A DNA stretch of 64,000 nucleotides from Tropicimonas isoalkanivorans (GTDB taxonomy: Bacteria; Pseudomonadota; Alphaproteobacteria; Rhodobacterales; Rhodobacteraceae), in NCBI RefSeq assembly GCF_900112335.1, contig NZ_FOLG01000012.1, forward strand, positions 62,001 to 126,000, given 5' to 3'. The first letter of the stretch is position 1; each line of letters starts with the position of its first letter. The position numbers were made by a program, and so were the translations under genes. Shown piece by piece: positions 1 to 64,000 of the stretch. The notes beneath the pieces were generated by a model. That model was not told the DNA's origin. It worked only from the letters and a program-made list of their open reading frames with translations, and did no database searches.

Positions 1-533
1 ATGGGTTCCACATTTCGAACGTCGGCCTGCTCGCCACCGGACAGAAGGCGATGGTGCCATGTACTCCGCTGGGCTGCCTGATGATGCTGCGGGAGCAGCA
101 CGGATCGCTCTCCGGCATGGAGGCTGTTGTGGTCGGCCGGTCAAACATCGTGGGCAAGCCGATGGCGCAACTGCTGCTGGGCGAAAACTGCACCGTCACG
201 GTTGCCCACAGCCGTACGCGGGATTTGCCGGAAGTGGTGCGGCGGGCGGACATTGTGGTCGCGGCGGTCGGCCGGCCCCAAATGGTCCCTGGCGACTGGA
301 TCAAGCCCGGCGCGACGGTCATTGACGTGGGCATCAACCGCATTCCGCGCGAGGACGGCAAGTCCCGCCTGGTGGGCGATGTGGAGTTTTCCTCCGCCGT
401 CGAGGTGGCGGGCGCGATCACGCCGGTGCCGGGCGGCGTCGGGCCGATGACCATCGCGTGCCTTCTGGCAAACACCGTGACGGCGGCATGCCGGGCGAAC
501 GGGTTGCCGGAGCCTGAGGGGCTGACCGTCTGA
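1..533 (+). CDS. folD: FolD, methylenetetrahydrofolate dehydrogenase/cyclohydrolase (3' part)
   Basis: The C-terminal 176 residues of the bifunctional enzyme that interconverts 5,10-methylene-, 5,10-methenyl- and 10-formyl-tetrahydrofolate in the cytosol. The reading frame is open from base 3, so the gene begins upstream of the window; the ATG at 51 is internal. Visible family marks are the NAD(P)-binding Rossmann segment [14 protein letters not shown], the HSRT strand, DVGINR and the conserved PGGVGPMT loop near the end. The gene converges on pdeM 49 bp away. A dimethylglycine dehydrogenase-like gene, which would deliver methylene-THF, lies 1.9 kb downstream, so a one-carbon context is plausible. 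Confidence 0.96.
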
Positions 534-581
534 GGGCCCAATTTTGCAGGGATCGTGACCGAGGTCAGGGTCCCGTCACGC

Positions 582-1250
582 TCAGCCCGCCACTGCCGGG
601 AACACGACCGGCGTCGGTCCGGTCAGGATCGCCCGCGCGCCGGGCCCCATGAGGGCGCGCAACTCGGGGGCCGTGATGTCGAGGCCGCCCGTGAAGGTGC
701 CGAAGGCTGGCAGGATCAGCCGCTCCCCGTCTGTCAGGAAACATGGCCGCCGCACGCGCCGGCCGCCGCCGCCGAGACACGCTTTGGGATGATAATGGCC
801 GGAGACTTCGCCCGGCTGCGCGCCCTGCGCAGCGACGTGGCGGAAGCACAGGCCGCCGATCCGCAGTTCCGCCCGATGGCTGCCGTCTAGGGCAAGCGGG
901 CCGGGATCGTGGTTGCCCTCGATCCAAACCCAGGCGCGCCCGGCAATCAGCCGGGTCAGCCACGCCCGCGCCTCCTGCTCCAGTGCCTCGGCGGCCGCGA
1001 GATCGTCGAAGCTGTCACCGAGGCAGACCACAGTGGCCGGGTCCAGCCGCGCGATCTCGGCGTCGAGGCGCGAGAGCGTGTCGCGACTGTCATAGGGCGG
1101 CAGCAGCCCGCCGCCGCGCCGCGCGATCCGCTCCGATTTCCCCAGATGCAGGTCGGAGACGCAGAGCAGCCGCCATTCCGGCCACCAGAGAGCGCCGGAC
1201 GGCATCGCGCAGAGCATCGCGCCCGTCAGGGAAAAACTGAGCGTGTTCAT
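582..1250 (-). CDS. pdeM: PdeM-like metallophosphoesterase (ligase-associated endonuclease family)
   Basis: A 222-residue calcineurin-like phosphoesterase. The full metal-ligand series is visible: DLHLGKS, LGDSFDD, EGNHD and GHYHP, in the usual order. The length and the N-terminal region fit the family called ligase-associated DNA damage response endonuclease PdeM. In many bacteria that family is clustered with an ATP-dependent ligase, an exonuclease and an Lhr-type helicase. None of those partners is next to this copy, so it is an orphan here and its DNA-repair role is inferred from family only. ATG start; the gene converges with folD. Confidence 0.85.
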   Translation of the reverse strand: MNTLSFSLTGAMLCAMPSGALWWPEWRLLCVSDLHLGKSERIARRGGGLLPPYDSRDTLSRLDAEIARLDPATVVCLGDSFDDLAAAEALEQEARAWLTRLIAGRAWVWIEGNHDPGPLALDGSHRAELRIGGLCFRHVAAQGAQPGEVSGHYHPKACLGGGGRRVRRPCFLTDGERLILPAFGTFTGGLDITAPELRALMGPGARAILTGPTPVVFPAVAG

Positions 1251-1324
1251 GCTGTGTTCCTGCCGCGCCGCGCCGCAGTTTGCAAGCCCGATCCGCGCCC
1301 CGTGCGGCCCCGAAGGCTTTTCGC

Positions 1325-2170
1325 TCAGAGAAAGATCTCGCGCTGGTCGATCAGGAGGACGCCACCGAACTCGGCCGACAGCATCACCGCCAACGGTCCC
1401 GACGGGGGGCCGGACAGCGGTTTCAACGTGCCCGGCTCGGCGATGTCCACGGACTTCAGCGTCGCGCGCGGCTCGGCGCGGATCATCTCGACGACGGCGT
1501 CTCGCATGGCCTCGACGGTTGTGCCCGCAGCCGCCATCTCCTCCGCCCGATCAAGCGCCCGGTTCAGGACGAGGGCGGCGGTGCGGTCCTCCGGCGACAG
1601 ACGCACATTGCGGGAACTGAGCGCCAGCCCGTCGGGCTCCCGTACCGTCGGACAGCCGACGATGCGCACTGGAAAGTGGAGGTCGCGGACCATCGTCCGG
1701 ACCACCTGAAGCTGTTGATAGTCCTTCTCTCCGAAGCAGGCGACGTCCGGCGTGACCAGGTTGAAGAGCTTCGCCACCACGGTCGTGACGCCCCGAAAAT
1801 GGCCCGCGCGCAGTTCTCCGTGCAGGGCCTCGGCCAGCCGCGTCGTCTCCACGATGGTCTCGTGGCCGTCGGGATACATCGTCTTCGCTGTCGGCAGGAA
1901 CACGGCCTCCACATCCGCTTCCCGCAGAATCGCCAGGTCGCGTTTCGTGTCGCGGGGGTAGGCCTCCAGATCGGCCGGGTCGCCGAATTGGGTCGGGTTG
2001 ACGAAGATCGAAACGATGACTCGTTTGGCCTCTCGCGACGCGCGCTCCACAAGCGACATGTGGCCGGCATGGAGATATCCCATGGTCGGCACCAGGGCGA
2101 TGCTAAGGCCCTGTTTCCGCAGCCAACGGACATAGGCTCGAAGTTCGTTCGGGGTGGTGCAGACTTCCAT
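1325..2170 (-). CDS. panC: Pantothenate synthetase
   Basis: A 281-residue cytosolic enzyme that condenses pantoate with beta-alanine using ATP, giving pantothenate for coenzyme A. Family signatures are PTMGYLHAGH (HIGH-like nucleotide motif), NPTQFG, FGEKDYQQ and SSRN. The ATG at 2170 gives the usual N-terminus (MEVCTTPNELR); an in-frame TTG six codons upstream is less likely. panB is not adjacent. Gene 2386-4887 is divergent, leaving about 215 bp of shared upstream DNA. Confidence 0.96.
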   Translation of the reverse strand: MEVCTTPNELRAYVRWLRKQGLSIALVPTMGYLHAGHMSLVERASREAKRVIVSIFVNPTQFGDPADLEAYPRDTKRDLAILREADVEAVFLPTAKTMYPDGHETIVETTRLAEALHGELRAGHFRGVTTVVAKLFNLVTPDVACFGEKDYQQLQVVRTMVRDLHFPVRIVGCPTVREPDGLALSSRNVRLSPEDRTAALVLNRALDRAEEMAAAGTTVEAMRDAVVEMIRAEPRATLKSVDIAEPGTLKPLSGPPSGPLAVMLSAEFGGVLLIDQREIFL

Positions 2171-2385
2171 AAATGGAATGCGTAGCAACTCGGCAATGGG
2201 AGCGCAAACGCGTCATTGGCCGAAGCAGAAAAAAATGTGGATCGTCTCCTACCGTCACGCGCACGGGGCGGAGGCACAGGCCGGACGAGGTCGCTTTCCG
2301 CCACCCAAGGGTCGGCGGGGTATTGAGCGAATTGGTCGGGCTGCGGTTTACTTCGGTCATGTCTTCGCAGCAGGGATGCCGGCCC

Positions 2386-4887
2386 ATGAAAACTCATGTG
2401 AAAGCCCTCGTCGTCGGCGGCGGCGCCGTTGGAACCGCAATCGCCTATCACCTTGGGAAGGCCGGCTGGGACACGATGCTGCTGGAGCGCGACGAGCTGA
2501 CCTGCGGCTCCACATGGCACGCAGCGGGGCTGTTGCCGCTTTTCAACATGTCCTTCGCGACGTCGCATATCCACGACTACTCGGTGAAATTCTACAAGAC
2601 GCTGGAGGCGGAGACCGGCCTCAACCCCGGCTTCTCGGTGGTGGGCAACCTGCGGATGGCGCAGAGCCAGGCGCGCATGGACGAGTACATGCTCTACGCC
2701 ACCACGGCGGAAACCGTCGGCATCCCCTACGAGTGGCTCAGCCCGGCACAGATCAAGGAGCGCTGGCCGCTGGTCCGGACGGAGGACCTGATCGGCGCGC
2801 TGTTCCACCCGACCGACGGCTACATCAACCCTGCCGACGTGACGATGGCGATGGCCAAGGGCGCGCGCCAGTTCGGGGTGGCGATCGAACGTAAGTGGCA
2901 GGTGGACGCCTACGATTGGACCGGCTCGGAATGGCGCATGACCTGCACAAAGATGGCGGAGAAGGGCGGTAACCTCGTGGCGACCGACGAGCAGACCGTG
3001 ATCACCGCCGAGCATGTGGTGACGGCCACCGGCAACCATGCACAGCGCACGGCGCGCCTGCTCGGGCTGAAGATCCCGGCGATTCCGGTGGAGCACCAGT
3101 TCATCGTGACCGAGCCCGACCCGGAACTGCTGGCCTATCGGAAGGCGGGCGGGGCGGAGCATCCGGTGCTTCGTGATGCCGATGCGAAGTGGTACGTCCG
3201 CGAGGAGCGCGGCGGCTGGATCCTCGGGCCCTACGAGGAGGGCGCGCCGGCCCGGTTCAAGTATGCCGTGCCGGAGAGCTTCCGCGCCGATCTGTTCCAA
3301 CTCGATCTTGAGCGGATCGAGGAGGAATACATGTCCATGATCCACCGGATTCCCTCGTCGGAAACGGTGGGTCTGAAGGACGATTTCAACGGCCCGATCT
3401 GCTACACGCCCGATGGCAACCCGCTGCTGGGTCCCGCGCCGGGGCTGCGCAACATGTGGCTGGCAGAAGGGTTCTCCTTCGGCATCACGGCAGCAGGGGG
3501 CACGGGGCATTACCTCGCGCAGATGATGGTGGAGGGCGAGGCCGAGATCGACATGGCCGCGCTCGACCCAAAGCGCTACGGCCCCTGGATGACCACGGAA
3601 TATGCGGTGCAGAAGAACGAGGAATGCTATTCCCACGTCTACGTCCTGCACCACCCCGACGAGGAGCGGGAAGCCGCGCGGCCGCTGCGAACGTCACCGG
3701 CCTATGACCGCCAAAAGGCGAAAGGCGCGCAGTTCGGGCAGGTGAACGGCTGGGAGCGGCCGAACTACTACGGGCCGGTGGATGCGCCAGACGGGTTCGA
3801 CCGCGAGGCGCGCAGTTTTCGCCGCGGCGGCTGGTGGCCTTATGCGGTGGAGGAAGCCAAGGCGATCCGGGAGGGCGTCGGGCTGATCGACGCTACGGCG
3901 TTTGCCAAGCATGCGGTGACCGGCCCCGGTGCGACGGCCTTTCTGGACTGGTTCACCTGCAACCGGCTGCCGAAGGTGGGCCGGATCAACCTGACCTATG
4001 CGCTGACCACGGCAGGGACGGTCCGGAGCGAGTACACGATCGTGCGGCGCGGGTCGGACTCCTATTACCTCGTCTCCGCCGGAGCCTGGGCGGCCTATGA
4101 CGCCGATTTCCTGCGCAAGACGGCGGAGGATTTCATGGCGGGTGGCGGTGAGTATGTCGCCATACAGGATGTGACAACTCAGTGGGGCGTCTTCGCCATT
4201 GCCGGGCCGAAATCGCGCGACGTCTTGAACAACCTGGTCCGCGATGCCGTGCCGGAGACCGTGCTGTCCAACAAGCGGTTCCCATGGCTTTCGGTGCGGG
4301 ACATCGAACTCGGCATGGTGCCGACGATGGCCCTGCGCGTCGCCTACACCGGGGAACTGGGGTGGGAGTTGCACCACCCCATCGAAATGCAAACCCACCT
4401 CTGGGACCGGCTGATGGACGCGGGTGAGGCGCACGGGCTGAAGCTCGTCGGTGCACGGGCGCAGAACTGGTTGCGACAGGAAAAGAGCTATCGCGCATTC
4501 GGCACCGAACTGGGCAGGGATGCAACGCCGCTGGAAGCGGGGCTCGACCGGTTCGTGGATCTCTCGAAGGACTTCCACGGCAAGGCGGCAATGGAGGCGA
4601 CGGGCATCCGCAGCAGTTGCGTGACTGTTCTGGTCGACGGTCCGGAAGATGCCGACCCCTGGGGGCGTGAGGCGCTGTATTCGGGCGGTCAGCTCGTTGG
4701 GCGCCTGACCTCGGGCGGCTATTCCGCGGCGTTCGACCGGTCGATCGGGATGGGCTACGTTCGGCCCAACCTTGCGCAACCGGGGCAACGGCTGGAGGTG
4801 AAGATGTTTGACCGGCTGTGGCCGGCGGAGATCACCGAAGAGAGCCCGTACGACCCGTCGAACGAGACGATCCGCAAGGACGGCTGA
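2386..4887 (+). CDS. Dimethylglycine/sarcosine dehydrogenase-like FAD-GcvT protein
   Basis: An 833-residue two-domain flavoenzyme of the DMGDH/SARDH family. Residues about 8-380 form an FAD-dependent amine oxidase domain: dinucleotide motif VVGGGAVGTA and the GSTWHAAGLLP stretch, whose His is the usual covalent FAD attachment point. From about residue 440 there is a GcvT/aminomethyltransferase fold (GTELGRDATPLEAGLDRFV). Such enzymes oxidatively demethylate dimethylglycine or sarcosine and pass the one-carbon unit to tetrahydrofolate as methylene-THF. The frame is open for 71 codons upstream, but the fold begins at MKTHVKALVVGGG, so ATG 2386 is chosen (2359 is an alternative). The exact substrate cannot be read from sequence. 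folD upstream can process the product. Confidence 0.85.
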   Translation: MKTHVKALVVGGGAVGTAIAYHLGKAGWDTMLLERDELTCGSTWHAAGLLPLFNMSFATSHIHDYSVKFYKTLEAETGLNPGFSVVGNLRMAQSQARMDEYMLYATTAETVGIPYEWLSPAQIKERWPLVRTEDLIGALFHPTDGYINPADVTMAMAKGARQFGVAIERKWQVDAYDWTGSEWRMTCTKMAEKGGNLVATDEQTVITAEHVVTATGNHAQRTARLLGLKIPAIPVEHQFIVTEPDPELLAYRKAGGAEHPVLRDADAKWYVREERGGWILGPYEEGAPARFKYAVPESFRADLFQLDLERIEEEYMSMIHRIPSSETVGLKDDFNGPICYTPDGNPLLGPAPGLRNMWLAEGFSFGITAAGGTGHYLAQMMVEGEAEIDMAALDPKRYGPWMTTEYAVQKNEECYSHVYVLHHPDEEREAARPLRTSPAYDRQKAKGAQFGQVNGWERPNYYGPVDAPDGFDREARSFRRGGWWPYAVEEAKAIREGVGLIDATAFAKHAVTGPGATAFLDWFTCNRLPKVGRINLTYALTTAGTVRSEYTIVRRGSDSYYLVSAGAWAAYDADFLRKTAEDFMAGGGEYVAIQDVTTQWGVFAIAGPKSRDVLNNLVRDAVPETVLSNKRFPWLSVRDIELGMVPTMALRVAYTGELGWELHHPIEMQTHLWDRLMDAGEAHGLKLVGARAQNWLRQEKSYRAFGTELGRDATPLEAGLDRFVDLSKDFHGKAAMEATGIRSSCVTVLVDGPEDADPWGREALYSGGQLVGRLTSGGYSAAFDRSIGMGYVRPNLAQPGQRLEVKMFDRLWPAEITEESPYDPSNETIRKDG

Positions 4888-4965
4888 GGCGCCCCTATCT
4901 GCGGTGCGCAGCCCCCGCCGATCTGGCAGGGGCATCGGGTGTAGACTGTGAGTGCTGGTGCCGCC

Positions 4966-5310
4966 TCAGGCCGTCTCACCGACGAGCTGATCCCAGGCGG
5001 CCAGCGTCTTGGACGCGTACATCAGGGCCGGGCCGCCGCCCATCTGGACCGCAACGCCAAGGATGTCGGCCAACTCCTCGCGGGTGCCGCCAGCCTTGGC
5101 GAGTGCCTTCACGTGGAAGCCGATGCACGGCTCGCAGCGCAACCCGATGGCGATGCCGAGCGCCACCAGTTCCTTTGTTTTGTGGTCCGTGGCGGACCCG
5201 GAGGTGACGCCCTGCTCCAGCGCGCCGAAGCCCTTCATCGTCTCGGGCGCGGACCGGCGCAGCTCCTTCAGGTTGCCCTTCATGTCGTCGAGATAGTCGT
5301 TCCAATCCAT
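4966..5310 (-). CDS. Carboxymuconolactone decarboxylase/AhpD-like protein
   Basis: A 114-residue all-helical protein of the CMD/AhpD superfamily. The redox signature CEPCIGFH (CxxC followed by His) is intact, which points to the AhpD-like alkylhydroperoxidase branch and not the true decarboxylase. A role in peroxide or thiol redox chemistry is inferred from family only. A RBS (AGGAAAG) sits upstream of the ATG at 5310. It converges with the DMGDH-like gene, with 78 bp between stops, and has no co-oriented partner. Confidence 0.82.
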   Translation of the reverse strand: MDWNDYLDDMKGNLKELRRSAPETMKGFGALEQGVTSGSATDHKTKELVALGIAIGLRCEPCIGFHVKALAKAGGTREELADILGVAVQMGGGPALMYASKTLAAWDQLVGETA

Positions 5311-5651
5311 TGCCAGTCACTTTCCTGTCGAGGCCGGCGGGGCGTGCCGATCACGTCCGTCCGGGGCGGCTCCGGCGTGCCCACGCGGGTGGAGGACCCC
5401 GCGTTGGGCACAGGAGCAGTCGGACCCCGTTTGCGTCAGACATGCAGTGATCGCAATATGATCGACGGTCGCAGGGCCTGCGACGCGCCATCCGCGCCTT
5501 GCTACATCGGCGAGCGCACGCGGGGCAGTAAACGCGATTCGACTTTCGGCGGAGTCTTGCAAACGCAAGGATCGCAAACTTCCTGACAGGGTGAGATTCT
5601 GTTACGTTATTGCCAATCTGCGGGCGGACGTTTCCAAGGAAAGACCGGCTC
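5311..5651. other. Divergent intergenic region, no gene seen
   Basis: About 340 bp between the AhpD-like gene (minus) and the CBS gene (plus). The open frames here are shadows without RBS or family likeness. It should hold two divergent promoters; the right end (AAGGA at 5636-5640) is the RBS of the CBS gene. TGATCG occurs twice 12 bp apart near 5444-5461, but I cannot assign it to a regulator. Confidence 0.4.
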
Positions 5652-6098
5652 ATGATTATCAGAACGATCTCAGATGTGGTGCACGGGCGTCCCTTCGTGT
5701 CCGTCGGTCCGTGGGAGACGGTACGAACCGCCTGCGACCGCCTGAACGCGGCCGATGTCGGCGCGGTGTGCGTCTTGGATGGGGACCGGCTGGTGGGGAT
5801 TCTCTCGGAAAACGACGTGATCCGCCGGGCGATCGCGCAGGGCCGACCGACGTCGGAAACCGCGGTGGATCAGATCATGACCCCTGACCCGGTGACGGTC
5901 GACCAGTCCGTCAGCCTGTCGGACGCGATGCAGATCATGCTCAGGGGCGCATTCCGGCACTTGCCTGTGATGGCGGCCGGCCGGCCGGTCAATATGCTCT
6001 CGATGCGGGATATTCCCACGGAGTACCGGCTGATGGTGGAATGCTATCAATCCTACGTCGTCGAAACGCCGCGGGTGACTCAGCCCCTGACAATCTGA
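5652..6098 (+). CDS. Two-CBS-domain protein
   Basis: A 148-residue protein made almost entirely of a tandem CBS (Bateman) module: the first repeat spans about residues 5-60 (VGAVCVLDGDRLVGILSEND) and the second about 70-125 (MTPDPVTVDQSVSLSDAM). CBS pairs bind adenosine nucleotides and usually serve as energy or ionic-strength sensors. There is no attached enzyme domain, so it may act in trans. ATG 5652 has an AAGGA 11 bp upstream; an ORF start 14 codons earlier would add non-conserved residues. It is followed by a strong terminator shared with the convergent purine operon. Confidence 0.85.
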   Translation: MIIRTISDVVHGRPFVSVGPWETVRTACDRLNAADVGAVCVLDGDRLVGILSENDVIRRAIAQGRPTSETAVDQIMTPDPVTVDQSVSLSDAMQIMLRGAFRHLPVMAAGRPVNMLSMRDIPTEYRLMVECYQSYVVETPRVTQPLTI

Positions 6099-6113
6099 CC
6101 GGCCGATAAGAAA

Positions 6114-6135
6114 ATGGCCCGCGCGTGCGGGCCAT
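6114..6135. terminator. Bidirectional rho-independent terminator
   Basis: Perfect inverted repeat ATGGCCCGC-GCGT-GCGGGCCAT between two convergent genes (stops at 6098 and 6164). On the minus strand it is followed directly by a T-rich tract (TTTTCTT), giving a classical terminator for the purine-transport operon. On the plus strand the tail is CTCCGTGTTTCTT, weaker but usable for the CBS gene. Confidence 0.8.
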
Positions 6136-6163
6136 CTCCGTGTTTCTTCAGGCCGGAATGGCT

Positions 6164-7240
6164 TTACTGCGGGATTTCGCCCGACAGGCCCTCGACGTAG
6201 AAGTTCATGCCGGCCAGGGTGCCGTCGTCGGCCACTTCGCCTTCGGCGAGCCACGCCGACCCGTCCTGCTTGTTCAGCGGACCGGTGAAGGGGTGGTAGT
6301 CGCCCGACGCGATGGAATCGCGGATTTCCTCGGCCTTCGCCTTCACGTCCTCCGGCACGGCATCCGTGATGTCACCGATCTTCACCATGCCTTCTCCGAT
6401 ACCGGCCCAGGTGTCCTTGCTCTCCCAGGTCCCGTCCATCACGGCTTGCACGCGCTCGATGTAGTAGGGGCCCCAGTTGTCGATGATCGAGGAAACCCGA
6501 GGCTTCGGCGCGTACTCGGCCATGTCGGAGGCCTGCCCGAAGGTGATGACGTCGCCGGCTTCCTGCGCGGCCGCCTGTGGGGCGGTGGAGTCCGTGTGCT
6601 GCAGGATCACGTCCGCACCCTGTTCGATCAGCGCCTTGGCGGCATCGGCTTCCTTGGCCGGGTCGAACCAGGTGTAAGCCCAGATCACCGAGAACTCGAC
6701 GTCTGGGTTGACCTTCTTGGCGTGGATGTAGGCAGAGTTGATGCCGCGGATTACTTCCGGGATGGGGTAGGAGCCGATGTAGCCGATCTTGTTGGTCTTG
6801 GTCATCATCCCGGCGATCGTGCCCTGCACCGCGCGGCCCTCGTAGAAGCGGGCCGAGTAGGTGGAGACGTTGTCCGCGCGCTTGAAGCCGGTGGCGTGCT
6901 CGAACTTCACGTCCGGGAACTTGGCGGCGACGTTGATCGTCGGGTCCATGTAGCCGAAGGACGTGGTGAAGATGATGTCCGCCCCGCCGAGCGCCATCTG
7001 GGTCATCGCCCGCTCGGCATCGGCGCCCTCGGGTACGCTCTCCTGATAGACGGTTTCGACCTTGTCGCCGAAGTGCTCTTCGAGGGCCAGCCGGCCCTGG
7101 TTGTGCTCGTAGGTCCAGCCGCCGTCACCGATCGGACCGACGAAGATGAACCCCGCCTTCACTGAATCCTGCTGTGCCGTGGCCGCTGTGGCCAGCCCGA
7201 GGGCAAGCGCGGTTCCCGCGAGCAATCGTTTCAAGTTCAT
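6164..7240 (-). CDS. BMP-family substrate-binding protein of nucleoside/purine ABC transporter
   Basis: A 358-residue exported solute-binding protein. It has an N-terminal signal peptide (MNLKRLLAGTALALGLATAATAQ) and the Bmp/Med fold markers FVGPIGDGGWTYEHNQG and the central IGYIGSYPIPEV segment. BMP proteins bind nucleosides or purine-like ligands in the periplasm and feed a RbsA-like ATPase with two permeases. All three partners are encoded upstream in the same operon. The start follows the K+ channel stop by only 2 bp, with the RBS AAGGAG inside the channel's last codons. Linkage to xdhABC suggests a purine such as xanthine, hypoxanthine or a nucleoside; the exact ligand is inferred. Confidence 0.92.
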   Translation of the reverse strand: MNLKRLLAGTALALGLATAATAQQDSVKAGFIFVGPIGDGGWTYEHNQGRLALEEHFGDKVETVYQESVPEGADAERAMTQMALGGADIIFTTSFGYMDPTINVAAKFPDVKFEHATGFKRADNVSTYSARFYEGRAVQGTIAGMMTKTNKIGYIGSYPIPEVIRGINSAYIHAKKVNPDVEFSVIWAYTWFDPAKEADAAKALIEQGADVILQHTDSTAPQAAAQEAGDVITFGQASDMAEYAPKPRVSSIIDNWGPYYIERVQAVMDGTWESKDTWAGIGEGMVKIGDITDAVPEDVKAKAEEIRDSIASGDYHPFTGPLNKQDGSAWLAEGEVADDGTLAGMNFYVEGLSGEIPQ

Positions 7241-7242
7241 CC

Positions 7243-8055
7243 TTACTGTCTCCTTGTTGGTTTTCGCTTGAGTGGTGCGAGGTCCTTGCGAACCTCGCGT
7301 TCTATTTCTTCAAGTCCCTCGCCAAGCTCCTCCTCGACCTCGCGCTCGATCTTCTCCGAGATCTCGGTATTGAGCAGCGCGGTCGTGATGATCGCGGTTG
7401 GGACGGCGATCACGCCAAGCCCGATGAAGAGGATTCCGGAGGTGAAGAGTCTCCCCTGCGGGGTGATCGGATACATGTCCCCGTAGCCCACGGTCGTGAA
7501 GCTGACAACGGCCCACCAAAGGCTCCGGGGGATGGAGGTGAACACCTCCGGCTGGGCGTCGTGCTCGAAGATGAAGATGCCGACACCGGCAATGTAGAGC
7601 ACGATCAACGCCAGGAACGCGAACACAAGCAGTTCGCCCCGGCTTTTCGCCAAGGCGGTCTCCAGCCGGTGCAGTGCCCTGTTGGCGTGGAGCAGCTTGA
7701 GCAGCCGAATGAGGCGCAGAAGGCGAAACGAACGCAGCGCGGCCCATTGCGACTGAACGATCAGCAGCGCGGGCAGGCAGGAGAGGAAGTCGATGATGCC
7801 CCAGAAGCTGAAGATGTAGCGGAGCGGTTTGCGGGCGCAGACGATCCGGGCGACGTATTCGACCACGAAGACGGCGATCACGAGCGCCTCGAAGCCGATC
7901 AGCACTTTGTGGGCCCAGACCGGCAGACCCTCCACCGTTTCCAGCGAGATGGCGAGACCTGAGGCGACGATGAGCCCCTGGTGGGCATAGGCCCATCCGC
8001 GTCCGTGGTCCGGGTGCGTCCCGTCCAGGATCTGGATGTATTCCTCGCGGCGCAT
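7243..8055 (-). CDS. Voltage-gated-type potassium channel
   Basis: A 270-residue ion channel with six predicted membrane segments. Visible parts are an S4-like helix with basic residues every third position (LRSFRLLRLIRLLKLL, about 108-123), a pore helix, and the K+ selectivity filter TVGYGD. The C-terminal tail from about 222 is highly charged (EISEKIEREVEEELGEG) and probably forms a coiled coil. It lies inside the purine operon: 17 bp after permease 2, and its stop is 2 bp from the binding-protein ATG, so translation is almost surely coupled. Why a K+ channel is embedded in a nucleoside uptake operon is not explained by the known transporter. Confidence 0.93.
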   Translation of the reverse strand: MRREEYIQILDGTHPDHGRGWAYAHQGLIVASGLAISLETVEGLPVWAHKVLIGFEALVIAVFVVEYVARIVCARKPLRYIFSFWGIIDFLSCLPALLIVQSQWAALRSFRLLRLIRLLKLLHANRALHRLETALAKSRGELLVFAFLALIVLYIAGVGIFIFEHDAQPEVFTSIPRSLWWAVVSFTTVGYGDMYPITPQGRLFTSGILFIGLGVIAVPTAIITTALLNTEISEKIEREVEEELGEGLEEIEREVRKDLAPLKRKPTRRQ

Positions 8056-8072
8056 CGGTCGGGCTGATCACG

Positions 8073-9005
8073 TCAGGCGGAAGCGTGAAAGGACCGGCCG
8101 AGCGCCGCGGGCGCGTCGAGCGCGGCGCGGCCACGGCCGGAGGACATGATGACCAGCACGATGATCGTGATGAGGTAGGGCGACATGGCGAGGTACTCCA
8201 CCGGGATCTTCATGCCCGCGGCCTGGAGGTTGAGTTGAAGCACCGTCAGCCCGCCGAAGAGGTACGCCCCGATCAGCACCCGCCACGGCCTCCACGAGGC
8301 GAAGACGACGAGGGCGAGCGCGATCCAGCCGGCACCGGCGGTCATGCCTTCGGTCCATTGCGGCACCCGGACGAGGCTCAGGTAGGCCCCGCCGAGCCCC
8401 GCACAGGCACCGCCGAAGGCGATGGCCATGAGGCGGATGCGGATGACCTTGTATCCGAGGGCGTGGGCGGCATCGTGGTTCTCGCCGACCGCGCGCAGGA
8501 TCAGACCGGCGCGGGTGTACTTCAGCATCGCCCAGACGCCGGCGACGATGAGGATGGAGATGTAGACCATCGCGTCGTGACGGAACAGGATCGGGCCGAG
8601 AATGGGAATGTCGGAGATCAACGGAATGTGGATGTCCGGCACGCTGAGCCCCTTGATGCCGACATAGCCCTGGCCGAGCAGCGCCGAGAGCCCGAGGCCG
8701 AAGAGCGTGAGCGCAAGGCCCGTGGCGACCTGGTTGGACAGCAGAAACTGCGTCAGTACCCCGAAGAGCATTGAGAGCGCCGCACCCGCGACGGCGGCGG
8801 CAATGAACCCGAGCGTGACGCTGCCGGTGCCGGTAGCGACGGCGAAACCGCTGATCGCCCCGGTGATCATCATCCCCTCGACGCCGAGGTTCAGGACGCC
8901 GGAGCGCTCCACCACAAGTTCGCCGATCCCGGCCAGCAGGATCGGCGTGGCGGCCACCATGAGCGACGCCAGCAGCAACACCCAGTTGATCGACGACATA
9001 TCCAT
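8073..9005 (-). CDS. ABC transporter permease 2 (nucleoside/BMP-type)
   Basis: A 310-residue inner-membrane protein of the BPD_transp_2 family (LivH/RbsC-like), with about 8-9 hydrophobic segments. Marks are LNLGVEGMMITGA near the N-terminus (ERSGVLNLGVEG is typical of nucleoside permeases such as NupQ/YufQ) and the cytoplasmic coupling region RAVGENHDAAHALGYKV. The start ATG at 9005 overlaps the previous stop by one base (TGATG). The frame is open further upstream but that part belongs to the shadow of the first permease. Confidence 0.93.
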   Translation of the reverse strand: MDMSSINWVLLLASLMVAATPILLAGIGELVVERSGVLNLGVEGMMITGAISGFAVATGTGSVTLGFIAAAVAGAALSMLFGVLTQFLLSNQVATGLALTLFGLGLSALLGQGYVGIKGLSVPDIHIPLISDIPILGPILFRHDAMVYISILIVAGVWAMLKYTRAGLILRAVGENHDAAHALGYKVIRIRLMAIAFGGACAGLGGAYLSLVRVPQWTEGMTAGAGWIALALVVFASWRPWRVLIGAYLFGGLTVLQLNLQAAGMKIPVEYLAMSPYLITIIVLVIMSSGRGRAALDAPAALGRSFHASA

Positions 9006-10086
9006 CAGGCCACCCCCTCCCGTTTCGTCAGCCGAATGCGGTAGTTCGCGAAGACGTCGAGCCCGAGCAGGAAGAAAAGCAGCATCCCCTGGAACGCCTG
9101 GATCGCGGCGGCGGGGATCTGAAGCGTGGCCTGCGCGGCCTCCCCGCCGATGTAGGTCAGCGCCATGAGCAGCCCGGCGAGCAGGATGCCGATGGGGTGC
9201 AGGCGGCCGAGGAAGGCCACGATGATTGCGGTGAACCCGTAGCCGGAGTTGAAGTCGATGGAGATCTGACCGGCCGGCCCCGCGACCTCGAAAAGCCCCG
9301 CCATGCCCGCAAGCGCGCCCGAAAGGCCCATGCAAAAGACGACCAGTGCTGTCGGGTTGACCCCGCCGAACCGCGCCGCGCGCGGGCTTTGCCCGGCCAG
9401 CCGGATGTGGAACCCGGTCAGGTGCCGCGAGAGCAGGATGTAGGCGAAGATCACCGCCACGAGGGCCGCGACCACACCCCAATGCGCGCCTGTGCCCGGG
9501 ATGAGCTCCAGGTTGGCGGCGGACGGGTACTGTTGGAGGTTGCGGGAGCCGGGGAAGCCGGACGCCTCCGGATTACGCAGCGGCCCGAGCGCCATCGCCG
9601 CCAGCAGTTGCTCGGCCACGTAGACCAGAAGCAGCGAGACGAGAATTTCGTTGGTGTTGAACCGCACCTTCAGGATTGCCGGGATCATGGCCCAAACCAG
9701 CCCGCCCGCCGCCCCGGCAATCACCATCAACGGAAAGATCAGCCAGCTTTCCGTCGGATAGAACGCAAGCCCCACCGCCGCACCGCAGATGGCACCCATG
9801 ATGTATTGGCCCTCGGCGCCGATGTTCCAGATGCCCGCCCTGAACCCCATGGCGAGGCCGACAGCGATCAGGATGAGCGGCCCGGCCTTCACCAGCAGTT
9901 GCCCACGATAGTAGAAGGCAAATTCGCCGAGAATGGGGTCGTAAAAGATCGTCTTGATCGCCAGGAACGGGTTCTTGCCCAGCAAGGCGAACATCAGTCC
10001 CCCGGCGATCATCGTCAGCAGCACTGCCAGAACGGGCGTTGCCCATGTCCAGAAGGTCGAGGGCGTGGGGCGTTTTTCCAGCGCGA

Positions 10087-10090
<4 letters not shown>
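9005..10090 (-). CDS. ABC transporter permease 1 (nucleoside/BMP-type)
   Basis: A 361-residue multi-pass inner-membrane subunit of the same BPD_transp_2 family, resembling NupP/YufP. Recognisable parts are FRAGIWNIGAEGQYIMGA (the 'N-I/L-G-x-EGQ' block of nucleoside permeases), the long second half with GLSGALAGMAGLFEV, and the terminal FANYRIRL. The start is GTG at 10090, overlapping the ATPase stop by 4 bp (GTGA). It pairs with the next gene to form the heterodimeric channel. Confidence 0.93.
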
Positions 10091-11642
<1,552 letters not shown>

Positions 11643-11646
<4 letters not shown>

Positions 11647-12605
11647 GCGGGGCGGTCCATGGCTGTTTCGGAGGCGGTGCTTGCGGATTGGAGTAGCAGG
11701 GCGATTGTTCCAATCGCAATGGCTTGCGGGTGTTTTCCCAAGCGGGCATCCCCGATCGGGCAGACGATGCGTGAGATTTCGGCATCGCGATGACCGAGCT
11801 GGCGGAGCCGCGACTGGAAACGCCGCCATTTCGTGGCAGACCCGATCACCCCGGCAGAGGCGAAGCCGCGGTCGAGCACGGCATGGCAGAGCGCCAGGTC
11901 CAGAGCGTGGGAATAGGTGAGGATCAGGTGATGGGCATCCGCCGGGGCGTGGGCAACCGCGCGCGCGGGATCGGTGGCGACCATCAGGGACGCGCCGTCC
12001 GGCGGCACGTCCGGAAAGCGGTCCGCGTGGGTGTCCACCCAGGTCAGGTGCCAGTCCGGCAGCGGAGCAACGATTCCCGCGATGGCCCGACCCACGTGGC
12101 CCGCGCCGTAGAGCCAGAGGGCGTGGCGGGGCGTGGTCATGGGCTCTGCCAACCAGCCGTCGTAGAGGCCGGGCGACGGCGGAGCGGAGCCGTTGCGAAT
12201 GTCCCTCAGGAACTGCCGCAGGCGGATCGAGGCGGCGGCCGGCGCGTCTCCGACCGGCCGGATGACCCATCCATGCCGCGCCGCCTGGATCACGCGGTCC
12301 AACGCGGGGGCATCCCAGACTTCCGTCGCGAGCGTCACCGCGCCGCCGCAACACTGCCCGAGCGCCGGGCCGAGCGCGTGGCGAACAAGCTGCCCGCCGC
12401 CGCTGGCCAAAGCGGCGCGCGCGGCCCGGGTCGCCTCCAATTCGAGCGCGCCGCCGCCGATGGTGCCGGATTGCCCGGACCGCCAGATCAGCATCGACGC
12501 GCCCGCCTCGCGCGGGGTGGAGCCCTTGACCTCCGCCACCACGACGCGGGCGACCCGCCCATGTGCAGAAATGGCCTGTCGAAGGTCGTGGGCGTCGAAG
12601 CTCAT
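11643..12605 (-). CDS. xdhC: XdhC, molybdenum cofactor insertion protein for xanthine dehydrogenase
   Basis: A 320-residue accessory protein that binds and sulfurates the molybdenum cofactor and inserts it into XdhB; it is not part of the mature enzyme. The N-terminal XdhC_CoxI part carries VKGSTPREAGASML and GTIGGGALE, plus the GQCCGG cysteine pair. The C-terminal half begins with a Rossmann motif (LYGAGHVGRAIAG). ATG 12605 overlaps the xdhB stop by 4 bp (ATGA). Confidence 0.96.
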
Positions 12606-15016
12606 CCGCACACCCTCTCGACGGCGGCCAGGATGCGTTCCGGCGTGGCGGGGGCGTCGAGCGACGGGTAACCCGGCCCGCAGGCCGCCACGGCGTCCGA
12701 CAGGGCGAGGAAGGCGGAGATGCCCAGCATGAAGGGCGGCTCGCCCACCGCCTTGGAGCGATAGATGGTCTCCGACGGGTTCGGCGCGTCCCAAAGGTCG
12801 ACGTTGAAGATGTCCGGCCGGTCGGAGCAGGCCGGGATCTTGTAGGTGGAGGGCGCGTGGGTCATTAGCCGCCCCTTGTCGTTCCAGACCAATTCTTCCG
12901 TCGTGAGCCACCCCGCGCCCTGTACGTAGCCGCCTTCGATCTGGCCAATGTCTAGCGCGGGGTTCAGCGAGGCGCCTGCGTCATGCAGGATGTCTGTCCG
13001 CAGGATGCGGTTCTCGCCCGTCAGGGTGTCGATCACCACCTCCGTCACCGCCGCGCCATAGGCGAAATAGAAGAACGGCCGCCCGCGCCCCTTGATCCGG
13101 TCCCAGGAGATGTCCGGCGTCTTGTAGTAGCCGGTGGCGCTGAGGCTGATCCGGGCGATGTAGGCTTGGGTGACGACCTCCTCGAACGTCAGTCGCTCGC
13201 CGCCAACCGTGACCATGCCGTCCGCGAAAACGATCTTGTCCGGCGTGGTCTGAGAGCGTTCGGCAAGAAACGTCGCCAATCTGTCGCGAATCTCGTCGCA
13301 GGCGGCCTTGACCGCCATGCCGTTCAGGTCCGAGCCGGAGGAGGCTGCGGTGGCGGAGGTATTTGGCACCTTGCCGGTGTCCGTCGCGGTGATCTTGACC
13401 CGGCTCACGTCCACCCCGAACCGGTCCGCGGCCACTTGAGCGACCTTCTGGAACAGGCCCTGTCCCATCTCGGTGCCGCCGTGGTTCAGGTGGATCGACC
13501 CGTCCGTGTAGACATGGACGAGGGCGCCGGCCTGGTTCAGGTGGGTGAGCGTGAAGGAGATGCCGAACTTCACCGGCGTCAGCGCGATGCCCTTCTTCAG
13601 AATCGCATTGGCCGCGTTCCAGTCCCGGATGGCGGTGCGGCGGGCGTCGTAGCCGGATGTCTCCGCAAGCCGGTCGGTCATCGCGTTCAGGATGAAATCC
13701 TCGACCGGCATGTGATACGGCGTCGTCTGCACATCCGGGGAGGACGGCGTGGGCGTGGCGACGCCCTCGATGGCCTCGACCGCGCCGCGGGAATTGGGGT
13801 CCTCGTCCGCTGCGGTGTGGACTCGTTCCTGCACCGTGTTCTGGGGGGATGCGTGTACCGGGTCGCCGCGCGTTTCGGCATAGTAGTTCGCCCGCCGCAC
13901 TTCCAATGGGTCCAGCCCAAGGGTGTGGGCGATGTGGTCCATCACCCGTTCGATGCCCAGCACCCCTTGCGGGCCCCCAAAGCCGCGAAAGGCGGTGGCC
14001 GACTGGGTGTTGGTCCTGAGGCGATGCGAGGTGATCCGCACGTCCGGCAGGTGATAGGCATTGTCGGCGTGCAGCATCGCCCGGTCGGCCACGGGCAGGG
14101 AGAGATCGAGCGCCCAGCCACAGCGGCAGAATTGCTCGAAGGCGATCCCTTGTATGTGCCCCTCGGCATCCACGCCGGCACGGTAGTCGATGCGGAAATC
14201 GTGCCGCTTCCCGGTGATGACCATGTCGTCGTCGCGGTCATAGCGCATCTTGCATGGTTGTCCGGCCGCCCGCGCAGCCACGGCGCAGGCCACGGCCAGC
14301 GCGTTGCCCTGGCTCTCCTTGCCGCCGAAGGCGCCTCCCATGCGGCGCACTTCCACCCGCACGCCATGCATCGGCACGCCCAGAGCCTCCGCCACCTTGT
14401 GCTGGATCTCCGTGGGGTGCTGGGAGGAGCATTGGACGACCATGTCCCCGCCCTCCTGCGGCAAGGCAAGGGCGGCCTGTCCTTCGAGATAAAAGTGCTC
14501 CTGCCCGCCGATCTCGATAGAGCCCTCGATTGCGCGGTCCGCTTCGGCAATCGCCGCCTCGGGGTCTCCGCGCTCGTAGATCCTCGGGCCCTCCTCGAAA
14601 CGCCAGTCGGCAGCGAGGGCTTCGTCGATTGTCAGGATCGGCGTGCGTTCTTCGTATGTGACCCGCCCAAGGCGGGCGGCTTTGCGGGCAGCGAGGTGGC
14701 TTGTTGCGACGACGAGGAACAGCGGCTGGCCGAGGTACTGGATGTCGCCGGTCGACAGCATCTCCTCGTGGAAGGCAGGGGCAGGGGAGACGTCATTCTC
14801 CGCCGGGAGATCCTCGGCGGTGAGTACTGCCACGACACCTGGCGCGCCGGCGACGGCGGCGAGATCCATCGACGCGATCCGGCCAGCGGCGATCGTGGAC
14901 AGGCCGAACGCCAGGTGCAGGCAGCCGCGCGGTGTCGGGATGTCGTCCAGGTAGCGGGCCTCTCCGGTCACATGCAGGCGGGCCGCGTCGTGGGGCAGCG
15001 GGCGGGTGACGCTCAT
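12602..15016 (-). CDS. xdhB: Xanthine dehydrogenase, molybdopterin-binding subunit
   Basis: An 804-residue large subunit that oxidises hypoxanthine to xanthine and xanthine to urate at a Moco centre. Cofactor and substrate motifs are present: [34 protein letters not shown] and the C-terminal VGEPPFMLG, whose Glu is the family's catalytic base. Length and order match XdhB of Rhodobacter-type two-subunit enzymes. ATG 15016 overlaps the xdhA stop by 4 bp; the ORF upstream of it is shadow. It works with XdhA (FeS/FAD) and needs XdhC. Confidence 0.97.
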
Positions 15017-16440
15017 GGCCGCACCTCCAGCACGTTGGTTGCCGTTCCGGCCGTGTCGGCAAAGCACCGGCGCAGCATGTTCTCGGCCGCGCGAAGCCGG
15101 TAGCCGGCGGAGGCGCGCATGTCGGAGATCGGCGCAAAATCCTCCGCGAAGGCGGGCAGCGCGGCGGTGACGGTTTCCTCGGTCCACGGGTTGCCCGTCA
15201 GAGCGGCTTCGACGGTCCGGGCCCGTTTGGGCGTCGCGGCCATGCCGCCAAAGGCGATCCGCGCTTCGGTGACGGTTTGGCCCTCGACCCGGATGTTGAA
15301 GCAGCCGCAGACCGCAGAAATATCCTGATCGAAGCGCTTGGACAGCTTGTAGCAGCGCAGCGCATCGGGTTGCCGCGGGATGCCGATGGCCTCGACGAAT
15401 TCGCCCGGTTCGCGATCCTGTTTGCCGTAGGCGAGGAAGAAATCCTCGAGCGGCAGGGTGCGGCGGGTGTCGGCCTTGCGCAGGTGCAGGGTGGCGCCGA
15501 GGGCAATCAGGGCGGGTGGGGTATCGCCAATGGGGGAGCCGTTGGCGATGTTCCCGCCGAGGGTGGCGGCGGCGCGGATCTGGACGCTGGCGAAGCGGCG
15601 GAGCAATTCGGCCAGGGCGGGATGATGCTCGGCCATCACCGGCAACAGGTCCGCCATCGTTACCATGGCGCCGATGCGGATTTCGCTATCCGTCGTCTTG
15701 ATCCGCTTCAGGTCCGCGCAGCCGGCGAGGAAGGCGACTGGGGATAATTCCCGCAGGCCTTTCGTGACCCAGAGGCCGACGTCGGTGGCACCGGCCACGA
15801 GGGTGGCGTCCGGGTGTTCGGCGTACCACGCGGCAAGCTCGTCGGAAGAGCCGGGCATTGCGGCGTTGTCGGAGAGGGGAGGAGGGGGGCTGTCTGCCCC
15901 CCGCGCGCCTGCGGCACGCCCCCCCGAGGGTATTTCCGTCCACGAGAAGTCGGGGGCCTGCGCAAGCCAGTCCGGCGGGGCGGAGGCAGCTGCCGATTCT
16001 GCCGCGCGGACGATGGGGGCGTAGCCCGTGCATCGGCAGAGGTTGCCGGCAAGTTGGTCGTCGAAATCCGTCCGGCGGTTCGTGTGGGCGGTGGCGAGAG
16101 ACACGACGATGCCCGGCGTGCAGAAGCCGCACTGCGAGCCATGCTGGTCGATCATCGCCTGTTGCACCGGGTGGAGTTGGCCGTCCGGGCCGGTGAGGCC
16201 TTCCACCGTGCGTACGGCTTTCCCGTGCAACTGCGGCAGGAAGAGGATGCAGGCGTTCAGGCAGCGCGGCGCGTCGCCCGGGGCCGTGACCATGACGGTG
16301 CAGGCCCCGCAGTCGCCCTCGTTGCAACCTTCCTTCGTGCCGCTCAGGCCGCGCTCCTCCCGCAGCCAGTCGAGCAGGCTGCGCGTCGGCGCGGCGTCCG
16401 CGTGAATAGTCTCTCCGTTGAGAAGAAACGAAATCTCCAT
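15013..16440 (-). CDS. xdhA: Xanthine dehydrogenase, FeS/FAD subunit
   Basis: A 475-residue small subunit carrying two [2Fe-2S] clusters and FAD, passing electrons from XdhB to NAD+. The first cluster ligands are in [11 protein letters not shown]; the second in [10 protein letters not shown] and [11 protein letters not shown]. The FAD domain shows [11 protein letters not shown] and [17 protein letters not shown]. Start ATG 16440 ([10 protein letters not shown]) is preferred over a TTG eight codons upstream. Unusual: between the FeS and FAD domains (about residues 169-190) there is a Gly/Ala/Arg/Pro-rich insert encoded by a palindromic GC-rich element (see repeat at 15871). First gene of the purine operon. 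Confidence 0.96.
15871..15936. repeat. GC-rich palindromic element inserted in frame in xdhA
   Basis: About 66 bp made of compact hairpins: a perfect GGGGGGC-TGTCT-GCCCCCC (15884-15902), then an imperfect GCGCGCC-TGC-GGCACGC stem, ending in CCCCCCCGAGGGTATTT. It lies in the linker between the FeS and FAD domains and keeps the reading frame. The ending (run of C, GAGG/GAGT, then TATTT) resembles small palindromic repeats I recall as scattered in Rhodobacteraceae genomes; that likeness is from memory. Only one copy is in this window. Confidence 0.55.
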
Positions 16441-16742
16441 GAGGTCGTCCGCCGCGTTACCCAAGCCCCACCTTGCGCGCCTTCGATGCGGCGTAGAAAG
16501 CGCGCGGCGTTGTCATTCCGCATGAGCAAAGCCAAATCCGCATCGCATTGCAAGCGGTGCGGGCGATTTGTGCCCATCCGGCTTGCATCCGCTCAAGAAA
16601 TGGGCGCCAGTGCTGGCGCCTACGCCTCTCCGGGCATAGCCTCAGGAGATTTCGCCGGTCTGGCCGCGGCTTATGGGCTATCCACAGAATCCTCGCCCGG
16701 AGCCTGTTTTCATGGTTCGTTCGCCTCGGTACTCTCCGCATC
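16441..16742. other. Divergent xdhA/dnaE intergenic region
   Basis: About 300 bp separating the purine operon (minus) from dnaE (plus). No credible gene: the frames that cross it are N-terminal overruns of dnaE. It should contain the promoters of both units and holds one notable perfect palindrome (16603-16620). Confidence 0.5.
16603..16620. promoter_or_regulatory. Perfect 8-bp palindrome, possible operator
   Basis: GGCGCCAG-TG-CTGGCGCC, an 18-bp perfect dyad with a 2-base centre in the xdhA/dnaE intergenic DNA. There is no T-tract, so it is not a terminator. The tight spacing is more like a dimeric repressor site than an RNA hairpin. Which gene it would control is unknown. Confidence 0.4.
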
Positions 16743-20201
<3,459 letters not shown>

Positions 20202-20292
20202 TCCGGCCCTGCGCCGCCCGCGCTCTATCGGCGAGGGTCTTCGGAGGACGCTGTCGGATACGGGGCGCAAATGGTCGTCGTGATGCACCTAT

Positions 20293-20306
20293 CTGACCTA
20301 AATCAA
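20293..20306 (+). promoter_or_regulatory. FNR/CRP-type box upstream of universal stress gene 1
   Basis: CTGAC-CTAA-ATCAA matches 8 of 10 informative positions of the FNR consensus TTGAT-N4-ATCAA. It ends 52 bp before the ATG of gene 20359. A centre near 20299.5 would suit a class II activator site with transcription starting near 20341; GCTAAC around 20327 could be the -10. The same core (TGACCT-NN-ATCAAGG) recurs before gene 22864 at nearly the same distance. Confidence 0.55.
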
Positions 20307-20358
20307 GGTTTTACCATGCGCCGTCAGCTAACGTCCGAGCGCCAAGGAGGCCACTGAG

Positions 20359-20766
20359 ATGTACGAAAACGTTCTTGTTCCGGTTTCCTTCGAAGCAGAC
20401 CGCAACGCTCGCGAGGCGATGGATATCGCGCAAGCGCTGCGCTCCGAAGGAGGCAAGATCACCCTGCTTCATGTCATGGAGCATCTGCCCCAGTACGCGA
20501 CCGAGTACCTGCCGTCGAACCATCTGGAAAAGGCACGCTCGGATATCAGCAACGGCCTTGCGACGCTCGCTGAGAATGTACCGAATGCGGAAGTCGTTGT
20601 TGTCGAGGGACACTCGGCCCGAACGATCCTGGACTATGCCGACGAAGTGGGCTGCGATTGCATCGTGATCGCCAGTCACCGGCCCGGGATGCAGGACTAC
20701 TTCCTCGGCTCCACCGCCGCACGGGTGGTCCGCCACGCCAAGTGTTCGGTGCACGTGGTCCGCTGA
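20359..20766 (+). CDS. Universal stress protein UspA family (copy 1)
   Basis: A 135-residue single-domain Usp fold protein. The strongest family block is at the C-terminus: CIVIASHRPGMQDYFLGSTA then VVRHAKCSVHVVR. The glycine-rich loop before the GST triad is altered compared with classical ATP-binding Usp proteins, so nucleotide binding is uncertain. RBS AAGGAGG precedes ATG 20359. An FNR-like site lies about 55 bp upstream, suggesting induction by low oxygen. It is a near twin of gene 22864. Confidence 0.93.
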   Translation: MYENVLVPVSFEADRNAREAMDIAQALRSEGGKITLLHVMEHLPQYATEYLPSNHLEKARSDISNGLATLAENVPNAEVVVVEGHSARTILDYADEVGCDCIVIASHRPGMQDYFLGSTAARVVRHAKCSVHVVR

Positions 20767-20846
20767 CACGTTCGACACCTGTTTCCCTCCGCTCGCGGCA
20801 AGGCTAATGTGCGCGCCTGGCGGCACGGCGCCGCGGGGGTACGGAA

Positions 20847-21698
20847 ATGGGTGTGCGTGAGACGGATGCAGAGCTTCGGCGGTTGATCGAGGCGTCGGAG
20901 AGCGTCCGAGGCGCGCCGATCTCTCGCTTGGGGTACTTCTGCGCCCCGTTCCGTCCGGTAGACGGGCCGTTCTCCGACTCCGTTGTGAAAGTCTATCGGT
21001 CACGGGCGGACGACGCGGCGCTGGATCGGCTGGCGGAGGCTCATTCGGCCTATGTCATCGCGCTACGGGAATGCGGTATCCGTTTGCCGGATACGGAGCT
21101 GCATCTGGTGCAGAGTCAGGGCAGGCGCGTGCCGGTGATCGTGCAGGCGGCCTTGCCGGCCGACAGCCTCATGCGTCCGCACATGGAGCGCGCCGACCTG
21201 GAAACGGCGCTCGCCCTCATGGAATCGGCGGGGGAGGTGATTGCCACCTTTGCGACCGGCGTTGTCGGCCGCCCGGAACGCATCGGGTTTCATCCCTCGA
21301 TCCGCAATCTTGCGGTACTGGACGGACAGGGCATCTTCTTCGACACCTTCCCGCCGCTTATCGGCTACAGCCGGGACGAGATGGGGCAGTTGCTCATCAC
21401 CTACTCCGGGTCGCCGCTCATGCGGGCGGTTGGGCCGCTGTTGCGTGCCCGCGTGACGGGGATCCAGGACGAATGGTATTCGCCGGCCGACATGCTGGTG
21501 GGTCTCGTCGGCAGCGCGTGCCGGCTCCGCCCCGCCGAGGCCGACGCATTTCTCGCCTGGGGACGGGATTTTTCCGCCCGCCGGATGCAACCCCATGTGG
21601 ACGAGATCCACCGGCATCTGGACACGCCGCCGCAATTGCCCGGGTACTGGACGGCGGCCCGCAGGCTGCTCGGATTGCAGGGAAAGCCGAATATCTGA
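20847..21698 (+). CDS. Unknown protein with kinase-like catalytic layout (pseudokinase candidate)
   Basis: A 283-residue soluble protein I cannot assign with certainty; it may belong to a DUF6206-type family. Its pattern recalls aminoglycoside-phosphotransferase/protein-kinase folds: a VVKVYR strand with Lys48 where kinases have the ATP Lys, then FHPSIRNLAVL (His149, Asn154) and a GIFFDTFPP strand with Asp166. Asn154 to Asp166 is 12 residues, close to the catalytic-loop Asn to DFG-Asp distance. The catalytic Asp of HGD would fall on His149, so it would be inactive or atypical. No signal peptide or membrane segment. It sits between two FNR-boxed stress genes, 80 bp after the first. Confidence 0.6.
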   Translation: MGVRETDAELRRLIEASESVRGAPISRLGYFCAPFRPVDGPFSDSVVKVYRSRADDAALDRLAEAHSAYVIALRECGIRLPDTELHLVQSQGRRVPVIVQAALPADSLMRPHMERADLETALALMESAGEVIATFATGVVGRPERIGFHPSIRNLAVLDGQGIFFDTFPPLIGYSRDEMGQLLITYSGSPLMRAVGPLLRARVTGIQDEWYSPADMLVGLVGSACRLRPAEADAFLAWGRDFSARRMQPHVDEIHRHLDTPPQLPGYWTAARRLLGLQGKPNI

Positions 21699-21767
21699 CC
21701 GTCGCAGAAATCCCTTCGCAGCCGCGGCGCGCGTGCTAGGGTCGGTTCCGTAGCCAGGGAGAGCCTT

Positions 21768-22088
21768 ATGCCGACGATTTCCAAATCCAACACGTTCCAG
21801 ACGGTTATCACCACGTTCGAGATGAGCCCCGGAACCTGTCAGGACCTCGTGGATGCGCTAACCGAAGCCTACCGGACGTTCATTTCGAAACAGCCGGGCT
21901 TCATCGGGGCCGGGCTGCATGTGAACGACGCGCAGACGCGAATCGCCAACTATTCCCAGTGGGAGCGGCGAGAGGACTTTCAGGCGATGCTCCGCAGTCC
22001 GGAGATGCGCGAACACAACCGCCGCTTCCACGAGTTGTGCCGCAGTTTCGAGCCGGTGATGTACGACGTGGTCGAAACCTTCAACTAA
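21768..22088 (+). CDS. Antibiotic biosynthesis monooxygenase (ABM) domain protein
   Basis: A 106-residue single-domain protein with a ferredoxin-like ABM fold. Supporting blocks are QPGFIGAGLHVND, the NYSQWERREDFQAML stretch (Trp-containing strand followed by helix) and a helix ending in a Phe-rich C-terminus (RSFEPVMYDVVETFN). ABM proteins act as small cofactor-free oxygenases or as quinone or haem-related enzymes; substrate is unknown here. RBS AGGGAGAG precedes ATG 21768. It follows the kinase-like gene by 69 bp in the same orientation. Confidence 0.85.
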   Translation: MPTISKSNTFQTVITTFEMSPGTCQDLVDALTEAYRTFISKQPGFIGAGLHVNDAQTRIANYSQWERREDFQAMLRSPEMREHNRRFHELCRSFEPVMYDVVETFN

Positions 22089-22192
22089 ACCCGCGTCCTG
22101 GAACTGCCCAGCGATGCACCCGACAGATACGTGCTGGCGCCGGACGGGCTTCGGGCTATGAGTCTCACAGCACAGGAATTTGGGAGGATTCG

Positions 22193-22780
22193 ATGCGTTA
22201 TCCGTTTGCCGTCGCGTTTGTGGCTCTCGTCTTGCCGGTCTCCGCGCCCGCGCAGGAGGTTGCCGTTACCAAGGGAATGCCGAGTGTGACCGTGGAAACC
22301 GACAGCGGCCCGGTCGAGATCTCCCGCATTCAGGATACGTCCAACGTCTTGACCGGGGAGTGGGCGCAGACCTCTCGCGCCTGCCCGCCGTTCTGCATCC
22401 AGCCGATCTCGCCCGCGGAGGGGGTGACGACCATCGGCGAGCTGGAACTGCTGGACATGCTGACCGATCCCGACGCCGTCGTTGTAGACAGCCGTGTGAC
22501 CCCTGACTTCCAGGGCGGCTCCATTCCGGGGGCCGTTTCGATGCCCTACACGGAGATGGTCGACCATCTGGCGGAGCTTGGCTGCGAAATCGATTTCGAG
22601 GGCTGGGATTGTGAAGGCGCGAAGCCCGTGGCGCTCTTTTGCAACGGCCCGTGGTGCGGGCAATCACCGGAGGCGATCCGGCGGATCATCGAGGCCGGCT
22701 ACCCGCCCGAACGCATCCACTACTACCGGGGGGGCATGCAGGTGTGGCGCCTCCTCGGCCTGACGGTCACCGGAGACTGA
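22193..22780 (+). CDS. Exported rhodanese-like protein
   Basis: A 195-residue protein with a signal peptide (MRYPFAVAFVALVLPVSAPAQ) followed by a Cys-containing pre-domain (ACPPFCIQP) and a rhodanese fold (VVDSRVTPDFQGGSIPGAVS). The catalytic-loop cysteine is in LFCNGPWCGQS, near the expected place before the last helices. It probably handles sulfur or thiol chemistry in the periplasm; no sulfurtransferase partner is adjacent. RBS GGGAGGA fixes ATG 22193; the open frame upstream is shadow. Similar exported rhodaneses accompany methanol/PQQ systems, but none is visible here. Confidence 0.85.
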   Translation: MRYPFAVAFVALVLPVSAPAQEVAVTKGMPSVTVETDSGPVEISRIQDTSNVLTGEWAQTSRACPPFCIQPISPAEGVTTIGELELLDMLTDPDAVVVDSRVTPDFQGGSIPGAVSMPYTEMVDHLAELGCEIDFEGWDCEGAKPVALFCNGPWCGQSPEAIRRIIEAGYPPERIHYYRGGMQVWRLLGLTVTGD

Positions 22781-22793
22781 CCGCGCGGCAGGC

Positions 22794-22807
22794 GTGACCT
22801 GCATCAA
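22794..22807 (+). promoter_or_regulatory. FNR/CRP-type box upstream of universal stress gene 2
   Basis: GTGAC-CTGC-ATCAA, 8 of 10 against TTGAT-N4-ATCAA, ending 56 bp before ATG 22864. It shares the core TGACCT-NN-ATCAAGG and almost the same spacing with the site before gene 20359, which makes chance less likely. Confidence 0.55.
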
Positions 22808-22863
22808 GGCGCGGGCCGCGGGATTGCGCAATCCTTGGGGGCCACCGCTTTGGGAGGGGTGTC

Positions 22864-23271
22864 ATGTACAAGAAAATCCTCGTGCCGATTTCGTTCGACG
22901 ACGACGAGAAGGTCGATCGCTCCATCGCCGCAGCCCGGGCGATGGCTGACGACGATGCGACCATCACCTTGCTTCACGTGGTCGAGCACGTGCCGGCCTA
23001 TGCGATTTACCACATACCTGACGACTTGATGGAGGCGACGCGCGAAGGACTGGCGAAGGAGCTCCAACGGCTCGCGTCTGACGTGCCGCATGGCGAGGGG
23101 ATGCTGGTGGAGGGACATGCCGGCCGGACCATCCTCGACACGGCCGAGGAGGTTGGAACCGACTGCATCGTCATCGCAAGCCACCGCCCGGGGATGCAAG
23201 ACTACCTGCTGGGCAGCACTGCAGCACAAGTCGTGCGTCATGCGCCCTGCACCGTGGTCGTCGTGCGCTGA
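22864..23271 (+). CDS. Universal stress protein UspA family (copy 2)
   Basis: A 135-residue Usp protein, the same length as copy 1 and very similar in the last 45 residues (DCIVIASHRPGMQDY then LLGSTAAQVVRHAPC). The N-terminal half has diverged more. The RBS region GGGAGGGG lies just upstream of ATG 22864. An FNR-like site precedes it at nearly the same distance as in copy 1, so the pair is likely co-regulated and may form hetero- or homodimers. Its stop abuts the stop of the convergent ydcF-like gene without a gap. Confidence 0.93.
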   Translation: MYKKILVPISFDDDEKVDRSIAAARAMADDDATITLLHVVEHVPAYAIYHIPDDLMEATREGLAKELQRLASDVPHGEGMLVEGHAGRTILDTAEEVGTDCIVIASHRPGMQDYLLGSTAAQVVRHAPCTVVVVR

Positions 23272-23784
23272 TCAGCCGAACGCGCCGGGCCAGAAGCGGT
23301 AATAGAGCCACGCGGGTACCTCGCGTAGGCGCCAGCGCAGGTGCCGCCAGCGTGCATCGTTTACAGTCGGGGACGCGCTTCGGGTGCTGAGCCCCAGGCG
23401 CCGGGCAATAAGCCGGGCGCGCGGCGCGTGGTAGCCGTCCGTCACCAGGACGACCTCGTCGATGCCGGCCTGCGCGATCAGCGGCAGCGCAAAGGCGATG
23501 TTCTGGAGGGTATTCGTGGAGCGGCTTTCGTTCAGGATTGCGTCTTTCGGTACCCCTTCCGCCCCACAGATTTGCGCAATCATCTCGGCTTCGCTCGGTG
23601 GGTGCCGGCCGACGCCGCCGCATCCGATGACAACCTGCACGCGCCCCTCGAGCCACAATGCCGCCCCGTGACGCGCACGGCGTTCGAGCGCGATGGAGGG
23701 ACGCGCGCCGGGAAGGACGGCCGCGCCGAGCACCAGGGCGGCGGTTGTGGGAATGTCTTTGCCCGAAGGCGGAGAGTTGGTCAT
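23272..23784 (-). CDS. YdcF/DUF218 family protein
   Basis: A 170-residue protein of the DUF218 (YdcF/SanA) family. It shows the conserved early block VLGAAVLPGARPS, the repeated ERRARHGAALW helix, the central SEAEMIAQICGAEGVP and the ESRSTNTLQNIAFAL segment (conserved Glu, Ser, Thr, Asn). Family members bind S-adenosylmethionine or affect envelope barrier function; the activity is not established. It lacks the membrane anchor of longer homologues. ATG 23784. Confidence 0.85.
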   Translation of the reverse strand: MTNSPPSGKDIPTTAALVLGAAVLPGARPSIALERRARHGAALWLEGRVQVVIGCGGVGRHPPSEAEMIAQICGAEGVPKDAILNESRSTNTLQNIAFALPLIAQAGIDEVVLVTDGYHAPRARLIARRLGLSTRSASPTVNDARWRHLRWRLREVPAWLYYRFWPGAFG

Positions 23785-23883
23785 CCGGCCAGGTCATCGT
23801 GGCAGTTTGGACGAAGGCTACGGTAGCGTCCTGGCGGGGTCCGAGCAACGCTCTTGGGGCGGACTCGCCCCGGGTGACGTCGA

Positions 23884-24612
23884 TCAGAAATCGAGCCAGG
23901 CGCCGAGCTTCAGCCCTTGCGCGTTGTCGTTCTGCATCCCGAGCAAGATCGCCGATTCCACGCTGATGCCATGGCCGAACCGGCGCACGTACGTCGGGAC
24001 TGCACGCACATAAATCGGCCCGTCGACTCCGGCGCCGCTCTGGATCTGGAGGTAAAGCATCGACCTGTCGGTGGCGTTGTAGCCAAGGGTGCTGTCGATC
24101 TTCCAGTAGCGCTCCTCCGCGTCCACCTGCCAACCGAGTTTCCCGTCGACCTCCACCCATCCGTCGCCCCAAGGGCTCTGGTACCCCCGGCCATAGGCAA
24201 GGCCGGCACGCAGAACCGAATCTTTCCGGTCGAGCCAGTCGCGCACGGGCCCGTAGCCGATCTGGGCGCCGTAGTGGTTTTTCCAGTCGAGGTTGCCGAG
24301 AGCGGCGGCGATAAACAGGATCGCGGAACTGAGGTTGGACTCTCGCCGGGAGAAGCTGTCGAGCCCGAACGTCAGGCGTTCGGATATGCCGTATTCGGCA
24401 TAGACGGCGGATTCGTTTGTGAGCTCGAGTTCAGGCTTTTCGGAGAGGGGGCCGGATATTTCCTTCACGTACCCCACGGCATCCCCGAACGTCGTCCACG
24501 AGACAGAGAGGAAGCCGTTGCCCTTGCCGCGAGGCCACGCCCCTCCGGCGGTGGCCGACGTGCCGACCGCTGCCAGCAGGCTGATCAATAGGAGGAAGAG
24601 AGCGCGTCGCAT
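23884..24612 (-). CDS. Exported beta-barrel-like protein of unknown function
   Basis: A 242-residue protein with a signal peptide (MRRALFLLLISLLAAVGTSATA). The rest alternates aromatic and polar residues in many short strands (for example AVYAEYGISERLTFGLDSF and SMLYLQIQSG), ending in Phe (LGAWLDF), which fits an outer-membrane beta-barrel. No domain is recognised with certainty. It follows the small membrane protein gene 24727-24957 by 114 bp in the same orientation, so they may be co-transcribed. Confidence 0.65.
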   Translation of the reverse strand: MRRALFLLLISLLAAVGTSATAGGAWPRGKGNGFLSVSWTTFGDAVGYVKEISGPLSEKPELELTNESAVYAEYGISERLTFGLDSFSRRESNLSSAILFIAAALGNLDWKNHYGAQIGYGPVRDWLDRKDSVLRAGLAYGRGYQSPWGDGWVEVDGKLGWQVDAEERYWKIDSTLGYNATDRSMLYLQIQSGAGVDGPIYVRAVPTYVRRFGHGISVESAILLGMQNDNAQGLKLGAWLDF

Positions 24613-24726
24613 GCCCCAGGCGCAGAAGTGTTCAGGTCAACAGGCGCCAATGAAACGCAACGCGAAACGTGGTGGTGCTATCGACGGAGGAGAAGCCTAT
24701 GTGGGAACGATGGTCCCACGGCTCCG

Positions 24727-24957
24727 TCAGGAGTGGTTGGAGAACCCGGCCGGAACCATGGTCGAGGCGTCGATCGGGCGATCCGATTTGGTCATGTACC
24801 AGCGAAGTGCGACAATCGCGGTCAAGGCCACGCTGCTCGCCCATGCAGTTCCGATGCCCCACATGATGACGGTCGCAACGCTGCCGCCGGAAAGAGCCGA
24901 GGCCGCCGCAGTCGCGACAGCGATGAAGATGGAAACCAGGAAGATGCCGAGCGCCAT
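24727..24957 (-). CDS. Small two-helix membrane protein
   Basis: A 76-residue protein with two hydrophobic stretches (about 2-24 and 27-51) and a polar C-terminus (MTKSDRPIDAST). The RBS GGGAGG is well placed before ATG 24957, which supports real translation. No family is recognised. It precedes the beta-barrel-like gene. Confidence 0.6.
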   Translation of the reverse strand: MALGIFLVSIFIAVATAAASALSGGSVATVIMWGIGTAWASSVALTAIVALRWYMTKSDRPIDASTMVPAGFSNHS

Positions 24958-25488
24958 TTTTACGCCTCCCGATTGATGGCCCGCCTTGGCCTGTTGTCTT
25001 TACCTAGCGGGCAATACGTTGCCAGAAGGTTAAAAGGCGGCAGGCGAATTAGCCGCAAAGGCACCCTTGCGCCGAAACGGGGCACAAATGTGGCGTACGG
25101 GTGGCGAGAGTTTCAAAATTGTTCCCAAGAAGTTAATGTGTCGCAATCAAAACTGGGCTGACGGCGGTCGCGCACCCGAAAAATGATCAGTTGCCAAGGG
25201 ATTAGACTTGGCCGGTCTGGCCGGAAAAGTTTGCGGTCAGGAGTGGATCCGCGTCGGAATGCGCTCTATCGTCCGGCAAGATGCGTGAAAGGAACTGAAC
25301 AATCTGCGAACGGCGCAAGTATTATTCTATCGCCATTCAACGATTAATATTTCGAACCGGCACGCCCCGCCTTTCAGCTTTTCACCGCGGCAGTTGCGGA
25401 GCGCGAATCCCGGGAATCGGTCGTAGACGTTGACGTATCTTTCCGAGACGCATCGCAAGTGCGCGGGCGTCCCTAGATGGCGTTGCGG
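24958..25488. other. Long intergenic region, AT-richer, no gene seen
   Basis: About 530 bp between the small membrane gene and the uvrB stop. The frames that cross it have no RBS or family likeness. The stretch 25020-25360 is clearly richer in A/T than its surroundings, with -10-like runs such as TATTATTCTAT and GATTAATATTTC near 25320-25355. It could hold a small RNA or an unrecognised promoter; I cannot support either from sequence alone. Confidence 0.35.
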
Positions 25489-27693
25489 TTACGCCCTCCC
25501 GCCCTTTTTCCTCTTGATGCCGCCCCGCTGCCCCGGCCGTCCAGCCTTTGACCGCCCGACCCCTTTCTGTGCCGCCTCGGCCGCGGCCTCCACCGCGGAC
25601 TGGCGCGCCAGCGGGTCGTCCGCGACCGCGAGGTCCACCGCCTCCAGCCGCTTGATCTCGTCCCTGAAACGCGCGGCTTCCTCGAATTCCAGGTTCTCGG
25701 CAGCCTTGCGCATCTGATCGCGCAAGCCATTCAGGTGTGCCTCCAAATTCGCGCCGTGCATCGGCGCGTCGAGTTTCGCGGTCACCCGGGACATGTCCGC
25801 ATCGCCCTTGTAGAGCCCGGCGAGGATGTCCTCGACATTCTTTCGAACGGTCTCTGGCGTGATGCCGTGCTCCTCGTTGTAGGCGATCTGCTTCGCGCGC
25901 CGGCGTTCCGTCTCTTTCAGGGCGCGCTCCATCGAGCCGGTGATGCGGTCGGCATACATGATGACGCGCCCTTCCGCATTCCGCGCGGCACGACCGATGG
26001 TCTGGACCAAAGAGGTCTCGGAGCGCAGGAAGCCCTCCTTGTCGGCGTCCAGAATGGCCACGAGCCCGCATTCGGGAATGTCGAGCCCTTCCCGCAGCAA
26101 GTTGATGCCCACCAGCACGTCGAAGGCGCCGAGCCGCAGGTCCCGCAGGATCTCGATCCGCTCGATGGTGTCGATGTCAGAATGCATGTAGCGGACCTTG
26201 ATCCCCTGCTCGTGCAGGTATTCGGTCAGATCCTCCGCCATGCGCTTGGTCAGGGTGGTGACGAGCGTTCGGAAGCCCTTCGCAGTCACGCGTCGTATTT
26301 CGTCCAGGAGGTCGTCCACCTGCATCTCGACGGGACGAATCTCGACCTCCGGGTCCAGGAGGCCGGTCGGGCGGATCACCTGTTCGGTAAACACGCCCCC
26401 AGTTTGCTCCAGCTCCCACGAGGCCGGCGTGGCGGAGACGAAGACGGACTGCGGCCGCATCGCGTCCCATTCCTCGAACTTGAGGGGGCGGTTGTCCATG
26501 CAGGAGGGCAGGCGGAAACCGTGCTCGGCGAGCGTGAACTTGCGCCGATAGTCGCCCCGGTACATGCCGCCGATTTGGGGCACGCTGACGTGGCTCTCGT
26601 CGGCGAAGACGATAGCGGTGTCGGGGATAAATTCGAACAGCGTCGGGGGCGGCTCGCCGGGCGCGCGGCCGGTGAGGTAGCGCGAGTAGTTCTCGATGCC
26701 GTTGCAGACCCCGGTGGCCTCCAGCATCTCCAGGTCGAAGTTGGTCCGCTGCTCCAGACGTTGTGCCTCCAACAGCTTCCCTTCGCCCACGAGTTGATCG
26801 AGCCGCTGGCGAAGCTCCTTCTTGATGCCCTCGATGGCCTGTTTCATCGTCGGCTTGGGCGTGACGTAGTGGGAGTTGGCATAGATCCGAATTCGCTCGA
26901 AGCTGTCGGTCTTTTCGCCCGTCAGTGGGTCGAACTCGGTGAGCGCTTCCAGTTCCTCACCGAAGAACGACGCGCGCCATGCGCGATCCTCCAAGTGGGC
27001 GGGCCAGATCTCCAGAACGTCTCCACGCACCCGGAAGCTGCCGCGCTGAAACGCCTGATCGTTGCGCCGGTATTGCTGCGCCACGAGATCGGCCATGACC
27101 TTGCGCTGGTCGTACTCGCGGCCAACGTGCAGGTCCTGCGTCATCGCCCCGTAGGTTTCAACCGAGCCGATACCGTAGATACAGGAAACGGAGGCCACGA
27201 TGATGACGTCGTCGCGCTCAAGCAGGGCGCGGGTCGCGGAGTGGCGCATCCGGTCGATCTGCTCGTTGATCTGCGATTCCTTCTCGATGTAGGTGTCCGA
27301 GCGCGGCACGTAGGCCTCGGGCTGGTAATAGTCGTAGTAGGAGACGAAATACTCCACCGCGTTCTCCGGGAAGAACCCCTTGAACTCCCCGTACAATTGC
27401 GCTGCCAGCGTCTTGTTAGGCGCGAGGATGATCGCCGGGCGCTGCGTCTCCTCGATGATCTTGGCCATGGTGAAGGTCTTGCCGGTGCCGGTCGCGCCCA
27501 GCAGAACCTGGTCCCGCTCGCCGTCGCGCACCCCGTTCGCCAGCTCCACGATCGCCGTCGGCTGGTCGCCCGCCGGCTCGAACTCCGCATGCATGGTGAA
27601 CCGCTTGCCGCCTTCGAGTTTCTCGCGCGTCCGGACGTCCGGCGCCGGGGCGTGCATCAATGGCATGGACTTGTCGGAATGGGTGTAGGGCAT
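25489..27693 (-). CDS. uvrB: Excinuclease ABC subunit B
   Basis: A 734-residue damage-verification helicase of nucleotide excision repair, working with UvrA and UvrC. Seen are Walker A GATGTGKT, the DNA-clamping beta-hairpin [13 protein letters not shown], Walker B region FADESHV, helicase motifs [14 protein letters not shown] and QTIGRAARN, and the C-terminal UVR motif ([17 protein letters not shown]) that binds UvrC. A basic tail ([17 protein letters not shown]) is normal for alphaproteobacteria. ATG 27693 (MPYTHSDKS) is taken; MPLMHAPAP nine codons later is possible. A near-match to the alphaproteobacterial SOS box lies 36 bp upstream. Confidence 0.98.
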
Positions 27694-28148
27694 GGATGTC
27701 TCGTCTGGCTGGGGCGCGGTCAGCTTTCGTTCATTTCGGGTGCTCCGGGCAAAATGGCAAATTTTTTCCCGTCCGTCCGACGGAATTGTGAGGGGGCGAC
27801 GCTGCGGGAGCTGATGACATATGAGGCGGATTGGACGCGCGCTGCAACCGCTCGATACGTGGCCCGTCGAAGCGGCTTGACGGCGGGCGCGGCTGTGGGG
27901 CGCCTCGCCCGTCCTGCCTCGGCGTAAATGTGCCGAGTCCCGGCCCGGACGATTGCTGATTCGGCGAATATTTCTCACTCTGGTTGAACGCAGCAGAGAG
28001 GCTGCCGGCCGGCGTGCATCCCCAACCCGCTCCCTCGTCGCCGGCTGGCAGCCGCCTGCGTCAGCGCGCTCCCCCAAAACGTCCATTCGCCCCTTGCGCG
28101 ATCCGCCGCGCTTGGCGATAACCTGCGCAGAAGCCAAGGAGATCGCCC
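27694..28148. other. Divergent uvrB/complex I subunit intergenic region
   Basis: About 455 bp with no credible gene. It contains the uvrB promoter on the left and the promoter of the NDUFS4-like gene on the right (AAGGAG RBS at 28136-28141). An A/T-rich patch (AAAATGGCAAATTTTTT, 27751-27767) lies upstream of uvrB. Confidence 0.4.
27729..27743 (-). promoter_or_regulatory. Possible LexA (SOS) box of uvrB
   Basis: GTTC-N7-GTGC on the plus strand, one mismatch from the alphaproteobacterial LexA site GTTC-N7-GTTC, 36 bp upstream of the uvrB start. uvrB is a common SOS gene, which supports it, but a single imperfect match of eight bases is weak. Confidence 0.35.
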
Positions 28149-28460
28149 ATGCGTGCGCGCATCTATCAGCCGGCCAGAAACGTGATGCAGTCCGGCACCG
28201 GCAAGACCAAGGTGTGGTACGTCGAAATCGTTCCCGAGGACGGGACGAAGATCGACCCCTTGATGGGCTGGCCGGGCCAGACGGACGTGCACAGCCAGGT
28301 GAAGCTGCGGTTCGATACCAAGGAGGCGGCGCTCGACTACGCGCGCGAAAATGGCCTCGATTTCGTGGTGATCGAGCCCAAGAAGCGCAAGCCAAACATC
28401 CGCAAGAACGGCTATGGCGACAACTTCGCCACGAACCGCCGTACGGTATGGACGCACTGA
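28149..28460 (+). CDS. NADH dehydrogenase accessory subunit (NDUFS4-like, ETC complex I)
   Basis: A 103-residue protein of the ETC_C1_NDUFS4 family, the bacterial counterpart of the mitochondrial complex I subunit NDUFS4 (18 kDa) found in alphaproteobacteria. Family marks are [14 protein letters not shown] at the N-terminus, the WYVEI strand, [17 protein letters not shown], and the C-terminal [10 protein letters not shown]. It probably stabilises the electron-input module of complex I. It is coded alone, away from any nuo operon in this window. RBS AAGGAGAT precedes ATG 28149. Confidence 0.92.
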
Positions 28461-28546
28461 GACCCGTTGAGGCCTTTGACCCTTCGTGAACGCGCCTGCA
28501 ACTTGGCTTGCAATCGGCGCTCTGGCTGCGCAATAGAGGGGCCAGT

Positions 28547-28623
28547 GGCCCCGTAGCTCAACTGGATAGAGCGAGCGCCTTCTAAGCGCTAGGTTCCGGG
28601 TTCAAGTCCTGGCGGGGTCGCCA
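28547..28623 (+). tRNA. tRNA-Arg (anticodon TCT)
   Basis: A full cloverleaf can be drawn: acceptor GGCCCCG with CGGGGTC, D arm GCTC...GAGC, anticodon stem AGCGC/GCGCT with loop CTTCTAA (anticodon TCT, reading AGA), T arm CCGGG-TTCAAGT-CCTGG, discriminator G and encoded CCA (28621-28623). Confidence 0.95.
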
Positions 28624-28670
28624 CTGCACCGCAGGCTGGCCGACGCTCTCTGCCTCTCAGCAATGGGCCA

Positions 28671-29018
28671 TCACGCAGGCAGGCTCTGTTCCAGCAGCGC
28701 TATCAATGCAGCGTCGTGAAACGGTTTCTCCAGCACGGCCACCGCTGGGCTTCCGCTCAGATCGATCACGGACGTCTGCCCTGACACGATGATGGAGGGA
28801 ATCCCACGCGCATGGAGGTCTCTCACGAGAGCCACCCCGGTCGGGCCGTCGGCAAGGTCGAGGTCCACCAGAACCATGTCCGGCCGGTTCGCGTCGCACT
28901 CTTGCAGACACGCGGTCCGCGTCGTGACGATGCCTGCGCTTTCGAAACCGCTGTCTTCAAGAAGCATCTCGATAGACATGGCTATCACGATGTTATCCTC
29001 ACAAATCATGATTTTCAT
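28671..29018 (-). CDS. Single-domain response regulator (receiver)
   Basis: A 115-residue stand-alone receiver domain. The acidic pocket (CEDN), phospho-acceptor Asp52 (VLVDLDL), the switch Ser in IIVSGQ and the conserved Lys in VLEKPF are all present, so it should be phosphorylatable. No output domain, hence it probably relays phosphate or acts by protein contact. It starts 4 bp after the stop of the HWE kinase gene and closes the kaiC operon. Confidence 0.93.
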   Translation of the reverse strand: MKIMICEDNIVIAMSIEMLLEDSGFESAGIVTTRTACLQECDANRPDMVLVDLDLADGPTGVALVRDLHARGIPSIIVSGQTSVIDLSGSPAVAVLEKPFHDAALIALLEQSLPA

Positions 29019-29022
29019 GCCG

Positions 29023-30111
29023 TCACCTGAAATGTACCGTAGGGCCGACCGAGTCTTCCGGCGGGCAAATCACAGTGTCCCGGGGGCCACTTCCTTCAAC
29101 CAGCAAGCCGTCTTGTTCATACGCGACGTTTGCCGGGCTGCCGAAGACTGACGCCAGAGACGCGCCGATGAACCGTGATCCATATCCCATGGTCTCGGGC
29201 TGGGTCAGTGTGAAGGGCACGGTTTCTTTCCATCTGAACCACGCCGTATCCCCATCGGTACGGAAGTCGACGACAACCGTGCCGACCGGATGGGAGAGCG
29301 CGCCATATTTGACCGCGTTGGTCACCAGCTCATACAGGCAGAGTCCGAGCGAATGGGCCGCCGCGGGAAACAGGTTCACCGGCTCCGTATGGAGCTGGAG
29401 CTTGTCGCCGTCCATGTAGGGGCGCAAGAGCTCCTGGAAGAGCTCGTCGCACCGGACGCCCACGGTATCCATCTGCATCAGCATTCCGTGGACGTTGTTC
29501 AACGCATCCAGACGTTCGAGAAAGTCGTCATAGCTGTCCTTCCCGGTTCCGGTCGTCCGGCGTGTCAGCCGAGCGATGGACTGAACCGTGGTAATGAGGT
29601 TCTTCACCCGGTGGTTCAACTCGCGCCGAAGCAGCCGCTCCATGCGCAAATGGTCCCTCACCTGGTACTGGCGAAGCCGGTTGCTCATCGAACTTTGCAC
29701 CGCGGTCTGGAATTCGACCCAGCTCAGGGGGCGTGACAGAACCACCAGCCGGGCGCGAGTGAATTGCGCCCGAACGGCCTCCCGCAGGGCGATCGCGCCG
29801 GACCTCTCTCCCGCCAGCAGGATCACAGGCATCTCCGACCAGTCATCCTGACGTCCGAGGCGCGTGGAGAATTTTTCCAGCGACTCCTCGGACAGGGATT
29901 CCTGAGCAATGATGAGCGATCCGAATTCTTCCATCGTTCCTTCGGGGATCTCGTCGGTTGACCGTATGGTCTCCAAGGGAAAACCGATCTCGCGGATCGC
30001 TTTCGAGAGGATATTGGCATCCATGCCTCGCGGCGTGATAACGAGCAGCGGCGGAAGGTCTTTGCCAGTATGTGGGAGAGTATCAGCGTGCGGCGGGTCC
30101 GACATCCACAT
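29023..30111 (-). CDS. HWE-family sensor histidine kinase with N-terminal pseudo-receiver
   Basis: A 362-residue cytosolic kinase. Residues about 20-140 look like a receiver fold whose phospho-acceptor position is not Asp (LIIAQESLS) and whose Lys is replaced (LSRPLSW), so a pseudo-receiver. The kinase core has the H-box ELNHRVKNLI (His167), an N-box LCLYELVTNAVKYGALS, the diagnostic W-x-E (FRWKETVPF) and the G box GYGSRFIGASL. Its start overlaps the kaiC 3' end by 29 bp, indicating translational coupling. A later ATG at 30105 is possible. It is the natural phosphodonor for the receiver encoded next. Confidence 0.9.
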   Translation of the reverse strand: MWMSDPPHADTLPHTGKDLPPLLVITPRGMDANILSKAIREIGFPLETIRSTDEIPEGTMEEFGSLIIAQESLSEESLEKFSTRLGRQDDWSEMPVILLAGERSGAIALREAVRAQFTRARLVVLSRPLSWVEFQTAVQSSMSNRLRQYQVRDHLRMERLLRRELNHRVKNLITTVQSIARLTRRTTGTGKDSYDDFLERLDALNNVHGMLMQMDTVGVRCDELFQELLRPYMDGDKLQLHTEPVNLFPAAAHSLGLCLYELVTNAVKYGALSHPVGTVVVDFRTDGDTAWFRWKETVPFTLTQPETMGYGSRFIGASLASVFGSPANVAYEQDGLLVEGSGPRDTVICPPEDSVGPTVHFR

Positions 30112-31492
30112 TCCCGCTTTCTATAACCAGCTCCCGGACATCGAGTTCATGCGGTCCGTGCCGCTTCTTGACCGCCACGATGTCGCGATGAACCCGGCCT
30201 TTCTCCTCGTGCATCCGGAGAAACAACACGGTGTCGCCGAGGAAGCTGACGTCTACGGGCGTGTTCGAGTTGTGACCAAGCAGGCCGTGCTGCGCGACGA
30301 TCAGAATGGTCAGGACGTTCTGGCGCGAGACGTGCTTGAGGAGCGCCTGGATGTCGAACAGGGCCTGCGAATGGTCCGTCAGGGATGACATGTAACCGGT
30401 GAAGCTGTCGATCACCACCACCCGAAGGTCGTCCGCTTCTGCCTCTTTCTGCACGAGCTGCGTGAACTCACCGGCGCTGATCTCATCTGGATTGAAATCG
30501 TATATGTGCAGTCGCCCGTCTTGGTAATAATCCCGCAGATCCATCCCGAGGCCTTCGGAGCGCCGGAAGAACGTCTCGATACGTTCCTCGAAAAGGAATA
30601 GGGCGACGCTCTCGCCCCGGGCCAGTGCGGCGGTCGCGTAAAGGGAAGCGATGGTGGACTTGCCAGTGCCTGCCTGACCGACGACCATTGTCGTCGTGCC
30701 CGGCTCCAGCCCGCCGCCGAAGATGGAATCTAGGCGTTCGCGGCCCGACCGGATCAACTCCCCGTCCAGCGAGTCTACGGGGCGTTCGCGGGGGGAAAGG
30801 CGTGGATAGACCACAACCCCTTCGCCCTCACGAATGTCCATGTCGTGCCAGCCGGCGAAGATCGGTACGCCCCGCATCTTCGCGACCTGCATGCGCCGTT
30901 TCGCCCTGCCATAATCCGGCAGTTGCTTGTCCAGCGTGGAGACGCTGTGAACGACGCCGCGGGACTCCAGCTCCCCATTATCGTTTGTGTCGACGTCGGT
31001 ATCGACGAGGAGGACCGTAATGCCCTTGCGCGCAATGTAGTCCCGGAAGCCGATGAGTTCGCGCTGATAGCGGGGCACGTCCGGGCTGAGCAACCGGATC
31101 TCGAGAAGGGAATCATAGACGAGTCGCGCAGGCTCGAATTCGTCGATCGCGCCTTGAACCGCGCGCCGCGTCTCGTCGAGCCGCAGGTCCGCCGTCTGGA
31201 AAATGCTTTGCTCCGAGAAGCCCCCCGCTTCGTGCGCACTGACTTCGATCACCTTGATGCCGTCCAGCGACCAGCCATGGGACGCGGCGATGCGTTGGAG
31301 GTCGAGTTCGGTCTGGCTGAGTGTCACATAGAGACAGGTTTCGCCTCGGTCCCGGCCTTCCATGAGGAATTGCAGCGCGAGCGTGGTCTTTCCCGTTCCC
31401 GGAGCCCCCTGCAGGAGGTGGATACTGTTACGCGGATAGCCGCCTCGCAGCACGTGATCGAAGCCCGCGCAACCCGTTCCAATTTGATCCAT
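30083..31492 (-). CDS. KaiC-like double ATPase
   Basis: A 469-residue protein with two RecA/KaiC domains. Domain I has Walker A GAPGTGKTT (about residue 30) and LVYDSLLEIRLLS; domain II has Walker A GQAGTGKST (about 270) and VVVIDSFTGYMSS. At the catalytic-acid site domain II keeps LFEERIETFF (Glu-Glu), whereas domain I reads TLSQTEL with Gln60 where relatives have Glu. Ser416 in DVSFLGDT aligns with the Ser autophosphorylation site of cyanobacterial KaiC; the neighbouring Thr is Phe here. No kaiA or kaiB in the window. ATG 31492 (MDQIGTGCAGFD) has RBS AAGGGG. Confidence 0.92.
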   Translation of the reverse strand: MDQIGTGCAGFDHVLRGGYPRNSIHLLQGAPGTGKTTLALQFLMEGRDRGETCLYVTLSQTELDLQRIAASHGWSLDGIKVIEVSAHEAGGFSEQSIFQTADLRLDETRRAVQGAIDEFEPARLVYDSLLEIRLLSPDVPRYQRELIGFRDYIARKGITVLLVDTDVDTNDNGELESRGVVHSVSTLDKQLPDYGRAKRRMQVAKMRGVPIFAGWHDMDIREGEGVVVYPRLSPRERPVDSLDGELIRSGRERLDSIFGGGLEPGTTTMVVGQAGTGKSTIASLYATAALARGESVALFLFEERIETFFRRSEGLGMDLRDYYQDGRLHIYDFNPDEISAGEFTQLVQKEAEADDLRVVVIDSFTGYMSSLTDHSQALFDIQALLKHVSRQNVLTILIVAQHGLLGHNSNTPVDVSFLGDTVLFLRMHEEKGRVHRDIVAVKKRHGPHELDVRELVIESGNVDVGPAAR

Positions 31493-31871
31493 CGCATTCC
31501 CCTTGATCTTCCGGTGAACGCACGCGGCCTTCTCAGCGTGTCGTTGCACCATTGCGGCTATCAAATAGGCGTGAGGAGGCGTCAGGCCAGCGAAAAGCGC
31601 CAATGTAGCCCGTTTTAACGTAGGTGACGGTGGACATGGGGGTCGTCCGGGAGGCGATGGGAAGGTTTGCGCGCAACCGCATGTGATCCCCGCGCCACAC
31701 CGAAAGGGACATCCCGCAGCGGGGGCGTTGGGACGCCGGAGTCCGGCACCGACGGCATTCGCAGCTTGCGGTGTCGTACAGGTTTCATTCGACATCCGGC
31801 CGGTTGGACGGTAAGCGGACGCCCCAAGGGAAAGTGCAAGAAACCGGCGCCCCGCCGGAGAGGAGTTGACC
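31493..31871. other. Divergent kaiC/sqdB intergenic region
   Basis: About 380 bp with no gene recognised. It should hold promoters for the kaiC operon (minus) and the sqd operon (plus). The sqdB RBS AGGAG is at 31861-31865. The frame of the kaiC ORF runs on here but contains no KaiC-like sequence before residue 1. Confidence 0.4.
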
Positions 31872-33089
31872 ATGCGTATTGCGGTTCTTGGAGGAGATGG
31901 CTTTTGCGGCTGGCCGACCTCGCTGCACCTGTCCAACCTGGGCCACGAGGTTCACATCGTCGACAATCTCTCGCGCCGCTGGATCGATACCGAGCTGGGC
32001 GTTCAGTCCTTGACGCCGATGGACTCCATCCAGGAGCGATGCCGGATCTGGAAGCAGGTCTCAGGCAACGAGATCCGGTTCCACCTGCTCGACCTGGCCA
32101 AGGAATACCAGCGTCTGCGGTTGTGGCTGGACGAATACCGCCCCGATGCGATCATCCATTTCGCCGAACAGCGCGCCGCGCCCTATTCGATGAAGTCGGA
32201 TCGTCACAAGGTCTACACGGTCGACAACAACGTCAGCGCCACCCACAACCTCCTGACCGCTTTGGTCGAGACCGGCATCGACGCCCACCTCGTCCACCTG
32301 GGCACCATGGGGGTCTATGGCTACTCCACCATCGGCGCACCGATCCCTGAGGGCTACCTTGACGTTTCGGTGGAGACGGACAGCGGCGCGAAGGGCATGG
32401 AGATCCTGTACCCGACGCGTCCGGGCTCGGTCTATCACATGACCAAGTCGCTCGATCAGATCCTGTTCCAGTTCTACGCCCAGAACGACGCGCTCCGCAT
32501 CACCGACCTTCACCAGGGCATCGTCTGGGGCACCCATACCGACCAGACGAAGCGGCACGAGCAGCTCATCAACCGGTTCGACTATGACGGCGATTACGGG
32601 ACGGTGCTGAACCGGTTCCTGATCCAGGCCGCGATCGACTATCCGCTGACCGTGCACGGCACCGGCGGGCAAACCCGCGCCTTCATCCACATCCAGGACA
32701 CAGTGCGGTGCATCGAACTGGCGCTTGGGGATGCGCCGGAAAAGGGCGAGCGTGTGAAGATCTTCAACCAGATGACCGAAACCCACCGGGTGCGGGATCT
32801 GGCGGAGATGGTGGCGCGCATGACCGGCGCGGAGATCGCCTTCCTGCCGAACCCACGCAAGGAAGCAGCCGAGAACGAGCTGATCGTGAAGAACGACCAT
32901 TTCATCGACCTCGGCCTCAACCCCATCAAGCTGGAATCCGGCCTGCTGGAGGAGGTCGTGCACGTGGCGAAGAAATACGCCCACCGTGTCGACCGCAAGC
33001 ATGTCCCCTGCGTCTCGGCCTGGACGAAGGACATCGCCAAGCGCGTTGTGCACGATCCGGAGGCGGCGCACCTCAAGTCCGTGTCCTGA
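31872..33089 (+). CDS. sqdB: UDP-sulfoquinovose synthase
   Basis: A 405-residue extended SDR that makes UDP-sulfoquinovose from UDP-glucose and sulfite, first committed step of sulfolipid (SQDG) synthesis. NAD-binding motif GGDGFCGWPT at the N-terminus, LGTMGVYGYST, catalytic Tyr and Lys in VYHMTKS, and the signature HQGIVWGTHTD are all as in SqdB/SQD1. ATG 31872 has RBS AGGAG; a TTG two codons upstream is in frame but less likely. First gene of a three-gene operon. Confidence 0.97.
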   Translation: MRIAVLGGDGFCGWPTSLHLSNLGHEVHIVDNLSRRWIDTELGVQSLTPMDSIQERCRIWKQVSGNEIRFHLLDLAKEYQRLRLWLDEYRPDAIIHFAEQRAAPYSMKSDRHKVYTVDNNVSATHNLLTALVETGIDAHLVHLGTMGVYGYSTIGAPIPEGYLDVSVETDSGAKGMEILYPTRPGSVYHMTKSLDQILFQFYAQNDALRITDLHQGIVWGTHTDQTKRHEQLINRFDYDGDYGTVLNRFLIQAAIDYPLTVHGTGGQTRAFIHIQDTVRCIELALGDAPEKGERVKIFNQMTETHRVRDLAEMVARMTGAEIAFLPNPRKEAAENELIVKNDHFIDLGLNPIKLESGLLEEVVHVAKKYAHRVDRKHVPCVSAWTKDIAKRVVHDPEAAHLKSVS

Positions 33090-33095
33090 CGCGTG

Positions 33096-33938
33096 ATGGT
33101 GGAAGGACTGCTTGCCGAAGGGGCTCCGGCGAGTCGCCACGCCTATGTGACGCTCGTCACCAACGCCGACTATGCCCTCGGCGCGAAGGCGCTGGTACGG
33201 TCCATCGGGATGACCGGCACCGACGCCGATTGCGTCGTGCTCCATACCGCCGCTGTGGACGACGTGGACCTTGCGCCCCTGCGCGATCTGGGCGCGCGTC
33301 TTGTCCGCACGGATCTGTTGCCGACCTCGGCGGCCTTCAACGCGGCCCATGCCCGCGACCGACTGCACGGCCTCGCGCCCTTCACCAAGGGTGAAAAGCC
33401 GCCGTTCCACACCCCGCTCGACAACTTCGCCAAGCTGCGCCTCTGGCAGATGGAAGAATACGAGAGCGTGGTCTTTATCGATGCCGATGCGTTGGTGCTG
33501 AAGAACTGCGACCGGCTGTTTGAGTATCCGGAGTTTTCCGCTGCACCGAACGTCTATGAAAGCCTCGCCGATTTCCACCGGATGAACTCCGGCGTCTTCT
33601 GCGCTCGCCCCGACGCGGCTACGTTCGACCGGATGCTGTCGGAACTCGACGCGCCTGGTGCCTTCTGGCGGCGGACCGACCAGACCTTCCTGCAGCATTT
33701 CTTTCCGGATTGGCACGGGCTGCCGGTGTTCGACAACATGCTGCAATACGTGTGGTTCAACATGCCGGAGCTGTGGGACTGGCCATCGATCCACATCCTG
33801 CATTTCCAGTACGAGAAGCCGTGGCAGGACCCCCATCCCAAGTCCGCGCAACTGGCCCCGCTAATCGCGTTGTGGGAGGCCTATGCCGGCGACGGGCCAG
33901 TGCCGGTCATTGCCACGCTGCCCGGGCCGCTCGCGTGA
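33096..33938 (+). CDS. sqdD: SqdD-like glycosyltransferase (GT8/glycogenin type)
   Basis: A 280-residue glycosyltransferase of the GT8 family: YVTLVTNADYALGAKAL at the N-terminus, the metal-binding DxD as FIDADALVLKN, and FHRMNSGVFCARP. In Rhodobacter sphaeroides the sqdB-sqdD-sqdC operon encodes such a protein, thought to transfer sulfoquinovose. Gene order, family and position agree, so the symbol is given. ATG 33096 (a GTG lies one codon earlier), 6 bp after the sqdB stop. Confidence 0.9.
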   Translation: MVEGLLAEGAPASRHAYVTLVTNADYALGAKALVRSIGMTGTDADCVVLHTAAVDDVDLAPLRDLGARLVRTDLLPTSAAFNAAHARDRLHGLAPFTKGEKPPFHTPLDNFAKLRLWQMEEYESVVFIDADALVLKNCDRLFEYPEFSAAPNVYESLADFHRMNSGVFCARPDAATFDRMLSELDAPGAFWRRTDQTFLQHFFPDWHGLPVFDNMLQYVWFNMPELWDWPSIHILHFQYEKPWQDPHPKSAQLAPLIALWEAYAGDGPVPVIATLPGPLA

Positions 33939-34819
33939 GACTGGCCGTCACCGGCGGCACCGGGCTGGTGGGCCGGTTCATCGTCGAGGAGGCACTGGCG
34001 GCGGGAGATGACGTGGCGGTTTTGAGCCGTTCGGCGCCGCTGCCGGGGAACTTCGGTGCCCCGGTCGTTCACGTACCCTATGACCTTGCCGGCCCGGTCC
34101 CGCCGCTCGTAGGATACGACGCCCTTGTACATGCCGCGTTCAGCCACCTTGCCGGGCGGTATCGGGGCGGCGAGGGGGGGGATCCGGCGGGCTTTTTGCG
34201 CGCTAACCTCGATGGATCGGTTCGGCTGTTCGAGGCGGCGAAAGCGGCCGGTGTTGGTCGCGTCCTGTTTCTCTCCTCCCGCGCGGCCTATGGTGCCTGG
34301 CCGCCGGGTACGGTTCTCCGCGAGGATATGGAGCCGCGGCCGGATACGCTCTACGGGGAGGCGAAGGTTGCGGCCGAACGTGCCCTGACTGGTTTGACCG
34401 CGCCAGGGTTTGCCACGTCGAGTTTGCGTGCCACCGGGGTCTACGGCGCCGTCGCACCCGGTCAGGCGCACAAGTGGCAGCCCCTCTTCGCGGATTTCCA
34501 GAACGGCACGCCGATCGCGCCGCGCGTGGCCACCGAAGTCCACGGGGCGGATCTCGCCTCGGCCGTGCGCCTTTTGCTGACCTTGCCGGCGGACGAGCTT
34601 GCCGGCGCGATTTTCAATGTGTCCGACCTCATTCTGGATCGGCGCGACCTTTTGGCGGAAGTGGCTCGGCTCACAGGCGTGAGCACGCCGCTCCCGGATC
34701 GGGCGGATGCCGGTCAGGTGAACGTCATGGAGACCCGCCGACTTGAGGCGCTCGGCTGGCGGCCGGCCGGAATGGAGGGGCTGCGGCAAGCGCTTCCGGC
34801 GATGCTCCGACTGGACTGA
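33935..34819 (+). CDS. sqdC: SqdC-like NAD(P)-dependent epimerase/reductase
   Basis: A 294-residue extended SDR: GGTGLVGRFIVEEAL at the N-terminus, FLSSRAAYG and the YGEAKVAAER active site (Tyr, Lys). It starts with GTG at 33935, overlapping the sqdD stop by 4 bp, which confirms an operon. The third gene of the R. sphaeroides sqdBDC operon is sqdC, whose loss causes accumulation of a sulfoquinovosyl-dihydroxyacetone; a reductase role is compatible with this fold. A run of eight Gs near 34171 does not break the frame. Confidence 0.8.
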   Translation: MRLAVTGGTGLVGRFIVEEALAAGDDVAVLSRSAPLPGNFGAPVVHVPYDLAGPVPPLVGYDALVHAAFSHLAGRYRGGEGGDPAGFLRANLDGSVRLFEAAKAAGVGRVLFLSSRAAYGAWPPGTVLREDMEPRPDTLYGEAKVAAERALTGLTAPGFATSSLRATGVYGAVAPGQAHKWQPLFADFQNGTPIAPRVATEVHGADLASAVRLLLTLPADELAGAIFNVSDLILDRRDLLAEVARLTGVSTPLPDRADAGQVNVMETRRLEALGWRPAGMEGLRQALPAMLRLD

Positions 34820-34839
34820 GACCCGCCGCAGCCAAGGCG

Positions 34840-35172
34840 TCAGGCGCCCGGCGGGATGTACCCGGATGCCGCACTGCCGGCCTCGCTCGCAAGCTTCGCG
34901 AATTCCGCCGTGCTCCACACGCAATGGGTGTTGAAATCCGTCGCGATCCCTTCGGAGCCGACGATCATCGCGACTTTCGCCGGCACGCCCACATTGTCGG
35001 CGTCCAGGATCATCATCACGTCGGCGTCGCCGGTGATGAAGTAGTGCTCCACCAAGGTCCCTCCCGCCGAACTGACCAGTTTGTCCAGCACCGGCCTGCG
35101 GTCGTCGCCCTTGGCCATGAAACCCTTGATCGCCACCGACGTCAGTTTCGCGGTCATGATGAATCTCGGCAT
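34840..35172 (-). CDS. GYD-domain protein
   Basis: A 110-residue ferredoxin-like-fold protein of the GYD domain family (PRFIMTAKLT start, DADVMMILDADN centre, CVWSTAEFAKLA end). The fold is shared by small stress or regulatory proteins; function is unknown. ATG 35172; the frame is open further upstream but not conserved. It converges with sqdC, 20 bp between stops. Confidence 0.8.
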   Translation of the reverse strand: MPRFIMTAKLTSVAIKGFMAKGDDRRPVLDKLVSSAGGTLVEHYFITGDADVMMILDADNVGVPAKVAMIVGSEGIATDFNTHCVWSTAEFAKLASEAGSAASGYIPPGA

Positions 35173-35251
35173 GTGTTCGTCCTCCCTGTCGCACCTCGTT
35201 CGGTGCCCGGGAAGCATACCACAGATCGGCGCGAGTTCGGTCGGCGGTACC

Positions 35252-36091
35252 TCAGGACTTGACGAATGCCTCGAATGCGTCTGCGTATTCCGGGTGCCAG
35301 CGCGACAGCGGTGGGCGGTTCTCGATGATATCGCCGATGGCCCAAGCCATGCGCTTCTGGTCGAGTGCCCGGGATACGTCATTGTCCGGGCAGAGAATGT
35401 AGAAGTCCCCCTCGGCCAGCCGCTCCATCATGAATGCCGCCGTCTGCTCCGGCGTCCAGGCGCCCTCGGGCTTCTCGGACCGCCCCGAAGCCGTCAAGCC
35501 GGTGAAGACGAAACCGGGGATCAACAGGTGAGCCGTGATCTTGGCTCCCTCGGTGTTGCGCAGATCGTACGCCAGCGCCTCCGTGTACGCCTTCACGCCC
35601 GCTTTGGCCACGTTGTAGGCCGGATCGCCGGGCGGCGTGGTGATGCCCTGCTTGGATCCTGTGTTGATGATCATCCCCGGCCTACCACGGTCGATCATGC
35701 GCGGCGCGAAGCTGTGGGTGCCGTGGATGATGCCCCAGAGGTTCGTCTCCAGAACCGCGCGCCACGCCTCCATCGGCCCGAACATGGAGCTGCCGGGCTG
35801 GATCCCAGCATTGTTAACCAGCACGTCCGTGCCGCCGAAGCGGTCCGCGACCGCCTGTTCCAACGCGATTACCTGCTGCAGATCGGAGACATCCGTGGCG
35901 CTCGTCATCACGTCCGTAGCGCCTGCACCGCGGAGCGCCGCCTCTGCCTCCGAAAAGTGGTCGGGCCGATTGTCCACCACCACGAGGGTCATGCCACGGG
36001 AGGCGAATTCCTTCGCGATGGCGAGCCCAATCCCGGCCGCGCCTCCGGTCACGACGGCCACGGCATCCGGTTTGAAAACTGTGTCAGACAT
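35252..36091 (-). CDS. SDR family oxidoreductase
   Basis: A 279-residue classical short-chain dehydrogenase: cofactor motif TGGAAGIGLAIA, NNAG as VLVNNAGIQPG, the Ser region INTGSKQG, and the catalytic Tyr-x3-Lys in AYNVAKAGVKAY. The Asp after the second strand (VVVDNRP) suggests NAD(H). C-terminal residues (RMAWAIGDIIENRPPLSRW) are typical of a subgroup annotated only as SDR. Substrate unknown. RBS GGAGGGG at ATG 36091. Faces the LysE exporter gene divergently. Confidence 0.9.
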   Translation of the reverse strand: MSDTVFKPDAVAVVTGGAAGIGLAIAKEFASRGMTLVVVDNRPDHFSEAEAALRGAGATDVMTSATDVSDLQQVIALEQAVADRFGGTDVLVNNAGIQPGSSMFGPMEAWRAVLETNLWGIIHGTHSFAPRMIDRGRPGMIINTGSKQGITTPPGDPAYNVAKAGVKAYTEALAYDLRNTEGAKITAHLLIPGFVFTGLTASGRSEKPEGAWTPEQTAAFMMERLAEGDFYILCPDNDVSRALDQKRMAWAIGDIIENRPPLSRWHPEYADAFEAFVKS

Positions 36092-36262
36092 GATCCCCTC
36101 CTTTTCGGTCCGCCTGCAGCCTATGCCCGCACCGTCAGCGGTGGAAGGCCAAACCCGGCCGGCGATCCGGTCTGCCGCCACGGCAGCCGCGCAGCGACTG
36201 ACGACCCGCTTGGCACCGCGCCGCGTCACCACTAAGACGTGGGACTCTTGTGTGGAGGCGAC

Positions 36263-36868
36263 ATGGCCGCAGAGGCATTCATCCAGGGCTTCGGCCTTGC
36301 ACTCACTCTGATCCTTGCGATTGGGGCGCAGAACGCCTTCGTCCTGCGTCAGGGGCTCCGGCGCGAGCACGTGCTGGCGGTGGTGCTGATCTGTGCGGTG
36401 TCGGACGCGGTTCTGATTTCGGTGGGTGTTTTCGCCTTTGCCGCAGCGGAACGCGTGATGCCGGCGGTCGTGCCGCTCCTTCGGTGGGGCGGGGCAGCGT
36501 TTCTGCTGGCCTACGGCGCGCTCAGCTTTCGCAATGCGTGGCGTGGCGGCGAGGCGCTGGAGGCCGGTGCAGGCGGGCCGCGGGCGCTCCGGCCGGTCGC
36601 GCTGACGTGCCTGGCGTTGACCTGGCTGAACCCGCACGTCTACCTCGACACTGTGGCGTTGATCGGATCGGTCTCCACCGCCTTTCCGGAGGCGCGGCTT
36701 GCCTTCACGGTCGGGGCTGCCTCCGCCTCCTTCGCCTTCTTCTTTGCGCTTGGCTACGGCGCGCGGCTGCTCCAGCCGATCTTCGCACGGCCCTTGAGTT
36801 GGCGCGTGCTCGACGTGGCCGTGGGCTGCGTGATGTGGGCCATCGCGGCGGGGCTGGTGCTGGGATGA
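36263..36868 (+). CDS. LysE/ArgO family amino acid exporter
   Basis: A 201-residue inner-membrane protein with about six hydrophobic segments. The N-terminal LILAIGAQNAFVLRQGLRR block is the LysE/ArgO signature, and TWLNPHVYLDTVALIGS is the mid-protein hallmark of the arginine/lysine exporter branch. It exports basic amino acids, protecting against overload. The ATG at 36263 has RBS GGAGG; the GTG/TTG starts upstream add non-family sequence. No LysG-type regulator is adjacent. Confidence 0.88.
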   Translation: MAAEAFIQGFGLALTLILAIGAQNAFVLRQGLRREHVLAVVLICAVSDAVLISVGVFAFAAAERVMPAVVPLLRWGGAAFLLAYGALSFRNAWRGGEALEAGAGGPRALRPVALTCLALTWLNPHVYLDTVALIGSVSTAFPEARLAFTVGAASASFAFFFALGYGARLLQPIFARPLSWRVLDVAVGCVMWAIAAGLVLG

Positions 36869-36929
36869 GCCCGCCGCCGGGGCGAATTCCGCCTTGTCGT
36901 GTTGCGTGCGATGGGCTCTGGTCTGCGGG

Positions 36930-37829
36930 ATGACACAGACTCTCGCCGCCCCCGCCACACGTCCGCTTGCCGGCATCCTCTGGATGTTGGTCACGGGGCT
37001 GTGTTTTGTGGGCGTTCAGGCGACGGTCAAACACCTCGGCCCCCGCGTGCCGCCCATCGAGGCCGCATTCCTGCGCTATCTGCTGGGGCTTGTGTTCCTG
37101 CTGCCGATGCTGCCCGCGCTGGCACGAACCCATCTGACCCGGCGGGCCTGGCTGCTGTTCGCGCTGCGGGGCGTCACACAGGCGACGGCGGTGATGTTCT
37201 GGTTCTTCGCCATGACCCGGATCACCCTCGCCGAGGTCACGGCGATGAACTACCTCAACCCGATCTACGTCACCATCGGCGCGGCCCTTTTCCTGGGCGA
37301 GCCATTGGCAGCGCGGCGGGCGGCTGCGATCGCCGTGGCCTTCGCCGGGGCGCTAATCATTCTCCGCCCGGGCGTCCGGGCGTTGGACGCTGGACACGCC
37401 GCCATGGTCGTCACCGCTTTGGCGTTCGCGGCCTCTTACCTGATCGCCAAGCTGATGACCGGTTCCGTCGGCCCGTCCGTGGTGGTCGCGATGATGTCGA
37501 TCATGGTGACGATCGTGCTGGCGCCCTTCGCAGCGGCCGTCTGGGTGCCGCCGAGTTGGGGCGACCTGGGGTGGCTGATGATCGTGGCGGCCTTTGCGAC
37601 GGCGGGGCACTACGCGATGACGTTGGCCTTTCAGGCGGCGCCGTTGGCCGTCACCCAGCCCGTCGCATTCTTGCAACTCCTCTGGGCCACCCTCGTCGGA
37701 GCGATTGTCTTCGGCGAGCCTGTGGACGGATGGGTGATGCTCGGCGGCGGGCTGATCATGGGTTCAGTCTCCTTCATCGCCTGGCGGGAGGCACGCTTGC
37801 GGATGGCGGGAGCCCCGTCCGCGCTCTGA
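36930..37829 (+). CDS. EamA/DMT family transporter
   Basis: A 299-residue membrane protein with ten predicted helices in two EamA repeats, each ending with a short motif (ALFLGEPLAARRAAAI in repeat 1, GAIVFGEPVDGWVMLGG in repeat 2). Family members export metabolites such as amino acids or precursors; substrate is not predictable. ATG 36930, 61 bp after the LysE gene, same orientation. Confidence 0.9.
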   Translation: MTQTLAAPATRPLAGILWMLVTGLCFVGVQATVKHLGPRVPPIEAAFLRYLLGLVFLLPMLPALARTHLTRRAWLLFALRGVTQATAVMFWFFAMTRITLAEVTAMNYLNPIYVTIGAALFLGEPLAARRAAAIAVAFAGALIILRPGVRALDAGHAAMVVTALAFAASYLIAKLMTGSVGPSVVVAMMSIMVTIVLAPFAAAVWVPPSWGDLGWLMIVAAFATAGHYAMTLAFQAAPLAVTQPVAFLQLLWATLVGAIVFGEPVDGWVMLGGGLIMGSVSFIAWREARLRMAGAPSAL

Positions 37830-37845
37830 ACCTGCGGGTGCGGGA

Positions 37846-38301
37846 TCAGCTGGTTTTTCGCCGGGACAGGAAGGGAAGGGGAAGGACGGGGATGCCATCC
37901 TCGATCAGGCTCTTCGCCTCGCTGGCGTTCGCTTCCCCGTGGATGGAGCGACGGGGCGAGTCGCCCTCGTGGATCGCGCGGGCCTCCCGCGCAAAATCCT
38001 GCCCGACATAGTCGCTGGTGGATTCGATCTTCTTGCGCAGCTCGGCCAGCGCCTTTTCCCTATCGGACGCCGGTTCGGACAGCGGATGCGCAGCCGCTCC
38101 GCCCGCGTCCTCGGTTTCGACCTTACGGTTTGCCCCGTGCGTCCGGACGCTGGGCGCCATGATCGCCTTTTCGACATCGACCGAGCCGCAGATGGCACAG
38201 GTGACCATTTTCGACGTCTTCAACGACTCATAGGCCGCCGCAGAGGCGAACCAGATTTCGAAACGGTGTTTCTCCGCGCATATGAGGCTGTACTTGATCA
38301 T
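37846..38301 (-). CDS. DUF1178 family protein
   Basis: A 151-residue conserved alphaproteobacterial/betaproteobacterial protein. The N-terminal zinc-ribbon-like part has Cys8 and the CAIC pair (LICAEKHRFEIWF, VTCAICGSVDVEKAIMAP); the C-terminal half has the conserved DYVGQDFAREARAIHEG. Function unknown. In some genomes it accompanies a carbon-nitrogen hydrolase and glutaredoxin; neither is here. ATG 38301. Confidence 0.88.
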   Translation of the reverse strand: MIKYSLICAEKHRFEIWFASAAAYESLKTSKMVTCAICGSVDVEKAIMAPSVRTHGANRKVETEDAGGAAAHPLSEPASDREKALAELRKKIESTSDYVGQDFAREARAIHEGDSPRRSIHGEANASEAKSLIEDGIPVLPLPFLSRRKTS

Positions 38302-38377
38302 CCGAGTCAGATTTAGCCACTCGGGCGACTGAATAGTAGTGCCGTTCCGCTACATTTCGCCGTGCTGTGGCGCGAAG

Positions 38378-38833
38378 TCACCCGAGCTTTGCGGGGTCGA
38401 AGTCCTGCAGGATGCGCCGCAATTCCGGTTCGGCAACCTTTCTGGCGGCCTTCTTGGGCGAGAACCATTTCCGGCGCCGCTCCTTGCCTTCCGGGTATTT
38501 GGTGGCCATGGATTTTGCCTTGATCGGGTAAACGGCCACGACGCAGGGCAGGTCCTCCTCGCCCGCCGCCTCGCCGATTTTCAAGTAGCCGTACACGCCG
38601 AGGCAGGTGTCCTTCGCCTTTCCGCGGATCCCGGCTTCTTCCCAAGCCTCGACCGCTGCCGTTTCCGCGGGCGACAGGGTGTCAATGGGCCAGCCCTTCG
38701 GAATGATCCAGCGCCGCCGGGTGCGCGATGTGATGAGCAGGATCTGGGGTTTCCCTTTTACGATCCTGTAGCACAGGGCACCGTACTGGGTCCGCGCGCT
38801 CCCTTTCGGATGTCCCGCAAGCGAGGCGGGCAT
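38378..38833 (-). CDS. Nudix hydrolase
   Basis: A Nudix-fold pyrophosphohydrolase of the DIPP/Ap4A-like type (QYGALCYRIVKGKPQILLITS then WIIPKGWPID). The Nudix box reads G-x5-...-E with AVEAWEEAGI: the metal-binding EExGI is intact, while the usual Arg of REVxEE is Val, as in many alphaproteobacterial copies. It probably hydrolyses dinucleoside polyphosphates or diphosphoinositol-like substrates. An in-frame TTG at 38857 with a good GAGG spacing is an alternative start that adds eight residues. Confidence 0.85.
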   Translation of the reverse strand: MPASLAGHPKGSARTQYGALCYRIVKGKPQILLITSRTRRRWIIPKGWPIDTLSPAETAAVEAWEEAGIRGKAKDTCLGVYGYLKIGEAAGEEDLPCVVAVYPIKAKSMATKYPEGKERRRKWFSPKKAARKVAEPELRRILQDFDPAKLG

Positions 38834-39113
38834 TTCTGCAATAGCCTTGAGATCCAAGTCTTCACCCTCACCAAATTTATTATCGAGTCCCGCCAGACGG
38901 TGATCGGCGGGTTGAGCCTGTCGAATAGAACTCCTTCATGTCGTCGGGGCCTTGCATATTGACCCAACTGCACGATGTGCATCGAATCTTGGCAAGGGTA
39001 GGGCATCTGTCAAGCTCCCCCGGTGGCCGCAGCTCCGGGACGTGCCGCTGGCTCGATCAGGCGCAGGTCATATATCTTCCGATGGCGGAGTGCCGCGGAG
39101 GAGCACAGGAGTG

Positions 39114-40238
39114 ATGCCGAACGTGCAAGCTGTGTTTATCGGCTCGGAGATCTATCGGAAGTCCAGCTACGGCCCCTGGCATCCGCTGCGCGTGCCGAGG
39201 GTTTCCACGGTGATGGACCTTGCCCGTGCCCTCGGCTGGCTGCCGCGAGAGCAATACGCCGTGTCGCCCCGCGCGCGGCCGGCGGCGCTGACCTCCTGGC
39301 ATCGGCCGGACTATATCGCGGCACTTCAGAGGGTGGAGACGACGCAGGTCGCCACCGAAGAGGACCGGGCGCGCTATGGACTTGGGACGCCATCGAACCC
39401 CGCATTCCCGGAAGTGTACCGGCGCCCCGCGACCGCCGCGGGCGGGTCCCTGCTGGCCGGCGAGATGCTGGCGGAGGGGGGCGTGGTCTACCATCCCGCC
39501 GGTGGTACGCACCACGGCCTGCCCGGGCGGGCCAGCGGCTTTTGCTATCTCAACGATCCGGTCCTGGGCATCCTGTCGCTCCGCCGAATGGGCGTGCGCC
39601 GGATTGCCTATGTGGACATTGATGCCCATCACCCGGACGGGGTGGAACTGGCCTTTGACGGCGACCCTGAGATCCGGATGATCTCGGTCCACGAAGAGCG
39701 GCGGTGGCCCTTCACAGGAGCTTTGGGGGATTGCGCCGGTGGGTCCGCCGTAAACCTTCCGGTGCCGCGGGGCCTGAACGACACCGAGATGTTGTGGATA
39801 CGCGAGGCGCTGATACTGCCGCTCGTTGATGCCTTCGCCCCTGATGCCGTGGTGTTGCAATGCGGCGCCGATGCCGTCGAGGAGGACCCGCTGTCTCGCC
39901 TGTCGCTGTCAAACAACGCCCATTGGGAGATCGTCGCTTCCCTTCGGCCCCTCGCGCCGCGTTACCTCGTGCTGGGCGGCGGCGGGTACAACCCTTGGTC
40001 TGTGGGTCGGCTGTGGACTGGGGTCTGGGCGCTTTTGAGCGGCCGGGAGATCCCAGATCGGTTGCCCGCCGAAGGTCAGGCCGTGCTCCGCGCGTTGCGC
40101 TGGCAGGGAAACCGGCGCGGCAAGTCACCGCCAGAGCACTGGTTCGACACACTGCGCGACACCCCGCGGCCCGGCCCGCTGCGTGACGAGATACGGGACC
40201 GTGTAGCCTATCTGCGCCGCCGGGAGGGGCTGCGCTGA
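39114..40238 (+). CDS. Histone-deacetylase-like amidohydrolase (AcuC/HDAC family)
   Basis: A 374-residue zinc amidohydrolase of the arginase/deacetylase superfamily. Family marks: GGTHHGLPGRASGFCYLND (tandem His), the metal site YVDIDAHHPDGVE, QCGADAVEEDPLSRLSL, and GGGGYNPWSVGR. It would remove acetyl groups from lysine or polyamines. ATG 39114 (MPNVQAVFIG) with a GGAGGAG/AGGAG region upstream; the 54 codons before it are not conserved. Acetylpolyamine amidohydrolases and acetoin-type AcuC cannot be told apart here. Acs lies 12 kb away, too far to infer a link. Confidence 0.87.
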   Translation: MPNVQAVFIGSEIYRKSSYGPWHPLRVPRVSTVMDLARALGWLPREQYAVSPRARPAALTSWHRPDYIAALQRVETTQVATEEDRARYGLGTPSNPAFPEVYRRPATAAGGSLLAGEMLAEGGVVYHPAGGTHHGLPGRASGFCYLNDPVLGILSLRRMGVRRIAYVDIDAHHPDGVELAFDGDPEIRMISVHEERRWPFTGALGDCAGGSAVNLPVPRGLNDTEMLWIREALILPLVDAFAPDAVVLQCGADAVEEDPLSRLSLSNNAHWEIVASLRPLAPRYLVLGGGGYNPWSVGRLWTGVWALLSGREIPDRLPAEGQAVLRALRWQGNRRGKSPPEHWFDTLRDTPRPGPLRDEIRDRVAYLRRREGLR

Positions 40239-40401
40239 GCGGGGCGACACGGTGAGCTAGTCCTGCACATGTGAAATGCCGTGCTTTGGAAAGAAGCTGT
40301 GTCGCTCCCATTTCAGTGGTACACTTAACCTCGGGAGGCGTGGAGTTTGGCGTGAAACGGTTGCACGGGTATCGGTGGAGGAGCGAAGCGATGGGTTTCC
40401 C

Positions 40402-41463
40402 ATGCGCCTGAACCGCCAAATTGCCGCGTGGTCCCGCCTGAGGCGTAGTAGGCGGCACAGACAGTCGCGCCCCGCCAGCCGCAAACGCGGCGTTGCCACC
40501 CACGTCATCGTGCTCGACGGAACCATGTCCACGCTCAAGGCGGGTCAGGAGACCAATGCCGGGCTGACCTACAAGCTCCTCGCGGACGAGGGGCCTCGCG
40601 CGGGTTTGTCCCTGCTCTATGATGCGGGGGTTCAGTGGCCGGACTGGTTCAGCACCCACCACGTCATTTCCGGCCGCGGCATGAACCGCAGCATCCGCAT
40701 GGCCTATGGGTTCCTGGCCTCGCGCTATCGGCCCGGCGACCGGATTTTCCTGTTCGGCTATTCCCGTGGCGCCTTTGCCGTGCGCTCCCTCGGGGGCGTG
40801 ATCGACAGGCTGGGTCTGCTCCAGGCGCAGCATGCGACGGTGCGGAACGTGCGCCAGATCTGGCGCCACTACGAGTGGGCGCCGGAGAGCGACGCGGCCG
40901 ATGCATTCTCGCGCGCCTACTGCCATCGGGAGGTGCCCATCGAAATGATTGGCGTCTGGGACACTGTGAAGGCGCTCGGCTTGCGTTTGCCTTTGCTGTG
41001 GCGGCTGACGGAGCCGTCCCACGCCTTTCACAGCCACGCGCTCGGGCGCCACGTGCGCCGGGGATGCCATGCGCTTGCGCACGACGAAACGCGTTTGGCC
41101 TTTTCGCCGGAGCTATGGGAAACGCAGGGCAACCGCGCCGGGGTAGTGGTGGAGCAGCGCTGGTTCCCGGGATGTCATGGCGACGTCGGAGGTCAACTCG
41201 GCGGCTTCGACGACGCGCGGCCGAGGTCGAACGTTCCGCTGGTGTGGATGCTGGAACATGCCGAGGCCGCTGGCCTGCTGTTGCCCAGCGGTTGGCGAAC
41301 ACGCTTCCCGCAGGACATCACCGCTCCCTCCATCGGCACATGGCGCGGATGGGGAAAGTTGTTTCTTTTGCGGGAGCGCCGGCGGATCGGCTTCGACCCA
41401 TCGGAGACCTTTCACCCTGCCATAGACAGAGCGATGGACCTGGCGGCGATTGCAGCAAGCTGA
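40402..41463 (+). CDS. DUF2235 alpha/beta-hydrolase-like protein
   Basis: A 353-residue protein of the DUF2235 (Tle1-like phospholipase/hydrolase) family: VIVLDGTMSTL near the N-terminus, the nucleophile elbow FGYSRGAFAVRSL (GxSxG with Ser), IGVWDTVKALG, and a late catalytic-type His in WFPGCHGDVGGQ. The nucleophile, an Asp and His are thus present and it is probably active. Type VI effectors share this domain, but no VgrG, PAAR or immunity gene is nearby, and the N-terminus is basic without a signal peptide. Start is uncertain: ATG 40402 is chosen; the frame opens at 40276. Confidence 0.8.
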   Translation: MRLNRQIAAWSRLRRSRRHRQSRPASRKRGVATHVIVLDGTMSTLKAGQETNAGLTYKLLADEGPRAGLSLLYDAGVQWPDWFSTHHVISGRGMNRSIRMAYGFLASRYRPGDRIFLFGYSRGAFAVRSLGGVIDRLGLLQAQHATVRNVRQIWRHYEWAPESDAADAFSRAYCHREVPIEMIGVWDTVKALGLRLPLLWRLTEPSHAFHSHALGRHVRRGCHALAHDETRLAFSPELWETQGNRAGVVVEQRWFPGCHGDVGGQLGGFDDARPRSNVPLVWMLEHAEAAGLLLPSGWRTRFPQDITAPSIGTWRGWGKLFLLRERRRIGFDPSETFHPAIDRAMDLAAIAAS

Positions 41464-41473
41464 CCTTCGGGAT

Positions 41474-41779
41474 TTAGCCCCGAAGCCGCCGTGCGTTCGT
41501 GTCTGCCTTGATGTGGAGAGGGGCGATGGCGGCGCTCGCGATCGTCCCGAAATCTCCACCGTGGGTGGCGGCTTCCCCGGCATTCTGCGCGGCAAGCGCG
41601 AAGGCGGCCGGTTTTTCGAGTACCATGAGAACCGCCTCTGACGGTGGGAGCGTTCCGGTGACCATTGCCAGGGAGCGGCGCCAGATGACCTCGTTTGCAG
41701 CCATCATTGCTTCACCATACTCGGTGAGAGCGTTCTCCCAGTTCCGAACCGATTGCGCGAGCATCTGTAAACCGAACAT
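41474..41779 (-). CDS. Small phasin-like protein
   Basis: A 101-residue, mainly helical protein (NWENALTEYGEAMMAANEVI; LMVLEKPAAFALAAQNAG) that resembles short phasin-like proteins of Rhodobacteraceae. RBS GGAGAG precedes ATG 41779, which supports it over a start 17 codons upstream. No PHA synthase or depolymerase is adjacent, so the granule-binding role is only a suggestion. It converges with the DUF2235 gene, 10 bp between stops. Confidence 0.5.
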   Translation of the reverse strand: MFGLQMLAQSVRNWENALTEYGEAMMAANEVIWRRSLAMVTGTLPPSEAVLMVLEKPAAFALAAQNAGEAATHGGDFGTIASAAIAPLHIKADTNARRLRG

Positions 41780-41937
41780 TTCACTCTCCAGACAAGTGGT
41801 TCCCGACGCTACCATGCGCACCGGTAACATTCACCAATTTCTTGTTGACGAATTATGACGGAAATTACCGTCCGGTTATCTAACGTCAGGCGCGGACATT
41901 TGTTCCGCAAAAATCCTTCACTGCGACGCGGGCCGGA

Positions 41938-42804
41938 TCACGCAACGTCTTCCAAATGCACTTCGGGCGTCACGCCGATTGCGCGGCAGATATCCTGGGT
42001 CAGATGCGGCTTGTTGAGCGTGTAAAAGTGCAGGTGATCCACTCCGCCCTCCACAAGCTGCGTGCAAAGTTCGGATGCCACGGCAATTGACAACAGGTCT
42101 TCGCGTCCGTCCCGCTGCGCCTTTTCGAAAGCTTCGTCCAGCCAGGCGGGCACCTTAGCCCCGCACCGCAAGGCGAACCGCCGCGCGTTCTTCCAGTTCT
42201 CGATGGGCAGGATGCCAGGCAGGATCGGGGCGTCGATCCCCGCCTTCGCGCACGCGTCGCGGAAGCGGAAGAATGTGTCCGCCTCGAAGAAGAACTGCGT
42301 GATGGCGGCGTCGGCTCCGGCGTCGATCTTCCGCTTCAGCCATTCGACGTCTGCAGTATCGCTCGCAGCCTCCGGGTGACGGTCCGGGTAGGCGCCGACG
42401 CGAATGGTGAAGTCCCCGGTGTCACGCAGGGCCGAGATCAACTCGCAGGTGTCCCGAAAACCGTCGGGATGGGGCTCGAACCGGTCAGACCCCTTGGGCG
42501 GGTCGCCGCGCAGGGCCACGATGTCCCGCACGCCTGCATCGGCATACTGGCGAACGATTTCCAACGTCTCTTCGCAGGTCGCGTCGACGCACGTCAAGTG
42601 GGCCGCGACGCGCAGGTTGGTCGTATGATGGATGGCCGACACGGCCTCATGGGTCAGCCGCCGCGTGGTGCCGCCAGCGCCATAGGTCACGGAGACGAAT
42701 TCGGGGCGGAACGGGGCAAGAGCCTGTACGGTCTCGTGCAGGCGGAAGGACGCTTCCACCGAACGCGGCGGGAAGAATTCGAAAGAGACGTGCGGGGCGG
42801 TCAT
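41938..42804 (-). CDS. metF: Methylenetetrahydrofolate reductase
   Basis: A 288-residue flavoenzyme that reduces 5,10-methylene-THF to 5-methyl-THF for methionine synthesis. Signatures: FEFFPPRS at the N-terminus, VTYGAGGTTR, VALRGDPPKGS, IRVGAYPDRHPEA and AITQFFFEAD. Start ATG 42804. It is transcribed divergently from the MetR-type regulator over a 93-bp intergenic region that holds an exact MetR motif. The frame runs on upstream but only as shadow of the regulator gene. Confidence 0.97.
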   Translation of the reverse strand: MTAPHVSFEFFPPRSVEASFRLHETVQALAPFRPEFVSVTYGAGGTTRRLTHEAVSAIHHTTNLRVAAHLTCVDATCEETLEIVRQYADAGVRDIVALRGDPPKGSDRFEPHPDGFRDTCELISALRDTGDFTIRVGAYPDRHPEAASDTADVEWLKRKIDAGADAAITQFFFEADTFFRFRDACAKAGIDAPILPGILPIENWKNARRFALRCGAKVPAWLDEAFEKAQRDGREDLLSIAVASELCTQLVEGGVDHLHFYTLNKPHLTQDICRAIGVTPEVHLEDVA

Positions 42805-42856
42805 GGCGGGTTCGGGTCCTCTTGTGTCGCTATTGGGGATTGCACATCCTCGCCAA

Positions 42857-42869
42857 TGAAGCAATTTCA
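42857..42869. promoter_or_regulatory. MetR-type operator
   Basis: TGAA-GCAAT-TTCA, an exact match to the MetR consensus TGAA-N5-TTCA, located 53 bp upstream of metF and 28 bp upstream of the regulator ATG. The position between divergent target and regulator genes is typical of LysR-family control. Confidence 0.75.
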
Positions 42870-42897
42870 TAATTCTCACGAACGTTATGAGTCGCGC

Positions 42898-43806
42898 ATG
42901 CATATCGATCTCCGCCACCTGCGATCCATCAAGGCCATTCACGACGCTGGCGGGTTGGCGCGTGCAGCCGAACTCCTGAATATCACGCAGTCGGCCCTGA
43001 GCCACCAGGTGAAGGGGCTGGAAGAGCAGGCGGGGATGGAGCTTTTCGTCCGCCGGTCGAAGCCGCTGAAGCTTTCGGCAGCGGGCCTCCGTATGCTCCG
43101 GGCCGCCGAACGAATTCTGCCCGAAGTGGCTGCCTTGGAAGAAGAATTTCGTTCGGTCAGGGCGGGCAAGTCTGGCCGCCTGCACATCGCCATCGAGTGC
43201 CACGCCTGTTTCGAATGGCTGTTTCCGGTGCTGGAGGAATTCCGCAAGGCCTGGCCCGACGTGGACGTGGACATTCGCCCCGGCCTGGCCTTCGATGCGC
43301 TGCCAGCTCTGTGGAAGGAGGAGGTCGATGTGGTCGTCTCCTCCGATCCGGAGGAGATCGAGGGCGTCGCCTTCAACGCGTTGTTCGATTATTCGCCTGT
43401 CTTCGTCGCATCCGCCCGCAACCCGCTGGCGGAGAAGCCGTTCATCGAGCCGGAGGACTTCCGCGAACAGATGCTCATCACATATCCGGTGGAGCGCACC
43501 AAACTCGATGTCTTCAGCCAGCTTCTGATGCCCGCCCGGGTGGAGCCGCGCGCGGTGCGCCAAGTCGAGTTGACCGCCGTGATTCTTCTGCTTGTTGCCT
43601 CCAATCGCGGGGTTGCAGTCTTGCCAGACTGGGTCGTGAGGGAGGTGCGTTACAACTCGGACTACGTCACCCGCCCCCTGACGGAACATGGGCTGACCCG
43701 CAGGCTCTATGCCGCCACGCGCAGGGATGACATCGAGAAACCGTTCATGGCGCATTTCCTTCGCCTCGCGCGGACCATCCCGGTCAAGTTGCAGCGGGAG
43801 GGCTGA
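42898..43806 (+). CDS. metR: MetR-type LysR transcriptional regulator
   Basis: A 302-residue LysR-type regulator. Residues 1-60 form the winged helix-turn-helix (LRHLRSIKAIHDAGGLARAA; LNITQSALSHQVKGLEEQ), followed by the co-inducer-binding domain, with IAIECHACFEWLFPVLEEF typical of MetR. Divergence from metF and the exact TGAA-N5-TTCA motif support activation of metF in response to homocysteine. ATG 42898; the longer frame upstream is shadow of metF. Confidence 0.92.
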   Translation: MHIDLRHLRSIKAIHDAGGLARAAELLNITQSALSHQVKGLEEQAGMELFVRRSKPLKLSAAGLRMLRAAERILPEVAALEEEFRSVRAGKSGRLHIAIECHACFEWLFPVLEEFRKAWPDVDVDIRPGLAFDALPALWKEEVDVVVSSDPEEIEGVAFNALFDYSPVFVASARNPLAEKPFIEPEDFREQMLITYPVERTKLDVFSQLLMPARVEPRAVRQVELTAVILLLVASNRGVAVLPDWVVREVRYNSDYVTRPLTEHGLTRRLYAATRRDDIEKPFMAHFLRLARTIPVKLQREG

Positions 43807-43905
43807 GGGGCACAGGAGACGCCGGCGGGGCCGCAAGCCGAATGCCCTTGGATTCCGCACGGGCGCGTCGTATAGCGCCGCCCTGTTGCAAAGGAGCCGG
43901 GGTCG

Positions 43906-44694
43906 ATGCAAGGCAGCGCCAATCTCAACGTCATGGTCAAGGCCGCGCGCAAGGCGGGGCGGTCGCTGGTCAAGGACTTCCGGGAGGTGGAGAACCTTCA
44001 GGTCGGCTCCAAGGGGCCCGGGGAATTCGTGTCAAAGGCGGACATGGCGGCGGAACAACTCATCCGCGAGGAGCTGTCCACGGCGCGCCCGCAATACGGC
44101 TGGCTGGGCGAGGAGACAGGCGAGGAGGAGGGGAAGGACCCCACCCGCCGGTGGATCGTGGACCCGCTGGACGGCACGACGAACTTTCTCCACGGCCTGC
44201 CTCACTGGGCGGTCTCCATCGCGCTGGAGCACAAGGGCGAGATCGTGGCGGGCGTGGTGTTCGACGCGGCCAAAGACGAGCTGTTCGTCGCTGAAAAGGG
44301 CGCAGGCGCCTGGATGAACGACACGCGTATCCGGGTGTCGGGCCGCCGCCAGATGAGCGAGGCGCTGTTCGCTACCGGTATTCCGTTCTCCGGCAAGCGC
44401 ACGCTTCCGGCCATGATGCAGGACCTCGCTGTGCTCATGCCGCAATGCGCCGGCGTGCGGCGGTGGGGTGCGGCATCTCTGGATCTGGCGTATCTCGCGG
44501 CGGGCCGGTACGACGGCTACTGGGAGCGGGAATTCCACCCCTGGGACGTGGCTGCCGGCATCCTTCTGGTCCGTGAGGCGGGCGGCTTCGTCGAGCCCTT
44601 GCGGGACGGCGGCGACATGTTCGCGGATCGGTCGCTGGTCGCCGGAAACGGCGAGATCTTCGTCAAATTTGCAGAGACACTTCGCCGCCGCTAA
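43906..44694 (+). CDS. suhB: Inositol-1-monophosphatase family protein
   Basis: A 262-residue phosphatase of the IMPase/SuhB family. Metal and substrate motifs are intact: GWLGEETGE (Glu), WIVDPLDGTTNFLHGLPHW (the WIxDPLDGTxNF signature), and WEREFHPWDVAAGILLVREAGG. It dephosphorylates inositol phosphates or related sugars; in many bacteria SuhB also acts with rRNA antitermination complexes. RBS AAGGAG precedes ATG 43906. It follows metR by about 100 bp in the same orientation. Confidence 0.93.
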   Translation: MQGSANLNVMVKAARKAGRSLVKDFREVENLQVGSKGPGEFVSKADMAAEQLIREELSTARPQYGWLGEETGEEEGKDPTRRWIVDPLDGTTNFLHGLPHWAVSIALEHKGEIVAGVVFDAAKDELFVAEKGAGAWMNDTRIRVSGRRQMSEALFATGIPFSGKRTLPAMMQDLAVLMPQCAGVRRWGAASLDLAYLAAGRYDGYWEREFHPWDVAAGILLVREAGGFVEPLRDGGDMFADRSLVAGNGEIFVKFAETLRRR

Positions 44695-44736
44695 GGCGTC
44701 TGAATCGGGCCATAATCACCAACTAGCCTCGGTCAC

Positions 44737-44931
44737 ATGATAGACCGTGCCCAGATATTTCATGCCCTCTCCCGGTTCGGCCGGGACGAAGACGGCGCAG
44801 TGACAACGGACTGGGTGTTGTTGACGGCTCTATTGATCGGATTGGTGCTCGCGACCTTCAACACGATTGGTGGTACCGTTGTGGATACTGCCATCGAGAT
44901 GACCGACCACGATATTAAGACCACCTTCTGA
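44737..44931 (+). CDS. Flp-pilin-like small protein
   Basis: A 64-residue protein with one hydrophobic helix preceded by DEDGAVTTDWVLLTALLIG, the pattern of Flp/class III prepilin-like proteins of Rhodobacteraceae (Gly before the helix, acidic residue five places into it). No tad/cpa secretion gene is in the window, so it may be an orphan pilin or a minor membrane protein. RBS is poor. It begins 43 bp after the IMPase gene. Confidence 0.6.
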   Translation: MIDRAQIFHALSRFGRDEDGAVTTDWVLLTALLIGLVLATFNTIGGTVVDTAIEMTDHDIKTTF

Positions 44932-44967
44932 TCGGTCGTCCACAGTTACACACCCTTGAGCGGCACC

Positions 44968-45699
44968 TTACCGGCGCTTCCTCCGCACCGCGGGAATTTC
45001 GGTGCGTCCATAGGTGATCGGCGGATGCGGCGGCACTCCGTGCGTATTGGCCCAGAAGGCCGTGCCACCGCGGCGCATCCATGGCAGCAGCGTCAGGATG
45101 ACCCCGGCAACAAAGCCGCCCGCATGCGCGCCATACGCAACCCCGCCGAGGTCGGGGTCGGCGGCTGCCGCCCCGACGATCTGAATTCCGAACCACAGAA
45201 ACAGCATCAACCACGCCGGGACGGTGATGATGCGGAAGATGATGATAATGATCACAAGGATGTCGATTCGCGCCCTTGGGAACATCAGAAGATAGCCGCC
45301 CATAACGCCCGCAATGGCGCCCGACGCGCCGACTGTGGGTACCATGGAGCCGGGCGAGAGGGCCACTTGTGCAATCCCCGCCACCACGCCGCTTCCAAGG
45401 TAGAACAACAGGAACCCGACGTGGCCGAACTCGTCCTCCAGATTGTCGCCGAAGATCCAGAGAAACAGCATGTTTCCGAGCAGGTGGAGGATACTTCCGT
45501 GCAGGAACATGGAGGTGATGAAGGCGTGCGGGCTGGGGTATGCCGGTATCAGCGCATAATGGGCGTAGAACTGCATAAGGGCGCGATCGTCCAGCATCAG
45601 GTTCCAATTGGCAAAAAATATCCCCACGTTCACCACGATGAGCGCGTAGGTGACGTAGGGCGTTCGGCCTGACGGGTTGTGATCGCGGATCGGAAACAT
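44968..45699 (-). CDS. Rhomboid family intramembrane serine protease
   Basis: A 243-residue membrane protein with six predicted helices. Rhomboid signatures: HLLGNMLFLWIFGDNLE (His/Asn helix), the nucleophile GASGAIAGVMGGY (Ser) and the catalytic His in AYGAHAGGFVAG. It cleaves helices of membrane proteins within the bilayer; targets unknown. A basic tail (PAVRRKRR) faces the cytosol. ATG 45699. It converges with the pilin-like gene. Confidence 0.94.
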   Translation of the reverse strand: MFPIRDHNPSGRTPYVTYALIVVNVGIFFANWNLMLDDRALMQFYAHYALIPAYPSPHAFITSMFLHGSILHLLGNMLFLWIFGDNLEDEFGHVGFLLFYLGSGVVAGIAQVALSPGSMVPTVGASGAIAGVMGGYLLMFPRARIDILVIIIIIFRIITVPAWLMLFLWFGIQIVGAAAADPDLGGVAYGAHAGGFVAGVILTLLPWMRRGGTAFWANTHGVPPHPPITYGRTEIPAVRRKRR

Positions 45700-45819
45700 G
45701 GTCGGAGGCTAGTGTCCACGGCGAGACAATCAAGCCTGCTTCCGCTCGACGCTGAGAGCGAACGTAGGCCGTCAAGCCGCTTGATGCCCGCGGACTTACG
45801 GCCTAGGACGAAGCTCCCT

Positions 45820-45905
45820 GCGGGCGTGGCGGAATGGTAGACGCATGGGACTTAAACTCCCTGGGGCAGTAGCCCGTACCGGTTCAAGTCCGGTCGCCCG
45901 CACCA
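45820..45905 (+). tRNA. tRNA-Leu (anticodon TAA)
   Basis: Class II tRNA: acceptor GCGGGCG with CGCCCGC, D arm after TGGC, anticodon loop CTTAAAC (anticodon TAA, reading UUA) on a GGGA/TCCC stem, a long variable arm (GGGGCAGTAGCCC), T arm ACCGG-TTCAAGT-CCGGT, discriminator A and encoded CCA (45903-45905). Confidence 0.95.
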
Positions 45906-46036
45906 CCGTTCAAATGAAACGCGGGCTTGCCTGAGCGGCCTCTGCGGATTGCCAGCGGCCCGCGTCTGCTTCATCCTTCCATCCCACGGGACGAGGCCCT
46001 TTACCTGCAGCGCGGAGGTGGGGCCGGACGGTGCGC

Positions 46037-47821
46037 ATGCGGCTCGGGGTGGTCGAAGTGTCCGAAATGATCGTCGAAAAGGACCGGCTCGGGCCCCAGG
46101 TGCGATCCCTGTGGCAGGCTCTTCGAGCAGGTCAACATACGCGGCGCATCCTGTGGATGGTCGCGGCTATGCTGATGGCGATCGTCGCGAACGCGGTCGG
46201 GCAGGTTCGGCTGAATACCTGGCAGGGCGACTTCTACAACACGCTCGAGGGGCGACAGGTGGATGCGTTCTGGCATCAGGCAGTCGTCTTTCTCGTCATC
46301 GTGGCGGCCTTGCTGACGCTCGTTGTGATCCAGACGTGGCTGACCGAAATGCTCAAGCTGCGGCTTCGGGAGGCCCTCACGACCGATCTTCTGAACACGT
46401 GGCTGGTGCCTGCGCGCGCCTACCTGCTCCGGTTCGCGGGCCAGATTGGTATGAACCCGGACCAACGGCTGCACGAGGACGCCCGAAAGCTGACCGAACT
46501 CACGGCCGGCCTGGGTATCGGCCTCGCGCAGTCGAGCCTCCTTCTTGTCAGTTTCATCGGCGTTTTGTGGGGCCTGTCCGCCAACGTGACGTTCCGTTAT
46601 GGGGGCGCGCAGTTCGGAATCCCGGGCTATATGGTCTGGTGTGCCCTTGCGTATTCGCTTGGCGGCTCGCTGCTGGCCTGGCGGGTCGGACGGCCTCTCG
46701 TCGGGATTAACGCGGGGCTTTATGCGGCCGAGGCGGAGTTGCGGTTCTCGATGGTGCGGCTGTCGGAATCCGCAGAAGGGGTCGCGCTCTACCGGGGGGA
46801 GGCTGACGAGCGCGCCCACCTCGGGCGGCGGCTGACCGAGGTCATCGACATCATGGTCAACCGTGCCTGGGGTCTGGCGCAACTGACCTGGGTCACCTCC
46901 GGCTACGGCTGGCTGGCGCTCATCTTTCCGATCCTCGTGGCTGCCCCCGGCTACTTCTCGAACGACCTGACCTTCGGGGCGCTGATGATGGTGGTTGGGG
47001 CGTTCTTTCAGGTCAACCAGTCGTTGCGGTGGTTCGTGGACAACGTTCCCACGATCGCCGATTGGCGGGCGACCCTTCGCCGGGTCACCGCTCTGCGGCA
47101 CGCGCTCCAGAACATTGACGGGCTGACGCCGGACCGGGGAGCGGGTTCGCGGATTCGCCTCACGCGGAATGCGGAGCCCCGGCTGGAGTTGCTTGGGGTC
47201 TCTGTATCGCTGCGGGACGGGGTCACGCGGATCGAAGGGGGCGATTTGGCGGTAAACCGGGGTGACCGGCTGCTGATTACAGGGGATCCCGAATCGGGCA
47301 AAAGCACAGTCTTCCGTTCTATCGCCGGCCTGTGGCCATGGGGCGAGGGGGAGATCCGGTTGCCGGAGCCTGACAAGATGCTCTTCCTTCCGAACAGACC
47401 GTACCTGCCGTCCGGCACGCTGGAGGAAACGATTGCCTATCCCGATGCGCCTCCGCTGAACGGTGGAGCGGCCGCAGCACAGGCGCTCACCTCCGTAGGG
47501 CTGGGTCATCTGGTCGGCCGACTGTCCGAGGAGGCGCGGTGGGACCGGGAATTGAGCCTAGAAGAACAGCAGCGCCTCGGCTTCGCGCGTGCCCTTGTGC
47601 AAAGGCCGGGTTGGCTGCTGATCGACGATGCCGCGTCGGCTGTGGGCCACCGTGCGCGACGCGATCTGATGCTTGCGTTGACGAAATCCCAACCGGATCT
47701 CACCATCGTCGTGTTCGGCCGGGACGATGACGCCAGCGACGGCGAACTGTTCACGCGGTGCACTCGCGTGGTCCGCGATCCAGCGCCGGGGAACGACGAA
47801 ACACCGGCAGCGCCGGAGTGA
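46037..47821 (+). CDS. SbmA/YddA-like ABC transporter, fused permease-ATPase with degraded ATPase motifs
   Basis: A 594-residue half-transporter. Residues about 1-350 carry a SbmA_BacA-like membrane domain (QVRLNTWQGDFYNTLEGRQ; NPDQRLHEDARKLTEL; the SLRWFVDNVPTIADWRA end). The C-terminal nucleotide domain has Walker A GDPESGKST and signature LSLEEQQRLGFARAL, but Walker B ends LLIDDAASAVG (Asp for the catalytic Glu, D-loop altered) and the switch His position reads VVFGRDDD (Arg). ATP hydrolysis is therefore probably slow or lost. Homologues move peptides or vitamin-like compounds. Start uncertain (GTG 46031, ATG 46037 or ATG 46067). Confidence 0.85.
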   Translation: MRLGVVEVSEMIVEKDRLGPQVRSLWQALRAGQHTRRILWMVAAMLMAIVANAVGQVRLNTWQGDFYNTLEGRQVDAFWHQAVVFLVIVAALLTLVVIQTWLTEMLKLRLREALTTDLLNTWLVPARAYLLRFAGQIGMNPDQRLHEDARKLTELTAGLGIGLAQSSLLLVSFIGVLWGLSANVTFRYGGAQFGIPGYMVWCALAYSLGGSLLAWRVGRPLVGINAGLYAAEAELRFSMVRLSESAEGVALYRGEADERAHLGRRLTEVIDIMVNRAWGLAQLTWVTSGYGWLALIFPILVAAPGYFSNDLTFGALMMVVGAFFQVNQSLRWFVDNVPTIADWRATLRRVTALRHALQNIDGLTPDRGAGSRIRLTRNAEPRLELLGVSVSLRDGVTRIEGGDLAVNRGDRLLITGDPESGKSTVFRSIAGLWPWGEGEIRLPEPDKMLFLPNRPYLPSGTLEETIAYPDAPPLNGGAAAAQALTSVGLGHLVGRLSEEARWDRELSLEEQQRLGFARALVQRPGWLLIDDAASAVGHRARRDLMLALTKSQPDLTIVVFGRDDDASDGELFTRCTRVVRDPAPGNDETPAAPE

Positions 47822-47827
47822 CCGGGG

Positions 47828-48925
47828 CTAGGCGTTGAAGAGGAAGTGCAGGACGTCGCCGTCCTTCACTTCGTATGTCTTGCCTTCCACACGCATTTTG
47901 CCGGCTTCTTTCGCGCCCTGCTCGCCGCCGAGCGCGACGAAATCGTCGTAAGCGATGGTCTCCGCCCGGATGAAACCGCGTTCGAAGTCCCCGTGGATGA
48001 CGCCGGCGGCTTTCGGTGCGCGGTCGCCCTTGTGGATCGTCCAGGCGCGGGCCTCCTTCGGGCCGACGGTGAAGTAGGTCTGCAATCCGAGCAGATCGTG
48101 ACCCACGCGGATGAGCCGATCCAGTCCGGCCTCTTCCAGCCCGAGCTCTGCCAGGAACATCTCAGACTCCTCCGGGTCGAGCTGGCTGATCTCTTCCTCG
48201 ATCTTGGCGGAAATCACAACGCTCGCCGCGCCCTCTTCCGTCGCCATCTTTTCCACCGCCTCGGTATGGGCATTGCCGGTGGCCGCGTCCTCCTCCGCGA
48301 CGTTGCAGACGTAGAGGATCGGCTTGGTGGTCAGCAACTGCAGCATCGCCCAGGCCTTCTCGTCCTCGGCGTCCACATCGACCGTGCGGGCGGGCTTGCC
48401 GTCCTCCAGCGCCGCGAGCGCCGCCTTGAGCAGGCGCTCCTGCTGAACCGCGTCCTTGTCGCCGCCCTTCACCTTGCGCACAAGGCCGTGAAGGCGCTTC
48501 TCGATGCTCTCCATGTCCGCCAGCATCAGTTCTGTCTCGATCGTCTGAGCGTCCGCCACCGGGTCCACCCGGCCGTCGACGTGGGTCACATCACCGTCTT
48601 CGAAGCAGCGCAACACGTGCGCGATGGCGTCGCATTCACGGATGTTGGCCAGGAACTGGTTGCCCAGCCCTTCGCCGTTGGACGCGCCTTTCACCAGCCC
48701 CGCGATGTCGACGAAGGTCATCCGGGTGGGAATGATCTGCTTGGACTTAGCAATGGCGGCGAGCTTTTCCAGCCGCGGGTCGGGCACGGCCACTTCGCCG
48801 ACGTTCGGCTCGATGGTGCAGAAGGGGAAGTTGGCAGCTTGCGCGGCCGCGGTGCGGGTCAGCGCGTTGAACAGGGTGGACTTGCCCACGTTCGGCAGGC
48901 CAACGATGCCGGTCTTGAAGCCCAT
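47828..48925 (-). CDS. ychF: YchF, ribosome-associated P-loop ATPase (OBG family)
   Basis: A 365-residue Obg-like ATPase. Nucleotide motifs: G1 [10 protein letters not shown]3 [10 protein letters not shown], and NVAEED in place of the NKxD guanine motif, the mark of ATP preference. The TGS domain at the C-terminus ([12 protein letters not shown] ... [10 protein letters not shown]) completes the family architecture. It binds ribosomes and modulates stress or translation. ATG 48925 with AGAGGGA upstream. Only 6 bp separates it from the stop of the ABC transporter gene. Confidence 0.97.
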
Positions 48926-49047
48926 GACGGTCCCTCTGCGGAAAAAAACTCGCCGCCTTCTAGTGTCCCGCGCTCCGGCCCGCAAGCAACCTCGAAGTAT
49001 TCGCGGTTCTCCCGTAGTCTGGCCAGGCGAACAGGAGGAGACGCACC

Positions 49048-49464
49048 ATGCCTTCCATCAGCCCGTACATTTTCTTCGATGGCACGTGCCGCGAGGCGAT
49101 GACCGCCTACGCCGACATTCTCGGGGCGGAGATCCTTGCCATGATCCCCTACTCAGAGGCGCCGTCGACGGAAGGGATGCCGGATGTACCGCCCGAACAC
49201 ATCATGCACGCCGGAATTCGGTTTCACGACCAGCTGTTGATGGCGTCGGACGATATGCCGGGGCGCAACAAGGTGCCGGCCTCGACCTACATCATGGTCT
49301 CTCTGCCGGAAACAGAGGCGGCGCGGACGGCCTTTGACCGGCTGGCGGAGGGGGGCGAGGTTCTGGTTGCCTTCGGTCCGACGTTCTGGACGGAGGGCTT
49401 CGGCAGCCTGAGGGACCGCTGGGGCCAGCTCTGGATGGTTGGATCGGATACGACGGGCGTTTAA
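49048..49464 (+). CDS. VOC family protein (PhnB-like)
   Basis: A 138-residue vicinal-oxygen-chelate fold protein of the PhnB/3-demethylubiquinone-like subgroup: [14 protein letters not shown] with the Cys/Phe start, [18 protein letters not shown], and [18 protein letters not shown] at the end. This group includes unassigned glyoxalase-like proteins; metal-binding residues are not clear. RBS AGGAGGAG at ATG 49048. Confidence 0.87.
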
Positions 49465-49481
49465 TGGGGAGAGCAACGGGA

Positions 49482-49501
49482 GCAGCCGGTCCCTCGGCTG
49501 C
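49482..49501. terminator. Hairpin between convergent genes, possible terminator
   Basis: Perfect 7-bp stem GCAGCCG / CGGCTGC around a 6-base loop, between the VOC gene stop (49464) and the stop of gene 49514. No T-tract follows on either strand, so rho-independent action is uncertain. Confidence 0.35.
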
Positions 49502-49513
49502 AGGCGGTTGCCG

Positions 49514-49828
49514 TCACCCCGGAATGCCGAGATCGACCTTGGTGGGCGCGTCCTGCTTCATCCAGTTCCCGCCGGATGCCATGACGCAGCTTCTTCCGCT
49601 GGGGAGGGTCATCAGGATGGTCCATGTCCCGGTTTCCTCCGATGACCAGACCTCGACCATCCGTTGTTCGGATTCCAAGCCGAGCCCGCTTTGTTCCTCG
49701 CCGTAGAATGTCGCGAGGCGTTCCGCCACGATGGCCCGATCGCCGCAGTTCAGATCGTCCGACGCGGCCGGCGGGGCGGTGGCGGCGGTGCCGAAGATCA
49801 CCGCCAGGGAAAGTGTGCGCTTGAACAT
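49514..49828 (-). CDS. Small exported protein of unknown function
   Basis: A 104-residue protein with a likely signal peptide ([21 protein letters not shown]) and two Cys ([17 protein letters not shown]) that may pair in the periplasm. The body ([34 protein letters not shown]) resembles short conserved proteins of Rhodobacteraceae without assigned function. ATG 49828. Confidence 0.65.
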
Positions 49829-50041
49829 GTGTGTCCCCTTACATGCCCGGGGCGGATCAAGTGCGGCCGGATACGCCGACGTGCCCCGTCTTCAAAGACA
49901 ATCGCGACACGGCGGAGTTGTTCCCTGTCTGGGCGGGGCGCGCGAGCCGGCGCTGTGTGCCTGCGGCGCCGCCCTGGGCAAGGCCGCTTGATTTTCCCGG
50001 CGGCATTCTGCAAGTGGGCTGGAGCAAGTTGCGAGGATGCC

Positions 50042-50833
50042 ATGACCCGGATCGACGACACGTTCCAACGCCTGAACGCCGAGGGCAAGAAAGCCTTTGT
50101 CGCCTACGTCATGGCGGGCGACCCGGACTACGACACGTCGCTTCAGGTCGTGAAGGGCCTGCCCGGCGCGGGAGTGGACATCATCGAACTCGGCATCCCC
50201 TTCACCGACCCCATGGCCGACGGCCCGACGATCCAGCGCGCCGGTCAGCGGGCGCTGGACGGGGGTCAGACGCTTCAGAAGACACTCGACATGGCGACGG
50301 CCTTTCGGGAAGGCGATCAGACTACGCCGATCGTCGCCATGGGCTACTATAACCCGATCTACAGCCGGGGTGTGGATCGCTTCCTGGAGGATGCAAAGGC
50401 CGCCGGGATCGACGGGCTGATCGTCGTAGACCTTCCGCCGGAGGAAGACGAGGAGCTTTGTATTCCGGCGCAGAAGGCCGGCCTCAACTTCATCCGCCTC
50501 GCGACGCCAACGACCGACGACAAGCGCCTGCCGCGCGTGCTGCAGAACACGTCTGGGTTCCTTTACTACGTGTCGATCACCGGCATTACCGGCTCGGCCG
50601 AGGCCCAGTCGGCTGACGTCGGCCCGGAAGTGGCGCGGATCAAGGCGGCGACCGACCTGCCGGTGATCGTAGGTTTCGGCATCAACTCCCCCGACAAGGC
50701 CGAAGCGATCGCCAGCGTCGCCGACGGCGCCGTGGTCGGCTCCGCAATCGTCAAGCTGATCGGCGAGGGCCGCCCTGTTCCGGAGATCCTCGACTTCGTG
50801 CGGGGTCTAGCAGAGGGCGCCCACCGGGCCTGA
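50042..50833 (+). CDS. trpA: Tryptophan synthase alpha chain
   Basis: A 263-residue TIM-barrel enzyme that cleaves indole-3-glycerol phosphate to indole for TrpB. Catalytic Glu is in [14 protein letters not shown], catalytic Asp in VVDLPPEED, and the phosphate-binding loop SITGITGSA and VGFGIN are present. trpB is not adjacent in the window. ATG 50042 has a GAGGATG RBS; the frame upstream is an artefact. Confidence 0.97.
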
Positions 50834-50943
50834 CCCTCTGGCCGGGCTGTCGAAGCCATGGCGCTGCGGCGCCATCGGGGCCGTTGTGCACGATCCTCCT
50901 GATTGATACTCGATTGGTGTCAGTACCGCGGGGAGGAGCGCTC

Positions 50944-52113
50944 ATGACCGTCATCACCAATATCGAGGACCTCAAGCGCATCTATCGCCGCCGCGCGCCG
51001 AAGATGTTCTACGATTACTGTGAATCCGGCAGCTGGAGCGAGCAGACCTTCCGCGAGAACGTTACGGACTTCGAGAAGATCCGCCTGCGCCAGCGGGTGG
51101 CGGTTGATATGACGGGCCGGTCAACGGCAACGCAGATGGTGGGGCAGGATGTGGCGATGCCAGTGGCGCTGGCTCCCGTGGGCCTGCTGGGGATGCAGCA
51201 CGCCGACGGCGAGATCCTTGCCGCGCGCGCCGCGGAGGCCTTCGGTGTGCCCTTCACACTTTCCACGATGTCAATCTGCTCGATCGAGGATGTGGCGGAG
51301 CGCACCCAGAAGCCGTTCTGGTTCCAACTCTATACAATGACCGACGAGGACTACGTCCGGCGCCTGTTGCAGCGCGCGAAGGATGCCAAGTGCTCCGCGC
51401 TGGTGATCACTTTGGACCTCCAGATCATCGGTCAGCGGCACAAGGACCTGAAAAACGGCCTGTCCGCCCCGCCGAAGCCGACGCTCAAGAACTGGCTGGA
51501 TCTGTCCCTCCGTTGGCGCTGGGGCCTGAACATGCTTCAGACGCCGCGGCGGCACTTCGGCAATATCGTCGGCCATGCGCAGGGGGTGGACGATCCGTCC
51601 TCGCTGTTCGAATGGACCGCCAAGCAGTTCGACCCGGCGTTGGACTGGAAGAAGGTCGCCAAGCTCATCGAGATGTGGGACGGCCCGACGATACTGAAGG
51701 GCATTTTGGACGAGGAGGATGCCCGCATGGCGGCCGAGGTCGGGGCCGACGCCATCGTGGTCTCCAACCATGGTGGCCGGCAGCTCGATGGCGCGCTCAG
51801 TGCCATCCGCATGCTGCCCCGAATCGTGGACGCGGTCGGGGACAGGATCGAGATCCACATGGACGGCGGCATCCGCTCCGGGCAGGACGTCCTGAAAGCC
51901 GTCGCTCTCGGGGCAAAAGGAACGTACGTGGGCCGCGCCTTCGTCTATGGCCTCGGCGCCATGGGGCAGCAGGGTGTGGAAAGCGCGCTCGAGGTCATTC
52001 GGAAAGAACTCGATACGTCCATGGCCCTTTGCGGGCGGCGCCGAATCGAGGACCTGGGGCGCGACGTTCTTCTCGTCCCGGAAGATTTCGAGGGGCGCTG
52101 GCAGGACGTGTGA
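50944..52113 (+). CDS. lldD: FMN-dependent alpha-hydroxy acid dehydrogenase (L-lactate dehydrogenase type)
   Basis: A 389-residue flavoprotein of the LldD family that oxidises L-lactate (or a close 2-hydroxy acid) to the keto acid at the membrane. Key parts: PVALAPVGLLGMQHADGE, the catalytic His-Gly-Gly-Arg in SNHGGRQLDGA, and HMDGGIRSG phosphate loop, with RRAPKMFYDYCESGSW at the start. No lactate permease or LldR is adjacent. ATG 50944 with GGGGAGGAG RBS. Substrate is inferred from family; glycolate or mandelate oxidases share the fold. Confidence 0.9.
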   Translation: MTVITNIEDLKRIYRRRAPKMFYDYCESGSWSEQTFRENVTDFEKIRLRQRVAVDMTGRSTATQMVGQDVAMPVALAPVGLLGMQHADGEILAARAAEAFGVPFTLSTMSICSIEDVAERTQKPFWFQLYTMTDEDYVRRLLQRAKDAKCSALVITLDLQIIGQRHKDLKNGLSAPPKPTLKNWLDLSLRWRWGLNMLQTPRRHFGNIVGHAQGVDDPSSLFEWTAKQFDPALDWKKVAKLIEMWDGPTILKGILDEEDARMAAEVGADAIVVSNHGGRQLDGALSAIRMLPRIVDAVGDRIEIHMDGGIRSGQDVLKAVALGAKGTYVGRAFVYGLGAMGQQGVESALEVIRKELDTSMALCGRRRIEDLGRDVLLVPEDFEGRWQDV

Positions 52114-52512
52114 CCGCAAACGGTTCACGGACTGCGCGAGTCGTCGGCGCAACATTATTGCGGGTTCGCTGGCCGAATTTGAAGCCTATGGTTCCTCGGC
52201 CGAGGGACTGGGCCGGAAGATGTGCAAATCGCCCGGCGTCCGCCATTTGCAGCTCCGGCGCACCAGCGGTCTCTCAAGCCAATGTAATTGCGGGGGATTC
52301 TGCCCGCGTAGTGCAAAAAATTTACAGCATACAATGGTATGCCGTTAAAACATTTACAAAAAAAATGTTATCGAAAAAAGAGTTACACCCATTTTGACGA
52401 CATCTGTTATGGTCCAGACAACGCATGGCTTGGGGAGGAGGTGCGGGCGGTAGGGCCATGGCCCGGAACCGGCTTTCCCCGCGTCGAAGTTGACAATTCA
52501 GGGAGGGACCCA
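52114..52512. promoter_or_regulatory. AT-rich acs upstream region with two inverted repeats
   Basis: About 400 bp before acs without a gene. Around 52310-52410 it is clearly A/T-richer than the rest of the window. It contains GCATAC-AATG-GTATGC (52327-52342) and AACATTT-N7-AAATGTT (52349-52369), two perfect inverted repeats only 6 bp apart. These are candidate operators for acetate-responsive control; the regulator is unknown. The acs RBS GGGAGGG is at 52501-52507. Confidence 0.5.
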
Positions 52513-54486
52513 ATGACCGCCAAGGGAAAAACCACAGCCGACCAACAGATCGGTGCGATCCCCGCAGATTTTCAGGCCAACGCCCATATAGACGCCGACA
52601 GCTATGAGAAAATGTACGCGCAGTCGGTGCAGGATCCCGAAGCATTCTGGGGGGAGCACGGCAAGCGGATCGACTGGATCAAGCCCTTTACCAAGGTCAA
52701 GGACACGTCCTTCGAGCCTGGCAACATCTCCATCAAGTGGTTCGAGGACGGCACGCTGAACGTCGCGGCCAACTGTATCGACCGGCACCTGGCCAAGCGT
52801 GGCAACCAGACCGCGATCATCTTCGAGCCGGACGACATCCACGAGCCGGCGCAGTACATCACCTACCGACAGTTGCATAACCAGGTGAGCAAGCTCGCCA
52901 ACGTGCTGGAGGACCTCGGCATCCGCAAGGGCGACCGTGTGGTCATCTACCTGCCGATGATCCCCGAGGCGGCCTATGCGATGCTCGCCTGCGCCCGCAT
53001 TGGCGCCATCCATTCCATCGTTTTCGCGGGCTTCTCGCCCGAGGCGCTCGCCGCCCGTGTCAATGGCTGCGATGCGAAGCTTGTCATTACGTCCGACTAC
53101 GCCCCGCGCGGCGGCCGCAAGACGCCGCTGAAGTCGAACACCGATGCGGCGCTGCTGCACTGCATTCACGACCCGAAGGTGCTCATGGTGCGCCGCACCC
53201 GTGAGCAGACCACCTGGGTCGACGGCCGCGACTACGACTACGGCGAACTGATGCTGGAAGCCGACGACCACATGACGCCGGTCGAGATGGACGCGGAAGA
53301 CCCGCTCTTCATCCTCTACACCTCCGGCTCCACGGGTCATCCAAAGGGCGTCGTGCACACCACTGGGGGCTATCTCGTCTTCGCGGCGATGACCCACCAG
53401 TACACGTTCGACTACCACGACGGGGACGTTTTCTGGTGCACCGCGGACGTCGGCTGGGTCACCGGGCACAGCTATATCGTCTATGGCCCCCTCGCCAACG
53501 GCGCGACGACCGTGATGTTCGAAGGCGTTCCCACCTTCCCCGATCCCGGCCGATTCTGGGAAGTGTGCGAAAAGCACAAGGTGAACCAGTTCTATACCGC
53601 CCCGACCGCCATCCGCGCGCTGATGGGGCAGGGCGACGAGTGGATCGAAAAGCACGACCTGAGCTCGCTGAAGCTGCTCGGCTCCGTGGGTGAGCCGATC
53701 AACCCGGAGGCCTGGCACTGGTACAACGAGAAGATCGGCAAGGGGAAATGCCCGATCGTGGACACCTGGTGGCAGACGGAGACCGGTGGCCACCTGATCA
53801 CCCCGCTGCCGGGCGCGATCCCGACAAAGCCAGGCTCCGCAACCAAGCCGTTCTTCGGGGTGCAGCCGGTCGTACTCGACCCGCACTCGGGTCAGGAGAT
53901 CGACGCCACCGAATGCGAGGGTGTCCTCTGCCTCAAGGACAGCTGGCCCGGCCAGATGCGCGGCGTCTGGGACGACCACGGCCGCTTCGAGAAGACGTAT
54001 TTCTCGGACTACAAGGGCTATTACTTCTCGGGTGACGGCTGCCGCCGCGATGCCGACGGCTACTACTGGATCACTGGTCGCGTCGACGATGTCATCAACG
54101 TCTCCGGCCACCGGATGGGCACCGCGGAGGTCGAAAGCGCACTGGTGGCTCACGTGAAGGTCGCCGAGGCCGCGGTCGTCGGCTACCCGCACAAGGTCAA
54201 GGGGCAGGGCATCTACTGCTATGTCACTCTGATGAACGACGTCGAGCCCAGCGACGAGCTTTACAAGGAGCTTCGTCAATGGGTCCGCCACGAGATCGGC
54301 CCCATCGCCACGCCGGATCTGATCCAGTGGGCACCCGGGCTGCCGAAGACACGCTCCGGTAAGATAATGCGCCGCATCTTGCGGAAGATTGCCGAGAACG
54401 ACTACGGGTCCCTTGGAGATACCTCCACCCTCGCCGACCCCTCTGTCGTCGAGGAGTTGATCGAGAACCGCATGAACAAGGGATGA
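52513..54486 (+). CDS. acs: Acetyl-CoA synthetase
   Basis: A 657-residue AMP-forming enzyme turning acetate, ATP and CoA into acetyl-CoA, AMP and PPi. Hallmarks: [13 protein letters not shown] (adenylate P-loop), WWQTETGG, and the C-terminal acetylation-site region [14 protein letters not shown], where Lys acetylation typically switches Acs off. RBS GGGAGGG before ATG 52513. It heads a cluster with adk and a symporter: adk can recycle the AMP made here. Confidence 0.97.
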
Positions 54487-54490
54487 CGTC

Positions 54491-55171
54491 ATGAACGACG
54501 CACAAACCCCGCCCGTCCTGATACTGCTCGGCCCCCCGGGGGCCGGCAAGGGAACCCAGGCCCGTATGCTCGAAGAAAAATTCGGGCTGGTGCAACTGTC
54601 GACCGGAGATCTTCTCCGAGGGGCCGTTGCCGCGGGCACCGAGGCCGGCAAGGCGGCGAAGGCCGTGATGGAGGCCGGGCAGCTTGTCAGCGACGAGATC
54701 GTCATCGCAGTGCTCAAGGATCGCCTGGCAGACCCTGACGTCAAGAATGGCGTCATTCTCGACGGTTTCCCGCGCACAACGGCACAGGCCGGGGCGCTGG
54801 ACGATCTGCTGAAGAAACGCGGACAGAAGATCAATGCCGCGATCAGCCTCGAGGTCGACGACGATGCAATGGTTGAGCGGATTTCCGGTCGGTACACCTG
54901 CGCCAACTGCGGCGAGGGCTATCACGACACGTTCAAGCAGCCGGAAGTTGCCGGCGTCTGCGACAAGTGCGGGGGCACGGAGTTCATTCGCCGCGCCGAC
55001 GATACCGCGGAAACCGTTCGGTCGCGTCTCGTGGCCTACCACGAGCAGACCGCGCCGCTGATCGCGTTCTACCGGGAGCGGGGTCAATTGGTCGAGGTCG
55101 AGGCGATGGGGTCCATCGACGAGATCGCGAGCAGGCTCAACGATATCGTCGAACAGGCCAAGGCGGCCTGA
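54491..55171 (+). CDS. adk: Adenylate kinase
   Basis: A 226-residue long-form adenylate kinase: P-loop GPPGAGKGTQA, DGFPRT, and a zinc-type LID with CANC and CDKC pairs. It interconverts AMP plus ATP and two ADP. It starts 4 bp after the acs stop, so it is co-expressed with the AMP-producing Acs. In many bacteria adk lies in a ribosomal protein operon; this location beside acs is a distinct arrangement, and another adk may exist elsewhere. Confidence 0.95.
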   Translation: MNDAQTPPVLILLGPPGAGKGTQARMLEEKFGLVQLSTGDLLRGAVAAGTEAGKAAKAVMEAGQLVSDEIVIAVLKDRLADPDVKNGVILDGFPRTTAQAGALDDLLKKRGQKINAAISLEVDDDAMVERISGRYTCANCGEGYHDTFKQPEVAGVCDKCGGTEFIRRADDTAETVRSRLVAYHEQTAPLIAFYRERGQLVEVEAMGSIDEIASRLNDIVEQAKAA

Positions 55172-55206
55172 TCGAAAGGCGGGGCAACCGCCACTCGACG
55201 GACAGC

Positions 55207-55221
55207 GGCCCGCAACGGGCC
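55207..55221 (+). terminator. Short hairpin after adk (possible attenuator/weak terminator)
   Basis: Stem GGCCCG-CAA-CGGGCC followed by TGTATATAGGG, 36 bp after the adk stop and 75 bp before the next ATG. There is no clean T-tract. A second GC-rich dyad (CCGCGC / GCGCGG) and a TTTTAAC direct repeat follow (to 55281). It may separate acs-adk expression from the symporter genes. Confidence 0.35.
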
Positions 55222-55295
55222 TGTATATAGGGCCGTTCCGCGCAGGGCGCGCGGAGCGGGGAGGATACTTTTAACTTTTAACTGGGAGGGACCGC

Positions 55296-55535
55296 ATGTC
55301 GGACAAACCTGAAAACAACGCATACTGGGCGGCGAACATTCGTATCGTCACCTGGTGTCTCGTCATCTGGGCCATCGTGCCCTTCGGCTTCGGCATCCTG
55401 TTGGAGCCGATCATGCCGGGTCTGGCCTTTTGGGTGGCCCAGCAGGGCTCCATCCTCGTGTTCCTGGCAATCATCTTTTTCTACGCCTGGCGCATGAACA
55501 GGCTCGACCGCGAATTCGGCGTCGACGAGCAATAA
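55296..55535 (+). CDS. DUF4212 symporter small subunit
   Basis: A 79-residue protein with two membrane helices (about 17-40 and 48-68) and a NAYWAANIRIVTW start. It matches DUF4212, the small partner of the VC_2705-type SSS symporters. It is immediately upstream (15 bp) of the large subunit. RBS GGGAGGG at ATG 55296. Confidence 0.93.
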   Translation: MSDKPENNAYWAANIRIVTWCLVIWAIVPFGFGILLEPIMPGLAFWVAQQGSILVFLAIIFFYAWRMNRLDREFGVDEQ

Positions 55536-55550
55536 AGGGGGCAGGGACAG

Positions 55551-57338
55551 ATGGATCAATTCGTACTCAACTGGATTTTTATCGGTGCGAGCTTCGCGCT
55601 CTACATCGGTATCGCAATCTGGGCCCGGGCGGGCTCGACGTCGGAATTCTATGCCGCCGGCCGGGGCGTTCACCCCGTGCTCAACGGCATGGCAACCGGG
55701 GCCGACTGGATGTCGGCGGCCTCCTTCATCTCCATGGCCGGCCTGATCGCTTTCGTCGGTTATGACAACTCCACCTTCCTCATGGGCTGGACCGGCGGCT
55801 ACGTGCTGCTCGCGCTGATGCTCGCGCCCTACCTGCGGAAGTTCGGTAAGTTCACCGTGCCGGAATTCATCGGCGACCGCTTCTACAGCTCGACCGCGCG
55901 CCTCGTGGCCGTGATCTGCCTGATCGTCGCCTCGATCACCTACGTGATCGGTCAGATGACCGGCGTGGGCGTGGCCTTCGGCCGCTTCCTCGAGGTGGAC
56001 AACACCACCGGCCTGCTGATCGGTGCTGCGGTCGTGTTCGCCTATGCCGTGTTCGGCGGCATGAAGGGCGTGACCTATACGCAGGTTGCGCAATACGTCG
56101 TTCTCATCACCGCCTACACCATTCCGGCGATCTTCATCTCTCTCCAGCTTACGGGCAATCCGATCCCCGCGCTTGGCCTCTTTGGCGACACCGCGGGCAC
56201 CGGGCAGCCGCTGCTGGCCACGCTGGACCAACTCGTCACCGACCTGGGCTTTGCGGAATACACGACCCGCAACAGCGACACCCTGAACATGGTTCTGTTC
56301 ACCCTGTCGCTGATGATCGGGACCGCGGGCCTGCCGCACGTCATCATGCGGTTCTTCACGGTGCCGACCGTTGCGGACGCTCGCTGGTCGGCTGGCTGGG
56401 CGCTGGTGTTCATCGCGCTGCTCTACCTGACGGCTCCGGCCGTGGGTGCCATGGCGCGCTTCAACATCACCAACCAGTTCTGGCCGGATGGCCCTCAGGG
56501 CGAGGCTGTTTCCGTCGAAACGATCGAGACCAGCCCGGAATATGCCTGGATGCAGACTTGGCAGAAGACCGGTCTGCTGAACTGGGAAGACCTGAACGGC
56601 GATGGCAAGATTCAGTACTATAACGATGCCAACGCGGACCTTCAGGCTCGTGCCGAAGAGAGTAGCTGGACGGGCAACGAACTGACGAAGTTCGACCGCG
56701 ACATCCTGGTGCTCGCTAACCCGGAAATCGCCAACCTGCCTGGCTGGGTGGTGGCGCTTGTCGCTGCCGGTGGTCTTGCCGCTGCGCTCTCGACTGCAGC
56801 CGGTCTCCTGCTGGCTATCTCCTCCGCTGTCTCTCACGACCTGATGAAGGGCCAACTGACCCCGAACATGTCTGAAGCGTCGGAGCTGATGTCCGCACGG
56901 ATCGCCATGGCTGTTGCCATCGCCGTCGCCACGTATCTCGGCCTCAACCCGCCGGGCTTCGCGGCCCAAACCGTGGCTCTTGCCTTCGGTATCGCAGCAG
57001 CCTCGATCTTCCCGGCGCTGATGATGGGGATCTTCTCCAAGCGGGTGAACAACACCGGGGCCGTGGCCGGCATGCTGGTGGGTCTGATCGTGACGGTGGT
57101 CTACATCTTCCTGCACAAGGGGTGGTTCTTCATCCCCGACACCAACAGCTACACGGACGCTGCTCCGCTGTTCCTCGGCATCAAGTCGACCTCCTTCGGG
57201 GCCGTCGGGGCGCTGCTGAACTTCGGAACCGCGATCCTGGTTTCCAACGCGACCGCCGCGCCGCCGAAGGAAATCCAGGAGCTGGTCGAAAGCGTCCGCA
57301 TCCCGCGGGGCGCCGGCGCAGCCGCCGCGGATCACTGA
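55551..57338 (+). CDS. SSS-family sodium:solute symporter, VC_2705 type (acetate/organic acid)
   Basis: A 595-residue transporter with about 13 helices of the sodium:solute symporter family, related to ActP. Sodium-site and family parts include GADWMSAASFISMAG, VPEFIGDRFYSST, and GLPHVIMRFFTVPTV; a loop with DLNGDGKIQYY (EF-hand-like) lies outside. In the VC_2705 subfamily the small DUF4212 subunit is required by context. Position after acs-adk makes acetate or a short carboxylate the probable substrate. Confidence 0.93.
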   Translation: MDQFVLNWIFIGASFALYIGIAIWARAGSTSEFYAAGRGVHPVLNGMATGADWMSAASFISMAGLIAFVGYDNSTFLMGWTGGYVLLALMLAPYLRKFGKFTVPEFIGDRFYSSTARLVAVICLIVASITYVIGQMTGVGVAFGRFLEVDNTTGLLIGAAVVFAYAVFGGMKGVTYTQVAQYVVLITAYTIPAIFISLQLTGNPIPALGLFGDTAGTGQPLLATLDQLVTDLGFAEYTTRNSDTLNMVLFTLSLMIGTAGLPHVIMRFFTVPTVADARWSAGWALVFIALLYLTAPAVGAMARFNITNQFWPDGPQGEAVSVETIETSPEYAWMQTWQKTGLLNWEDLNGDGKIQYYNDANADLQARAEESSWTGNELTKFDRDILVLANPEIANLPGWVVALVAAGGLAAALSTAAGLLLAISSAVSHDLMKGQLTPNMSEASELMSARIAMAVAIAVATYLGLNPPGFAAQTVALAFGIAAASIFPALMMGIFSKRVNNTGAVAGMLVGLIVTVVYIFLHKGWFFIPDTNSYTDAAPLFLGIKSTSFGAVGALLNFGTAILVSNATAAPPKEIQELVESVRIPRGAGAAAADH

Positions 57339-57457
57339 TCCCTCGGGTGCGGGCGGGGACCGTGACGGCCCCGCCCGTACCAAATATCGGCGCGTCCCTT
57401 TGCCTAAAGGGGGCGTGCCGCCTCGCAACCTCCGAGACCAAGCGCGATGGTGTGACG

Positions 57458-59299
57458 ATGACTGACGCGACCCTCGACCGAGACTCCCGCATCCTGAGGT
57501 TCATTGAGCACGTCCATCCCTACGACAGCCTCGACCGTGACACTCTGAAACGGATCGCCGAGGCATTCTCCGACCGGACCGTGCCCGCCGGTTCCGAGAT
57601 CTACGCGGCCGGCACGCCGCTTGAAGGGCTCTACCTTATCGAACATGGCACCGTGGAGGTGACCGACGCCAACGGCGCCCCCGTGTCCCTCCTGCGCGGC
57701 CGCAATTCCTTCGGCGAACGGGGGTTGATCCGCGACGGCATTGCGCAAACGACCGCGCGTGCGGCGGAGGAGACCCGGTTGCTGGTTCTTCCCGCCAAGA
57801 CGTTTCGCGACCTCGTCAGGAACGACCGCGCCTTCGCCCGCTTCTTCGAGCGCGGCCGCGCTGCGGCCCGGGAGCGGCAGGGCGATCTGTCCACCCAGCG
57901 TGTCAGCGATCTGATGGCGCGACATCCCATTACGGTAGCGCCAGACACGCCGATCCGGTCGGCCGCCGAAACGATGCGGGACACCCGAGTTTCCTGTCTT
58001 GCCGTGACCGAGTCAGACGAACGCCTCGTCGGTATCGTCACCCTCCGCGACATGGCGACCAAGGCCGTTGCCTCCAGCCTGGCCGGAGAAACGCCGGTGC
58101 GGGAGATCATGACGTCGAATCCGGCCAGCCTGCCGCCCTCCGCGCTCGGCTCCGATCTGCTGCACCTGATGCTGGAGCGGAAGGTCGGCCACGTGACGGT
58201 CGTCGAGGGCGACCGGGTGGTGGGCATCCTGACCCAAACGGACCTGACGCGGTTCCAGGCACTCAGCTCGGCGTCGATGGTGCAGGAAGTTGCCGATGCC
58301 GCGTCTGCGGAAGAGATGGCCCGGGTCACCGCGCGCTTGCCCGCGCTCCTCGCCCAGCTTGTCGGGGCCGGGAACCGGCATGAAGTGGTGACGCGGCTCA
58401 TCACGGACATCGCGGATGCGGTGACACGCCGCCTCCTCGCGCTGGCGGAAGCGGAGCTTGGCGCGCCCCCGGTGGACTATCTCTGGCTTGCTTGCGGCTC
58501 GCAGGGTCGGCAGGAGCAGACCGGGGTGTCCGATCAGGACAACTGCCTCATCATCTCCGACGCGGCCCGGGGCAAGGACGGCGCGTATTTCGAGAGCCTT
58601 GCGCGTTTCGTCTGCGATGGTCTCGCAACCTGCGGCTACTACTACTGCCCCGGAGACATGATGGCGTCCAACCCGCGCTGGCGTCAGCCGCTGGCCGTCT
58701 GGCGGCGGTACTTCCGGGGCTGGATCGACAAGCCGGACCCCGAGGCGCAGATGCTGGCCTCCGTCATGTTCGACCTGCGCCCCATTGGCGGGGCAGCCTA
58801 CCTGCTGGAGGAGCTGAAGGCCGAAACCCTCGCCGCAGCGCGCAAGAACACGATCTTCGTCGGCCACATGATCGTCAACTCGCTGAAGCACACCCCGCCG
58901 CTCGGGCTGTTCCGCGGATTTGCCACGGTGCGCTCGGGCGAACACAAGAACCAACTGGACATGAAGATGAACGGCGTCGTTCCGGTGGTCGATCTCGGGC
59001 GGATCTATGCGCTCCAGGGCGGATTGACGGAGGTGAACACCCGCGCGCGGCTGGAGGCGGCGGAGGCCAACGGCACCATCTCGCGGTCCGGCGGACACGA
59101 CCTTCTGGACGCCTACGACCTGATCGCTGAAACCCGCCTGAAGCAGCAGGCCGAGGAGATCCGCGCGGGTCGCAAACCGGACAACTATATGGCGCCGTCC
59201 GACCTGAGCGACCTGGAGCGCAGCCACTTGCGGGATGCCTTCGTCGTCGTGCGCACGATGCAGTCGGCGCTTGGCCACAACAAGGGGGTGCTCAGTTGA
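57458..59299 (+). CDS. cNMP-binding/CBS/DUF294 nucleotidyltransferase-like protein
   Basis: A 613-residue multidomain regulator. Order: a cyclic-nucleotide-binding domain (about 15-125; PBC region FGERGLIRDGIAQTTARA lacks the usual Arg), a CBS pair (about 150-270; MARHPITVAPDTP and EIMTSNPASLPPSALG), a DUF294 nucleotidyltransferase core with GSQGRQEQTGVSDQDN (intact Gly-Ser and DxD), and DUF294_C. Related to the GlnD/GlnE-type transferases, which modify proteins. It is commonly beside VC_2705 symporters, but its substrate is unproven. ATG 57458; the upstream frame is shadow. Soluble. Confidence 0.92.
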   Translation: MTDATLDRDSRILRFIEHVHPYDSLDRDTLKRIAEAFSDRTVPAGSEIYAAGTPLEGLYLIEHGTVEVTDANGAPVSLLRGRNSFGERGLIRDGIAQTTARAAEETRLLVLPAKTFRDLVRNDRAFARFFERGRAAARERQGDLSTQRVSDLMARHPITVAPDTPIRSAAETMRDTRVSCLAVTESDERLVGIVTLRDMATKAVASSLAGETPVREIMTSNPASLPPSALGSDLLHLMLERKVGHVTVVEGDRVVGILTQTDLTRFQALSSASMVQEVADAASAEEMARVTARLPALLAQLVGAGNRHEVVTRLITDIADAVTRRLLALAEAELGAPPVDYLWLACGSQGRQEQTGVSDQDNCLIISDAARGKDGAYFESLARFVCDGLATCGYYYCPGDMMASNPRWRQPLAVWRRYFRGWIDKPDPEAQMLASVMFDLRPIGGAAYLLEELKAETLAAARKNTIFVGHMIVNSLKHTPPLGLFRGFATVRSGEHKNQLDMKMNGVVPVVDLGRIYALQGGLTEVNTRARLEAAEANGTISRSGGHDLLDAYDLIAETRLKQQAEEIRAGRKPDNYMAPSDLSDLERSHLRDAFVVVRTMQSALGHNKGVLS

Positions 59300-59461
59300 T
59301 GCACTAAACGGCGACGCTGTCGGGGAAGGAGGCCCGGATGGCAGACAATGGCGCGCGGGGGCCGTGTGACGGCCGCCACCACGCCTTGCGTTCGGAGGCG
59401 CCTACATAGACACAGGTGCTGCCGCGTTCCGCGCGGCCGTGCTCATCGCGAGGGAGGAGCG

Positions 59462-59983
59462 ATGTTTTTCGAATTGATTGCCGCGATCGTGGCCGGTGCG
59501 CTGGCTGCCGGTGTCGTCCTTGGCCTCAACAGGCTGACCGGCGGGCGACTGCCCCGTTGGGTGATGCCGGCCGCGGCGGGTGCGGCAATCGTCGCCTATG
59601 CAATCTTCATGGAGTATTCCTGGTACCGACGTACCGTCGACACGCTGCCGGAAAGCCTTGAGGTCACCTTTGCTCACGAAGCCAGGAACGTCTGGCGGCC
59701 ATGGACCTTCGCGCGACCGGTGGTGGATCGTTTCGCCGCCGTCGACCGCGCCGCGATCGCCAACCCGGGCGCGGGCGCCGACCAGCGCCGCGCCGAGTTG
59801 TACCTGTTCGGCCGCTGGACGGCGCCGCACCGGGTGCCCGTCGTCTACGACTGCGGCGCCGGGCGTATGGCGCCGCTGCTTGAAACCGTTCAGATCGACG
59901 AAAACGGCGTCGTCACGCAGGCGGACTGGGAGCCCGTGCCCGCAGACGACCCCACCCTTTCCATCGTTTGTAAGGAGGCTTGA
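59462..59983 (+). CDS. Small membrane-anchored protein of unknown function
   Basis: A 173-residue protein with two N-terminal hydrophobic segments (about 4-23 and 35-50) and a soluble C-terminal domain starting near residue 58 (TVDTLPESLEVTFAHEAR) with VYDCGAGRMAPL. No family is recognised. RBS GGGAGGAG at ATG 59462. Its stop is 5 bp before the ATG of the response regulator, so it belongs to that operon. Confidence 0.75.
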   Translation: MFFELIAAIVAGALAAGVVLGLNRLTGGRLPRWVMPAAAGAAIVAYAIFMEYSWYRRTVDTLPESLEVTFAHEARNVWRPWTFARPVVDRFAAVDRAAIANPGAGADQRRAELYLFGRWTAPHRVPVVYDCGAGRMAPLLETVQIDENGVVTQADWEPVPADDPTLSIVCKEA

Positions 59984-59988
59984 GCATC

Positions 59989-60390
59989 ATGGCCACGGAC
60001 CATCCTGCCCGCGTTCTGATCGTCGAGGACGAGGATAACATCGCTCTGGCGCTAGGCCACGTGCTCAAGCGAGAAGGGTTTGAGGTCAGTCGCGTTGTCG
60101 ATGGCGAGACGGGACTGCAGGCGATCCGCGACGAACGGCCCGATCTGGTATTGCTCGACGTCATGCTACCGGGCATGTCTGGGTACGAGGTCTGCCAGAA
60201 CGTGCGGCTGGAACCGGAGCTATCGGGCGTGAAGATCCTTATCATGACCGCACGCGGCAAGGCGATGGAGCGGCGCAAGGGGCTGGCACTGGGCGCCGAC
60301 GGTTTCATCGCCAAACCGTTCGACCTGTCGGAACTGCTGCAGCGGACCCGCGCACTTTTGAAGGGCGAGGCGGAATCGAGCGATGCATGA
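59989..60390 (+). CDS. Single-domain response regulator (receiver)
   Basis: A 133-residue receiver: acidic residues in VEDEDNIAL, phospho-acceptor Asp57 (LVLLDVMLPG), Thr in LIMTARG and Lys in FIAKPFD. All are canonical, so it can be phosphorylated. No DNA-binding output domain. RBS AAGGAGG at ATG 59989; an upstream in-frame TTG is less likely. It overlaps the next gene by 8 bp (ATG 60383), which marks them as functional partners. Confidence 0.92.
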   Translation: MATDHPARVLIVEDEDNIALALGHVLKREGFEVSRVVDGETGLQAIRDERPDLVLLDVMLPGMSGYEVCQNVRLEPELSGVKILIMTARGKAMERRKGLALGADGFIAKPFDLSELLQRTRALLKGEAESSDA

Positions 60391-62506
60391 CTGGTTGGCA
60401 CGGCGGTTGAACCTGCGTCTCAGGGTCTTCCTGTTCTTTGCCATGGTGGCCCTCGGCGGGCTCGCATCAGTCGGCCTCGGCCTTTGGCTGGGGTATCGGC
60501 GCGTGGAGGAGGCAGGACTTGGGTCCGGTTTCGTGCTGGCCGGGCTGATTTCCGGGGCCGGTATCCTCGCGCTCGTTGTCTGGGTCTGGATGCTGTTCGA
60601 CGAGAACGTGGCGAAGGCGATCCAGAAGCTCGCCGGCGGCATCCGGGCGCGCGCCCATGCCGACGTCGCGGGGGAGCTCGACCACGAATCCGCGCGCTAC
60701 CTCGGTGATCTGGCGCCGGCGGCCAAGGCCATCACTGGCACACTGGCCGAGACCAAGAACGCGCTGGCCGAGGCGGTGGAACGGGAGACCACGCGGCTCG
60801 CGGTGGAGAATGCCCGCCTGCAGTCACTGTTGGCCGACGTGCCTGCGGGCGTTCTGCTGTGTTCGCCCGATCACCAGATTGTCTTCTACAATGCCCATGC
60901 GCAGGAACTTCTGTCGGGAGAGGTTTCGGCCGGGTTGGATCGGTCGATCCTGGACTATATCCGCGCCGGACCGTTGCAGAACGCGTATGCGCGCCTGACC
61001 CAGAGCGAGGACGTGGACGCGGCCTGTTCCGTGCTCTGTGCGTCCACCCAGACCGGCGAGGTGCTGGCCGGGCGCATGCGTCTGGTCAACCTGCCGCAAC
61101 GGAGCGCGGAGGCGGCGGGCTATGTGCTCACCCTGCGCGACGTGACAGCCGATCTGGCGCTCCGGGCGGGGCGGGAAGAGCTGCTGGACGAGATCTTCGA
61201 CAAGGTGCGCCGGCCTGCCGCCAACTTGCAGACGGTGCTGGACTCCGGCGTTGCCGATCAGGACGCGGCGACGCGCAAGGCGCTGCTGGTCGAGGCGGCC
61301 GCGCTGACCCATGCGATTACGGACCTCGGCTCCCGCTACGACGACGCCCGCGGTGGGTGGTGGCCGATGGAGGAGATCCGGGCGAGCGAACTGGTGGAAA
61401 GCGTTGTCGCAGTGACGGCCCGCGAGGGGATCACCCTGATCGCGGAGGCGGAGCGGCTGATGTTGCGCTGCGATGCCTTTCAGATCGTGGCGTTACTGTC
61501 GCATCTATGCGGTCGGCTGGTGGAGGTCATCGGAGCCGCGGCCCTGTCGCTCAGGATCGCGGATGACGGCGAGGGAGGCGCGCTGGTGACGCTCGGCTGG
61601 AAGGGAGATGTCTTGCAGGTCGGGTTGCTGGAGGGATGGCTTGATGTTGCGCTGGAGGTCGGGCTGGCGAACGTGACCGGGCGCACTGTTCTGGCCGCCC
61701 ACGGGACCGAGGCCTGGCCGGAGCCGGGCGCGGTGGGGCGGAACCTGATCCGCCTGCCCCTACGAGAGGCCTGGCCCGTTGGCACCCCCGCTCCCGCAGT
61801 CCGCCGCTCCGCGGTCTACGATTTCGACCTGATGGATCGGGAGCCCTCGGGAGAGCTTGCGATGACGCCTCTGCGGGAGCTGACCTGCGTGGTGTTCGAC
61901 ACCGAGACGACCGGGCTACTTCCGTCTTCGGGGGACGAGATCGTCCAGATCGCGGCGCTGCGGCTGCTGGGGGGCAAGCGCATTCATGGGGAAGCCTTCG
62001 AGAGCCTCGTGAACCCGGGGCGGCCGATCCCGGCAGTCGCCACGGAGGTCCATCACATCACCAACGAAATGGTTGCCGGCGCCCCCGACATCGGCACTGT
62101 CGGACGCCGTTTCCACGCCTTTGCCCAGGGGTCTGTGCTCGTCGCGCACAACGCGCCCTTCGACCTGGAGTTCCTGAGGCGGCGCGAGGCGGAGATTGGC
62201 AAGAGCTTCGATCATCCGGTGCTCGACACGGTGCTCCTGTCGGCGGTGGTGTTCGGCCAGTCGGAGGTGCACACGCTCGACGCCCTGACCGAGCGGCTCG
62301 GCATCACGATCCCCCCGGAGGCGCGGCACACGGCGATGGGGGATACAATCGCCACGGCGGCGGCGCTTGAGAAGATGATCCCGATGCTGGAGGGGCGCGG
62401 GTACCGCACGTTTGGCGAGGTGATCGCGGCCGTGCGGCAACACGGACGCCTGCTGAAAGACGTCAACAGCCCCGAACATGTCTCGCCAGTGAAGGCCGCA
62501 ACGTAG
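60383..62506 (+). CDS. Membrane pseudo-histidine-kinase/PAS fused to DEDDh 3'-5' exonuclease
   Basis: A 707-residue protein. Two membrane helices (about 15-37, 47-70) are followed by a linker, a PAS domain (about 146-260), a DHp-like helix pair (about 262-320) in which the H-box His is replaced (IFDKVRRPAAN, Asp near 272), and an ATPase-like region lacking a clear N-box Asn (VALLSHLCGRLVE). The C-terminus (about 495-680) is a DnaQ-type exonuclease with all DEDDh residues: VFDTETTG, HNAPFDLEF and HTAMGDT. So the kinase half looks dead and the nuclease half active. Starts inside the receiver gene. Known from related genomes as '3'-5' exonuclease' beside VC_2705 symporters; function is not established. 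Confidence 0.9.
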   Translation: MHDWLARRLNLRLRVFLFFAMVALGGLASVGLGLWLGYRRVEEAGLGSGFVLAGLISGAGILALVVWVWMLFDENVAKAIQKLAGGIRARAHADVAGELDHESARYLGDLAPAAKAITGTLAETKNALAEAVERETTRLAVENARLQSLLADVPAGVLLCSPDHQIVFYNAHAQELLSGEVSAGLDRSILDYIRAGPLQNAYARLTQSEDVDAACSVLCASTQTGEVLAGRMRLVNLPQRSAEAAGYVLTLRDVTADLALRAGREELLDEIFDKVRRPAANLQTVLDSGVADQDAATRKALLVEAAALTHAITDLGSRYDDARGGWWPMEEIRASELVESVVAVTAREGITLIAEAERLMLRCDAFQIVALLSHLCGRLVEVIGAAALSLRIADDGEGGALVTLGWKGDVLQVGLLEGWLDVALEVGLANVTGRTVLAAHGTEAWPEPGAVGRNLIRLPLREAWPVGTPAPAVRRSAVYDFDLMDREPSGELAMTPLRELTCVVFDTETTGLLPSSGDEIVQIAALRLLGGKRIHGEAFESLVNPGRPIPAVATEVHHITNEMVAGAPDIGTVGRRFHAFAQGSVLVAHNAPFDLEFLRRREAEIGKSFDHPVLDTVLLSAVVFGQSEVHTLDALTERLGITIPPEARHTAMGDTIATAAALEKMIPMLEGRGYRTFGEVIAAVRQHGRLLKDVNSPEHVSPVKAAT

Positions 62507-62525
62507 GGCTCCCGCCCGTCAGGAA

Positions 62526-62577
62526 CGCATCATAGATGCGCCCCTTCCCGTTGGGCCAAGCGCCGCCTGCGGCGGCG
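62526..62577. terminator. Tandem hairpins between convergent genes
   Basis: CGCATC-ATA-GATGCG (62526-62540) followed by CGCCGCC-TGC-GGCGGCG (62561-62577), both perfect, located between the stop of the exonuclease fusion (62506) and the purD stop (62742). No T-tract is visible, so they may be terminators or repeat-type palindromes. The surrounding 235 bp has no credible gene. Confidence 0.4.
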
Positions 62578-62741
62578 TGGACGAAAGGCGCGGTCGGGCG
62601 CCGGTGGGACCGGACCTTCCACGGGCGCGCGGATGTCACAATAGTCGAGACAATGGCAACACGCTGCGCGTGCGGAGCACGCGCCCGGCCCAACGGGATG
62701 AGGGGCCGGCAGGCCCTGAAGACGGGCGGGAGCCTTCCAGT

Positions 62742-64000
62742 TCAGCCTTCTCCGAGCGCCCGCCAGCCGATGTCGCGGCGGTAGAATCCGCCGGACCAGT
62801 CAACCGCCTCGGCCAGTTCGTAAGCGCGGTCGCGCGCTTCCTGCAGGGTGCGCCCGCGGGCCGTTGCATTCAGCACCCGCCCGCCCGTGGCCGTGATCTT
62901 GCCTTCGGCCTCCGTGGTGCCGGCGTGGAACATCATTTCCCAACTCGTCTCGGGCAGCTGCTCCAGCCCGCCGATCACCGACCCCTTCTCATAGCTGCCC
63001 GGATACCCTTTCGCTGCAAGAACAACGGTCATCGCGTGATCTTCCGCCCAGTTCACGGTGCGATCCGCCAGCCGGCCTTCGGCGGCCGCGAGCATCAGGT
63101 CGAGTGCCTGGGCGCCCAGCCGCATCATCAGCGCCTGGCACTCCGGGTCGCCGAAACGCACGTTGTATTCCACGAGGCGGGGAGCTCCGTCCTGGATCAT
63201 GAACCCTGCGTAGAGCACGCCACGATAGGGCGTGCCCCGTCGGGCCATCTCCGCCACCGTCGGTTTGATGATCCGTTCGAGCGCAGCCTCGGTCACCTCC
63301 GGCGTCATCACGGGCGCCGGGGAATAGGCACCCATGCCGCCCGTGTTGGGCCCGGTGTCGCCTTCGCCGACCCTTTTGTGGTCCTGCGCCGTGCCGACCG
63401 GCAGCACGGTCTCGCCATCGCAGAGCACGAAGAAGCTCGCCTCTTCGCCCTCCATGAACTCCTCGATCACCACCTCCGCACCGGCCTCTCCAAAGGCGCC
63501 CGAGAACATCTCATCCACGGCGGCGAGGGCTTCGTCTTCCGTCATCGCCACGATCACGCCCTTGCCCGCGGCCAAACCGTCTGCCTTGACCACGATCGGC
63601 GCGCCGTGCGCGCGGATGTGATCCTTGGCCGGCTCCGCGGCGTCGAACCGCGCCCAGGCCGCTGTCGGCGCACCGGCTGCGTCGCAGACTTCCTTGGTAA
63701 AGCGCTTTGAGGCTTCCAGCTTTGCCGCCTCCGCAGAGGGGCCGAACACCAGAAGGCCAGCTTCCACCAGCCGGTCCGCCACGCCGGCTGCCAGTGGCGC
63801 TTCCGGCCCGATCACCACGAAGTCGATGGCCTCGGCCTCTGCAAACTCCACGACAGCGCCGCCATCGCAGATGTCGAGGCTTGCGCATTCCGCGATCTGC
63901 GCGATCCCGGCGTTTCCGGGCGCCACGATCAGCCGGTCGCATTTCGGGTTCTGAAGGATCGCCCAGGCCAGGGCATGTTCGCGGCCGCCGCCGCCAAGGA
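62742..64000 (-). CDS. purD: Phosphoribosylamine-glycine ligase (5' end cut)
   Basis: The enzyme joins glycine to 5-phosphoribosylamine with ATP in purine synthesis. The visible 419 residues run from GGGGREHALAWAI near the N-terminus to the stop at 62742, so only the first few residues are lost beyond position 64000. ATP-grasp motifs KADGLAAGKGVIV and GMGAYSPAPV and the RFGDPECQ metal site are intact. The apparent start at 63926 is an internal GTG. No other pur gene is adjacent. Confidence 0.96.
   Translation of the reverse strand, partial: LGGGGREHALAWAILQNPKCDRLIVAPGNAGIAQIAECASLDICDGGAVVEFAEAEAIDFVVIGPEAPLAAGVADRLVEAGLLVFGPSAEAAKLEASKRFTKEVCDAAGAPTAAWARFDAAEPAKDHIRAHGAPIVVKADGLAAGKGVIVAMTEDEALAAVDEMFSGAFGEAGAEVVIEEFMEGEEASFFVLCDGETVLPVGTAQDHKRVGEGDTGPNTGGMGAYSPAPVMTPEVTEAALERIIKPTVAEMARRGTPYRGVLYAGFMIQDGAPRLVEYNVRFGDPECQALMMRLGAQALDLMLAAAEGRLADRTVNWAEDHAMTVVLAAKGYPGSYEKGSVIGGLEQLPETSWEMMFHAGTTEAEGKITATGGRVLNATARGRTLQEARDRAYELAEAVDWSGGFYRRDIGWRALGEG

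Follow-up and report, generated by a model that had tools for sequence, protein, structure and literature searches.

Pairing of a DUF294 protein with a putatively receiver-gated DEDDh exonuclease in an acetate gene block of Tropicimonas isoalkanivorans

The results of this analysis indicated, on the basis of gene content across genomes, that DUF294 proteins and a family of DEDDh exonucleases form a near-obligate pair, in which DUF294 may add a nucleotide tag that the nuclease takes off. In T. isoalkanivorans, the exonuclease is fused to a dead sensor kinase half that probably reads a phosphorylated receiver. The window, the whole 64,000-nucleotide stretch that was analysed, carries both partners in an acetate gene block. 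An initial annotation had described this block from the letters alone, and its genes were all confirmed, in the order below, by Pfam and NCBIfam, except that the small membrane protein stayed unassigned.

52513..54486, + strand: acs, acetate--CoA ligase (TIGR02188, 1019 bits; PF00501, PF13193, PF16177)
54491..55171, + strand: adk, adenylate kinase (PF00406, PRK00279)
55296..55535, + strand: DUF4212 protein, symporter small subunit (PF13937, TIGR03647)
55551..57338, + strand: SSS symporter, VC_2705 family (TIGR03648, 823 bits)
57452..59299, + strand: cNMP-binding/CBS-CBS/DUF294/DUF294_C protein, candidate nucleotidyltransferase ("writer") (PF00027, PF00571 twice, PF03445, PF10335)
59462..59983, + strand: small membrane protein, 173 aa (two helices and a mostly beta domain, two invariant Cys)
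59989..60390, + strand: stand-alone receiver, canonical phosphorylation site D57 (PF00072, 3.8e-28)
60383..62506, + strand: fusion of two transmembrane helices, PAS, pseudo-histidine-kinase and DEDDh exonuclease (PAS and RNase_T by Pfam)
61145..61354, + strand: DHp-like hairpin of the fusion, aa 255-324, Asp273 at the phospho-His position, motif RRPAANLQT (alignment and model)
61868..62452, + strand: DEDDh exonuclease domain of the fusion, aa 496-690, D506, E508, D594, H649, D654 (PF00929, 2.1e-33; PolC/epsilon exonuclease structures)

The receiver frame overlaps the start of the fusion frame by 8 bp, as had been noted. The gene-order survey that the initial annotation had called for demonstrated that the gene set is conserved and not local: of 41 loci (L003-L043), many of them cut by contig ends, 40 have other block genes adjoining the exonuclease, the exception being a 3.1-kb contig (L030) with the exonuclease as its sole gene, and the fusion protein was matched in 142 of the 244 genomes of the order (E<=1e-30).

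The exonuclease domain of the window protein scored 116.6 bits against PF00929 (cut-off, 24), and the D-E-D-H-D residues are present in 120 of 121 aligned rows, the remaining row being cut by a contig end; together these place it among the DEDDh exonucleases. Its closest sequences are PolC/epsilon exonucleases, and Foldseek matched it to RNase T, TREX1, ExoX and PolC-type exonucleases. An identity as DnaQ, the epsilon subunit of DNA polymerase III, was rejected, since the TIGR01406 score was 101.5 bits against an equivalog cut-off of 222.7. A membrane anchor of two helices is predicted for the fusion protein. As for the DUF294 protein, GS..DQD and a further Asp are unchanged in all 39 aligned sequences, and the presence of PF03445, PF10335 and the GS..DxD catalytic motif makes it a putative nucleotide-transferring enzyme. 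Pfam found no HD domain family in it, and its profile found no credible relative among PDB sequences. DUF294_C shares a Pfam clan with the GlnD substrate domain (PMC3710099). Our literature search returned no reported biochemistry for a DUF294 enzyme or its paired exonuclease, and no reported substrate for DUF294 proteins, which are annotated as putative nucleotidyltransferases.

The pairing was evaluated in 60 loci fetched by DUF294 alone, namely 40 non-alphaproteobacterial loci (one per genus) and 20 hand-picked ones (8 alphaproteobacterial loci and 12 second copies). An exonuclease was located within 5 kb of DUF294 in 59 of them, comprising all 40 of the former and 19 of the latter; in three of these 20 (L286, L297 and L299) it lay within 5 kb with DUF294 not adjacent, and in one (L289) there was none in that distance. 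No exonuclease match was obtained in 31 control loci (178 kb), and the host's own genome yielded two RNase_T domains. Among 14 Rhodobacterales genomes listed in both surveys, eight gave strong matches to the exonuclease as well as to DUF294_C, and six had neither, two of the six giving weak DUF294_C matches (5.8e-4 and 1.7e-5). Furthermore, both partners occupy a single frame in five loci, as exonuclease-CBS-CBS-DUF294 proteins in L223 and L225 (Pfam) and as exonuclease-DUF294 frames in L285, L287 and L288 (HMM/BLAST). The two proteins very probably share one process. An exonuclease partner that is near-obligate, and in some genomes fused, speaks for a make/remove pair, and we give even chances to the two acting in opposition.

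The interpretation in the initial annotation, a writer/eraser pair for acetate uptake, was partly supported: the pairing was confirmed, the writing, the erasing and acetate as the signal being conjectural. Since an SSS/ActP gene was absent from the fetched stretch in 14 of the 40 non-alphaproteobacterial loci and pyruvate is the substrate of the phenotype in Pseudomonas putida, the pair appears broader than acetate uptake. In addition, because the non-alphaproteobacterial exonucleases are mostly short (about 200-260 aa), the receiver and kinase half seem to be an add-on to it.

In P. putida, mutants of pp_0353, which encodes an RNase_T protein, and of actP-I are both impaired on pyruvate, while a mutant of pp_0354, which encodes a CBS protein in the same operon, is unimpaired; transposon fitness data cited in that paper link both pp_0353 and actP-I to 5 mM acetate, and on 20 mM acetate neither a pp_0353 nor a pp_0354 deletion alters growth (PMC9927547). 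From the description of the P. fluorescens gene, pp_0354 would carry DUF294, and the DUF294 gene mutant of that species had no phenotype (PMC5715377), as would also be expected of a silent writer. The P. putida genetics are consistent with an eraser whose action leaves the transporter switched on, and the published mutants already display the asymmetry expected of a make/remove pair. As in the window, a CBS protein and an RNase_T exonuclease are encoded together there, in one operon that is a target of the SSS-kinase system MxtR/ErdR (PMC9927547, PMC8402216; PA3232-PA3235 cluster, PMC9765439), and the P. aeruginosa homologues adjoin actP/yjcH (PMC9927547). In contrast to the window, a membrane anchor, PAS, pseudokinase and receiver go unmentioned in sections 7-8 of PMC9927547, where an add/remove pair is not proposed.

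Based on these observations, we propose the following. An SSS-histidine kinase encoded at another site in the host genome would phosphorylate the receiver, which would dock on the DHp-like bundle of the membrane-anchored dead histidine kinase, as DivK~P does on DivL, and switch the fused exonuclease. The DUF294 protein, controlled by its cNMP and CBS domains, would place a nucleotide on the monocarboxylate symporter, on its small subunit or on a factor required by the symporter, lowering uptake, and the exonuclease would cut the phosphodiester, turning uptake on again. Here we infer the direction of signalling, the chemistry, the target and the kinase. The proposal as a whole, gating of the exonuclease by a phospho-receiver by way of a DivL-like pseudokinase and opposition of this exonuclease to DUF294, is in our estimation evenly balanced; that the modified target is a protein falls somewhat short of that. 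More tentatively still, nucleotide modification of this reversible kind would form a new, distinct class: a cNMP/CBS-sensing DUF294 enzyme would tag a monocarboxylate transporter, or the transporter's small subunit, a DEDDh exonuclease dedicated to the task would remove the tag and, in many bacteria, this remover would have become a two-component output, switched by the phospho-receiver of an SSS kinase via a dead histidine kinase. If true, no eraser of a protein tag with a nuclease fold and no nuclease gated by a receiver would, to our knowledge, precede this one, and two-component systems would gain an output beyond transcription or the usual signalling enzymes.

GlnD, a uridylyl-transferase/uridylyl-removing enzyme, combines a nucleotidyltransferase, sensor domains and an HD hydrolytic activity. 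The proposed pair resembles it in having a putative nucleotidyltransferase with a candidate GlnD-type substrate domain, sensors and a predicted hydrolytic partner, in one chain in L223 and L225; unlike GlnD, the window DUF294 protein lacks an HD domain, whose place would be taken by the DEDDh exonuclease. RNase T and other exonucleases of the DEDDh type act at RNA 3' ends, and these enzymes were among the Foldseek matches. DUF294 might thus extend the 3' end of an mRNA, sRNA or tRNA that the exonuclease trims, so that expression or translation of acs or the symporter, not transporter activity, is controlled. The authors of PMC9927547 likewise speculated on a role in mRNA decay. This reading is unlikely, though to be taken seriously: it fits poorly with the clan of DUF294_C, that of GlnD/GlnE-type substrate domains (PMC3710099), and with an exonuclease-mutant phenotype that equals the loss of one transporter (PMC9927547).

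Turning to the fusion protein, position 273 is Asp in place of the HisKA His (FDKVRRP vs SHELRTP), and Pfam did not report the kinase half. Its kinase ancestry is deduced from Foldseek matches between the model and the kinases WalK, YF1 and ThkA (E 2e-14 to 1e-9, with low TM-scores because the match covers a single domain set in a multi-domain model), a WalK match in NCBIfam (residues 118-286) far under cut-off, and a PF00512 HisKA match of the relative L266 (E 0.0024, below the family cut-off). Of 98 long forms, 85 have Asp or Glu at the pseudo-His position and one, L043, has His together with a degenerate receiver; a pattern search of the 98 found none of the N, G1 and G2 boxes. The view that this half cannot be a normal kinase was therefore borne out, and a functional histidine kinase is ruled out by the replaced phospho-His and the lack of recognisable ATP-binding boxes. 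The DHp-like hairpin of the model, the kinase matches and the Asp/Glu counts indicate a histidine kinase fold with a replaced phospho-His.

The window receiver has E13, D14, D57, T87 and K109, with D57 and K109 each kept in 71 of 73 relatives. The 135 exonuclease proteins comprised 82 long forms with an adjacent receiver, 10 long forms without, 43 short forms (exonuclease without the kinase half) without and no short form with one. Thus, the receiver, with an intact phosphorylation site, goes with the kinase half (82 of 92 long forms), as had been suspected. Receiver-less long proteins, one clade of 9, were compared with receiver-bearing pairs matched for exonuclease identity. Identity was 0.354 vs 0.693 in DHp helix 1 and 0.382 vs 0.526 in the whole hairpin, and 0.661 vs 0.659 in PAS, 0.517 vs 0.463 in the CA-like region and 0.723 vs 0.540 in the head region. 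In this clade, constraint is lost in the DHp helix, not in PAS or the exonuclease; receiver loss amounts to few independent events (3 well-supported pairs), for which a sign test was not significant. Where the receiver is degenerate, helix 1 has clearly diverged in L043 and L123 (0.04-0.28 vs a group background of 0.44-0.68) and not clearly in L113 (0.36-0.44 with L129, L014 and L059). The hairpin with RRPAANLQT is a putative docking site, the receiver and pseudokinase half are coupled to judge from these patterns, and docking of one on the other is likely.

Alternatively, the receiver could serve the SSS kinase as a phosphate sink, merely co-transcribed and not read by the pseudokinase half, as its 39% identity to the receiver beside that kinase and the intact motif of the long form L201, whose fetched 14 kb contain no receiver, would allow. 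The uniform lack of a receiver beside the short forms and the relaxed helix 1, seen in the clade that has no receiver and alongside two of the three decayed ones, make this improbable. Docking also has a precedent in DivL of Caulobacter, a PAS-bearing histidine kinase relative without a phospho-His that binds a phosphorylated receiver, DivK, through a docking interface and is without kinase and phosphatase activities (PMC4211667). The window's canonical receiver accompanies a His-less DHp in the same way, known here from sequence. The family differs in that DivL has a Tyr and keeps the N, G1, F and G2 boxes (PMC4211667), where the family has Asp/Glu and lacks ATP-binding boxes in the pattern search, and in that its own output is a fused DEDDh exonuclease.

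Beyond what the initial annotation covered, the host genome encodes an SSS-HisKA-HATPase kinase (L128) at a separate site, C20, next to a stand-alone receiver without an output domain and a ScfR-type regulator; kinases of this type adjoin both receiver and exonuclease in other lineages. CrbS/CrbR (MxtR/ErdR) is likewise an SSS-domain histidine kinase system, one with a LuxR-type partner, tied to acetate/pyruvate use, and differs from it in these two arrangements. In L126, ActP and CBS-DUF294 genes are accompanied by those of the SSS kinase, receiver and exonuclease, with 4-bp overlaps among these three. Among 11 long-form loci from other alphaproteobacterial families, 8 have an SSS gene of the kinase type beside the exonuclease, the kinase half and S/THELRTP being confirmed in seven (a contig end truncates the eighth, L200); the same holds for L253, L262 and L266 of other classes. 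The kinase was found in 79 of 80 Rhodobacterales genomes regardless of a window-type receiver, and its own receiver adjoined it in 30 of 30 sampled loci; since it is near-universal and so accompanied, it does not single out the window receiver. We consider it the probable phosphodonor, with reservations.

Two further readings concern the pair itself. A small nucleotide signal could be made by a Pol-beta-type DUF294 enzyme with cNMP and CBS sensors and destroyed by an oligoribonuclease-like exonuclease; Pol-beta-fold enzymes include signal synthases, DEDDh enzymes include oligoribonucleases and near-obligate pairing suits a make/break pair. The C-terminal domain, of the GlnD substrate-domain clan (PMC3710099), would point to a protein substrate and renders this decidedly improbable. 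A DNA repair or generic nuclease placed beside acetate genes for expression reasons, with the receiver-pseudokinase part serving only for membrane placement, would suit the PolC/epsilon neighbours of the domain and is very improbable given the pairing and shared frames, the score far below the DnaQ cut-off, the predicted anchor and the carbon-source phenotype of a relative (PMC9927547).

Among the remaining genes, the 173-aa membrane protein matched no Pfam or NCBIfam family above chance, and a PDB structure search with its AlphaFold2 model (pLDDT 94.6) gave no match below 1e-3. Y10 and Y63 of the DUF4212 protein are kept in more than 90% of 90 sequences. Besides, AMP released by Acs could be recycled by the adenylate kinase.

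The ORFs and family profiles confirmed the eight genes that the initial annotation had listed for positions 52513-62506. The distances between neighbouring genes are given below.

Intergenic distances in the block
acs-adk, 4 bp
adk-DUF4212, 124 bp
DUF4212-SSS symporter, 15 bp
SSS symporter-DUF294 protein, 113 bp
DUF294 protein-small membrane protein, 162 bp
Small membrane protein-receiver, 5 bp
Receiver-exonuclease fusion, -8 bp (overlap)

A search for sigma-70 promoters and terminators gave no signal over shuffled sequence. The receiver is canonical. In the structure model of the exonuclease fusion protein (mean pLDDT 82), two long N-terminal helices, predicted to anchor it in the membrane, are followed by a PAS domain. 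Next come a helical hairpin (residues 254-324, pLDDT about 63-74) and an alpha/beta domain, and the DEDDh exonuclease is last. This model was matched by Foldseek to the kinases WalK, YF1 and ThkA and to the exonucleases PolC, epsilon and RNase T. An assignment of the exonuclease as DnaQ was ruled out by a score well under the equivalog cut-off.

A search with the whole exonuclease fusion protein gave 42 loci, of which 41 (L003-L043) carry the protein; the remaining locus, L044, has a 1458-aa frame from Lachnospiraceae whose match is limited to the exonuclease part. The protein was matched in 142 of the 244 genomes of the order (E<=1e-30). We also inspected 29 more loci from this order-wide survey, together with 59 fetched regions, of which nine were from the same places; loci fetched twice (L045, L054, L055, L058, L067-L069, L072 and L073) were left out before counting. 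The recurrent order was acs-(adk)-DUF4212-SSS-DUF294-membrane protein-(receiver)-exonuclease; adk is absent from some loci, and many fetched stretches end before acs. The block of Paracoccus denitrificans PD1222, which is without adk, lies on plasmid 1 (PDEN_RS22665-22695).

The pairing of DUF294 with the exonuclease extends well beyond this order. PF10335 gave a match in 108 of 249 genomes of the phylum, 100 of them above the cut-off. When the best locus from each of 40 non-alphaproteobacterial genera (E<1e-30) was taken and its ORFs were scored by the exonuclease HMM, an exonuclease was found in all 40, and in 34 of these pairs the two ORFs were on the same strand and overlapped or lay at most 250 bp apart. 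The control loci (31 loci, 178 kb) gave no exonuclease match. In a second, hand-picked set of 8 alphaproteobacterial loci and 12 extra copies, 19 of 20 had an exonuclease (L289 was negative and L296 reached only 20 bits); at L286, L297 and L299 it was within 5 kb of DUF294, not adjacent. Among the 14 Rhodobacterales genomes common to the exonuclease and PF10335 surveys, eight had strong matches to both and six to neither. In five loci, DUF294 and the exonuclease were on one frame.

Single open frames carrying both domains
L223:5495-7612, exonuclease, CBS and DUF294 (Pfam)
L225:6998-9136, exonuclease, CBS and DUF294 (Pfam)
L285:3267-5399, exonuclease and DUF294 (HMM/BLAST)
L287:3198-5657, exonuclease and DUF294 (HMM/BLAST)
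L288:4974-7088, exonuclease and DUF294 (HMM/BLAST)

The catalytic G, S, D and D of DUF294 and a further Asp were invariant in 39/39 aligned proteins, and the fixed motif was found in 36/39, 31/31 and 94/96 members of larger sets. A credible PDB relative of DUF294 was sought by sequence profile, and none was obtained. SSS or ActP was present within the fetched stretch of 26 of the 40 non-alphaproteobacterial loci. In the open-licence literature, no report was found of DUF294 with exonuclease and acetate, nor of actP in combination with a nucleotidyltransferase, an exonuclease and a CBS domain. At L212:1483-3003 and L214:9640-11148, the exonuclease is preceded in frame by a many-helix, EamA-like membrane part, which may be a fusion or an effect of the frame call.

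The exonuclease proteins fell into three forms. Of 135 proteins, 82 were of ca. 700 aa with a receiver, 10 of ca. 670 aa without one, and 43 were short forms of ca. 470 aa (TM-PAS-exonuclease, lacking the kinase half) without one; no short form had an adjacent receiver. Three identical pairs of rows, along with further near-copies, are included in these counts. L120, whose exonuclease frame was called too long and which is absent from the set of 73 receivers, is counted as receiver-bearing. The receiver matches of L039 and L040 were excluded as parts of other, distant proteins. The association of receiver and kinase half was followed on a tree, from which L030, L034 and L036 were left out (contig ends) and in which six short forms of other families were hand-chosen among those fetched. 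Since the length label changed at least seven times on this tree, with only three independent pairs on well-supported branches, the association is consistent, not statistically proven.

Nine of the ten receiver-less long forms came from one clade. The tenth, L201, has an intact docking motif, yet no receiver within the fetched 14 kb. We compared the regions of the protein in pairs matched on exonuclease identity (0.77 and 0.76), using 27 receiver-less pairs from the one clade and 400 receiver-bearing pairs drawn from 914. The identity of DHp helix 1 was 0.354 in the receiver-less pairs versus 0.693 in the receiver-bearing pairs; the corresponding values were 0.661 versus 0.659 for PAS, 0.517 versus 0.463 for the CA-like part and 0.723 versus 0.540 for the membrane head. 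Where the receiver itself is decayed (three loci), helix 1 had clearly diverged in L043 and L123, but not clearly in L113. Such relaxation of helix 1 would be the behaviour expected of a docking surface after the loss of its partner. At the phospho-His position, the 98 long forms had D (51), E (34), A (3), R (2), S (2), G, V, N and T (1 each), His (1) or a gap (1), and none matched the N, G1 or G2 box by pattern, the patterns being narrow regular expressions. The sole long form with His there (L043:9598-12082) accompanies a receiver without the acidic pair and Lys.

Searching the same genome with PF00474 returned the window symporter and one further place only, C20, where a 900-aa SSS-HisKA-HATPase protein with SHELRTP adjoins a receiver (39% identical to that of the window) and an ScfR-type regulator.

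L128:2071-7031 (C20), three consecutive genes for an ScfR-type regulator, a stand-alone receiver and the 900-aa SSS-histidine kinase

This row is likely a carbon-acid sensor system. A receiver lay beside the SSS kinase in 30/30 sampled loci. The idea that the kinase is absent wherever the receiver is absent was ruled out, because the kinase was found in 79 of the 80 genomes tested and so does not discriminate. The gene order in genome G006 (L126) runs acs, DUF485, ActP, CBS-DUF294, SSS kinase, receiver and exonuclease, with 4-bp overlaps among the final three. Among 385 genomes of other families of the class, 11 long forms were found (E<=1e-45), 10 with a receiver beside them (one weak, L204, 49 bits) and eight with a kinase-type SSS gene; in seven of these eight genes, the kinase half and SHELRTP or THELRTP were found after the remainder was fetched, and the eighth ends at a contig end. 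In other classes, the long form and receiver were found in L253, L260, L262 and L266, with the SSS kinase as well in L253, L262 and L266. By this recurrent neighbourhood, kinase, receiver and exonuclease are a travelling module, although in the genome that contains the window the kinase lies apart from the other two, beside a receiver of its own. In the receiver tree, receivers adjoining both exonuclease and SSS kinase clustered with the C20 receivers (92/84). This grouping was not taken as proof that the two receivers descend from a single operon, because the tree had few columns, long branches and no outgroup. In the open-licence literature, no report was found of a STAC domain together with a response regulator and an exonuclease.

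Published Pseudomonas mutants bear on the function of the pair. In P. putida KT2440, one operon comprises pp_0354 (CBS protein) and pp_0353 (RNase_T); pp_0354 probably carries DUF294, judging from the description of the related P. fluorescens Pflu5625 as having cAMP-binding, CBS and nucleotidyltransferase parts (PMC5715377). Deletion of pp_0353 or pp_0354 did not affect growth on 20 mM acetate, while on pyruvate the pp_0353 and actP-I mutants were impaired, as were mxtR and erdR mutants, and the pp_0354 mutant was unimpaired (PMC9927547). Transposon data cited there indicate that pp_0353 and actP-I both matter at 5 mM acetate. On propionate, PA3232-PA3235 were up about 16-fold (PMC9765439). 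Removal of an inhibitory writer would leave no phenotype and removal of its eraser would resemble loss of the target, which is the pattern observed in these mutants. Because of this asymmetry, we propose a model in which DUF294 would turn the transporter down and the exonuclease would turn it up. These growth data could also come from an exonuclease with an activating role on a messenger or on RNA; mRNA decay is the suggestion of the authors of PMC9927547, whose sections 7 and 8 do not discuss nucleotidylation. In the writer/eraser model, the receiver-pseudokinase part would allow a carbon-source kinase to set the balance between DUF294 and the exonuclease. The initial annotation, which proposed the two as a writer/eraser pair for acetate uptake, is partly supported and extended; the DUF294-exonuclease pairing and the receiver coupling are the solid points, and the chemistry is putative.

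The small membrane protein (59462-59983) matched no known family, and a search for its fold gave no PDB match below 1e-3. Its confident model (pLDDT 94.6) has two helices and a predominantly beta domain, in which two cysteines are invariant. Its relatives adjoin DUF4212-SSS outside the class too (L242, L296 and L298).
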